A DNA stretch of 44,276 nt, taken from NCBI GenBank assembly GCA_937926445.1, contig CALBAK010000058.1, positions 1 to 44,276 on the forward strand, given 5' to 3'. Below are positions 1 through 44,276 of the stretch, in pieces (within the stretch, counting starts at the first letter, position 1; the number at the start of each line of letters is the position of its first letter). Source of the stretch: an uncultured Alphaproteobacteria bacterium (GTDB lineage: Bacteria > Pseudomonadota > Alphaproteobacteria > Geminicoccales > Geminicoccaceae). Below the pieces are notes generated by a model. The model had not been told where the DNA came from and ran no database searches. It was given only the letters and a program-made list of their open reading frames with translations. The translations under genes and the position numbers were made by a program.

Positions 1-263
1 ACGAGCTCCGGCTGCGGCCGGGCCTCTTGAGCGCCACCCGGCGCTGGCCGCTTTCGGCGATCGGGCTCGTCGAGGCGCGCGACGAGGAAATGCGGCGCGT
101 CCGCTGGGGTGCGCCCCGGCCCCCCGTCGGGCACGTTCTGATCGAGGTGCCGGACGGTCTGCTCGGTATCCCGGGCCTCAAGGAGCCGCAGGAGCTCGTC
201 GAGGCGATCGAGACGCTGCGCGCCGGTGGCACGGGCCCGCCCTCGGGGCCTCGGCGGCGGTGA
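1..263 (+). CDS. C-terminal part of a bacterial PH-domain protein (5' end outside window)
   Basis: The frame is open from the first base of the window and ends in TGA at 261-263, so only the last ~87 residues are present. The visible part has the strand pattern of a bacterial PH (bPH_2) domain: a segment ending in an arginine-rich turn, then WPLSAIGLVEARDEE, a middle hydrophobic strand (GHVLIEVPDG) and a closing helix IPGLKEPQELVEAIETLR, which resembles the usual C-terminal 'gl.dpe.l...I...r' helix. The stop overlaps the next gene's GTG by 4 bases (GTGA), which implies co-transcription with it. Such domains usually occur in small membrane-anchored proteins of unknown role. The family assignment rests on pattern resemblance only. 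A TTG at 27 could be an internal start but the frame clearly continues upstream. Confidence 0.45.
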   Translation, partial: ELRLRPGLLSATRRWPLSAIGLVEARDEEMRRVRWGAPRPPVGHVLIEVPDGLLGIPGLKEPQELVEAIETLRAGGTGPPSGPRRR

Positions 264-703
264 CGATTCTCGACCCGGCGTTGCTCGCTCTGTTCGCCAA
301 CGCCTTCCTGGCCGCGACGATCCTGCCGGTCGCCTCGGAGCCGCTCGCACTCGGCCTTCTGGCGGCAGGTCGCGATCCGTGGCTCGTGTGGGCGGTGGCG
401 AGCTTCGCGAACACCGCCGGCGCCGTAGTCGGTTGGTGGCTCGGCTGCACGGCGATGCGCTGGCGGGAACGGACCTGGTTCCCGGTCAAACCCGAAGCAC
501 TCGCTCGGGCAGAAGGGTGGTTCGCTCGGTTCGGCAGGCCGGCGCTCCTGTTGAGTTGGCTTCCACTCGTCGGCGACGCGCTCACGGTGGCGGCGGGAGC
601 GCTCGGCACGCCGCTCGCCCCGTTCCTCCTCCTGGTCGGCATCGGCAAGGCCGCCCGCTACGCGGCTCTTCTCTTGCCGGCCGGAGCTTGGCTCGGCCCT
701 TGA
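260..703 (+). CDS. yqaA: YqaA-family (SNARE-associated/DedA-like) inner-membrane protein
   Basis: A 147-residue, strongly hydrophobic protein with about four membrane segments. It follows the E. coli YqaA pattern along its length: an N-terminal ANAFLAATILPVASE (YqaA has a similar 'SSFLSATLLPGNSE'), a GN-like turn after the second helix, a central amphipathic stretch, then LLLSWLPLVGDALTVAAG (YqaA 'LLLSWMPVVGDLLCLLAG') and a final helix with GKAARY. The family belongs to the DedA/VTT superfamily of small membrane proteins; the transported substrate of YqaA itself is not established. The start is GTG at 260, overlapping the preceding stop as GTGA, which suggests translational coupling. Length fits the family. 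Confidence 0.85.
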   Translation: MTILDPALLALFANAFLAATILPVASEPLALGLLAAGRDPWLVWAVASFANTAGAVVGWWLGCTAMRWRERTWFPVKPEALARAEGWFARFGRPALLLSWLPLVGDALTVAAGALGTPLAPFLLLVGIGKAARYAALLLPAGAWLGP

Positions 704-2318
704 GACCGGCCACCACACCGGCCTCGCGACGGACTGCCGGGTGACCGGATCCCGGGAGAACAGGTGGCAGGCGAACGGGTGCGGGACCCGGGATCGTCCG
801 GCTCCTGCGTGCACGCCTTCGAGGATCCGCATCCGCCGGGACGGCGGGAAAGCCGACCGGGGACCGCCGTCCCGAGGCTCCGGCACGATGGCGGATCTGC
901 GATCGCGGGTCCGGTCCCGCTTCGAGGAGTTCGGGGGCGGGAACCGTTCCGCTCGGCTTTCCCACCGGCTCGTCGCTCGCACGGGTTGCTCGGGGCCCGG
1001 GGATCGCCCTCGCCCTCCGCGGCCGGCCGAGCCGAACCCGGGGGCGTCGCTCCGGGTCTCGGTACGGGAAACCCGAGCCAGTTTACCAGAAACAGACGAC
1101 AGCGCGTAATCCACAATATTGCAATCCTCTGCTCGGCCCGCGCTCGCGGAGGAGCGACCGTGCGGAGGGTGCTTCGAGGACCGGCGCCGAGACCGGAAGC
1201 GTTGCGCGGACGACGGCCGGGGTCGCGCGAGACCCGGGTACCGTCCCGTAGCGCGGGGCGGTCCTCACGGCCGAGGCAACGGACAGCACGGACACCCGGA
1301 ACCCTCGCGAAGCTCGGATCCGCTCGGGCATCGAGGGTCGTCGGGCGAGCGGCGGCTGCGTTCACCCGGCGCGGCCGGTCCGGTTGCCAGCGCCCGAACC
1401 TCGCGGCCGAGCGGCGTTGTTCGCATCGAAACGGGAACGGCACGTGCGCCGTTCCGGGGGCCGGCCGTTACCCGTGGATCGGCCGGCCCGGGCCACCTCG
1501 ATCGCGACGCGGCCGGACGGCCTCGGCCGTCATGGGCGCCGTCTCTGGCCCGTGTCCGGCGGCGCGATCCCGGCGCTAGCCACGGTGGCTGCCGGAGACC
1601 CGATCGCAACGACCGCCAGGCCCCGTCATCCTGGGGAGTTCGAGCCGCCGTTGCCACACCGGTCCGGTCGAAGGTCGAGTTTTCCGCTCCTTGTCCACGC
1701 GACGAGAAACCGGTTTCGAGCGCCTCCTTTGGCCATCCGAGCGTCTTCCCGAACGCGAAGCAGGCGCGGTCACGAGCGATCGCGTACGACTCGCCCCGGA
1801 CGTCGCCTCCCCGCGCGACGCTGAAACCCTAGTCACGTGGAGGGCTGCCCCGAGCGTCCCGCCGACCCGCTCGGGGGCCGAGCTCACCCCACGGCGCCCC
1901 GCCTCGCAGACCGCGATCGAGAGGAGGCGCGACGCAGACCGGGGCGGGGCACGAGTTGTGGGCTCGCCGCGTTCGCGAGCGATCCGACGGGGCCGGCCCC
2001 GACCGGCCCGGGTGCCGGCGCGCACAGCCGCACACCACGGCCCGGCTACATCATCGACCGGATCGCCCCGATGCGGCGGGCCCGGCCGAACCTGCCGAAG
2101 GCGGAGGCCGTCTCGTCCCACCCGTTTTCCGCGACAGCGAGTTCGCGAACCCGCCGCTCGACCGAAGTCCCGGCCAGGCACTGTTCCCGGGCAGCATCTG
2201 CGCGAGCAATAGATCGGCGATCGACAGGGCCGCCGCAATCGGGATGTCGGCTGGTTTCAAGAACGGCCGGCAACCACCTTCCACGACCACCGCGGCCTTC
2301 GGGCCGGGCCCGCCGGCG
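704..2318. other. 1.6-kb stretch with no credible gene
   Basis: This lies between the convergent ends of yqaA and sufT. Open frames exist on both strands, but each translates to arginine/proline/glycine/serine-rich sequence without hydrophobic periodicity, a recognisable motif or a ribosome-binding site, which is what stop-poor GC-rich noncoding DNA gives. No tRNA-like T-loop/acceptor pairing was found. The only clear composition break is an AT-richer patch at about 1078-1130, containing the 8-bp palindrome CAATATTG and TAATCCACA (1107-1115), one base off a DnaA box. Because both flanking operons end here, no promoter is needed, so the length is unexplained. A decayed gene or an untranslated RNA cannot be excluded. 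Confidence 0.55.
748..795. repeat. 9-bp perfect inverted repeat about 45 bp after yqaA
   Basis: GATCCCGGG at 748-756 is matched by CCCGGGATC at 787-795, a perfect 9-bp stem separated by 30 bases, and both arms are flanked by related CCGG bases. It lies 45 bp after the yqaA stop, so it may act as a transcript-end structure, but there is no U-tract and the long loop makes this uncertain. Confidence 0.3.
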
Positions 2319-2738
2319 TCACCAGAGCATGCCGAGCTCGAGCCGGGCCTCTTCGGACATCATCGTGGGGTTCCAGGGCGGGTCCCAGACGATCTCGACC
2401 TCGCAGGCCTTGACCCCTTCGACCGCCTCCACCTTCTCTTTCACCTCCGCCGGCAGACTCTCGGCCACCGGGCAGTGGGGCGAGGTCAGGGTCATCTCGA
2501 CCTTGACCGTGTTGTCGTCCTCGACGTCGACCTTGTAGATCAGGCCCAGTTCGTAGATGTCGACCGGAATTTCCGGATCGTAGCAGGTTTTGAGTGCCGC
2601 CACGATCTTCGCGCCGAGGGCTTGGACCTCCGCCATGCGCTCCGGCGAGGGCGCCTCGCCGACCGGCTCGGCCAGAAAGGCGGCACCGCGCGCCGCCGCA
2701 CTCTCCCGCTCCAAGCCCCCGCCCGAGCTTCCCTCCAT
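2319..2738 (-). CDS. sufT: SufT/PaaD-like DUF59 (MIP18-family) Fe-S assembly protein
   Basis: A protein of about 139 residues whose C-terminal two thirds is a MIP18/DUF59 domain: YDPEIPVDIYELGLIYKVDV, then a strand ending in MTLTSPHCPVAE (the conserved cysteine region), then WDPPWNPTMMSEEARLELGM. This is the form found as the last gene of many suf operons (TIGR02945), where it assists maturation or delivery of Fe-S clusters. The N-terminal ~35 residues are Ala/Gly-rich and poorly conserved. ATG at 2738 is taken as the start, 8 bp after the sufS stop; an in-frame GTG at 2750 would overlap the sufS stop as GTGA and is equally possible. It is the last gene of the suf operon; I see no U-tract terminator after it. 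Confidence 0.88.
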   Translation of the reverse strand: MEGSSGGGLERESAAARGAAFLAEPVGEAPSPERMAEVQALGAKIVAALKTCYDPEIPVDIYELGLIYKVDVEDDNTVKVEMTLTSPHCPVAESLPAEVKEKVEAVEGVKACEVEIVWDPPWNPTMMSEEARLELGMLW

Positions 2739-2746
2739 CGCCGACC

Positions 2747-4012
2747 TCACCGCCAGCTCTCCGCGATCCGCCGCAACGCCCGGGCGAGCGCGTCGATTTC
2801 CTCCGCGCTCGTATAGACGGCGAAGGAGGCGCGCGCCGAGGCGCTCACGCCCAAGCGGGCGTGCAGCGGCATCGCGCAATGATGTCCCGTTCGAACCGCG
2901 ATCCCCTCGAGGTCGAGCAGCGTGCCCAGATCGTGGGCGTGCACGCGGTCGAGGGTGAAGGAGAGGAGGCTCGCCCGTCGCTTCGGCGCGCCGAGCACGC
3001 GCAGGCCCGGGATCCGGGCGAGCGCGTCTTCCGCCGCGGCCAGAAGTGCCGCCTCGTGCGCCGCCACGGCCTCGAGGCCGAGCCCCTCGAGCCAGTCGAG
3101 CGCCACGCCGAGCGCATGGATGCCGGCGATGTCGGGCGTCCCCGCTTCGAACCGGAAGGGCGGCTCGGCGAAGCTCGTGCCCTCGAAGGCGACCCGCTCG
3201 ATCATGTCGCCGCCGCCCTGCCAGGGCGGCATGGCCGCGAGATGCTCGAGCCGGCCCCATAGCACCCCGACCCCCGAAGGCCCGTAGACTTTGTGACCCG
3301 AGAAGACCAGGAAATCGGCATCGAGTGCACGGACGTCGACCGGCTGATGCTGGACCGCCTGGGCGGCGTCGATCAGGACGGGCACGCCGCGCCGCCGGGC
3401 GAGCGCCACGATCTCCTCGACCGGGTTGACGGTGCCGAGCACGTTCGACACCCAGACCACACCGAGCATGCGGGTGCGCGGCCCGATCCGCTCGGCGAGG
3501 GCCTCGAGATCGAGCTCGCCCGTATCGCCGATCGGTGCCGCCACGACCTTCGCACCGGTGCGGGCGGCGACGAGCTGCCAAGGCACGATGTTCGCGTGAT
3601 GCTCCATTTCGGTGACGAGGATCTCGTCGCCGGGGCCGAGGCGCGGGGCGAGGAAGCTCTGCGCCACGAGGTTGACCCCCTCGGTGGCGTTGCGCACGAA
3701 GACGATCTCGCGCCAGTCGTTGGCACCCAGGAAGCGCTGGACCTTGCGTCGGGCGGCGTCGTGCAGGGCCGAAGCCCGTTGGCTGAGCTCGTAGACGCCG
3801 CGATGGATGTTGGCATAGTCGCGCTCGTACAAGCGGGCGAGCGCGTCGATCACCGCTCGAGGCTTCTGCGCGCTGGCCGCACTGTCGAGATAGACGAGCG
3901 GCCGGCCGTGTACCGTGGTCGAAAGGATCGGGAACTGCGCCCGCACCGCGGCGACGTCGAACTCGGCGCGGGCCGTGGCGGCGGCTTCCCGGCGGGCGGG
4001 CAGGGCGGTCAA
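2747..4012 (-). CDS. sufS: SufS-type group II cysteine desulfurase
   Basis: A PLP-dependent enzyme that takes sulfur from L-cysteine as a persulfide and passes it to the SufBCD scaffold. About 421 residues, the usual size. Visible signatures: YLDSAASAQKP near the N-terminus, NATEGVNLVA, EMEHHANIVPW (cofactor-stacking His), IDAAQAVQH (Asp to the pyridine nitrogen), SGHKVYGPSG with the Schiff-base lysine at about residue 241, and RTGHHCAMPL with the persulfide cysteine at about residue 379. The start chosen is TTG at 4012 because it overlaps the sufD stop as TTGA; the frame is open far upstream, so the exact start is inferred. No sufE or sufU partner is seen in the window, so the sulfur relay must be encoded elsewhere or be direct. 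Confidence 0.93.
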   Translation of the reverse strand: MTALPARREAAATARAEFDVAAVRAQFPILSTTVHGRPLVYLDSAASAQKPRAVIDALARLYERDYANIHRGVYELSQRASALHDAARRKVQRFLGANDWREIVFVRNATEGVNLVAQSFLAPRLGPGDEILVTEMEHHANIVPWQLVAARTGAKVVAAPIGDTGELDLEALAERIGPRTRMLGVVWVSNVLGTVNPVEEIVALARRRGVPVLIDAAQAVQHQPVDVRALDADFLVFSGHKVYGPSGVGVLWGRLEHLAAMPPWQGGGDMIERVAFEGTSFAEPPFRFEAGTPDIAGIHALGVALDWLEGLGLEAVAAHEAALLAAAEDALARIPGLRVLGAPKRRASLLSFTLDRVHAHDLGTLLDLEGIAVRTGHHCAMPLHARLGVSASARASFAVYTSAEEIDALARALRRIAESWR

Positions 4013-5361
4013 GCCGCCGCCTCCTCGTCCGCGGGAGCACCGGCCGGAAGACGCGCGGCGAGGGCGCGGCGGGCGGCGGCACGTGCCGAGGGATCCGCGA
4101 GCCGTCCCAACAGCTCGGCCGCGAAGGCCCAGGTCAGGAGACCGCGGGCAGTCGCCGCATCCAGCCCTCGCGCCCGCAGATAGAAGAGCGCACTCGGATC
4201 GAGCTCGCTGCAGGTCGCACCGTGGCTGCACTTGACGTCGTCGGCGTAGATCTCGAGCTCGGGCTTGACGTCGACCTCGCCGTCCTCGGCCAAGAGGAGA
4301 TTTTCGTTCTTCTGGTAGGCGTTGGTCCGCTGGGCGCCCGGATGGACGAAGATCTTGCCGGCGAAGGCATGGTGCCCGCGTTCCTCGACGACGCTCTTGA
4401 AGAGCTGGTCCGAATGGCTCGCGGGCGCGCGATGGTGGACGCGGACGAAGGTGTCGACATGCTCCCCCTCGCGCGGAACCGCGAGCCCGCAGAGCCGACA
4501 CTCGACCTCCCCGCCTTCGATCGACACCTCGCTCTCGCTGCGCAGGAGCGCCCCGCCGAGCGCGAGCGTCGTCTGCTCGTAACGGCTCGCACCGCCGAGG
4601 TGGACCTCGGCCCTGCCGACGAACGCCGCCTCGGCCGCCTGGAAGAGCAGGCGATCGTGGGCGAGCGTGGCCCCTTCCTGGAGCCGCGCCCCGAAGACGA
4701 GATTGGTGAGTGCCGGGCCGGGCTCGAGACCGACATGGCTCTCGATCAGGGCGAGCCGAGCGCCGGCCCCGAGCCGCAGCACGATGCGCGGATGGCTCAT
4801 GGGCGCGCTCGCCCCCGCCACCGTCAAGAAAAGAAGCTGGACCGGATCGGCGAGCTCGGTCCCCGGCGACAGCTCGATCCAGGCGCCGCAGTCCGTGAGC
4901 GCGGCGTTGAGGGCGGTGAACGAACGGCCCTGGTCGGGCTCCGCGAGCTCCTCGAGGACGGCCGTGGGACGGGTCTCGAGGACGCGGGCGAGGCTCTCGA
5001 TCGAAGCCCTCTCGGGCAGCCCGCCGACATGCGACCATTGCGGTTGCAGCACACCGTTCACGAAGACCAGCCGGCGCGCCTTGGGGCCGCCCAGAAGATG
5101 GGGCAGGACCCGCTCGAGTGGCGGCTCGCTCGGCGGCCGAACGGCGTGCGGTCGGTTCACGAGCCGTGCCACCGGCGTGAACTTCCAAGCCTCGTCGCGC
5201 TGGGTCGGGATGCCGAGTTCGACGAAGCGGGCGATCGCCCGCTCGCGCGCGGTGGCCAGCTCGGGGAACCGGGCACCGGGCAGACGGGATGCTGCCTCCT
5301 CGAAGGCGCGGGCGAAGGCGGGGTCGGGATCGACCCGACGGCGGTTGGCTGCGACCGACAT
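4009..5361 (-). CDS. sufD: SufD, Fe-S scaffold subunit
   Basis: A 450-residue SufD subunit of the SufBC2D scaffold. The N-terminal helical part contains RFVELGIPTQRDEAWKFTPV (the family's 'P..rdEeWryT' block). A right-handed beta-helix core follows, then the C-terminal block YADDVKCSHGATCSEL, which holds the conserved His and Cys used at the SufB-SufD interface, followed by the helical tail with FYLRARGLD. It is 14 bp downstream of sufC and its stop overlaps the sufS TTG. SufD is thought to act with SufB in cluster assembly and iron entry and has no enzymatic motif of its own. Confidence 0.93.
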   Translation of the reverse strand: MSVAANRRRVDPDPAFARAFEEAASRLPGARFPELATARERAIARFVELGIPTQRDEAWKFTPVARLVNRPHAVRPPSEPPLERVLPHLLGGPKARRLVFVNGVLQPQWSHVGGLPERASIESLARVLETRPTAVLEELAEPDQGRSFTALNAALTDCGAWIELSPGTELADPVQLLFLTVAGASAPMSHPRIVLRLGAGARLALIESHVGLEPGPALTNLVFGARLQEGATLAHDRLLFQAAEAAFVGRAEVHLGGASRYEQTTLALGGALLRSESEVSIEGGEVECRLCGLAVPREGEHVDTFVRVHHRAPASHSDQLFKSVVEERGHHAFAGKIFVHPGAQRTNAYQKNENLLLAEDGEVDVKPELEIYADDVKCSHGATCSELDPSALFYLRARGLDAATARGLLTWAFAAELLGRLADPSARAAARRALAARLPAGAPADEEAAA

Positions 5362-5375
5362 GGCGCGCCCCCCGC

Positions 5376-6131
<756 letters not shown>

Positions 6132-6158
6132 GGGATCTTCCTCGTTCGCGCGAACAAC

Positions 6159-7604
6159 TCAGCCGACGCTGCCCTCGAGCGAGATGCCGAGCAGTTTCTT
6201 GGCCTCGACAGCGAACTCCATCGGCAATTCGTTCATGACCTCCCGGCAGAAGCCGTTGACGATCAGCGCGACCGCATCCTCTTCGGAAATTCCGCGCTGA
6301 CGGCAATAGAACAGTTGGTCTTCGCTGATCTTGGAGGTCGTGGCCTCGTGCTCGCACTGGGCCGTGCGGTTCTTGACTTCGATATAGGGAACCGTATGCG
6401 CGCCGCAGCGATCACCGATCAGCATCGAATCGCACTGGGTGTGGTTTCGGGCGCCTTCGGCGGAGCGGAGGATCCGCACAAGACCCCGATAGGTGTTGTC
6501 CGAGTGCCCAGCCGAAATACCCTTCGAGACGATCCGGGATCGCGTCCGCTTGCCGATGTGGATCATCTTGGTCCCGGTGTCGGCCTGCTGCCGGTTGTTG
6601 GTGACCGCAACCGAGTAGAACTCGCCGACCGAATCGTCGCCTTGGAGAATGCAGGACGGGTATTTCCAGGTGATCGCCGAGCCGGTCTCCACCTGGGTCC
6701 AGGAGATCTTCGAGCGCTTGCCGCGGCAGGCGCCGCGCTTGGTGACGAAGTTGTAGATGCCGCCGCGGCCTTCCTTGTCGCCCGGATACCAGTTCTGGAC
6801 GGTCGAATATTTGATTTCGGCGTCGTCGAGGGCGACAAGCTCGACCACCGCGGCGTGCAGCTGGTTCTCGTCACGCATCGGCGCGGTGCAGCCCTCAAGG
6901 TAGCTCACGTACGAGCCTTCGTCGGCGACGATCAGGGTCCGCTCGAACTGACCGGTACCGGCGGCGTTGATCCGGAAATAGGTCGACAGCTCCATCGGGC
7001 AGCGCACGCCCTTGGGCACGTAGACGAAGCTGCCGTCGGAGAAGACGGCCGAATTCAGGGCGGCGAAGATGTTGTCGCCCGGCGGGACGACCGACCCGAG
7101 ATAACGACGCACGAGCTCACCGTGCTCGCGCACGGCTTCGGACATCGAGCAGAAGACGACGCCCAGCTCCTCGAGCTTGCGCTTGAAGGTGGTGGCGACC
7201 GACACGCTGTCGAACACGTAGTCGACCGCGACGCCGGCCAGAACCTCCTGCTCGCGGATCGGAATCCCGAGCTTGTCGTAAGTTCGCCGGATCTCGGGGT
7301 CGATCTCGTCGAGGGAGCGCGGCCGCTCCTTCTGCCGCGGCGCCGCGTAATAAGAGATCGCCTGGAAATCGATCGGGTGGAAGCGGACCTTCTGCCAGTC
7401 CGGTATCTCCATGGCGAAGAAGCGACGCAGGGCGGCCACCCGCCATTCGGTGAGCCAGTCGGGCTCGCCCTTCTTGGCGGAGAGCCGGCGGACCACGTCC
7501 TCGTCGAGCCCGGGCGGGAAACGGTCCTCCTCCACGGGCGTGACGAAGCCGTATTTGTACTCGGCCTCGGTGTAGTCCTTGACCGTGTCGAGCGCGGTCG
7601 CCAT
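6159..7604 (-). CDS. sufB: SufB, Fe-S cluster scaffold protein
   Basis: A protein of about 481 residues that matches SufB throughout: an N-terminal [49 protein letters not shown]-like core strands (here [17 protein letters not shown]), [23 protein letters not shown], and the active C-terminal part with [13 protein letters not shown] (the catalytic cysteine aligned with E. coli Cys405) and [18 protein letters not shown]. The cluster is assembled on SufB within SufBC2D. The ATG at 7604 overlaps the regulator's stop by one base (TGATG), so the two are translationally coupled. Reading upstream in the same frame is possible but the homology starts here. Confidence 0.96.
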
Positions 7605-8095
7605 CAGCCTGCTCCGATCGTGGCGGCCGGCGCGGGCTCGCGACCCGCGGGGCGCGACGTTGTCGAGGGGGGCGGGGTGGCACCTTCCGGCACCGAGCGG
7701 ACCATGTCGGCGAGCGTGATCCCGGCGAGCGCGTCGCGGATCGCCCGATTGATCCGCCGCCAGCCGTCGCGCGCCGGGCAGAGCGATTCGATCCCACAGT
7801 CGTGCGGCCCGGTATCGGCGCATGTCGTGAGCGCGATCGGCCCGTCGAGCGCCTCGATGATCTCGGCCACGGTGATCGCCTCGGGCGAGCGCGCCAGCGC
7901 GTAGCCGCCGTGCACCCCCCGCTGCGACACGAGCAGTTCGGCACGCGTGAGCAACTTGAGGATCTTGCCGGTCATGGCCGCCGACACCGCGGTCGAGCGG
8001 GCGAGCGTCGAGGCCGGCAGGGCCCGCCCCGGCTCGCGGGCGAGCCGAGATAGCACCACGATCCCGTAGTCGGACAGCCTGCTGAGTCGGATCAA
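7604..8095 (-). CDS. Rrf2/IscR-family regulator of the suf operon
   Basis: A winged-helix Rrf2 regulator of about 163 residues. It begins [19 protein letters not shown], the family's opening, with the recognition helix around residues 28-50 and GGYALARSP in the wing. Three cysteines at about residues 92, 100 and 106 sit where IscR binds its [2Fe-2S] cluster (IscR spacing is CX5CX5C; here CX7CX5C), so it probably senses Fe-S status. A Pro/Thr-rich tail of about 25 residues has no clear role. TTG at 8095 is chosen because homology starts there, GGGAAGGA lies about 12 bases upstream, and a 27-bp palindrome ends 28 bp upstream; the longer GTG start at 8155 would put that palindrome inside the gene. 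First gene of the suf operon, probably autoregulatory. Confidence 0.9.
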
Positions 8096-8122
8096 TGCAC
8101 GGTCCCATCCTTCCCGGTGAGC

Positions 8123-8149
8123 GAAATAGAACCAGAACGGTTCTGTTTC
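8123..8149. promoter_or_regulatory. 27-bp palindrome, likely operator of the suf operon
   Basis: GAAATAGAAC (8123-8132) and GTTCTGTTTC (8140-8149) form a 10-bp inverted repeat with one mismatch around a 7-base centre. It lies 28 bp upstream of the Rrf2 regulator's TTG and is AT-rich against a GC-rich background. Position and symmetry fit a dimeric Rrf2-type repressor site overlapping the suf promoter. The motif does not match the E. coli IscR type 1 box, so the binding protein is inferred. Confidence 0.65.
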
Positions 8150-8193
8150 AAGCACGCGATCCGCGCCGACCCTCTTGCGAGGTCGACCGGCCG

Positions 8194-8209
8194 TTAACCG
8201 CCCGTTAAC
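8194..8209 (+). promoter_or_regulatory. Perfect CtrA-type box (TTAA-N7-TTAAC)
   Basis: TTAA at 8194-8197, seven bases, then TTAAC at 8205-8209 matches the full CtrA consensus TTAA-N7-TTAAC; both halves also read GTTAACC. It lies 53 bp upstream of the ATG of the membrane-protein gene at 8262 and 99 bp from the suf regulator start, in a divergent intergenic region. CtrA is the alphaproteobacterial cell-cycle and motility response regulator. TTAA is rare in DNA this GC-rich, which makes two correctly spaced copies unlikely by chance. Confidence 0.6.
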
Positions 8210-8261
8210 CCCGGTGAGCGAGAGTGGCCCCGGGGGGCGGTTCCCCGGGAGGGCAGCGAGG

Positions 8262-9155
8262 ATGGGCGTATCGGTCGTCGATCTGCGGGTTCGAAGCGTC
8301 CGTTGTGGGGGAGCGAAAGGCCCCGACGCGCCGCCTCCGGACGTCGCCGCCGGGACGGCGGAGCCGGCCCGGTTCCGGCCGGCGGAATGGATGGCGGGCC
8401 TGCTGCGGCTGCGGCCTCCGGCCGCCTCGGTCGCCTTCGCCGCCCTTCTGCTCGCATCCCCGGTCGGGGCGCAGGCGCTGCACGATGTGGTCTTCGGGGT
8501 CCTCCTCCTCTTCGTATTCGAGCGCGCGGTGGCGAGGATCGTCGCGGCCGAGCCCGGCCCGCTTCGGCTCGAGCCTTTCGCGACGGCCGTCGCGCTGGCT
8601 TTCGCGGTGGCGGCAGCCGCCCTGCATTCGCCCGGTCTCCTCCTCCTCGTGCTCCTCTTGGCACTCTGCGAGATCGGTGCACACGGCCGGTGGCCGGCAC
8701 TGGCGACTCCGGTCTGCCTCGCCCTCGGAACGGCCCTTCGGGTCGATGCCGGTGCCCTGCTGCTCGGGGCCGACCGTTCGCTCTTGCTGCCGCTCGTCGT
8801 CGGGAGCGCGGTGTCGTTCGTAGTGCTCGTCCGGCGTCGCCTCCTCCCGGCGCCGAGCCTCGGTCCGGCGCGACTGACCGGCCGGGGGACGCTCGATCTC
8901 CTGCTGCTTGGCTCTTTCGCGCTCTTCGTGAGCCTCGTGCTGGCGCTTTCTACCGAGGTCGGGCTTCTGGCCGAGCGGCCTTCGGCTTGGGCGCTCGCCG
9001 GTTGGGCCCTGCTCGTGGCGGCCAGCCTCGCGACCCTCGCCGCAGTCGACCGGCCCGCTGCGGTGGAGGGGCGCCTTTTCGGCCTGTCCGCCGGCGCGGC
9101 CGGGGTAGGGCTGGTCGCGCTGGTCCTGGCCGTCCGACTGGGCGGCGCGGGGTGA
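8262..9155 (+). CDS. Multi-pass membrane protein of unknown function
   Basis: I do not recognise this family. The protein has about 297 residues with a charged, Pro/Ala-rich cytoplasmic N-terminus of some 40 residues, followed by about seven to eight hydrophobic segments, for example ASVAFAALLLASPVGAQAL, FATAVALAFAVAAAAL, LLLLVLLLALCEIGA, SLLLPLVVGSAVSFVVLV and LLLLGSFALFVSLVLAL. Arginines sit in the short loops, as in an inner-membrane protein; no catalytic or transporter motif is visible. ATG at 8262 is preferred because GGGAGGGCAGCGAGG lies just upstream; the frame is open to 8175, and an in-frame ATG at 8391 is also possible. It faces a CtrA-type box upstream and ends 11 bp from the convergent metallo-hydrolase gene. 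Confidence 0.72.
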   Translation: MGVSVVDLRVRSVRCGGAKGPDAPPPDVAAGTAEPARFRPAEWMAGLLRLRPPAASVAFAALLLASPVGAQALHDVVFGVLLLFVFERAVARIVAAEPGPLRLEPFATAVALAFAVAAAALHSPGLLLLVLLLALCEIGAHGRWPALATPVCLALGTALRVDAGALLLGADRSLLLPLVVGSAVSFVVLVRRRLLPAPSLGPARLTGRGTLDLLLLGSFALFVSLVLALSTEVGLLAERPSAWALAGWALLVAASLATLAAVDRPAAVEGRLFGLSAGAAGVGLVALVLAVRLGGAG

Positions 9156-9166
9156 GCCGGCGCGGC

Positions 9167-10053
9167 TCAGCCGTGCCGATGCAGTCCGGGCTGCCGAGCG
9201 GTAAGCCCGTGCCAGGCCACGAGGCCGGTCGCGATATCGACCGGGAGGAGATCCTCGCCGACGATCACCGGCCCCGCGAACGCGCGGCCGACCTCGGCGA
9301 CGAGCATGGCCGGATCGGCGGCCGGTGGGACGATGTGGGTGAGCAGAAGTGCACCCGCGCGGGCCGCGGCGGCGATCGGCCCGACCTCCTCGATCGCCGT
9401 GTGGCAGGAGGCGGCCGCCTCGATCGTGGCGGCCTCGCGCACACCCGGCACGACCGACATCGCCCGGTGCACGAAGACCTCGTGGACCAGGAAGTCGCAG
9501 CCGTGCGCCGCATCGATCAGCGCTTCCGGCCGCCGCGTGTCGCCACTCACCGCGAGAATCCGCCCGCCCTGAAGACGAAGCCGAAGGCGGGCTCGACCGG
9601 GCGGTGGTCGACCGCCACGACCTCGATCTCGACACTCGGGAAGGCTAGCCGACGGCGCGCCTCGAGGGGTTTCACGGCCAGCGCGAAGCCGTCCCGGTCC
9701 GGCCGTTCCTCGAAGGCGAGGCGCTGCGCCCGCTCCTCCGCCCACGCGGCTTGCAGAGCGCGGGCGAGCCGCGCGACGGCCGGGTCGGCGAGGAGTCGAA
9801 GCGGCCGCGGCCGGCCCTGATGGCAGCCGGCCACCACGAGGGTCGAGAGATCGGCCAGATGATCGGTGTGCAAATGGCTCGCGAGCACCGCCGTGAGCCC
9901 GGCGATCGAGACACCGGCTTCTACCGGCCGTTGTGCGATGCCGTGGCCACAATCGACGAGGAGCCTCGTCTCGCCGACCTCGACGAGAAGGCCCGAACCG
10001 GCACGGCGCGGATGCAGAGCCGGGCAACCGGTCCCGAGCAGCGTCACCCGCAC
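9167..10053 (-). pseudogene. RNase Z-like metallo-beta-lactamase-fold hydrolase, frameshifted
   Basis: Two frames together give one MBL-fold protein. Frame one starts at GTG 10053 (GGAGG nine bases upstream) with VRVTLLGTGCPALHP, contains the zinc motif SHLHTDHLADL and runs to GFVFRAGG before a TGA near 9547. The next frame continues the family exactly: GGRILAVSGDTRRPEALID, DFLVHEVFVH, CHTAIEEVGPIAAAA and LLLTHIVPP, ending at 9167. The break is near 9570-9577; one added base there would restore a 296-codon gene (887 bp is one short of a multiple of three). Members hydrolyse phosphoesters or related bonds and often resemble arylsulfatase or RNase Z. Either a real inactivating deletion or a sequencing error in the GC-rich run. 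Confidence 0.85.
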
Positions 10054-10259
10054 GGCCACTTCCCTCCGAAACGATGGTCGGAACTTCGGCGACCGACGCT
10101 CGCCGGACGGCCGCAGCGGGTCGCTTCGAGGGGTCGATCGGCGTCCTACCGTTCGACCGTCGCGCCGCGGCTCGCGCGGCGGCGGCCGGGTCCGGGCGAG
10201 CCCCATTGGCGCGTCGGCGCCCGGTGATCGGACCGGCTGGCCCGGTTCCGCGGGTCACC

Positions 10260-14298
<4,039 letters not shown>

Positions 14299-14301
14299 CG
14301 C

Positions 14302-15126
14302 TCAGAACAGGCTGCCGAGCCAGGAGCGGGTGGAGCGCGCCGGCTCGAGCTTCTGGCCCTGGAGCAACGCGTAAGCGCGCTCGTACCAGGGGCTGCCCGG
14401 GAAATTGTAGCCGAGCACGGCGGCGGCATTCTGCGCCTCCTCGCGAACGCCGAGCGCCAGGTAGCATTCCGTCAGACGGTGCAGCGCCTCCGGCACGTGG
14501 GTGGTGGTCTGGTATGACTCGACCACGGTGCGGAAGCGGTTGATCGCACCGACGTACTGGCCCCGCTTCTGATAATAGCGGCCGATCTCCATGTGCTTGC
14601 CGGCGACGTGGTCGCGGGTCAGGTCGAGCTTGAGGCGAGCGTCGCGCGCATAGTCCGTATCGGGATAGCGACGGATCAGCTCCTCGAAGGCCTTCATTGC
14701 CTCCTCGGTCATCTCCTGGTCGCGCTGAACGTCGGAGATGCGCTCGTAATAGCTCATGCCGATGAGGTATTGGGCGTAAGGTGTGTCGGGATTGCCCGGG
14801 TGCAGCTCGATGAAGCGGCGGGCGGCGGCGATCGCCTCCTCGTAATCGTTGGCCTCGTAATAGGCATAGGCCGCCATCAGCTGACTCCTGACGGCCCATT
14901 GCGAGTAAGGATGCTGGCGCTCGACCTCCTCGAAGGCGCGCCCTGCCTCGCGGTACTCTCCTCTGTCGAGCAGGTCCTGGGCGGTGGAGTAGAGCTCGTC
15001 CACCGGCCGGTCGACATAGGGGTTCGGCCGCTCGCCGCTACATGCCGTGAGCCAGAGGAGCGTCAAGAAGGCGAGGCCGCGACGCAGCGGCCGCGAGCGA
15101 TCGGACGACGGTGCCGGAACCCGCAT
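14302..15126 (-). CDS. bamD: BamD, outer-membrane assembly lipoprotein
   Basis: A protein of about 274 residues, the essential lipoprotein of the BAM complex that inserts beta-barrel proteins. A basic N-terminus and a hydrophobic stretch (LAFLTLLW) lead to lipobox LTAC with the lipidated Cys29. The mature part has TPR-like repeats: ELYSTAQDLLDRGEYREAGRAF, QLMAAYAYYEANDYEEAIAA, FIELHPGNPDTPYAQYLIGM, YQKRGQYVGAINRF and the YALLQGQKL end. ATG at 15126 is chosen as the first methionine before the signal peptide; the frame is open further upstream without homology. It heads bamD-recN-ligA. In most Alphaproteobacteria lpxC lies just upstream; here a divergent XRE gene does. Confidence 0.94.
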   Translation of the reverse strand: MRVPAPSSDRSRPLRRGLAFLTLLWLTACSGERPNPYVDRPVDELYSTAQDLLDRGEYREAGRAFEEVERQHPYSQWAVRSQLMAAYAYYEANDYEEAIAAARRFIELHPGNPDTPYAQYLIGMSYYERISDVQRDQEMTEEAMKAFEELIRRYPDTDYARDARLKLDLTRDHVAGKHMEIGRYYQKRGQYVGAINRFRTVVESYQTTTHVPEALHRLTECYLALGVREEAQNAAAVLGYNFPGSPWYERAYALLQGQKLEPARSTRSWLGSLF

Positions 15127-15196
15127 GACGTTTTGCTCGACCTCTGAGCGGCGGACGGGGCGGTCATCAACCCGTCGGCGTGCCCTTGCCGGACGA

Positions 15197-15209
15197 TTAA
15201 CCGATCGGT
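15197..15209. promoter_or_regulatory. TTAACC half-site overlapping a 10-bp palindrome between bamD and the XRE gene
   Basis: ACCGATCGGT (15200-15209) is a perfect palindrome and overlaps TTAACC (15197-15202), which is a CtrA-type half-site; the second half, expected seven bases on, is GTAG and does not match. It sits 71 bp from the bamD start and 93 bp from the XRE gene start, so it could be a shared operator, possibly autoregulatory for the XRE protein. Confidence 0.3.
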
Positions 15210-15302
15210 AGATTGGCCTCGTCGACGACGGCGGGACCATAGTCAAGAGGCGGCCGCCCCGGAAGCCGGCGCGCGCGACCACGGAGGCACGAACAGCGGT
15301 CC

Positions 15303-15686
15303 ATGAGCCCCGAGCCGGCGAGCCCCGAGGCGATCGGCCTCGACCAGCGGATCGGCGAGCGGATCCGGCTGCGTCGTACCGAGCTCGGCCTCACCCAGGA
15401 CCAGCTCGCGGCCGCGCTCGGCGTCTCCTACCAGCAAGTCCAAAAATACGAGAACGGTGCCAACCGCATCAGCGCGGTGCGACTCTGGCAGATCGGGCGG
15501 CGTCTCGAGGTTCCTGTCGGCTGGTTCTTCGACGAATCGGCGGAGGACTCTTCCACGGGAGGCGGTCGGATCGCGCACGGCCGCGGCGTACTCGAGGTCG
15601 CGCGCGGTTTCGGCCAGCTGCGCGCGCCCTCGGTCAAGGCGGCGGTGGTCGGCCTTCTGCGCGCCCTCGCCGACCGGGGAATCTGA
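15303..15686 (+). CDS. XRE-family helix-turn-helix regulator (PraR/PhrR-like)
   Basis: A 127-residue DNA-binding protein. The HTH is at about residues 14-66: IGERIRLRRTELGLTQDQLA, then GVSYQQVQKYENGANRISA, ending with LEVPVGWFFDE. The SYQQVQKYENG...RI block is the form typical of rhizobial PraR/PhrR-type regulators, which control quorum sensing, biofilm or stress genes. The C-terminal ~50 residues (GVLEVARGFGQLRAPSVKAAVVGLLRALAD) are helical and may dimerise. ATG at 15303 has GGAGG 13 bases upstream. It is divergent from bamD and ends 9 bp from the convergent parA-like gene. The target genes cannot be told from sequence. Confidence 0.88.
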   Translation: MSPEPASPEAIGLDQRIGERIRLRRTELGLTQDQLAAALGVSYQQVQKYENGANRISAVRLWQIGRRLEVPVGWFFDESAEDSSTGGGRIAHGRGVLEVARGFGQLRAPSVKAAVVGLLRALADRGI

Positions 15687-15695
15687 CCCCTCGCT

Positions 15696-16322
15696 TCAGA
15701 CGGCTTCCTCGACGGCTCGCAAGAGTGGCCGCCATTCCTCGATTGCCGCGCGGGCGAGCCGGGCGGGAGCGTCGAACAGGCTGCGCCCTTCGAGCGCGAG
15801 CTCACCGTAGAGGGACCGCTCGGCCAGCCGGGCCGCCGGCGGATGACCGATCCGGGCGAGGAACGCTTCGAGGCGGCCCGCCGCGCGGGAGCGCGGACGC
15901 AGCCGATTGGCGACGACCAGAACCGGCTTGCGACCCTTGCGGATCGGCTTGAGCTCGTCGAGTCGGGCGAGGAAACGTTCGCTCGAGGCCTCGTCGAAGG
16001 TCGAGGCGAGAACCGGCACGACCACGAGATCGGCGAGCTCGAGCAGGGCCTCCACCTCCTTGCCGCGCAGGGCCGCCGGGGCGTCGATCACGAGCCGGGC
16101 CGTCCCCCCGGGCACCGGGCCGGGCTCCTTGTGCCAAGCTAGCCCGGTAAGGGGCGGCAGCTCGGCCGGGCGCAGCGCGAGCCAGGCGAGTGCCGACCGC
16201 TGTCGGTCGGCATCGGCGAGCGTTGTCGCGAGCCCGCCGCGCGCGAAGGCCCCCGCCAGGTTGACGGCGATCGTGGTCTTGCCGCAGCCGCCCTTGAGGT
16301 TGCTCACGAGAATGCGGATCAT
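15696..16322 (-). CDS. Orphan ParA/MinD-family ATPase coupled to the CYTH-CHAD gene
   Basis: A short (about 208 residues) ParA-type ATPase. It has the deviant Walker A KGGCGKTT (signature Lys10, catalytic Lys15), the Walker A' block LADADRQRSALAWL, Walker B-like LVIDAPAAL, and a late ANRLRPRSR block that reads like the family's nucleotide-base contact. All are intact, so ATP-dependent dimerisation is likely. There is no ParB-like gene, parS-like cluster or plasmid gene near it, so it is not a plasmid partition system. ATG at 16322 overlaps the CYTH-CHAD stop as ATGA, so the two are co-translated. ParA relatives of this size position cell-internal cargo; the cargo here is inferred, not shown. 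Confidence 0.88.
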   Translation of the reverse strand: MIRILVSNLKGGCGKTTIAVNLAGAFARGGLATTLADADRQRSALAWLALRPAELPPLTGLAWHKEPGPVPGGTARLVIDAPAALRGKEVEALLELADLVVVPVLASTFDEASSERFLARLDELKPIRKGRKPVLVVANRLRPRSRAAGRLEAFLARIGHPPAARLAERSLYGELALEGRSLFDAPARLARAAIEEWRPLLRAVEEAV

Positions 16323-17914
16323 CGAGCCTCGCGCCAGAACGGCTCGACCTCGAAGAGCTCGTCGAGCAGTTCGCGCGCCTCGCGCAGGAGGCGGCGACCG
16401 GCGCGGGCGTGCCAGCCGATCACCGCACCCAGTGCGAGGGCGGCGGGGGCGAGCCGGGCATCGCCCGCGGCCGCGGCCAGGAGCTCGCGGGCGAGACCTT
16501 GCGCCACCGCTACGTCGTTGAGGTGGCCGAGCCGGTCCTGCAGTTCGGCGGCACCGCCCGCGAGCCTTCGCACCTCGGCTTCCGGCCAGAGCGAGCCCAG
16601 GAACTCGATCCCGTACCGCAGCTTCTTCAGGGCGATGCGGAGCTCGTGGCGGCCCGCGGCTTCGAGCCGATCGAACCGTCGGCCGAGCTTCTTGACCCGT
16701 CGCCAGCGGCGCTCGAGCCGCTCGGCGGCGAACGGTGGCAGCGGCCCGTCGAGAAGCGCGCGGGCCTCCTCCGAGCCGGACTCCCGGAACCGGCCGAGCT
16801 CGAGCCAAGCGGAAAGATCGAGCCAGAGATCGGCCGCGCGTCGACTCGCGAGCGCCTCGCGCACCCTCGCGTAGAGGGCCGGCCGGCCCTCGGCCAGAAG
16901 AGCGCGCAATGCGGCGCGTTCGGCCTCGAGCCCCTCGATCCCGTCGATCGCCGCCACGAGCTCGCCCGCCAACACGTCGCGGTCGCGGGCAGGCCCGAGC
17001 GCGCCCAGGAGCCAGCGGAGCTCGCCGTTGAGCCGCTCGCGCTCGGCCTCGGGCAAGGCCGGCCGGAAGAGCGAGAGCGCCGAGCGCATTCGCCTCAGAG
17101 CTACCCGCAGCTGATGGACTCCTTCGGGGTCCCGGCCGTCGGCCGCGGCCGCCTGGTTGGCGAGGGCGTGACCGAGGCAGGAAAGGCCGATCCGACGGAA
17201 GGCGTCGCCCACCGACGCCTCGGCCTCGAGCAGGAGGCGGCCCGCTTTGCGCGCCGGCGGCGGCTCGCCGAGGGCGAGCTCGAAGCCGCGGCTCGCTTTG
17301 TCGCGCGGCTCGATGGATAGCGGGGCGAGTGGCCGCAGCTCCTCGACCAGGGCCGCGAGCGCCCGCGGCGGGCCGCGCTCCAGCTCGAGCTCCAGCTCGG
17401 CGATCGGCTCGTGTCGACCGTCGGCCTCGATCCGGCCGCGATCGAGTGCCACCAGGACGACCGCCTCGCACTGCTCGGGCGAGGGCCAGCCTACCGCGAG
17501 TTCGGTCCGAACGATGCGGGTCGCGAAGACCGGCACGAGCTCGCCCGGCAGCACGACACCGACGAGCTCGCGCGCAGCCGGCCCCTTGAAGGCGGCCAGA
17601 TCGGGAATGTCGCCCGCGATCGGGACCTCGAGCTCGACACGATCGGCGGCGGCACTCGTCGTGCGCGAGGGCCCCTTGAGGGTCTGGACCCGACGCCCGC
17701 CGATCCGCCGGATCCTCAGCGCCACCCCGCGGCGGCGCAGCCTTCCGTCGCCGGTGTCGAAATAAACGCTCACGAGACGTCGACGCCGGGCCGGGCGAAG
17801 AGCCCGAGCGACGAGCGCGGGAGCTTCGGCGAGCCGGTCTAGCGCGTCCGGGGGTACGGCGAGCTTTACCTCGATCTCCCGAGCCGGAGCGGCACCGGGC
17901 TCGGCCTTCGTCAT
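16319..17914 (-). CDS. CYTH-CHAD protein (inorganic triphosphatase-like, polyphosphate-binding)
   Basis: A 531-residue two-domain protein. The CYTH (triphosphate tunnel) domain spans about residues 12-215 and begins with the diagnostic ExExK motif EIEVKL (Glu13, Glu15, Lys17); further strand residues are YFDTGDGRLRRRGVALRIRR, QTLKGP, VELEVP and ELELELERG. The CHAD domain (about 235-505) is helical and rich in Arg/His: EGVHQLRVALRRMRSALSLF, then LGPARDRDVL, and a second repeat GRHELRIALKKLRYGIEFL with LGHLNDVAVA. CYTH enzymes usually cleave inorganic triphosphate; CHAD domains bind polyphosphate and in other bacteria localise to polyphosphate granules. ATG at 17914. It is the first gene of a pair with the ParA-like ATPase and diverges from a UspA gene. 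Confidence 0.93.
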   Translation of the reverse strand: MTKAEPGAAPAREIEVKLAVPPDALDRLAEAPALVARALRPARRRRLVSVYFDTGDGRLRRRGVALRIRRIGGRRVQTLKGPSRTTSAAADRVELEVPIAGDIPDLAAFKGPAARELVGVVLPGELVPVFATRIVRTELAVGWPSPEQCEAVVLVALDRGRIEADGRHEPIAELELELERGPPRALAALVEELRPLAPLSIEPRDKASRGFELALGEPPPARKAGRLLLEAEASVGDAFRRIGLSCLGHALANQAAAADGRDPEGVHQLRVALRRMRSALSLFRPALPEAERERLNGELRWLLGALGPARDRDVLAGELVAAIDGIEGLEAERAALRALLAEGRPALYARVREALASRRAADLWLDLSAWLELGRFRESGSEEARALLDGPLPPFAAERLERRWRRVKKLGRRFDRLEAAGRHELRIALKKLRYGIEFLGSLWPEAEVRRLAGGAAELQDRLGHLNDVAVAQGLARELLAAAAGDARLAPAALALGAVIGWHARAGRRLLREARELLDELFEVEPFWREAR

Positions 17915-17918
17915 CGTT

Positions 17919-17937
17919 TTGTCACCATAACTGTCAC
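17919..17937. promoter_or_regulatory. TGTCAC direct repeat upstream of CYTH-CHAD (Pho-box-like, spacing off by one)
   Basis: TTGTCAC (17919-17925) and CTGTCAC (17931-17937) are direct repeats 12 bp apart in an AT-rich patch just before the CYTH-CHAD ATG at 17914. The halves match the PhoB half-site CTGTCAT/C closely, but Pho boxes repeat every 11 bp, so the fit is imperfect. Candidate operator for CYTH-CHAD or, less likely, for the divergent uspA gene 124 bp away. Confidence 0.35.
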
Positions 17938-18060
17938 AAATGATGGATCGTCACGCCCCCGACGCCTGCGTCATAGGGGATCAGCCGGTGGGGAGCAACG
18001 CGACGGCCGGCCCACCCCGTGCTAAAGAGCGCGGCAAGACGACTTCCGGGGAGAGCAACG

Positions 18061-18903
18061 GTGAGCCTCAAGGACCTGATCGTCCAGCTCGATGCGAGCG
18101 AGGCCTTTAACGCGAGGCTGGACGCGGCGTTGGCCCTCGCCCGCGCCTTCGGGGCGCACCTGACCGGGCTCTGCCTCGTGGTCGAGCCCTATGTGCCGGC
18201 GGTCGTGGGCGTCAATCTGCCGCCCGACATCCTTCTCCAACAGCGCGAGCGGGCCGAAGCCGAGGCGACCCAGCTCTTGGCCCGCGCCGTGGCCCGCGCC
18301 GAGGCGCAGGGTGTGGCGCTCGAGCGGCGCCAGGAGACGGTGATGATCGACCGGCTCGCGGACGCCCTCGCCCGCCACGCCCGCCACGCCGATCTCTCGA
18401 TCGTCGGTCAGCCCGACCCGGAGCGCGCCGGTGTCGACGACACCTTGATGGTCGAGGCGTCCTTCATGGCCTCGGGGCGGCCCGCGCTCGTCGTACCTTA
18501 TATCGGCGCCCGGACGATGCCGCCCGAGCGGGTGCTCGTCGCCTGGGACGGCTCGCGCGAGGCGGCGCGCGCGGTCAACGACGCGCTGCCACTCCTCGCG
18601 TGCGCTCGCGACGTCGCCCTGGTCGTGGTCGACCCCGAATCGCTCGCCGGTCGGGTGGGCGAGGTGCCGGGGGCCGACATCGCCACCCATCTCGCCCGGC
18701 ACGGTGTCCAGGTGACGGTGAAGACGGTGCCCTCGGGCGGGCTCGACCCGGGCGACGTGCTGCTCTCGACCGCCGCCGACGAGGGGGCCGACCTTCTGGT
18801 GATGGGAGCCTACGGCCATTCGCGCCTGCGGGAGCTCATCTTGGGTGGCACCACGGCCCACATCCTGAAGCACATGACGGTGCCGGTCCTGTTCTCCCAC
18901 TGA
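18061..18903 (+). CDS. Tandem-domain universal stress protein (UspA family)
   Basis: About 280 residues made of two Usp domains. The first begins SLKDLIVQLDASEAFNARLD and is divergent. The second begins RVLVAWDGSREAARAVNDAL and ends with VMGAYGHSRLRELILGGTT, the ATP-binding G-2x-G-9x-G(S/T) pattern, then HMTVPVLFSH. Such proteins are induced by stress or growth arrest; the biochemical role is usually unknown. GTG at 18061 is chosen because GGGGAGAGCAACG lies immediately upstream and the domain starts right after; an upstream start at 18019 would add 14 residues without homology. It diverges from CYTH-CHAD and precedes the ThuA-like frame by about 55 bp. Confidence 0.9.
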   Translation: MSLKDLIVQLDASEAFNARLDAALALARAFGAHLTGLCLVVEPYVPAVVGVNLPPDILLQQRERAEAEATQLLARAVARAEAQGVALERRQETVMIDRLADALARHARHADLSIVGQPDPERAGVDDTLMVEASFMASGRPALVVPYIGARTMPPERVLVAWDGSREAARAVNDALPLLACARDVALVVVDPESLAGRVGEVPGADIATHLARHGVQVTVKTVPSGGLDPGDVLLSTAADEGADLLVMGAYGHSRLRELILGGTTAHILKHMTVPVLFSH

Positions 18904-18958
18904 GCCCCACGTCCCACCGAGTCTCGCGGCGCGCCGCGCGGCGCGGCTGGCCGCGGTC

Positions 18959-19738
18959 GTGGTGCTCGACCTTCTCGCCACGGGTCCGGCCTCGGCCGGC
19001 CGTCTCCTCGTCGTAACGGCGACGGCCGGCCACCGGCCCGACACGATCCCCGCCACGGCGGCGGCGATGGAGGCGCTCGCGGCTCCGTTCCGGCTCACCC
19101 TGCGCCGGGTCGACGGACCGGCAGCGCTTTCGACGCTCGATCTTTCGGACCTGCGGCTCGTCGTCCCCGCCCGGACCACGGTCGATTTCCACGTCTCCGA
19201 GGCCCGCGCCGCCCCGCTCGCTCTCATCGAGGAGGGCGGCGGGGTGGTGGGCATCCACGCCGCTGCCGACGCGCATCGCGGCCGGCCGGGCCGGCTTCTG
19301 GGCAGTGGGTTCCGCTCGCACCCGCCGGGGCCGCGAACGACGATCGTGCGCTTCGCCTCGGAACTGCCGGGGCTTGCGAGCCTCGGTGGCGGGCGGAGTT
19401 GGTACGCCGGGCTCGGCCGTCGTCCCGCGCTCTTTGGAGACCCGGCGATGCGCGAGCATCTGGGCCGCTGCCTCGCCTGGCCGGCGGGTCGCGGCGAGGT
19501 CCGCCCACGCCGCCGCGGGGCGCGAGCGAAAGTTCGACGCCCGCCTCGGTCCACCCGGCCGCGGACGGCGACCACGAGGCAGCCCTCGACCAGCTCGCCG
19601 CGCACCGTGACGGCCCGGTCGAACAGGTTCGAGACCGGGCAGGCGTCGTCGGGGATCACCCGGAGCTTCTCGCCGATCCGCGGCCGTTCGGTGCAGACCG
19701 AAAGGTCGACATGGCCGTGCTCCTCGCTCGAGGCGTAG
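18959..19738 (+). CDS. ThuA-like domain protein, probably damaged
   Basis: The frame encodes a signal-peptide-like stretch (AVVVLDLLATGPASA) followed by a ThuA-like fold: LLVVTATAGHRPDTIP (family 'vTata..H.sip'), ALIEEGGGVVGIHAAADAH, LLGSGFRSHPPG and, near the end, GGGRSWYAGLGRRP and HLGRCLAWPAGR. The family domain ends near 19490. Several things are odd. The open frame starts after a TGA at 18875, and the arginine-rich n-region of the signal peptide (LAARRAARLA) is encoded before the only usable start, GTG 18959, so a normal start seems lost. The segment between the HP block and GGGRSWY, which normally holds a DE.Y motif, is shortened. The next in-frame stop is at 19738, far inside the opposite-strand DSD1-like gene. 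ThuA-like proteins are linked to sugar metabolism or are secreted proteins of unknown activity. Confidence 0.55.
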   Translation: MVLDLLATGPASAGRLLVVTATAGHRPDTIPATAAAMEALAAPFRLTLRRVDGPAALSTLDLSDLRLVVPARTTVDFHVSEARAAPLALIEEGGGVVGIHAAADAHRGRPGRLLGSGFRSHPPGPRTTIVRFASELPGLASLGGGRSWYAGLGRRPALFGDPAMREHLGRCLAWPAGRGEVRPRRRGARAKVRRPPRSTRPRTATTRQPSTSSPRTVTARSNRFETGQASSGITRSFSPIRGRSVQTERSTWPCSSLEA

Positions 19739-20604
19739 ATCACGGCCTCGGGATATTCGACGATCCGACCGTGGCCGCTCTGCCCGACGAGGTCGGAGGT
19801 CAGCGATTTCGAGCCCGCGTCCAGGATCGCCCGATCGGGCGTCGGCCGGCTCGCCACCGTCGTCAAAACGGTGAGCGCACAGTCCTCCCAATCGGCCGCA
19901 CCGGCCGCGACCTGCATCCGGTCGTTGGAGACGTAGGTGCCGACCCGGTACTCGCCGATCACCGGAAACTCGTGGACCCGCCACATGTCGGGGGTACCGC
20001 CCGAAGAGACAACGGGCACCTCGAGGCCCGCCGCCTCGATCGGCCCTTTGGCCTCGGCGAGGAAGGAAGCGGCCTTTTCGGGCACGCCCTTGGCCGGGTA
20101 GGTCGAGAGCCCGGCGAAAGCGAGCCCCGGGGCGCGGTCGATGCGCAGCGCGAGCTCGCGCGCGGCCGTCGGTCTCTGGACGCCGCAGCGTCGGGCCCCG
20201 GTGTCGCATTCGACCAGAACCGGCAGGGGCCGGGCGGCGGAAGCGAAGGCCTCGGCGAGCCCGTCGAGCACGACCGGATCGTCGGCCGAGACGCGGAGTG
20301 TCACCCGCTCGGCGAGTGCGCGGGCCCGGCCGAGCTCGACCGGGCCCAGGAGGTCGAACGGGACGAGGATATCGAAGAGACCGCCTTGCGCCATCACTTC
20401 GGCCTCGCCGAGCTTCTGGTAGCAGATGCCGACCGCTCCGAACTTGACCTGGCGGCGGGCGAGCTCGAGCAGCTTGTGGGTCTCGATGTGCGGCCGGTTG
20501 CGGATGCGGTGGCGGTCGCAATAGTCCTGGAAGCACGTCAGGTTGCGCTCGACCCGGTCGAGGTCCAGCAGGACCGCGGGGGTGTCGAGCTCGACGATCC
20601 GCAT
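19540..20604 (-). CDS. DSD1/D-threonine aldolase-family (alanine racemase fold) protein, active site altered, no stop at the expected place
   Basis: About 355 residues align with the DSD1/D-threonine aldolase family: ELDTPAVLLDLDRVERNL, GICYQKLGEAEVMAQGG, VLVECDTGARRCGVQ, PVVSSGGTPDMW, YRVGTYVSNDRM, AILDAGSKSLTSD, EEHGHVDLS and a terminal VAVRGRVDRGG. Characterised members bind PLP on the lysine of RPHxKTHK; here the motif is RPHIETHK, with Glu41 at that place (Lys44 follows). The zinc motif P-x-H-x-C reads PDDAC, with Asp320 for His and Cys322 kept. The family end is near 19540 but the frame has no stop until 18022, running antisense through the ThuA-like and uspA genes. ATG at 20604 has AAGG upstream and lies 60 bp after ftsZ. 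Either a noncatalytic or diverged subfamily, or a decaying gene. Confidence 0.7.
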
Positions 20605-20664
20605 GGCCGCCTTCCGTGCGGAGGCGGGCGCCGCGTGCGAGCCTGGCGCGGCGCCCGCCCGGCG

Positions 20665-22038
20665 TCAGCGGTCGGAGGGCTCGCGGCGGAGGAAGGCCGG
20701 TATGTCGGCCGCGTCGGCGAGTTCGGGCTTCTGCACCTTGGGCTCCTCGACCGCCGGCGCACCGACCGGCCGCCCCTGGGTCGCGCGGTGGAAGCCGAAG
20801 CTGCGCATCCGCTCGATGAAGGACGGGGCGCGCGTCTCGCCGGCGGCGTGGCGGGCGCCCGGCCGGGTGCCGCGCGACTCGGCCGAGGGCGGGGTGGCGA
20901 AGCTCGGGATGGTGGGCTCGATCGAGGGCGTGCGCAGCTGCGCGGCGGGGCTCGTCTCGCCCGAGCGGGACGACGGCCGGGCGGGGATCTGGAAGGGTTG
21001 CTGGCGCTGCATCTGGGGCTTGAAGACGAAGCCTTCGCCCGGCCGCTCCGCCTCGCGCGTCGGCTGCTCGCCCGGGCCGGTGATGCCGGTCGCCACGACC
21101 GAGATGCGCATCCGACCTTCCATGCTCGAATCGAAAGTCGAGCCGAAGATGATGTTGGCGTCCGGATCGACCTCCTCGCGGATCCGGTTGGCGGCGGCGT
21201 CGACCTCGTAGAGGGTCATGTCGTAGCCGCCCGTGATGTTGATGAGCACCGCGCGCGCGCCTTTCATCGACACGTCGTCGAGGAGCGGGTTGTTGATGGC
21301 GGCCTCGGCGGCCTCGATCGCCCGGCGCTCGCCCGAAGCCTCACCCGTGCCCATCATCGCCTTGCCCATCTCGCTCATCACCGTGCGGATGTCGGCGAAG
21401 TCGAGATTGACGAGGCCCGGCATGATCATGAGGTCGGTGACCCCGCGCACGCCCATGTGCAGGACCTGGTCGGCCATCCGGAAGGCATCGGCGAAGCTTG
21501 TCTTCTCGTTGGCGAGCCGGAACAGGTTCTGGTTCGGGATCACGATGAGCGTGTCGACATATTGCTGCAGCTCGGCGAGCCCCTGCTCCGCGAGCCGCAT
21601 GCGGTGCGCGCCCTCGAAGTGGAAGGGCTTGGTCACGACCGCGACGGTGAGGATCCCCTGCTCGCGGACCGCCCGGGCGATCACCGGCGCCGCCCCGGTG
21701 CCTGTCCCACCGCCCATGCCGGCGGTGATGAACACCATGTGCGAGCCCTGGAGCTGGTCCAGGATCTCGTCCAGGGCCTCTTCCGCGGCCGCCCGGCCGA
21801 CCTCGGGCCGAGCACCCGCACCGAGCCCGTGCGTGATCGACACACCGAGCTGGATCTTGCGGTCGGTCAGGCAGTTGGCGAGCGCCTGCGCATCCGTGTT
21901 GCAGACCACGAACTCGACGCCCTCGAGGTGCGCGGTGATCATGTTGTTGACGGCGTTGCCGCCGGCTCCGCCGACACCGACCACCGTGATCTTGGGCTTG
22001 AGCTCCTCGCCCAACGGCATGGAAAGGTTGATGGTCAT
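20665..22038 (-). CDS. ftsZ: Cell division GTPase FtsZ
   Basis: A 457-residue tubulin homologue that forms the Z ring at mid-cell. The GTPase domain has [13 protein letters not shown] near residue 21, the tubulin signature [10 protein letters not shown] at 109-118, and the [20 protein letters not shown] block containing the T7 synergy loop. A long, Pro/Gln/Arg-rich linker (about residues 330-445) leads to the conserved C-terminal peptide DIPAFLRRE, in the form used by Alphaproteobacteria to bind FtsA and other partners. ATG at 22038 follows GGAGGAGAAC. It is 90 bp downstream of ftsA, the largest gap within the dcw cluster, and it ends the cluster. The usual next gene, lpxC, is absent. Confidence 0.98.
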
Positions 22039-22128
22039 CCCCGTTCTCCTCCTCGACGCTCGTTGCGGCCTTCGGCCGTCTCCCGACCGCGGGGCAAGCG
22101 CGATCGGCCGGGCGACCTCTCGCCCTCC

Positions 22129-23415
22129 TCAGAAATTCTGCCGGAACCAGGCGCGCAACCGGCTGAGCCGATCGCCGACCCCGCGCCTGCCGTCGAGTGC
22201 CGGGAGCGGCGCGCCGCCCGGCTCCCCGCGGCCGAGCGCCAGCGCCCCGAGCGCTGCGCTCAGTCCCGGATCCTCGTCGCTGCGCAGCCCGCTCAGGAGA
22301 CCGCGCGGCCGACCGATCCGCGTCGGAAGGCCGAAGCGCTCCTGGGCGAGCTCGTCCATTCCCTCGAGCTGCGCCGCCCCACCCGTGAGGACGAGCGAGC
22401 GGGGCGGGCGGGCGCGCAGGATCTCCCCCTGCTCGCGCAGTCGCTCGGCCACCAGGTCGAAGATCTCCTCGACCCGGGCCCGTACGATCGTCGTGAGCCG
22501 GGTGCGCGGTACCTCGCCCACCGCCGGTTCGGAGCCGTCGCCCAACTGGCGGAGCTCGATCCGCACGTGATCGTCGCAGGCCCGCCAGACCACCGCGCCG
22601 TAGAGGCTCTTGATCCGCTCGGCCTCGCGCCGCGTGGTCGACAGCCCCCAGGCCACGTCGTGGGTGATCTGATCGCCGCCGATGTCGATCCGGTCGACAT
22701 GGGCCAGCCGGCCGCCCGCGAAATGCGCGATCTGGGTCGCATCCGCCCCGAGGTCGACGAGTAGGCAGCCACGTTCCCGTTCGTCCTCGCCGAGGCACCC
22801 CATGCCCGCGGCACAGGGTGCCGCCACGAGCCGCTGAACTTCGAGATGGCAGCGCTCGAGGCAACGCAGCACGGCCTGCAAGGGCTCCCGCTCGGCCGCT
22901 ACCGCGTGCACGAGAAGCACGAGGCGTCGGCCGACCAGGCCACGCGGATCCTCGACCGGCCGGCCGCCGTCGACACGCGCCTCGAGGGGAACGAGGTGGA
23001 GAACGGCGAGGCCCCGGCCCACGATCTCGTCGCGCACTCGTGCGAGCGAGGCTTCGATGTCGCCCTCGTCGACCGTTCGGCCGCCGAGCGGGCGCTCGAC
23101 CTCGAGCAGGATCGAGCGCGGCCGGCCGGCGCCGACCGACGCGACGACGCTCTCCACCATGTGGCCGGCCTGCTCCTCGGCCTCCTGCAACACGGCGCGG
23201 ACCGCCGCCTCCGCCGCCTCGAGATCGACGATCTCGCCGGCGCGCAGCCCCTCGGCCGACTGCAGGCCACGACCCAACAGGAGGAGGCTGTCGCCCGGCC
23301 CGCTCGCGGCGATGAAGCAGGCGATCTTGCTCGTGCCGATGTCGAGCGCGGCGAGGATGGTGCCCGAGCGGATCCCGGAGCGGTGGATGCGCCCGAGCGG
23401 CAGGGCGAGGCTCAT
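22129..23415 (-). CDS. ftsA: Cell division protein FtsA
   Basis: A 428-residue actin-like ATPase that ties FtsZ to the inner membrane. The phosphate-1 block is LAALDIGTSKIACFIA; the SHS2 insertion includes GIRSG-flanked strands and VVASVGAGRPRSI; phosphate-2 is LLVDLGADATQIAHFAGG; the adenosine motif is SLVLTGGAAQLEGM. It ends with an amphipathic RLSRLRAWFRQNF helix, the usual membrane-targeting sequence. ATG at 23415 overlaps the ftsQ stop as ATGA. A near-consensus promoter inside ftsQ could drive ftsA and ftsZ separately. Length and motifs are normal. Confidence 0.95.
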   Translation of the reverse strand: MSLALPLGRIHRSGIRSGTILAALDIGTSKIACFIAASGPGDSLLLLGRGLQSAEGLRAGEIVDLEAAEAAVRAVLQEAEEQAGHMVESVVASVGAGRPRSILLEVERPLGGRTVDEGDIEASLARVRDEIVGRGLAVLHLVPLEARVDGGRPVEDPRGLVGRRLVLLVHAVAAEREPLQAVLRCLERCHLEVQRLVAAPCAAGMGCLGEDERERGCLLVDLGADATQIAHFAGGRLAHVDRIDIGGDQITHDVAWGLSTTRREAERIKSLYGAVVWRACDDHVRIELRQLGDGSEPAVGEVPRTRLTTIVRARVEEIFDLVAERLREQGEILRARPPRSLVLTGGAAQLEGMDELAQERFGLPTRIGRPRGLLSGLRSDEDPGLSAALGALALGRGEPGGAPLPALDGRRGVGDRLSRLRAWFRQNF

Positions 23416-24269
23416 GCGCCGCGCCCCCCGGCGGTCATCGGCTTGCGCGTCGGCGGCTCGACCGTGCGGACCACGATCCAATCTGCCGAGCGCAGATCGA
23501 TCGCCTCGACCGCGCGATCGAGCAGTCGGCTCGCACGGTCTTCGGCGGCCAGACGACGCAGCGCCGCGGCCTCGCCCTCGGCCGGCAGACGGACCTCGAT
23601 CCGCCCGTCGACGTAGAGATTCCAGCGGCGGCCGCCGACGAAGCTCGCCACCGTCGTCCGCCGGGCGATCTCGGGCTCGGCCGCGAGCAACGAGAGCAGG
23701 CGTCCGGCCGCGCGCGGGGCACCCTGCCCGATCAGCAAGGGCAGGCTGGCGAACGGTCGCAGATCAGCGACGGGGACGATCTCGCCCTCCTCGTCGATCA
23801 GGCGGGTGCGCGAACCCTCGCGCTCGCGCCAGAGGGCGAGCGGCCGGTGCTCGACGAGCACGGCGTGCAGGGTGCCGGGAAGCTGGCGCCGAACGGCTGC
23901 GGACTTGACCCACGGCAACCCTTCCAGTTGTTTCCTGATCTCATTTAATTCAACCGAAAGTATAATGGACCCTACACGACTTTCAAGCGCCTTGGCGAGC
24001 TCCTTGGGATCGGTCCGCACTCGTCCTTCGACCGTGACCTCGCGGACCACGAGACCGGCGGCACGGGCGGTGCGGTCGAGGGCGGCACGCGCGGTGGCGG
24101 CGAGCAGGGCGTCCGCGCCGAAGTAACGGACCGACCAGACCGCACCCGAGAGGGCGAGGATCGCGAGCGCGAACGGGGCGGCGCGCCGCAGTCGCCGGGG
24201 CCAGGGCCGCTCGCGCTCGCGGCGGATCGCTCCGCGCAGACGTTGCGAGAGACGGCTCACCGGTCGCAT
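23412..24269 (-). CDS. ftsQ: Cell division protein FtsQ
   Basis: About 285 residues: a basic cytoplasmic N-terminus, one membrane segment (FALAILALSGAVWSVRYFG), a POTRA domain (VREVTVEGRVRTDPKELAKAL through LEGLPWVKSAAVRRQLPGTL) and the beta domain with LVEHRPLALW, IDEEGEIVP, LPLLIGQGAP and WNLYVDGRIEVRLP. It links the early and late divisome in the periplasm. ATG at 24269 has GGAGG four bases upstream and overlaps the end of ddl by 13 bp. The codons for the POTRA stretch SIILSVELNEIRKQLEG are strikingly AT-rich compared with the rest of the gene although the protein there is normal; a promoter-like pair sits in this patch. Confidence 0.94.
   Translation of the reverse strand: MRPVSRLSQRLRGAIRRERERPWPRRLRRAAPFALAILALSGAVWSVRYFGADALLAATARAALDRTARAAGLVVREVTVEGRVRTDPKELAKALESRVGSIILSVELNEIRKQLEGLPWVKSAAVRRQLPGTLHAVLVEHRPLALWREREGSRTRLIDEEGEIVPVADLRPFASLPLLIGQGAPRAAGRLLSLLAAEPEIARRTTVASFVGGRRWNLYVDGRIEVRLPAEGEAAALRRLAAEDRASRLLDRAVEAIDLRSADWIVVRTVEPPTRKPMTAGGRGA
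23959..23986 (-). promoter_or_regulatory. Near-consensus sigma-70 promoter inside ftsQ, reading toward ftsA-ftsZ
   Basis: On the minus strand TTGAAA (23986-23981) is followed after 16 bases by TATACT (23964-23959): five of six bases match each sigma-70 hexamer. It lies in an AT-rich island (about 23927-23990) within GC-rich coding sequence, about 545 bp upstream of the ftsA start. In E. coli promoters for ftsA and ftsZ also lie inside ftsQ and ftsA. Predicted from sequence only. Confidence 0.5.
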
Positions 24270-25171
24270 CGTGCCTCCTCCACGAGCCGGACCACGAGAT
24301 CCTCGAACGCGATGCCGCAATGGGCCGCTTGCTCCGGGACGAGCGAGAGCGGCGTCATCCCGGGCTGGGTGTTCACCTCCAGGATGTAGAGGCCTTCTTC
24401 GCCCAGGGTCGGGTCGAAGCGGAAGTCGGCGCGGCTCACGCCCCGGCAGCCGAGCACCCGGTGCGCCGCGAGCGCCCACTCCATGACCCGCCCGTAGAGC
24501 CCATCGGGAAGGGGAGCCGGCAGGAGGTGGCGGGCGAGGCCGGCGGTGTACTTGGCGCGATAGTCGTAGAAGCCACTGCTCGGGGCGATTTCGGTTACCG
24601 CTAGCGGCCTGTCGTCGAGAACGGCGCAGGTGAGCTCGCGACCCGGCACGTAGCGCTCGACCAGGAGCCGGTCGTCGGGTGCCAGGCTGTTGCGGGCGAG
24701 GACCGGGCCGAGATCGCCGTCCGTGACGATCGCGACACCGACGCTCGAGCCCTCGCAGGCGGGTTTGACGACGAAGGGCGGCGGCAAGGGTGCGCCCTCG
24801 CGGGCGAGCCGCGCGGCCGTCGTCTCCACGCCCTCGGGGCAGCGCAGCCCGGCAGAGGCGAACAGCCGCTTGGCCATCGGCTTGTCCATGGCGAGCGCGG
24901 AGGCCAGCACCCCCGAATGAGTGTAGGGTATACCGAGCAGGTCCAACAAGCCCTGGACCCGGCCGTCTTCCCCCATCCGGCCGTGTAGCGCGTTGAAGCA
25001 GCAATCGGGCCGGACGTCGAGCAGGCGCTGCGGCAGATCGCGGCCGGCGTCGATCCGGCTCACCCGATAGCCGCGCGCTTCGAGCGCCCGGGCGCAGGCC
25101 TCGCCCGAGACGAGGCTCACCTCGCGCTCGGCCGAGACCCCACCCATCAGCACCGCCACGTGCCGGCTCAT
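24257..25171 (-). CDS. ddl: D-alanine--D-alanine ligase
   Basis: A 304-residue ATP-grasp ligase that makes the D-Ala-D-Ala dipeptide for MurF. Motifs: VLMGGVSAEREVSLVSG at the N-terminus, FNALHGRMGEDGRVQG, GIPYTHSGVLASALAMDK, FVVKPACEGSSVGV, LVERYVPGRELTCAVL, and YILEVNTQPGMTPLSLVPE with the magnesium-binding Glu/Asn. ATG at 25171 overlaps the murB stop as ATGA. Length is typical of DdlB. Confidence 0.97.
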   Translation of the reverse strand: MSRHVAVLMGGVSAEREVSLVSGEACARALEARGYRVSRIDAGRDLPQRLLDVRPDCCFNALHGRMGEDGRVQGLLDLLGIPYTHSGVLASALAMDKPMAKRLFASAGLRCPEGVETTAARLAREGAPLPPPFVVKPACEGSSVGVAIVTDGDLGPVLARNSLAPDDRLLVERYVPGRELTCAVLDDRPLAVTEIAPSSGFYDYRAKYTAGLARHLLPAPLPDGLYGRVMEWALAAHRVLGCRGVSRADFRFDPTLGEEGLYILEVNTQPGMTPLSLVPEQAAHCGIAFEDLVVRLVEEARCDR

Positions 25172-26085
25172 GCCGCCGCACCTCCGGGAGCCGGTTCACC
25201 CACCCGGACGATTTCCCACTCGAGCGCGACGCCACTGTGCGCACGGACCCGCTCGCGCACCCGTTCGCCCAAACCCTCGAGTTCGGCGGCGCCGGCACCG
25301 CCCGTGTTGATCAGGAAGTTGCAGTGCTTCTCCGACACCATCGCGGCACCGAGACGAAGCCCACGGCAACCGGCCTCTTCGATCAGTTTCCAGGCTTTTC
25401 GGCCAGGCGGGTTCTTGAAGGTCGAGCCGCCGGTCGCCACCCCGAGCGGCTGGGCCGCCTCGCGCTCGGCGCGGATCGCATCCATCCTTGCGCGGATCGC
25501 CGTCGGATCGCCCGGGACGAGCGCGAAGGCGGTGCGCAGGACGATCGCCTCGGCCGGCAGGGAGCTGCGGCGGTAGGCGAGCCCGAGCTCGTCGCGGGAA
25601 AGGCGCAGGAGTCGTCCCTCGCGATCGAGGAGCTCGGCCCAGCGGAGCCGCTCGCCGGTCTCGCCGCCGAAGGCACCGGCGTTCATCGCCACCGCACCGC
25701 CGATCGTGCCCGGGATGCCGATCAGGAACTCGAGCCCGGAGAGCCCGGCCCGGCAAGCCTCCTGCGCCACCCGCTGGTCGCGCGCACCACCGCCTGCCAC
25801 GAGGGTGGTGCCCTCGACCTCGATCCGGGCGAGCGGTCCGCCGAGGCGGACCACGGCCGCCTCGAGGCCGCCGTCGCGCACGAGTACGTTCGAGGCGACC
25901 CCCATCGGAAAGACCGGCAGCGCTCCGTCGAGGGCCCGCCGGAACGTCCGCAGATCGTCGAGATCGGCCGGCTGGAAGAAGAGCCGCGCGGGTCCGCCGA
26001 CCCGAAGCCAAGTCAGGGGTCCGAGCGGGACCCGTTCGCGCAACGTCCCCCGGGTCCGCGGCAGGGCAGCGAGGTCGACGCTCAT
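25168..26085 (-). CDS. murB: UDP-N-acetylenolpyruvoylglucosamine reductase MurB
   Basis: A 305-residue FAD enzyme that reduces enolpyruvyl-UDP-GlcNAc to UDP-MurNAc with NADPH. The FAD domain shows LTWLRVGGPARLFFQPAD, MGVASNVLVRDGG and LEFLIGIPGTIGGAVAMNAG. The substrate part has LAYRRSSLP, the catalytic serine in GGSTFKNP and GLRLGAAMVSEKHCNFLIN. It lacks the extra type I domain, consistent with type II MurB. ATG at 26085 overlaps the murC stop as ATGA. Confidence 0.96.
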   Translation of the reverse strand: MSVDLAALPRTRGTLRERVPLGPLTWLRVGGPARLFFQPADLDDLRTFRRALDGALPVFPMGVASNVLVRDGGLEAAVVRLGGPLARIEVEGTTLVAGGGARDQRVAQEACRAGLSGLEFLIGIPGTIGGAVAMNAGAFGGETGERLRWAELLDREGRLLRLSRDELGLAYRRSSLPAEAIVLRTAFALVPGDPTAIRARMDAIRAEREAAQPLGVATGGSTFKNPPGRKAWKLIEEAGCRGLRLGAAMVSEKHCNFLINTGGAGAAELEGLGERVRERVRAHSGVALEWEIVRVGEPAPGGAAA

Positions 26086-27503
26086 GCGGAGGCCTCGCGG
26101 CGGCGCCGGGCGAGCTCGCCCGGCAGAGTGTTGGCCCACTGGGTGATGGAGCCGGCGCCGAGACAGACCACGAAGTCGCCCGGGCGGGCGAGCTCGGCGA
26201 CCCGCGCATAGACCGCCTCGGGCCCCTCGACCGCCTCGACCGCGCGCTGACCGTGGGCGATCAGCCCGCGCACGAGCGCCTCGTGATCGACCCCGGGGAT
26301 CGGCGGCTCGCCCGCAGGGTAGACCGGTGCCACGAGCACGACGTCGGCGTGCTGACAGCAGGTACAGAACGAGTCCATGAGATCGCGCAGCCGGGTGTAG
26401 CGGTGCGGTTGGAGGACGGCCAGGATGCGCCCGCTGCAGCGCTCGCGGGCGGTGGCGAGCACCACTTTGATTTCCTCGGGATGGTGCCCGTAATCGTCGA
26501 TCACCGTGATACCGTCCACCTCGCCCGTCCGCGTGAAGCGCCGCTTTACGCCTTCGAGCCCGGCGAGTGCGGTGCGGATCACCGTCTCCTCGAGGCCGAG
26601 CTCGACGCCGATCGCCACTGCGGCGAGCGCGTTCTGGACATTGTGCCGGCCGGGCAGTGCGATCGCGAAATCGGCCAGCACCCGCTCCTCGCGACCCGGC
26701 CGGGCGGCGAGGCGGATTTCGACCATCGAGCCCGGCCCGTGCGGACGGAGGCCGCTGGCGCTCACATCGGCCTGCGGGCTGAAGCCGTAGGTGACCACCC
26801 GGCGGTCGGTGATCTTGGGCAATAGCGCCTGGACTTCGGGATGGTCGAGGCAGAGCACGCCGAAGCCGTAGAACGGCAGCCGCTCGACGAAGCTCAGATA
26901 GGCCGTCCGCACCGCGTCGAAATCTCCCCAATATTCGAGATGCTCGGGGTCGATGTTGGTGACGACGCCGATCTCGGCCGGCAGGCGCAGGAAGCTGCCG
27001 TCGCTCTCGTCCGTTTCGACCACCATCCAGTCGCTCGAGCCGAGCCGGGCGTTGGTGCCCCAGGAATTGATGATACCGCCGTTGACCACCGTCGGGTCGA
27101 GGCCCGCCGCATCGAGCAGGGCCGCTACCATGGCGGTGGTCGTGGTCTTGCCGTGGGTTCCGGCGACCGCGATCGCCCGCTTGAGCCGCATGAGCTCGGC
27201 CAGCATGTCGGCGCGGCGGACGACCGGTAGGCGGCGGGCACGGGCGGCCGCGAGCTCGGGATTGTCGCCGCGCACGGCCGAGGAGAAGACAACCACCCGG
27301 GCCTCGCCCAGATTCGCGGCCCGGTGCCCGATCGCGACCGGGATCCCGGCTGCCCGCAGCCGCTGGACGTTGGCGCCCTCGGCCACGTCCGAGCCCTGTA
27401 CGGTGAAGCCGAGGCTCTTCATCAGCCCGGCGATGCCGCTCATGCCGATGCCGCCGATGCCGATGAAGTGGATCGGGCCCACCGCGTGCGGATCGAGCCT
27501 CAT
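26082..27503 (-). CDS. murC: UDP-N-acetylmuramate--L-alanine ligase MurC
   Basis: A 473-residue Mur ligase adding L-alanine to UDP-MurNAc. The N-terminal dinucleotide-like domain has HFIGIGGIGMSGIA; the ATP loop is AVAGTHGKTTTTAM (Lys119); then VVETDESDGSFLRL and TNIDPEHLEYWGD with the magnesium/carbamate residues; the C-terminal domain has VKRRFTRTGEVDGITVIDDY and HHPEEIKVVL, then LQPHRYTR. ATG at 27503 overlaps the murG stop as ATGA. Confidence 0.97.
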   Translation of the reverse strand: MRLDPHAVGPIHFIGIGGIGMSGIAGLMKSLGFTVQGSDVAEGANVQRLRAAGIPVAIGHRAANLGEARVVVFSSAVRGDNPELAAARARRLPVVRRADMLAELMRLKRAIAVAGTHGKTTTTAMVAALLDAAGLDPTVVNGGIINSWGTNARLGSSDWMVVETDESDGSFLRLPAEIGVVTNIDPEHLEYWGDFDAVRTAYLSFVERLPFYGFGVLCLDHPEVQALLPKITDRRVVTYGFSPQADVSASGLRPHGPGSMVEIRLAARPGREERVLADFAIALPGRHNVQNALAAVAIGVELGLEETVIRTALAGLEGVKRRFTRTGEVDGITVIDDYGHHPEEIKVVLATARERCSGRILAVLQPHRYTRLRDLMDSFCTCCQHADVVLVAPVYPAGEPPIPGVDHEALVRGLIAHGQRAVEAVEGPEAVYARVAELARPGDFVVCLGAGSITQWANTLPGELARRRREASA

Positions 27504-28588
27504 CGCCGCGTCTCCCAGCGCGCGAGCTCGAGGAGCACATCGGCGATCCGCGCCGCGGCGTCCGGTCGGGCGAGCCGGGCCGCCGCCGCCGCCATCGCCC
27601 GCCGCCGCCCGGCATCGCCCAGGAGCGTGCCGAGCAGCCGGGCGCAGGCCTCGGACGTCGCCTCGCCCTGCGGCAGGACGATCGCTGCCCCGGCCCGCTC
27701 GAGCGCGCGGGCGTTGGCGGTCTGGTGGTCGTCGGCGGCGGCCGCGTAGGGGATCAGGAGCGCCGGCTTGGCAAGGGCCAGGAGCTCGGCGATGGTCGAA
27801 GCACCGGCACGGCCGACGACCAGGTCGGTCGCTGCCATCCGCCGCGGTACGTCGTCGAAGAAGCTCGCGAGCTCCGCGGGCTGGCCGATCGCCCGATAGG
27901 CGGCGGCGACCCGCTCGAGATCCTCCGGCCGGCACTGCTGGGCGATCGCGAGCCGCGCCCGAAGCGCCGGGTCGAGCAGCGCCACCGCCGCCGGGAGAAG
28001 ATCGCTCAGGATCCGCGCGCCCTGGCTGCCGCCGAGCACGAGGAGCCCGAGCCGCTCTCCGTCCCCGGCGGTCGCGGCCCCTGCCGGCACGAAGCCCGGG
28101 CGGACCGGGTTGCCGGTCACGACGAGCCGGTCAGCGGCGGCCACCGGGATCGCTTCGGTTCCCTCGAACGTGAGGGCGAGGCGGGCCGCCAGCCGCGCCA
28201 AGAGGCGGTTGGCCCGCCCCATTACCGCGTTCTGTTCGTGGACGAGCAGCGGCACCCGGCGCAGAACCGCGGCGAGTGCGGCCGGCACCGAGGCGTAGCC
28301 ACCGAAAGCGGCGGCCGCCGCTGGCCGCAGCCGACCGACCGCGGCGAGGCTGCGGGCGAGGCCACCCGCCAGGGCTGCGAGTGCCCGCAGCCGATCGAGC
28401 ATCGAGCCGCGCGGGGCCGCTGCCTCGATCACGGCGATCCCGGGCTCGCCCGTTGCGAAGCGGGCACCGCGCGGGTCGGTCAGGAACGCCACCTCGGCAC
28501 CGCGTCGCCGCAACTCGGCCGCCACCGCGAGCGCGGGGAACATGTGGCCGCCGGTCCCACCCGCGGCGATCAGGAGCGGCCGGCTCAT
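27500..28588 (-). CDS. murG: MurG, lipid II glycosyltransferase
   Basis: A 362-residue GT28 enzyme that adds GlcNAc to lipid I on the inner face of the membrane. The N-terminal Rossmann fold has GGTGGHMFPALAVA at residues 10-23; AAAFGGYASVPAALAA and VHEQNAVMGRANRLLA follow; the C-terminal fold has LLVLGGSQGARILSDLLP and VVGRAGASTIAELLALAKPALLIPY, with DDHQTANARAL for UDP-sugar binding. ATG at 28588 overlaps the ftsW stop as ATGA. Confidence 0.97.
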   Translation of the reverse strand: MSRPLLIAAGGTGGHMFPALAVAAELRRRGAEVAFLTDPRGARFATGEPGIAVIEAAAPRGSMLDRLRALAALAGGLARSLAAVGRLRPAAAAAFGGYASVPAALAAVLRRVPLLVHEQNAVMGRANRLLARLAARLALTFEGTEAIPVAAADRLVVTGNPVRPGFVPAGAATAGDGERLGLLVLGGSQGARILSDLLPAAVALLDPALRARLAIAQQCRPEDLERVAAAYRAIGQPAELASFFDDVPRRMAATDLVVGRAGASTIAELLALAKPALLIPYAAAADDHQTANARALERAGAAIVLPQGEATSEACARLLGTLLGDAGRRRAMAAAAARLARPDAAARIADVLLELARWETRR

Positions 28589-29700
28589 GTCACCCGCTCC
28601 AGCCGGGCGCGCGCACGGGTCAGCGCGAGCGCCCAACCCGTGGCGATGCCGATCGCCAACATCGACGAGCCGCCGTAGGAGACGAACGGCAAAGTCATGC
28701 CCTTGGTCGGGACGAGATTGAGGTTCACCGCCATGTTGACGAGGGCCTGCAGGGCGAGCTGGCAGATCAAGCCCACCGCGGCGAGCTGGCAGAAGCGGTC
28801 GACCGCCTCGTGCGCTCGCCAGAGCCCGCGCAGGAGCAGGAACGCGAAGAGCCCGGCGATCAGGAGGCAGGCCAGGATACCGAACTCCTCGGCGGTGGCG
28901 GCGTAGACGAAGTCGGTATGCGCGTCCGGCAGACTGAACTTGACGATCCCCTCGCCCGGGCCCCGGCCGAACAATCCGCCCGAGGCGACCGCGCGGAGCG
29001 CTTTCTCGATCTGGGTGAACTCTGCCGGTGGCGCCATGAACTGGTCGACGCGCGCGGCCACGTGCGGGAAGAGCTCGTAGGCCGAAAGCGCGCCGACGAT
29101 CCCTAACACGGCGAAGGCCAGAACCAGGATCCAGGGCAGGCCCGCCACGAAGAGTTGAAGCCCGAGCGTGGCGAGCACGATCGCCGCCATCCCGAGGTCG
29201 GGCTGGAGGAGGAGGAGCCCGACCACGACCCCGGCGAGCGCGAGGCTCCAGGCGGCCGCCGTGTACCAGGCCCGGCTCGAGGCCAGCCAGGCCGTCAGCA
29301 CGACGAGCGCGGGCTTCACGAATTCGCTCGGCTGGAGCTGCAGGCCGCCGATCCGCACCCAACGATGGGCGCCGTTGATCTCGGGGCCGGCCAGGACGGC
29401 CAGTGCCGTGAGCGGCACGCCCACAGCCGCGAGCGCCTTGGCCGTACGCAGCACGCCCAAGGGTGCCAAAAGCGAGCAAGCGAAGAGCAGCAGCACCGCC
29501 GGTACGGTGAAGGCGAGGTGGCGGACGATGAAGTGGTGCGGGTCCTTGTGCCGGAGGACGCCCACGGGCGGGCTCGCCGCCAGCACGACGAGCACGCCCA
29601 CGAACACGAGAACGAGCACGCCCGCGAGGAGCACGCGGTCGACCGTCCACCACCAAGTGCCGAGCAGCGAGCGGTCGGTACGGGGGAAGACGGTGCTCAC
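28585..29700 (-). CDS. ftsW: FtsW, septal peptidoglycan polymerase
   Basis: A SEDS-family membrane protein of 371 residues that polymerises lipid II with FtsI. About ten hydrophobic segments are visible. Family blocks are GAHRWVRIGGLQLQPSEFVK (with the conserved Arg/Ser loop), LLQPDLGMAAIV, then ASGGLFGRGPGEGIVKFSLPDAHTDFVYAATAEEFG split across the large periplasmic loop and containing the catalytic Asp region, and TKGMTLPFVSYGGSSML near the end. The start is GTG at 29700, overlapping the murD stop as GTGA. Confidence 0.96.
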   Translation of the reverse strand: MSTVFPRTDRSLLGTWWWTVDRVLLAGVLVLVFVGVLVVLAASPPVGVLRHKDPHHFIVRHLAFTVPAVLLLFACSLLAPLGVLRTAKALAAVGVPLTALAVLAGPEINGAHRWVRIGGLQLQPSEFVKPALVVLTAWLASSRAWYTAAAWSLALAGVVVGLLLLQPDLGMAAIVLATLGLQLFVAGLPWILVLAFAVLGIVGALSAYELFPHVAARVDQFMAPPAEFTQIEKALRAVASGGLFGRGPGEGIVKFSLPDAHTDFVYAATAEEFGILACLLIAGLFAFLLLRGLWRAHEAVDRFCQLAAVGLICQLALQALVNMAVNLNLVPTKGMTLPFVSYGGSSMLAIGIATGWALALTRARARLERVT

Positions 29701-31094
29701 GCCTCTACCTCCGCCCGACGCCCGGCGAGCCGGGCGCGGACGAGCTCGCGGAACGCGTCCCCGCGCTGCTCGTAGCTCTTGAACTGGTCGAAGGACTTGC
29801 AGGCGGGCGCGAGGAGTACCACGGCCTCCTCCCCGGCCGCGGTGGCGGCCGCGAGGGCCGCATCGAGCGCCACCTCGAGGGTTCCGGACCGTTCGAGCGG
29901 GGCCAGCCGGCCGAGCTCGGCGGCGATCGCCTCGGCTGCCTCGCCGATCACGAAACCGCGCCGGACCCGCGTCATGAAGGGCGCGAGGGCGGCGAAGCCG
30001 CCGGCCCCTGCCCGCCCACCGGCGATCCAGTACACCCTCTCGAACGCCCCCAGGCTACGGGTCGCGGCATCGGGATTGGTGGCTTTGCTGTCGTTGACGA
30101 GCGTCACCTTCCCGATCCGGCCGACCTCCTCCATTCGGTGCGGCAGACCCGTGAAGCTCGCGAACCCGGCGGTGGCTTCGGCCGGGTCGAGCCCGAGTGC
30201 GCGCAGCGCGGCGTAGGCCGCGGCCGCGTTCTGCTGGTTGTGGGCGCCCTTGAGCGCGCGCAGGCCACGCAGATCGGCGACCGGCCGCGCCTCACCCTCG
30301 AGCGCGTCGAGAAGCCGCCCGTCCACGACGCCCACGCCGCCCTCGGGAACCCGACCGACGCTCACCCGAAGGGGTGCACGCCCCTTTCGGGCGAGGGTCT
30401 CGGCGAGTGCGGCCGAGATCGGATCGTCGATCCCGATCACCGCCCGATCGCTCGGTCCCTGCAGCTCGAAGATCCGCCGCTTGGCGGCGGCATAGCCTTC
30501 GAGATCGCCGTGCCGATCGAGATGGTCGGGAGTGAGGTTGAGCCACACCGCCACTCGGCAGGCGAGGCTCTGCGCGAGCTCGAGTTGGAAGGAGGAGAGC
30601 TCGAGCACGATCGTCTCTTCCGGGCCACCCAGCACGAGGTCGAAGACGGGCCGGCCGATGTTGCCGCCGAGCTGAGCCGGTCGGCCCGCGGCCAGCAGCA
30701 GATGGTGGACGAGCGCGCTCGTGGTCGACTTTCCGTTGGTGCCGGTGATCCCGACGATCGGCCGCGGGGCGGCGACCTCGGCGAACAGGTCGACGTCGCC
30801 CGTGATCGGGACGCCCTCGGCGCGCGCCGCTGCGACGAGCGGGTGCGGCGCGGGCAGGCTCGTGGGCACCCCGGGGCTCACCACGAGGGCGGCGAGTTCC
30901 GCCAAATCCTCCGGCTCGCCCGGCCAGGCGCCGAGCTCCATGGCCCTCTGGAGGGCAGCCGGATCGTCGTCCCAGGCGACCACGTCGGCGCCCCCGGCGC
31001 GAAGGGCTCGGGCGACCGCGAGCCCGCTCCGGGCGAGCCCGAGCACGCCCACCCGGCGATCGCGGAACCGACAGAGCGCGGTACGCAGCGGCAC
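29697..31094 (-). CDS. murD: UDP-N-acetylmuramoyl-L-alanine--D-glutamate ligase MurD
   Basis: About 465 residues. The N-terminal domain has VGVLGLARSGLAVARAL and VVSPGVP; the ATP loop is IVGITGTNGKSTTSAL; QLGGNIGRP, VLELSSFQLE and LNLTPDHLDRHGDLEGYAAAK follow; the C-terminal part has FTGLPHRMEEV, VNDSKATNPDAATRSL and LLAPACKSFDQFKSYEQRGDAF split over the last helix. GTG at 31094 is chosen: GAGG lies six bases upstream and it begins 8 bp after the mraY stop. The frame is open through mraY, so upstream starts are not credible. Confidence 0.95.
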   Translation of the reverse strand: MPLRTALCRFRDRRVGVLGLARSGLAVARALRAGGADVVAWDDDPAALQRAMELGAWPGEPEDLAELAALVVSPGVPTSLPAPHPLVAAARAEGVPITGDVDLFAEVAAPRPIVGITGTNGKSTTSALVHHLLLAAGRPAQLGGNIGRPVFDLVLGGPEETIVLELSSFQLELAQSLACRVAVWLNLTPDHLDRHGDLEGYAAAKRRIFELQGPSDRAVIGIDDPISAALAETLARKGRAPLRVSVGRVPEGGVGVVDGRLLDALEGEARPVADLRGLRALKGAHNQQNAAAAYAALRALGLDPAEATAGFASFTGLPHRMEEVGRIGKVTLVNDSKATNPDAATRSLGAFERVYWIAGGRAGAGGFAALAPFMTRVRRGFVIGEAAEAIAAELGRLAPLERSGTLEVALDAALAAATAAGEEAVVLLAPACKSFDQFKSYEQRGDAFRELVRARLAGRRAEVEA

Positions 31095-31102
31095 GGCCGT
31101 CC

Positions 31103-32191
31103 TCAACGCAGCTTGAGGGTCGAGAGACCAACGAGGGCCAGGATCATGGCGATGATCCAGAAGCGGATGACGATGGTGGGCTCCTTCCATCCCTTCTTCT
31201 CGAAATGATGGTGCAAGGGCGCCATGCGGAAGACCCGCCGGCCGGTGAGCTTGAAGGAGACGACCTGGACGATCACCGAGACCGCCTCGAGGACGAACAG
31301 GCCACCGACGATCGCGAGCACGAGCTCGTGCTTGACCGCGACCGCGATGGCACCCAGCGCCCCACCCGTCGCGAGCGACCCCGTGTCGCCCATGAACACC
31401 ATGGCGGGCGGGGCATTGAACCAGAGAAAGCCCAGCGACGCCCCGATCATCGCACCGCAGACCACGGCGAGCTCGCCGGTCCCGGCGACGTAGGGAATTC
31501 CGAGATAGTTCGAGAAGATCACGTTGCCCGCGAGATAGGCGATCAGCGCGAAGCAGGCGGCAGCGATCATGACCGGCACGATCGCGAGCCCGTCGAGCCC
31601 GTCGGTCAGGTTCACGGCGTTCGAGGCGCCCACCATGACGAAGGCGGCGAAGATCGGGAAACCCATTCCGAGCGGGATCAGGAGGTCCTTGAAGACGGGC
31701 ACCGCCACGCTCGTGGCGAGCTTCGGATCGGAGAGCTTGACGAGCACGATCGCTGCGACGAGGCCGATCGCGGCCTGGCCCAGGAGCTTGAGCCGACCGG
31801 GCAAGCCGCCGCTCGAGCGCCTGGTCACCTTGAGATAGTCGTCGAGGAAGCCGATCAGGCCGTAGCCGATCGTCACGAGCAAGACGGTCCAAACGAAGCC
31901 GTTCCCGGTATCGGCCCAGAGAAGGGTGGAGACCGCCATGGCGATCAGGATCAGCACGCCGCCCATGGTGGGCGTCCCGGCCTTGGTCAGGATGTGGCTC
32001 TCGGGTCCCTCCGCGCGGATCGGCTGGCCGCCCTTCTGCTTGAGGCGCAGCCAGCGGATCAGGCCCGGGCCCAGGAGGAAGCTCACGACGAGCGCGGTCA
32101 TGACCGCCCCGCCCGTGCGGAAGGTGATGTAGCGGAACAGATTGAGCCCGGGGACGGTGGGCGCGAGCGGGACCAGGAGCTCGTACAGCAT
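31103..32191 (-). CDS. mraY: MraY, phospho-MurNAc-pentapeptide transferase
   Basis: A 362-residue polytopic membrane enzyme that loads the MurNAc-pentapeptide onto undecaprenyl phosphate to give lipid I. About ten membrane segments. Motifs: [24 protein letters not shown] with the Asp-Asp pair, [17 protein letters not shown] with the catalytic Asp, [20 protein letters not shown] split over the loop, and [14 protein letters not shown] with the His cluster near the C-terminus. ATG at 32191, 2 bp after the murF stop. Length and motifs are standard. Confidence 0.97.
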
Positions 32192-32193
32192 GC

Positions 32194-33585
32194 TCAGCTC
32201 CGTGCCGAAGCCTCGAGGGCCTCGACCACGCGCGCCATCCGGCTGCCGAGCGAGCCCTTGACCAGGAGGACGTCGCCCGGCCGCAGCTCTTCCACGACCC
32301 GCGCCGCGAGTGCGGTCGAGTCGGCCGCGTGCGGACCCCGCAGTGACGGCGGCAACGCTCGATGCAGCGCAGCCATCAGCGGGCCGCAGGTGAAAACCCG
32401 ATCGACCCCGGCCGCGACCAGAGCCGGGGCGAGGGCCGCGTGCAGCTCCTCCGCTCGGGGGCCGAGCTCGAGCATGTCACCGAGCACGGCGATCCGCCGG
32501 CCGGGCTGCAGCCCCAAAAGCGCGATCGCCGCCGCCATCGAGGCGGGGTTGGCGTTGTAGCTGTCGTCGAGCAGGAGGACAGAACCACCCGGAACGGGCA
32601 GAAGGCGCTGGCGGCCGCGCCCCGAAGGCGGGGCGAAATCCGCGAGATCGGCCGCGGCGCGCTCGACATCGGCCCCGAGCGCCTCGACCACGGCGAGCAC
32701 GCCGAGCGCATTGTCGGCCCAGTGCCGGCCCGGGGCGCCGATCGAGAAGCGCAGCCGCCGGCCAGCGCAGGCGACCTCGAGCTCACTGCGCTCGGGCGAG
32801 AGCCGAGCCTCGAGAAGCCGCCAGTCGGCCGACGGCGCGCTGCCGAAGGTCGTGATCCGCTCGACGCCGGCGCGCCGGCCGGCCTCGAGCAGGAGCGGCA
32901 GCTGCGGGCTGTCGGCCGGCAGCACGGCCACTCCGCCGGGCTCGAGCCCTTCCAGCATCTCGGCCTTGGCGCGCGCGATGCCGTCGATCCCGTCAGCGAA
33001 ATTGCCGATGTGGGCGGGAGCGATCGCGGTGATCACCGCGACCCGCGGCCGGACCATGGGTACGAGCGCACGGATCTCGCCCGCATGATTCATGCCGATC
33101 TCGACCACCGCCCAGGGCAGCTCGGCCGGCAGCCGAGCAAGCGTGAGCGGCACGCCCCAATGATTGTTGTGGCTCGCCGCACTCGCGTGGCAGCCGCCCT
33201 GCCGGTCGAGTACGTGCCGGAGCGCCTCTTTGGTCCCCGTCTTGCCGACCGAGCCCGTGACCGCCACGAGACGCGCGGCCGCCCGCCCGCGGCCGACCCG
33301 AGCGAGGCGGCGAAGGCCCTCGAGCGTGTCGGCGACAAAGAGGAGCGGTGCGCCCTCGGCCACCTCCTCCGGCCGCCGCACGACCATGGCCGCAGCCGCC
33401 CCCTTGGCGAGCGCATCGGCCACGAAGGCGTGCCCGTCGCGCTGCTCCCCCTGAAGCGCCACGAACAGATCTCCCGGGGTGAGGGTGCGACTGTCGATCG
33501 ACACCCCGCTTGCCCGCCAATCGCCGACGGCCAAACCGCCGGTCGCCCGCGCGGCCTCCGCCGCGGTCCAGAGCGGGGCGCTCAA
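32194..33585 (-). CDS. murF: MurF, UDP-MurNAc-tripeptide--D-Ala-D-Ala ligase
   Basis: A 463-residue Mur ligase that adds D-Ala-D-Ala to the tripeptide precursor. The N-terminal domain has [21 protein letters not shown] and [14 protein letters not shown]; the ATP loop is [15 protein letters not shown]; then [24 protein letters not shown] and [11 protein letters not shown]; the C-terminal domain has [17 protein letters not shown] and GDMLELG. The start is TTG at 33585, overlapping the murE stop as TTGA; no ATG or GTG fits the homology better. Confidence 0.96.
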
Positions 33586-35045
33586 GCGGCCCTCCCGCCG
33601 GCCGGGGCCTGCCCCACGAGCTCGCGGATCACCGCCGCGTCGTCGAACGGCTGCACCGTGTCCCCCGAGATCTGGTAGGTTTCGTGGCCCTTGCCGGCGA
33701 CGAGGAGGACATCGCCCGCTCCGAGCCCGTCGAGGGCGGCGGCGATCGCCGCTCGCCGATTGCCAATCTCGAGGGCACCCGGGCAGGCCTCGAGGATCGC
33801 TCGCCGGATCGCGGCCGGATCCTCGCTGCGGGGATTGTCGTCGGTGACGATCACCCGATCGGCGAGCCGGGCGGCGATCGCCCCCATGAGCGGTCGTTTG
33901 CCGGCATCCCGATCGCCCCCGCAGCCGACCACGAGATGGAGCCGGCCGGCGCAGTGCGGCCGCAGCGCCTCGAGCGCCTGACGGAGCGCCTCGGGCTTGT
34001 GGGCGTAGTCCACATAGACGGCGGCCCCGCGCGGATGGTCGGCCACGTGCTGCATCCGCCCGGGTGCCCCCTCGAGGGCCGCCAGATGCTCGGCCGCGGC
34101 CCCGGGCGATTCGCCCGAGGCCACGACGAGGGCCAGGGCCGCCAACAGGTTGCGGGCCTGGAAGGGCCCCAAGAGGCGACTCTCGACGAACACCTCGCGG
34201 CCGTCGAGGGCGAGCCGCAGGCGCTGGCCCGATGCGTGCGGGGTCTGGTCGAGCAGCCGGAAGCGGCGCGCCCGCGTCCCGTAGTCGAACAGCGCGAGCC
34301 GCCGCTCGCGCGCGATTTCCGCGATCGCTTCGGCCTCGGGCAGATCGGCGTCGACCACGGCAGCCGCACCTTCCGGGAGGAGCTCGGCGAAGAGCCGCAG
34401 CTTGGCCGCGCGATAGGCTTCCATCGTGCCGTGATAGTCGAGATGGTCGCGCGAGAGGTTGGTGAAGGCGGCGGCCGCGAAGCGGACACCCTCGACCCGG
34501 CGCTGGTCGAGCGCGTGGCTCGAAACCTCCATAGCGAGCCGCTCGACACGATCGCGGGCGAGTTCGGCCAGCAACCGGTGCAGCTCGATCGGATCGGGGG
34601 TGGTGAGCGCCCCGGGCCGCGTGCCCTCGGGCCCCACGAGCCCGAGCGTGCCGAGGCTCGCGGCCCGATGGCCGAGCTTCGCCCAGAGCTGGCGGGTGAA
34701 GCCCACGACCGAGGTTTTGCCGCTCGTGCCGGTGACACCGGCCACGAAGGCCGGCTGGGCGCCGAAGAAGCGGGCCGCGATCCGGGCGAGGGCACCGCGC
34801 GGATCCGCCGCTACGAGGATCGGCACGCCGAGCGGCCGGATCCGCAGCCTCTCCTCGCCGAGCACCGCGACCGCTCCCGCCGCCACCGCCGCCTCGGCGA
34901 AGGCGAGGCCGTCGGTGCGCGTCCCCCGCAGGGCCGCGAAGAGGTCGCCGGGGCGCACCCGCCGCGAATCGAGGGCGAGGCCCAGGACCTCGCGGTCGGG
35001 GCCCTCGAGTTGGGCGAGTTCAGCGGCGAGCGTCGACAGCCGCAA
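33582..35045 (-). CDS. murE: MurE, UDP-MurNAc-dipeptide--meso-DAP ligase
   Basis: About 487 residues. The N-terminal domain has LALDSRRVRPGDLFAALRG; the ATP loop is GVTGTSGKTSVVGF; then LTTPDPIELHRLLAEL, MEVSSHALDQRRVEGV and TNLSRDHLDYHGTMEAY; the C-terminal domain has VDYAHKPEAL, GCGGDRDAGKRPLMG and DNPRSEDP, the motif that marks meso-diaminopimelate rather than lysine as the amino acid added. This fits lysA in the same window. The start is uncertain: TTG at 35045 begins the homology (RLSTLAAEL) and overlaps ftsI by 26 bp; the open frame extends to 35165 without a better candidate. Confidence 0.95.
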   Translation of the reverse strand: MRLSTLAAELAQLEGPDREVLGLALDSRRVRPGDLFAALRGTRTDGLAFAEAAVAAGAVAVLGEERLRIRPLGVPILVAADPRGALARIAARFFGAQPAFVAGVTGTSGKTSVVGFTRQLWAKLGHRAASLGTLGLVGPEGTRPGALTTPDPIELHRLLAELARDRVERLAMEVSSHALDQRRVEGVRFAAAAFTNLSRDHLDYHGTMEAYRAAKLRLFAELLPEGAAAVVDADLPEAEAIAEIARERRLALFDYGTRARRFRLLDQTPHASGQRLRLALDGREVFVESRLLGPFQARNLLAALALVVASGESPGAAAEHLAALEGAPGRMQHVADHPRGAAVYVDYAHKPEALRQALEALRPHCAGRLHLVVGCGGDRDAGKRPLMGAIAARLADRVIVTDDNPRSEDPAAIRRAILEACPGALEIGNRRAAIAAALDGLGAGDVLLVAGKGHETYQISGDTVQPFDDAAVIRELVGQAPAGGRAA

Positions 35046-36765
35046 AGCGTGGACCCCCGGTGTCGGTCGCGGCGGTCGGCCGCATCGCCAGCCACCGCTC
35101 GCGGAAACGGGACTCGACAGCAGGATCGGAGGGGGGCACGCCCAAAAGCGGCCCGATCCGGGCAATGACCGATCCCACCACCGGTGCCGCGACCTTGCCG
35201 CCGTAGCGGGTGCCGCCCGACGCCGCCGAGGCCTTGGGCTCGTCGATCACGGCGAGCACGAGGTAGCGCGGCGCATCCAGCGGGAAGACGCCCACGAAGG
35301 AGGCGAGCACCGCACCGCGCCGATAGCCGCCGCGGCCGGCCTTGTCGGCGGTGCCGGTCTTGCCGCCCACCAGATAACCGGGAACCGCCGCCTTCTTGGC
35401 GGTGCCGTCGGCAACCGTGAGCCACATCATCCAGCGCAGATCCTCCACCGTGCGGCGGCTCGCCACCCGCGGCCCCGGCTGCAGCGGCGTGCTCTCGGGC
35501 AGTTCGAGGAGCGTGGCGCGCACGAGCGTGCCGTCGCCCACGAGCGAGGCCACCGCCTCGGCGAAGCGCAAGGGCGAGACGGCGATGCCGTGGCCGAAGG
35601 AGACCGTCGCGGTCACCACGTCCGGCCAGGCCTTCTGGACTTGCGGGCGGGCCACCTCGAGCAGCTCGATGGGCGCCCGCTCGAACAGGCCGAGGCGGCC
35701 CAGCATCGAGCGCAGAGGCTCGGCACCGCCGGCCGCGAAGACCATTTGGGCCGTGCCGATGTTCGAGGAATGGGAGAAGATTTCGGCCGCTGTGTACGGC
35801 CTGCGGGCGGGGTGGACGTCGCGGATTGTGTGACGGCCGATCCGTAGGGCCGCCGGGATCTCGAAGCGCTGGCCGACCCGCACCCGGCCGCTGTCGAGCG
35901 CCGCGGCGTGCGAGAGCACCTTGAAAAGCGAGCCGAGCTCGTAGGAGCCACCGGTGCAGCGGTTCTTTCGCTGCTCGGGGCGCGCCGTTCCGCCGGCATT
36001 CGGGTCGAAGTCGGGCAGGCTCACGAGGCCCAGGAGCTCGCCCGTGCGCACGTCGAGGACGAGGCCGCAGGCGCCGATCGCGCGGAACTCGCGGAACGCC
36101 CGGCCGAGCTCGTCGCGCAGCGCCGCCTGGACCCTGAGATCGATGCTCAAGGCGACCTCGCGGGCATCGCGCAGCGCGGCGAGGCGGCCGTAGTCGAGCG
36201 CGTGCTCGACGCCGGCGAGCCCGCGATTGTCGATGTCCACGAAGCCCAGGAGATGACTGGCCGCACTGCCCTTGGGATAGACCCGGTGCTCGCTCGTACG
36301 CAGGAACACGCCCGGCAGGCCGGCCTCGAGCACGGCGAGCTCGGCCGAAGGCGCGATGCGGTGCGCGATCCACGCGAACCGCCGCCCGGCTTCCTTGGCC
36401 TTGACGAGCCGCCGCTCGAGCACGGCCGGGTCGATCCCGCCCAGGATGCGGGCGAGCCGCTCGGCGGTACGCCCGGGATCGGCGATCTGCGCCGGGTCGG
36501 CGGCGAGTGCCGGAACGGGCACATCGGTCGCGAGGAGCTCGCCGCGCCGGTCGACCAGATCGGGCCGCCGGCGCACCGGCTCGGCGAGCGGCGGCTCGGG
36601 CGCCGCCTCGGCGGTGCGCTCCTCCGGCGCCAGGTGCAGGAGGCGAAGCCCGAGTCCGGCAAAGAGCAGGGCGAAGAGGACACCCACGAGCACGATTCGG
36701 CGCCGGCCGCGGGCGAGTGCCGGATCGGGGGCGGCGAGCGAAGCGTCGAGGCCGGGCCAGCTCAC
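35020..36765 (-). CDS. ftsI: FtsI (PBP3), septal transpeptidase
   Basis: A class B penicillin-binding protein of about 581 residues that cross-links septal peptidoglycan with FtsW. One N-terminal membrane anchor (IVLVGVLFALLFAGLGLRLL) is followed by the pedestal domain (RRPDLVDRRGELLATDV, VYPKGSAASHLLGFVD). In the transpeptidase domain the catalytic motifs are SLFK at about residues 279-282 (family SxxK, usually STFK), SSN in FSHSSNIGTAQM and KTG in VGGKTGTADKAG. GTG at 36765 is used because it overlaps the ftsL stop as GTGA; the frame is open upstream with no homology. Confidence 0.95.
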   Translation of the reverse strand: MSWPGLDASLAAPDPALARGRRRIVLVGVLFALLFAGLGLRLLHLAPEERTAEAAPEPPLAEPVRRRPDLVDRRGELLATDVPVPALAADPAQIADPGRTAERLARILGGIDPAVLERRLVKAKEAGRRFAWIAHRIAPSAELAVLEAGLPGVFLRTSEHRVYPKGSAASHLLGFVDIDNRGLAGVEHALDYGRLAALRDAREVALSIDLRVQAALRDELGRAFREFRAIGACGLVLDVRTGELLGLVSLPDFDPNAGGTARPEQRKNRCTGGSYELGSLFKVLSHAAALDSGRVRVGQRFEIPAALRIGRHTIRDVHPARRPYTAAEIFSHSSNIGTAQMVFAAGGAEPLRSMLGRLGLFERAPIELLEVARPQVQKAWPDVVTATVSFGHGIAVSPLRFAEAVASLVGDGTLVRATLLELPESTPLQPGPRVASRRTVEDLRWMMWLTVADGTAKKAAVPGYLVGGKTGTADKAGRGGYRRGAVLASFVGVFPLDAPRYLVLAVIDEPKASAASGGTRYGGKVAAPVVGSVIARIGPLLGVPPSDPAVESRFRERWLAMRPTAATDTGGPRFAAVDARR

Positions 36766-37160
36766 GGCCGCACCGCTCCCCCGCGATTCGTTGCCGGCTC
36801 CCGGCTCCGGAAAGGCTTGAAGCGGAGCTCGAAGAGCTTTCCCGCATCGAGCTCGACCACGAGGCTGCGGCCAGCGAACAGGAGTGCCGTCGCGTCCGGC
36901 AGATCCTCGGCCCGGACGAGGCGATCGATCCGCGCGGGTTCGAGACCGAGCTGGCGGGCCTGGGTCGCGATCCGCTCCGGCCGGGTGAGCCAGGCGAGGT
37001 CGGCACGCAGGATCCGGATGCGGGCCCGCTCCGCCGCGATCGCCCGTTCGAGGGCTGCGAGCTCGCGTTCGCGCTCGTGCACTACCCGCTTGAGCTCGAA
37101 GACCGTCATCGCCGCGAAGAGCGCGGCCGCTCCCAGAGCGATCGCCGCCTGCGAGCTCAT
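36762..37160 (-). CDS. ftsL: FtsL-type divisome bitopic protein
   Basis: A 132-residue bitopic protein: a short N-terminus, one membrane segment (AIALGAAALFAAMTVFEL), then a heptad-like coiled coil (HERERELAALERAIAAERARIRILRADLAWL) that leads into TRPERIATQARQLGLEP, the block found at the end of FtsL coiled coils. It would pair with an FtsB-like protein (not in the window) and activate FtsWI. It is recognised by topology, coiled coil and position between rsmH and ftsI. ATG at 37160 overlaps the rsmH stop as ATGA. Confidence 0.88.
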   Translation of the reverse strand: MSSQAAIALGAAALFAAMTVFELKRVVHERERELAALERAIAAERARIRILRADLAWLTRPERIATQARQLGLEPARIDRLVRAEDLPDATALLFAGRSLVVELDAGKLFELRFKPFRSREPATNRGGAVRP

Positions 37161-38161
37161 GCGGCCCTCCGCTTCGCCACGGGCTCGCCCTCCGCGTCGG
37201 CCGGCGCATCGGTGCGCAGCGCCACCCGCAGCCGAGCCGAGCGGGCCCTCGGATTGCGCGCGACCTCGGCCGCCGAGGGCGGGATCGGCCCTCTTACAGC
37301 CCAGACCAGACGCGGTGACCCGGCCGTGGGCGGCGGCGGGCGGTGACGCGAGCCGGGAAGCCGTCGGCCGCCGTCACTCTCCACCCAGTGCTTCACGAGC
37401 CGATCCTCGCCCGAATGGAAGGAGACGATCACGAGCCGCCCGCCGGGTGCGAGCAGCCGCGTCGCGGCGGCGAGCAGCCGGGCGAGCTCGCCGGGCTCGT
37501 CGTTGACCGCCATCCGCAAGGCCTGGAAGGTCCGCGTTGCGGGATCGTGGCGGCCCGGCCGCCCGCGCTTGACCGCGTGCACGAGGGCGCGGAGCTCGCT
37601 CGTCCGCGCGAGCGGCGCGCTGGCGCGGCGGCGGACGACGGCGCGAGCGATCCGCCGCGCGTCGGGCTCGTCGCCGAGCCGGAAGAGCAGCTCGGCGAGC
37701 TCGGCCTCGTCGAGGCGGGCGAGGAGCTCGGCCGCGGTCGGCCCGTGCGGATCCATCCGCATGTCGAGCGGCCCGTCGAGTTGGAAGGCGAAGCCGCGTT
37801 CTGGATCGTCGAGCTGGTCGGAGGAGAGGCCGAGATCGGCCACGATTCCGTCGACTCGGTCGATGCCGATACCGGCGAGCAGGGTGTCGAGATCGCCGAA
37901 GCGCCCCTCGAGCGGGATCAGTCGCGGCTCGCCTCGCGCGAGCTCCCGAGCCCGCTCGACCGCCGCGGGATCGCGGTCGACCGCCACGAGGCGCCCGATC
38001 GGCGAGGCGAGCAGGGCTCGGCTGTAGCCACCGCCGCCGAAGGTCGCGTCGACACAGGTCTCGCCCGCGCTCGGCGCCAGGGCGGCGATCGCCTCGGCGA
38101 GCAGGACGGGTTCGTGACGGGGCTCGCTCACGGGTTTGTCCACAAGTCTAGCACAACCCAT
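37157..38161 (-). CDS. rsmH: RsmH (MraW), 16S rRNA m4C1402 methyltransferase
   Basis: A 334-residue SAM-dependent enzyme that N4-methylates C1402 of 16S rRNA. Motifs: EPRHEPVLLAEAI at the N-terminus, CVDATFGGGGYSRALL (SAM loop), VAVDRDPAAVERA, GIVADLGLSSDQLDDPERGF, FQALRMAVNDE and LVIVSFHSGEDRLVKHW. ATG at 38161 has GAGGG seven bases upstream and gives a ten-residue leader; GTG at 38131 would begin directly at the usual SEPRH start but has no ribosome-binding site. It is the first gene of the dcw run; the customary mraZ before it is missing. Confidence 0.95.
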   Translation of the reverse strand: MGCARLVDKPVSEPRHEPVLLAEAIAALAPSAGETCVDATFGGGGYSRALLASPIGRLVAVDRDPAAVERARELARGEPRLIPLEGRFGDLDTLLAGIGIDRVDGIVADLGLSSDQLDDPERGFAFQLDGPLDMRMDPHGPTAAELLARLDEAELAELLFRLGDEPDARRIARAVVRRRASAPLARTSELRALVHAVKRGRPGRHDPATRTFQALRMAVNDEPGELARLLAAATRLLAPGGRLVIVSFHSGEDRLVKHWVESDGGRRLPGSRHRPPPPTAGSPRLVWAVRGPIPPSAAEVARNPRARSARLRVALRTDAPADAEGEPVAKRRAA

Positions 38162-38295
38162 GAGCGAGTCGCCCTCGGCGCCGGCATCTCCGGTCCCGGC
38201 CACTCGTTCAGTCCTCGCTCGCGCGCTTCGCGGGACCGGAGTGCAGTCTCTCGCACGCTGCCTGGCGAGGACAAGACGAGTGGTCGTCCAGACCC

Positions 38296-38311
38296 CGTGA
38301 TCTTCGTCACA
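38296..38311. promoter_or_regulatory. CRP/FNR-family-like site (TGTGA-N6-TCACG) upstream of rsmH
   Basis: On the minus strand TGTGACGAAGATCACG matches the CRP consensus TGTGA-N6-TCACA at nine of ten defined positions. It is centred about 140 bp upstream of the rsmH ATG, a plausible activator position for a longer leader. The regulator identity is inferred from motif shape only. Confidence 0.4.
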
Positions 38312-38340
38312 CGAGCCGTCGCGACACAACGGAAGCAGAG

Positions 38341-38362
38341 CTCCCCTCGACCCCGAGGGGAG
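38341..38362. repeat. Perfect 9-bp stem-loop in the dcw leader
   Basis: CTCCCCTCG (38341-38349) and CGAGGGGAG (38354-38362) pair perfectly around a four-base loop, a very stable GC hairpin. No run of T follows on either strand, so a classical terminator is unlikely; a leader-RNA structure or pause site before rsmH (180 bp downstream) is possible. Confidence 0.4.
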
Positions 38363-38579
38363 GGTCTACCAAGGTCGAGCCTATCGAGCCCCGTCACGTC
38401 AGCCTCGGGACAAGGGAAATCGAAGCAATCGCGATCCGATTACTTTCCGGGCAAGTGAGAAAGCAACGGACCTGCGGTCTTCATTCGAACGTACCCGGCG
38501 GCCCGGTCCCGGTCAAGCGGGTTGCGATGTCGCGGCTAATCCTCTGTCAAGTCGAAATGAAAAGCTATCCGAACAGTTT

Positions 38580-38588
38580 TGTGGATAA
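38580..38588 (-). promoter_or_regulatory. Perfect DnaA box (TTATCCACA)
   Basis: The minus strand reads TTATCCACA, identical to the strong DnaA box consensus, inside an AT-rich patch 420 bp upstream of rsmH. A weaker neighbour, TTTCCCACA, lies next to it. This is too few for an origin, so a regulatory role in linking replication initiation to division-gene expression is the likelier reading. Confidence 0.5.
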
Positions 38589-38639
38589 CTGTGGGAAAAG
38601 TCTTGCTTTCAACTCCAGGTTGTGCAAGCCAGGCCAGCT

Positions 38640-38665
38640 CTTCGAGTGGACCTCGGTACTCGAAG
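38640..38665 (-). terminator. Hairpin just downstream of rnpB
   Basis: CTTCGAGT (38640-38647) and ACTCGAAG (38658-38665) form a perfect 8-bp stem with a ten-base loop, starting 9 bp past the mature 3' end of RNase P RNA. It probably ends or protects the rnpB transcript, but there is no U-tract. Confidence 0.4.
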
Positions 38666-38673
38666 GAGCGGCG

Positions 38674-39074
38674 GCGAGGCGGCCTGTAAGCCGGGTTCTG
38701 TGCCCCGGGCGCAGGCCCGGGCGATGGCCATTCCTCTGGGGCGCCCGTCGCCGGACGCCTCGCGCGACCCACCCAGGCGACCGGCCGGGAACCGGCCGCG
38801 CAGGGAACCCCGAGTTCCCTGCAGTCGCCCCTACTCGGTCTTGCTCCCGGTGGGGTTTGCCGTGCCGCCCCCGTCGCCGGGGGCGCGGTGCGCTCTTACC
38901 GCACCGTTTCACCCTTGCCCGCGGACGGTCGCCCGTCCCGGCGGGCGGTCTATTCTCTGTGGCACTGTCCCTGGGGTCGCCCCCGCCGGGCGTTACCCGG
39001 CACCGTGTTCCCGTGGAGCCCGGACTTTCCTCCCCCGAGAAGAGCCCCCGGGGGCGGCCATCCGGCCGCCTCGC
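38674..39074 (-). ncRNA. rnpB: RNase P RNA, bacterial class A
   Basis: The catalytic RNA that removes 5' leaders from pre-tRNAs. Read on the minus strand it has the universal 5' block GAGGAAAGTCCGGGCTCC (39032-39015), GAAACGGTGCGGTAAGAGCG in the specificity domain, AGAGGAATGGCC, and the 3' block ACAGAACCCGGCTTAC (38701-38686). The ends are set by the P1 helix: GCGAGGCGGCC at 39074-39064 pairs perfectly (11 bp) with GGCCGCCTCGC at 38684-38674. The 401-nt length is normal. It begins 10 bp after the AmpD-like gene, so its promoter must lie within that gene's 3' end; TTGCCG-N17-CATCTG just upstream is a weak candidate. Confidence 0.95.
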
Positions 39075-39084
39075 GCCGCACCCC

Positions 39085-39786
39085 TCAGATGGCGCCATGC
39101 GTGCCGGTCGGCAAGGCCGCCAGGGCCTCGAGCCGCCCCATCGTCTCGGCATCCAGCCGGCCGTCGACCCGCCAGGGGCGGAACCGGCGCTGGAAGGCCG
39201 CGAGGACCGTCCGCCGGTCCCGATCGTCGGCCGGCGCGCGGTAGCCGATCGCGGCGAGCAGCCGGTCGCAGACGGCGAAATCGGGCGGCCGCGGCGGAGC
39301 CCGCTCCGGCCACAGAGCGAGCCCGGCCCGCGCGAGCCACGGCCAGGGGAACCGCTCGCCCGGGTCGAGCTTGCGCTCGGGCGCCACGTCGCTGTGGCCG
39401 ACCACCCCCGCGGACCCGACCGACCAGCGAGCGAGGAGCCCCGAAAGCAGGGCCTCGAGGGCCACGATCTGCGGTTCGGGGAAAGGCCGCAGGCCGTGCG
39501 CGTGGCCGGGATTGACGAGCTCGATGCCGATCGAAACGTCGTTGAGCCGTTCGCGCCCGCGCCAGAAGCTGCGCCCGGCGTGCCAGGCCCGCTCGGCCTC
39601 CGGCACTAGCGACCAGAGGGTGCCGTCCTCCTCGAGCAGATAATGGGCGCTCACCCGAGCGGCAGGGTCGCACAGCCGCTCGAGCGCCGCGGCCGCGCTC
39701 GCCATCCCGGTGTAGTGCAGCACCACGAGCCTCACGCCGGCGCCCGCCGGCCGGGCGTCGCGATTGGGCGAGAGGCGGACCCGCAC
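39085..39786 (-). CDS. AmpD-like N-acetylmuramoyl-L-alanine amidase
   Basis: A 233-residue zinc amidase (amidase_2/PGRP fold) cutting the MurNAc-L-Ala bond of peptidoglycan or anhydro-muropeptides. Motifs: LVVLHYTGM with the first zinc His, VSAHYLLEEDGTLWSLV, AWHAGRSFWRGRERLNDVSIGIEL (split, with the second conserved region) and VVGHSDVAPERKLDPGERFPW with the His and catalytic Lys/Asp. A C-terminal PG_binding_1-like segment follows (LAAFQRRFRPWRVDGRLDAE). There is no signal peptide, so a cytoplasmic recycling role is likelier than a periplasmic one. GTG at 39786 is 8 bp after the preceding stop and has only a weak ribosome-binding site. Confidence 0.88.
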   Translation of the reverse strand: MRVRLSPNRDARPAGAGVRLVVLHYTGMASAAAALERLCDPAARVSAHYLLEEDGTLWSLVPEAERAWHAGRSFWRGRERLNDVSIGIELVNPGHAHGLRPFPEPQIVALEALLSGLLARWSVGSAGVVGHSDVAPERKLDPGERFPWPWLARAGLALWPERAPPRPPDFAVCDRLLAAIGYRAPADDRDRRTVLAAFQRRFRPWRVDGRLDAETMGRLEALAALPTGTHGAI

Positions 39787-39794
39787 GCCGCTGG

Positions 39795-42422
39795 TCAGAA
39801 CCGGTCGAGGAGCCGCTTGTAATAGTCGAGCTCGAGAGGTGGCCGGTTGCGCTCGCCCGAGCGCCGGTAGAGCTCCTCCAGCACCTCGCGGGCGCGGCCC
39901 AGATCCGCCTCTTCCGGCACGAGCTCGCCGCGCGGATCCCAGCCACCGTCGTTGAACTGCGAGCGTCCGAGCGGATCGCGCTGGCGACGGCCCTGGGCGA
40001 GCGGCTCGCGGCCCGGCCCGGGGCCCTGATCCTGGCCCATCTGCTGTTGCATCTGCTCGAACATCGCCTGGCCGCCCTGCTGCAACAGGTCGAGCGCCTG
40101 CGCCTGCGGCGGGGCGGCGCGGCCGGGGTCGCCCTCGCCGAGCGCGTCGCGGGCACCGCGCATCTGCAGCTCGGCCTGACCGAGCTCGCGCGGGATCGGC
40201 ATGCCCTGCTCGCCCATCCGCCGCATGAGCTCGCCGAGCGCCCGCCGCAGCCCTTCCTGCTCGGCCGCCGCCCGGCCGGGCGAATCGGGCAGTGCGTTCT
40301 CGGCCTCGCCGCCCTCCATGGGCCGTCCGTCGCCCATCGGCCCCTGGCCCTGCTGGCCGCGCTGCCCCTGACCCCGTTGGCCGCGCTGGCCCTGCTGCTG
40401 GCCGGGCTGCCGCCCGCGCTGCCCTTGTTGGCCCTGTTGCTCCTGGCGACCCTGCGGGCCCTGCATGCCCTGTTGCTCGCGCCGCTGGTCGCCGAGCGCC
40501 CCCTGCTGCATCCGGTGGCTGCGATCGAGCAGATTGCGTTGCAGCTCGATCATCTTCTGCAGATCCGAGAGCGCCTTCTGCTCGGGCGAGGGACGCTGCT
40601 GGCCGCGCGCCACCTGCAGGTTCTCGAGCACCTCGCGCAGCTGCGAGAGGAGCTGGCGGGCCGCTTCCCGCTGCCCCGAGCGCATCAGCTCGCGGGCTCG
40701 GTCGAGCATGCGCTGCAGGTCCTGCCGGTCGACCAGGCGCGAAGGATCCACGGGCGCCATCGGCGGTTGCTCCCGCGCCGCCGGATCCTGCTGCTCGGCC
40801 AGCGCCTGGCGGGCGAGCTCCTCGAGGAACCGGTCGAGTGCCTCTTGCAGCTCGGCCAGGAGCCGTTCGAGCTCGGCATCGCTCGCCTGCTCGGCGAGCG
40901 CCCGCTCGAGCCGCTCCTGCAGCGCCCTGAGCTCCCGTTCGGCGGTGGAGAGCGCCCCGTCCTCGATGAAGAGCGCGATCTCCCAGAGAAGGTCGACCAC
41001 CGCGCGGCGCTGCTCGCGCGTCTGGGCGTCGCGGGTGCGAAGAGCCGCGATCCGCAGGCTCAAGGGCACGGTCGCACCGATCGCCGCGGCCGCCTGGCTC
41101 TCCGCCAACGCGGCGAGCCGCCCGGCGATCTGCGGCTGCTGCTCGGGGGTCGCCACGAGCGCCTTGCGCTGCTCGATCACCGCGCGGGCGAGCGGGTTTC
41201 GGAACTGGCGCTCGGGCAGGGTCACCTCGAGCGGCCCGCTGAACCCCTTCTGGCCGATCGAATCGGTCGCTTCGAGCCGCATCCGCACGGGCAGCCCGGC
41301 GAAGGGATGGGCCAGGAGGTCGCTGTAGGCCGCCGAGGCGAGCTTGCCCGGCCGCGGCTGGGTCTTGGCGAGCGGCAGCCGTTCGCGCTCCTCCGGCCGG
41401 GCAGCGGTGGCGAGCTCGAGGGCGATCTCGGCGACGCCGTAATCGTCGATCGCCTCGAAGGCGATCCGCAGCACGCCGCGATGCGTCACTCGCGGCTCGT
41501 CGACGAAGCTCACCGTGGGCGCGAGATCGGGGACCACCTCGACCGTCCAGCCCGTGAGCTCCTTTCCGTCCGGCCCGAGGATCGCGAGCCGGCCGGACTC
41601 GCCGAGCGTCGCGCGCGCTTCACCACTGCCGGGCCCGAGCGCAGCGAAGGGCGTGGGCTCGCCACCCGGCACCACAAGCCGGGCGGCGCTCGGATCGAGC
41701 CCTTCTGGCAGATGGTGGAGCTGGCCGAGGACCTCGCTGCCGGCGGGCACCACGAGCCGCTCGGTCCCGGCCGTCTGCTCGGCCCCGAGCGGCGGCTTTC
41801 GGGTATAGGCAGGCGGGGTGATCCAGAGGGCCGAGCTCACCGCGGGTACCGGCGGCGCCAGGGCCGCGGCCGGTCGGAAAGCCGCCGACAGCCGCGCCCC
41901 GAATTCGCCCCGGGCATCGACCAGCGCCACCACGAGAACCAGGAGCAGCGCCGCGCGCAGCGCCCAGGGATCGTGCGCCGGCAGCGCCGAGCGCGGCGGC
42001 GAGAGCCGCAGCCGGCCCACGAGCCGCGCCAGCCGCGCCCGATGCGCCTCCCAGAGCGCCCGCGTGGTCGGATCGGCGAGCTCATCGGGCAGCCGGTCGT
42101 CGAGAGCCCGGAGCGCGCGATGCGGGATCGCGCTGTCGCGCTCGAGCCGGGCGAGGGCGGCTTCCGGCCGGGCGAGGCCGAGCGCGCCCCGCGCCCGCCA
42201 CAGAGCCGCGGCCAAGGCGAGCGCGAAGGCCGCGAGTCCGGCCCAATGCAGGGCCGCCGGCAGGCGGTGCCAGAGGTCGAGCAGGCTCACGGCGAGGAAC
42301 GCGCCGATCAGTGCGACCGGCGGCCAGAGCGCCGGCCACAGCCGTTCGATCGTCACCACCAGCCGCGCGAGCGCGACCCGCCACCGGAAGCCGTCCCCGG
42401 TCCTCGGGTCGTCGACGCTCAT
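39795..42422 (-). CDS. TIGR02302/DUF4175-family membrane protein
   Basis: About 875 residues; a large alphaproteobacterial membrane protein of unknown function usually found next to lysA. Two or three hydrophobic segments lie near the N-terminus (LWPPVALIGAFLAVSLLDLW, GLAAFALALAAALW and ALLLVLVVALVDA), followed by a long periplasmic part with beta-rich sections (ITPPAYTRKPPL, VEVVPDLAPTVSFVDEPRVT, FEAIDDYGVAEIALEL). The second half is Gln/Glu/Arg-rich and helical (repeated LQERLERALAEQ and LLAELQEALDRFLEEL), includes a Gln-Gly low-complexity tract, and ends with REVLEELYRRSGERNRPPLELDYYKRLLDRF split over the last helix. ATG at 42422 has GGGAG just upstream. It is 184 bp from lysA. Confidence 0.88.
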   Translation of the reverse strand: MSVDDPRTGDGFRWRVALARLVVTIERLWPALWPPVALIGAFLAVSLLDLWHRLPAALHWAGLAAFALALAAALWRARGALGLARPEAALARLERDSAIPHRALRALDDRLPDELADPTTRALWEAHRARLARLVGRLRLSPPRSALPAHDPWALRAALLLVLVVALVDARGEFGARLSAAFRPAAALAPPVPAVSSALWITPPAYTRKPPLGAEQTAGTERLVVPAGSEVLGQLHHLPEGLDPSAARLVVPGGEPTPFAALGPGSGEARATLGESGRLAILGPDGKELTGWTVEVVPDLAPTVSFVDEPRVTHRGVLRIAFEAIDDYGVAEIALELATAARPEERERLPLAKTQPRPGKLASAAYSDLLAHPFAGLPVRMRLEATDSIGQKGFSGPLEVTLPERQFRNPLARAVIEQRKALVATPEQQPQIAGRLAALAESQAAAAIGATVPLSLRIAALRTRDAQTREQRRAVVDLLWEIALFIEDGALSTAERELRALQERLERALAEQASDAELERLLAELQEALDRFLEELARQALAEQQDPAAREQPPMAPVDPSRLVDRQDLQRMLDRARELMRSGQREAARQLLSQLREVLENLQVARGQQRPSPEQKALSDLQKMIELQRNLLDRSHRMQQGALGDQRREQQGMQGPQGRQEQQGQQGQRGRQPGQQQGQRGQRGQGQRGQQGQGPMGDGRPMEGGEAENALPDSPGRAAAEQEGLRRALGELMRRMGEQGMPIPRELGQAELQMRGARDALGEGDPGRAAPPQAQALDLLQQGGQAMFEQMQQQMGQDQGPGPGREPLAQGRRQRDPLGRSQFNDGGWDPRGELVPEEADLGRAREVLEELYRRSGERNRPPLELDYYKRLLDRF
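40338..40480 (-). repeat. Gln-Gly-Arg low-complexity repeat tract inside the TIGR02302 gene
   Basis: Repeated short units encode Q-G-Q, Q-R-G and Q-Q-G motifs over about 45 residues. The DNA is a run of CTG/CTGGCC-like triplets (on the plus strand), so it could expand or contract by slippage. Such a tract is common in this family at this position, so it is probably a flexible linker. Confidence 0.6.
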
Positions 42423-42606
42423 GGCTCGCTCCCACCGCACGGCGGGCCCGCCGACCCGCCCACCCCGTCTATCGGCTCCGCACCGGATCCGAGCGTCCGC
42501 CGCACGGCCCCATCCGAGACCGGCCTCGCCCTCGCAGCCGAGTCCACCCTCACCGACCCACCGCCGAGGAGCTCCGGCCCCCGCGCTCGTCCCCTGCCGC
42601 CCGGTC

Positions 42607-43887
42607 TCACCTCGCGCCGTCGCCCGCGAGCCAGGCCGGGATCCGCTCGTCCCGGAACTGCTCCTCCGGATCCCGCCGCGGCCGCACCACCGCCCAGCGA
42701 ACGCCGTCGACCAGCACCTCGGCCGGCGACGGTCGCGAATTGTAATCCGACGCCATCACCATGCCATAAGCACCCGCGGTCAGGAAAGCCACGTGGTCGC
42801 CGGGCGACAGACGGGGAAGGCGATAGTCCCGCCCGAACAGATCGCTCGATTCGCAGATCGGTCCCACCACGTCCATCGCCAGCCGCGGTTCCCCGTCCTC
42901 CGGCTCGCGCAGCGGCAAGACCGCGTGGCGAGCGCCGTACATCGCCGGTCGAACGAGCGCGTTCATCCCCGCGTCCAGCACCAAGAAGCGCCGCTCGGCC
43001 GACTCCTTGAGATAGATCACCGAGGCCAGAAGAACACCGGCCTCGGCGACGAGGAAGCGACCCGGCTCGAGCACGAGCTCGAGATGGAAGTCGCGCGTGA
43101 GCCCGCGGATCAGCGCGGCGAAGGCCGAAAGGTCGAAGGGCGGCTCCGCGCCGTAGCGGACGGCGAGCCCGCCGCCGAGGTCGAGCCTGTGGACGGGCAG
43201 GCCGCGGGCACGAAGCGTGCGGACCAGTTCGACTGCCCGGCGGTAAGCCGCCTCGAAGGGGGCGAGATCGCCAATCTGCGAGCCGATGTGGAGGTGAAGA
43301 CCCAGCGGCCGGATGCCGGGCAGGGCCGCGGCCCGGGCGTAGACCTCGACCGCCTCTCCGAAGGCGATGCCGAACTTGTCGCCCTTGCGGCCGGTGCTGA
43401 TCTTCTCGTGGGTGGCGGCGGCGACGTCCGGGTTGATCCTGAGCGCCACCGGTGCTTCGCGGCCCGCTGCAGCCGCGATGGCTGCGATCCGTTCGAGCTC
43501 CTGCACGCTCTCGACGTTGAACTGGAGGATGCCCTCCGCGAGGGCGAGGCGGATCTCGCCGTCGGTCTTGGCGACCCCGGCGAAGACGATCTTCTCGGCC
43601 GGCACCCCCGCCCTGCGGGCGCGCAGGATCTCGCCGCCCGAGACCGTGTCGGCGCCGGCACCCATGGCGGCGAGGGTACGGATGACGGCGAGATTGTGGT
43701 TGGCCTTCACCGCGTAGCAGACGAGCGGCGGCGTCGGCGCGAAGGCATCAACGAGTGCTCGGTAGCGGGCGCGGATCGCGTTCGCGCTGTAAACGTAGAC
43801 GGGCGTGCCGAGCGTATCGGCGATCGCCACGAGCGGCACCTCCTCACAGCAGAGTGCGCCCGCCCGATAGGAGAAAGCCTGCTCCAC
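42607..43887 (-). CDS. lysA: Diaminopimelate decarboxylase LysA
   Basis: A 426-residue PLP enzyme of the alanine racemase fold that converts meso-DAP to L-lysine. Motifs: TPVYVYSANAIRARYRAL, VCYAVKANHNLAVI with the Schiff-base Lys61, GADTVSGGEILRARRAGV, LRINPDVAAATHEKISTG, KFGIAFGEA, LHLHIGSQIGDL, LDLGGGLAVRY, LEPGRFLVAEAG and GPICESSDLFGRDY with the catalytic cysteine; GAYGMVMASDYNSRPSPAEVL closes the domain. GTG at 43887 is used, preceded by a G-rich run that includes ten consecutive G on the coding strand. It precedes the TIGR02302 gene, the usual alphaproteobacterial order, and lies 87 bp after the ATPase gene. Confidence 0.97.
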   Translation of the reverse strand: MEQAFSYRAGALCCEEVPLVAIADTLGTPVYVYSANAIRARYRALVDAFAPTPPLVCYAVKANHNLAVIRTLAAMGAGADTVSGGEILRARRAGVPAEKIVFAGVAKTDGEIRLALAEGILQFNVESVQELERIAAIAAAAGREAPVALRINPDVAAATHEKISTGRKGDKFGIAFGEAVEVYARAAALPGIRPLGLHLHIGSQIGDLAPFEAAYRRAVELVRTLRARGLPVHRLDLGGGLAVRYGAEPPFDLSAFAALIRGLTRDFHLELVLEPGRFLVAEAGVLLASVIYLKESAERRFLVLDAGMNALVRPAMYGARHAVLPLREPEDGEPRLAMDVVGPICESSDLFGRDYRLPRLSPGDHVAFLTAGAYGMVMASDYNSRPSPAEVLVDGVRWAVVRPRRDPEEQFRDERIPAWLAGDGAR

Positions 43888-43890
43888 CCG

Positions 43891-43900
43891 CCCCCCCCCC
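43891..43900. repeat. Ten-base C/G homopolymer just upstream of lysA
   Basis: Ten C on the plus strand (ten G in the lysA transcript) end 3 bp upstream of the GTG start, inside the ribosome-binding region. Homopolymers of this length are prone to slippage in cells and to errors in sequencing, so the length may not be exact. Confidence 0.6.
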
Positions 43901-43974
43901 GCGCTCCCGCCTCGGCTCGCGCGCCTAGCACGCCCGTCGGCGGCGCAGAAGCGGGGCGGCTTGCCCGAACCGGC

Positions 43975-44276
43975 TCACCAGACCCGGATGCGCCGCGCCG
44001 GCTCGCCGCGCAGCCGCACCCAGGCCTCGCCCGCCCCGAGCTCCTCGAGCCTGGCCCTCTGGCCGAAGATACGCCGCGTGGCGCCGGGCTTCGCGTTCGT
44101 GCCGAAGGCGAGCACGAGCCCCATCTCGGCCAAGAAATCCTCGTCCTCGGTCTCGAAATCGTCGGGTGACTGGGAAATCAGCCAGACCATCCCGCCCTTC
44201 GAGCGCGACAGGCGGACGAGGTTGGAGAGCCCCGGCAGCTTCTGGCCGAGGACGCGGTGCGCCTCGTCGATCACCG
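43975..44276 (-). CDS. C-terminal fragment of a HerA/DptH-like P-loop ATPase (5' end outside window)
   Basis: About 100 C-terminal residues of a protein that begins beyond the right edge. It opens with VIDEAHRVLGQKLPGLSNL, a Walker B DEAH box of the HerA/FtsK superfamily type, then LVRLSRSKGGMVWLISQSPDDFE, the block containing the sensor Gln-Ser that in DptH/DndH and HerA-type ATPases reads 'RskGi.l.l.SQsp.Df'. After it come FLAEMGLVLAFGTNAKPGATRRIFG and a final LRGEPARRIRVW. Such ATPases act as DNA translocases or motors, some in defence systems. The stop at 43975 is 87 bp upstream of lysA on the same strand. The missing N-terminus is needed to name the family. Confidence 0.65.
   Translation of the reverse strand, partial: VIDEAHRVLGQKLPGLSNLVRLSRSKGGMVWLISQSPDDFETEDEDFLAEMGLVLAFGTNAKPGATRRIFGQRARLEELGAGEAWVRLRGEPARRIRVW

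Follow-up and report, generated by a model that had tools for sequence, protein, structure and literature searches.

What does a small ParA-family ATPase do when the gene directly upstream encodes a CYTH-CHAD protein, and could its cargo be the polyphosphate granule? CHAD proteins are found on polyphosphate granules. The question arises from two adjoining genes in the window, by which we mean the whole stretch of DNA that was analysed (44,276 nucleotides). It is contig C58 of a draft genome of 3.7 Mb that comprises 120 contigs, and its gene content and nearest named relative suggest an alphaproteobacterium. A first-pass annotation of the window had suggested that the ATPase may space or segregate the granules, with CHAD as the cargo adaptor.

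The gene pair and its surroundings

The features of interest are as follows.

16319-17914, minus strand: CYTH-CHAD gene, 531 aa (CYTH residues 12-210, CHAD residues 245-475)
15696-16322, minus strand: ParA-family ATPase gene, 208 aa (ParA clade I, hereafter ParA-I)
16319-16322, minus strand: ATGA overlap of the CHAD TGA stop and the ParA ATG start
15303-15686, plus strand: XRE-type helix-turn-helix gene, 127 aa, convergent with the ParA gene

The sequence at the junction reads on the minus strand as the first-pass annotation had it, with the CYTH-CHAD stop and the ParA start overlapping as ATGA, and this overlap suggests that the two proteins are translationally coupled and made together. The pair is flanked by bamD-recN-ligA on one side and, on the other, by genes for a universal stress protein and a D-amino-acid enzyme, ftsZ and ftsA. 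A position between ftsZ and bamD-recN is found in the window and in three of the four opened genomes of its order; the remaining locus, L089, has other neighbours. Of the four order genomes that were opened, two (L088, L091) have a relative of the XRE-type gene near the pair; the gene is not considered part of the CYTH-CHAD/ParA module.

CHAD, ppk1 and ParB each give a single match in the window's genome; since ppk1 is present, polyphosphate can probably be made. The match to ParB is on another contig, C46, where a ParA match of the Soj type adjoins it, and no 16-mer within the window resembles, with up to 3 mismatches, the sequence that we take to be the parS consensus. The earlier statement that neither ParB nor parS is near the pair is therefore borne out, and the parB gene and parS site beside parA by which ParABS partition is recognised are both missing here. 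Neither protein has a PADLOC match, and a role in anti-phage defence was set aside.

Features of the two proteins

Both domains of the CYTH-CHAD protein score above their Pfam cut-offs (CHAD 196.6 bits, cut-off 25.6; CYTH 87.3 bits, cut-off 23.2), and its PDB matches include 6qv5 for CHAD and 5a60, an inorganic triphosphatase. The ExExK motif of the CYTH domain is intact (EIEVK), as it is in most clade-I partners where the motif could be located. The domain is probably active and of the triphosphatase type. In the portion available to us of a 2019 paper, CHAD is described as binding polyphosphate and localising to granules, its overproduction as shifting the granules to the poles and its depletion as having no apparent phenotype (PMC6537752, citing earlier work); the cellular role of CHAD proteins is said there still to await definition (PMC6537752).

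The ParA protein scores above the Pfam cut-offs for CbiA, AAA_31 and MipZ. It has a deviant Walker A motif, KGGCGKT, and residues K10, K15, D39, Q41 and D80 do not vary across any of the 31 orthologues that were aligned. We take K10 and K15 to belong to the deviant Walker A motif with its signature lysine, and the aspartates to be those of Walker A' and Walker B. The ATPase motifs are thus all intact, as had been claimed from the window alone, and this pattern of invariant residues fits an ATP-dependent dimer switch. The best-scoring model is NCBIfam NF041546 (ParA family partition ATPase, an equivalog), which the protein matches at 111.5 bits, below the cut-off of 180; five clade-I relatives scanned with the same model also fall below it, at 117.5-134.1 bits. 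An AF2 model with a mean pLDDT of 95.9 has a ParA-type fold; in the PDB it comes closest to ParF/TP228 ParA, and MipZ, Soj, MinD and McdA rank lower.

Conservation of the pair

The adjacency of CHAD and ParA-like genes, on whose conservation the first-pass annotation had staked its proposal, extends beyond this genome. Within the window's order, 16 of 31 genomes have a ParA-I that scores at least 199 bits, and it lies directly downstream of CYTH-CHAD in all 16; outside the order, 8 of 16 ParA-I orthologues are paired with CHAD, in neighbourhoods unlike that of the window. A CHAD match is present in 24 of the 31 order genomes (23 above the cut-off); in G020 and G022 the contig ends within the CHAD gene, on the side towards ParA, so that its ParA neighbour could not be judged. 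The ppk1 gene accompanies ParA-I in 16 of 16 order genomes and is missing from 6 of the 15 without ParA-I, and five order genomes (G002, G017, G019, G024, G025) keep CHAD and ppk1 without ParA-I. Among 385 genomes of the class, ParA-I (above 150 bits; G382, at 78 bits, was excluded from the clade-I count) occurs in 18 and CHAD in 138. Of the 18 genomes with ParA-I, 17 also have CHAD (Fisher p 1.7e-7, with no correction for relatedness), G353 being the one without a CHAD match.

The remaining 8 of the 16 orthologues outside the order have no CHAD gene within 1.5 kb. At the five unpaired clade-I loci with scanned neighbours, those neighbours that were scanned are unrelated enzymes or unclassified proteins. 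Six of 13 genomes with ParA relatives of the beta/gamma type have no CHAD match, and one of the 13 relatives falls outside clade I in the tree described below. Orphan clade-I-like ParA genes with no adjoining CHAD were also seen in records whose titles mostly name beta- or gammaproteobacteria, Acinetobacter baumannii among them (L092-L103, L173:8001-8645). One clade-I pair belongs to Indioceanicola profundi; the replicon that carries it measures 1.18 Mb and is entered as a plasmid. A profile search of contigs with the clade-I alignment gave no clade-I pair among the matches listed, and named hosts of clade-I pairs are accordingly few.

A second survey started from CHAD, so that ParA would not decide which loci were chosen. 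It covered the 110 CHAD loci with the highest scores in the class: 10 are the ones paired with ParA-I, and the 100 further ones were read up to 2.5 kb on each side. Among the 100 further loci a KGGxGK[ST] gene was found in three, each time directly downstream, on the same strand and from a different ParA clade (clade II). In all, ParA lies directly downstream in 13 of the 110, and 97 have no adjoining ParA. A rough model that sets 4.4 ParA-like matches among 3,900 genes in each genome would lead one to expect about 0.06 such cases; it takes no account of relatedness, which inflates the contrast, so the comparison with 13 is a guide only. The pairing of CHAD with ParA is beyond chance. In a wider search of the phylum, a KGGxGK[ST] gene lay directly downstream in 2 of 29 CHAD loci.

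Gene order was the same wherever it was measured: in each of 32 pairs (24 of clade I and 8 of clade II) CHAD comes first, with ParA on the same strand, and 18 junctions overlap whereas 14 are separated by 2-58 nt. The ParA start was assigned in this count by a fixed rule (the start nearest to 9 residues before Walker A), and the count leaves aside G021, whose ParA gene is incomplete at a contig end, together with 7 of the 15 pairs of clade II.

A second ParA clade beside CHAD

The first record of clade II, titled Actinomycetes bacterium (L132:1128-3456), has a CHAD gene 4 nt upstream of a 248-aa ParA. A clade-II ParA of about 248 aa directly downstream of CHAD, in the same layout as clade I, was found at 15 loci in two phyla.

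Clade-II CHAD-ParA loci: L132:1128-3456, L364-L368, L213, L216, L266, L268, L310, L349, L398, L399, L404

In a tree of 92 ParA proteins, clades I and II are separate, each with 100/99 support, and other ParA proteins fall between them. On this tree the paired state requires 8 changes, so that pairing has more than one origin, or was handed from one ParA lineage to another, or is ancient and has often been lost. In the set of 398 genomes from the window's phylum, 68 have a clade-II relative that scores at least 100 bits, and in at least 6 of the 68 it lies beside CHAD, a lower bound since 30 of 69 matches above 100 bits were opened and the others were judged by their coordinates relative to CHAD matches in the genomes for which these were available; of the first 30 opened loci, 27 have no CHAD within 1.5 kb. 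In the phylum of L132, 6 of the 8 best matches (the query genome included) are beside CHAD, as against none of 22 weaker loci that were opened. CHAD is present somewhere in the genome in 24 of 27 clade-II genomes tested.

The eight clade-II partners that were aligned have CHAD and a CYTH-like part (profile match E 1e-4) without ExExK. One locus, L394:2837-7744, has a tandem run of four genes on one strand in a span of 4.9 kb: a histidine phosphatase gene comes first, then ppk1, then CHAD and last clade-II parA. Among the opened clade-II loci, L394 alone has ppk1 beside parA and CHAD; at L216 a histidine phosphatase gene follows parA.

Several further observations concern the surroundings of clade II. 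Small stand-alone CYTH genes lie next to three clade-II pairs (L396:335-808, L398:6315-6782, L401:5425-5976), as though they substituted for the lost CYTH motif of the fused protein. A common five-gene cluster is found near the pairs at L399, L401 and L404, and at L401 its members match PhoU/APH, RimK, nothing, NUDIX with histidine phosphatase, and histidine phosphatase. Where clade-II ParA occurs in other classes of the window's phylum, many genomes have it near clusters of tRNA pseudouridine synthase and RnfH and not near CHAD (L214, L219, L223, L227, L228, L230). When the neighbours of CHAD-less clade-II ParA were clustered by BLAST and one member per cluster was scanned, the recurrent ones were tRNA pseudouridine synthase, RnfH, a PLP enzyme, BacA, a phage-integrase-type protein and a weak match to a Na/Ca exchanger, with no polyphosphate genes among these recurrent neighbours.

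Search for a contact element on CHAD

Partners of ParA/MinD ATPases are described, in the part of the source available to us, as contacting their ATPase through a charged N-terminal stretch (PMC10241942). The N-termini of CYTH-CHAD proteins paired with ParA-I are short and variable, some with 4 or fewer residues before ExExK, and no charged N-terminal activating peptide is conserved among them. An aromatic-Trp motif at the C-terminus was considered as a docking element and rejected: it is present in 23 of 23 ParA-I-paired proteins, and in 87 of 97 unpaired ones it is nearly as common, hence not specific to ParA. The C-termini of clade-II partners are basic: the mean net charge of the last 15 residues is +4.0 in these partners (8 proteins), +0.4 in clade-I partners (23) and +1.4 in unpaired proteins (97), one truncated partner (L040) having been left out of this comparison. 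An interface between ParA and CHAD other than an N-terminal peptide is possible.

Possible functions of the pair

The functional tie of ParA to CHAD and polyphosphate is strong, being well founded on the conserved gene order, the two ParA clades and the tandem run with ppk1 at one locus. As to mechanism, the best single account is a two-gene polyphosphate module in which ParA positions CHAD-coated granules, a view that we think about evenly balanced between right and wrong. In this module the CYTH-CHAD protein would sit on polyphosphate granules through its CHAD domain, and ParA would be a nucleotide-switching ATPase with the CHAD-coated granule as cargo. ATP-bound ParA dimers would bind the nucleoid non-specifically, and the coated granules would stimulate hydrolysis and so release ParA locally. 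The resulting ParA gradients might hold granules at a distance from one another and give each daughter cell its share, as McdA/McdB do with carboxysomes. The weak point of this account is the partner peptide, which is not evident in the ParA-I partners; the CHAD loci with no adjoining ParA, the ParA genes of both clades that lie away from CHAD, the ParA genomes with no CHAD match and the order genomes that keep CHAD and ppk1 without ParA-I also count against it. We infer granule positioning with CHAD as adaptor from the genes and their arrangement, and likewise infer each of its steps: contact of ParA with CHAD, DNA binding by ParA, stimulation of hydrolysis and movement of granules. The pair would probably be a new cargo class of the ParA/MinD positioning kind. 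A broader proposal, which we hold tentatively and with the balance slightly against it, is that ATP-driven positioning and inheritance of granules is widespread and unrecognised, CHAD serving as adaptor for a dedicated ParA in at least two ParA clades and at least two phyla, and the system working in part with parA away from CHAD.

Instead of placing granules, the ATPase might regulate polyphosphate metabolism, as a switch on the CYTH triphosphatase or on the access of PPK/PPX to CHAD-bound polyphosphate that senses the ATP/ADP ratio. The intact ExExK of the window protein and of most clade-I partners where the motif was found would suit such a role, as would the genes for ppk1 (at one locus), histidine phosphatase or stand-alone CYTH near clade-II pairs, and no positioning peptide is evident on CHAD. 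However, the eight aligned clade-II partners without ExExK have retained their pairing with ParA, which makes control of CYTH catalysis unlikely as the common function, and the predicted ParA fold is of the positioning and partition type; we regard metabolic regulation as unlikely, if worth bearing in mind. Rather improbable, in our judgement, is that the pair signals the state of polyphosphate to the chromosome or the cell cycle: polyphosphate-bound CHAD would capture or release a ParA whose targets are replication, segregation or division, the position of the granules being a by-product. MipZ and Soj are among the structural neighbours of the ParA model, loss of polyphosphate is reported, in the part of the source available, to impair cell-cycle exit in starved P. 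aeruginosa (PMC9239181), and the pair stands between ftsZ and bamD-recN in the window and three of four opened order genomes. The different neighbours at L089 and outside the order nevertheless make the division-gene context look like local synteny, and another ParA match already lies beside the only ParB match, on contig C46.

Two further readings fare worse. If the genes merely shared an operon while serving separate processes, their adjacency would be inherited, and it is true that many occurrences are in related genomes and that the surroundings too are conserved in part of the order. Yet CHAD precedes ParA on the same strand in pairs of two separate ParA clades, the linkage survives across different neighbourhoods, ParA follows CHAD in 13 of 110 loci against about 0.06 expected, and 17 of 18 ParA-I genomes of the class have CHAD; simple co-transcription is highly improbable. 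Hardly any credence can be given to ParA as a domesticated plasmid system that partitions DNA, with CHAD as an accessory polyanion-binding protein in the ParB position. That reading draws on the nearest solved relatives (plasmid ParF/TP228 ParA), on the best-scoring model (an NCBIfam ParA family partition ATPase) and on the recorded plasmid of Indioceanicola profundi, whereas the NCBIfam score is 111.5 bits against a cut-off of 180, the window has no parS-like site, the sole ParB match is elsewhere, and the window pair stands among the housekeeping genes ligA, recN, bamD, ftsZ and ftsA.

Significance and comparison with known systems

Should granule positioning by ParA be correct, a polymer store would join the list of ParA/MinD cargoes, and CHAD proteins would gain a cellular role. 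For the placement of granules and their sharing at division, the pair offers a specific ATPase that can be deleted, together with its adaptor, also in Indioceanicola profundi; with both named, and in a named strain, the question becomes directly testable. As far as the available part shows, a 2025 review names no ATPase for positioning polyphosphate granules and gives ATP dependence as unknown; it names AlgP and states that the granule-placing proteins of Caulobacter are still unidentified (PMC13052382). We found no ParA proposed for polyphosphate granules among titles and the first parts of abstracts, a search with most subscription journals and the separate preprint servers outside its scope and hence no proof of absence. 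The first-pass annotation knew of no described system of this make-up. As far as searched, that holds for the function; it does not hold for the gene arrangement, because parA beside ppk and CHAD is in print for Acidithiobacillus (PMC10892726, PMC6416229, as far as available). There the cluster folD-ppk-parA-CHAD, with parA beside ppk and CYTH-CHAD, is conserved in the genus, and the accessible parts of both papers describe parA solely in terms of plasmid or chromosome partition (PMC10892726, PMC6416229).

AlgP of Pseudomonas aeruginosa is linked, in the part of the source available, to even spacing of granules, the outcome also proposed for the pair; unlike the window ParA it is a histone-H1-like DNA-binding protein and not an ATPase (PMC9239181). 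The whole words ParA and ATPase do not occur in the main text of that paper (PMC9239181). ParF of plasmid TP228 is nearest to the window ParA among solved structures by sequence and fold and is of similar length (206 against 208 aa), but identity over the fold match is about 21% and, in contrast to ParF/ParG, the neighbouring gene here is CYTH-CHAD. The CHAD phosins and YgiF-type CYTH-CHAD proteins have the same domains as the window protein, whereas their genes mostly stand without an adjoining ParA (97 of the 100 further class loci surveyed).

A further comparison is with McdA/McdB, the carboxysome-positioning system of the ParA/MinD family. The pair differs in that its partner is a CYTH-CHAD protein, its putative cargo is polyphosphate, no charged N-terminal peptide is evident, and it is known here from genes alone. 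Like McdA/McdB, it combines a ParA-type ATPase, with no ParB or parS nearby, with an adjoining gene for a putative binder of a cargo other than DNA, and McdA is among its fold matches. The adjoining gene for a cargo-binding partner that is expected of an McdAB-like system is present throughout, CYTH-CHAD being upstream of ParA in every one of the 32 pairs measured.
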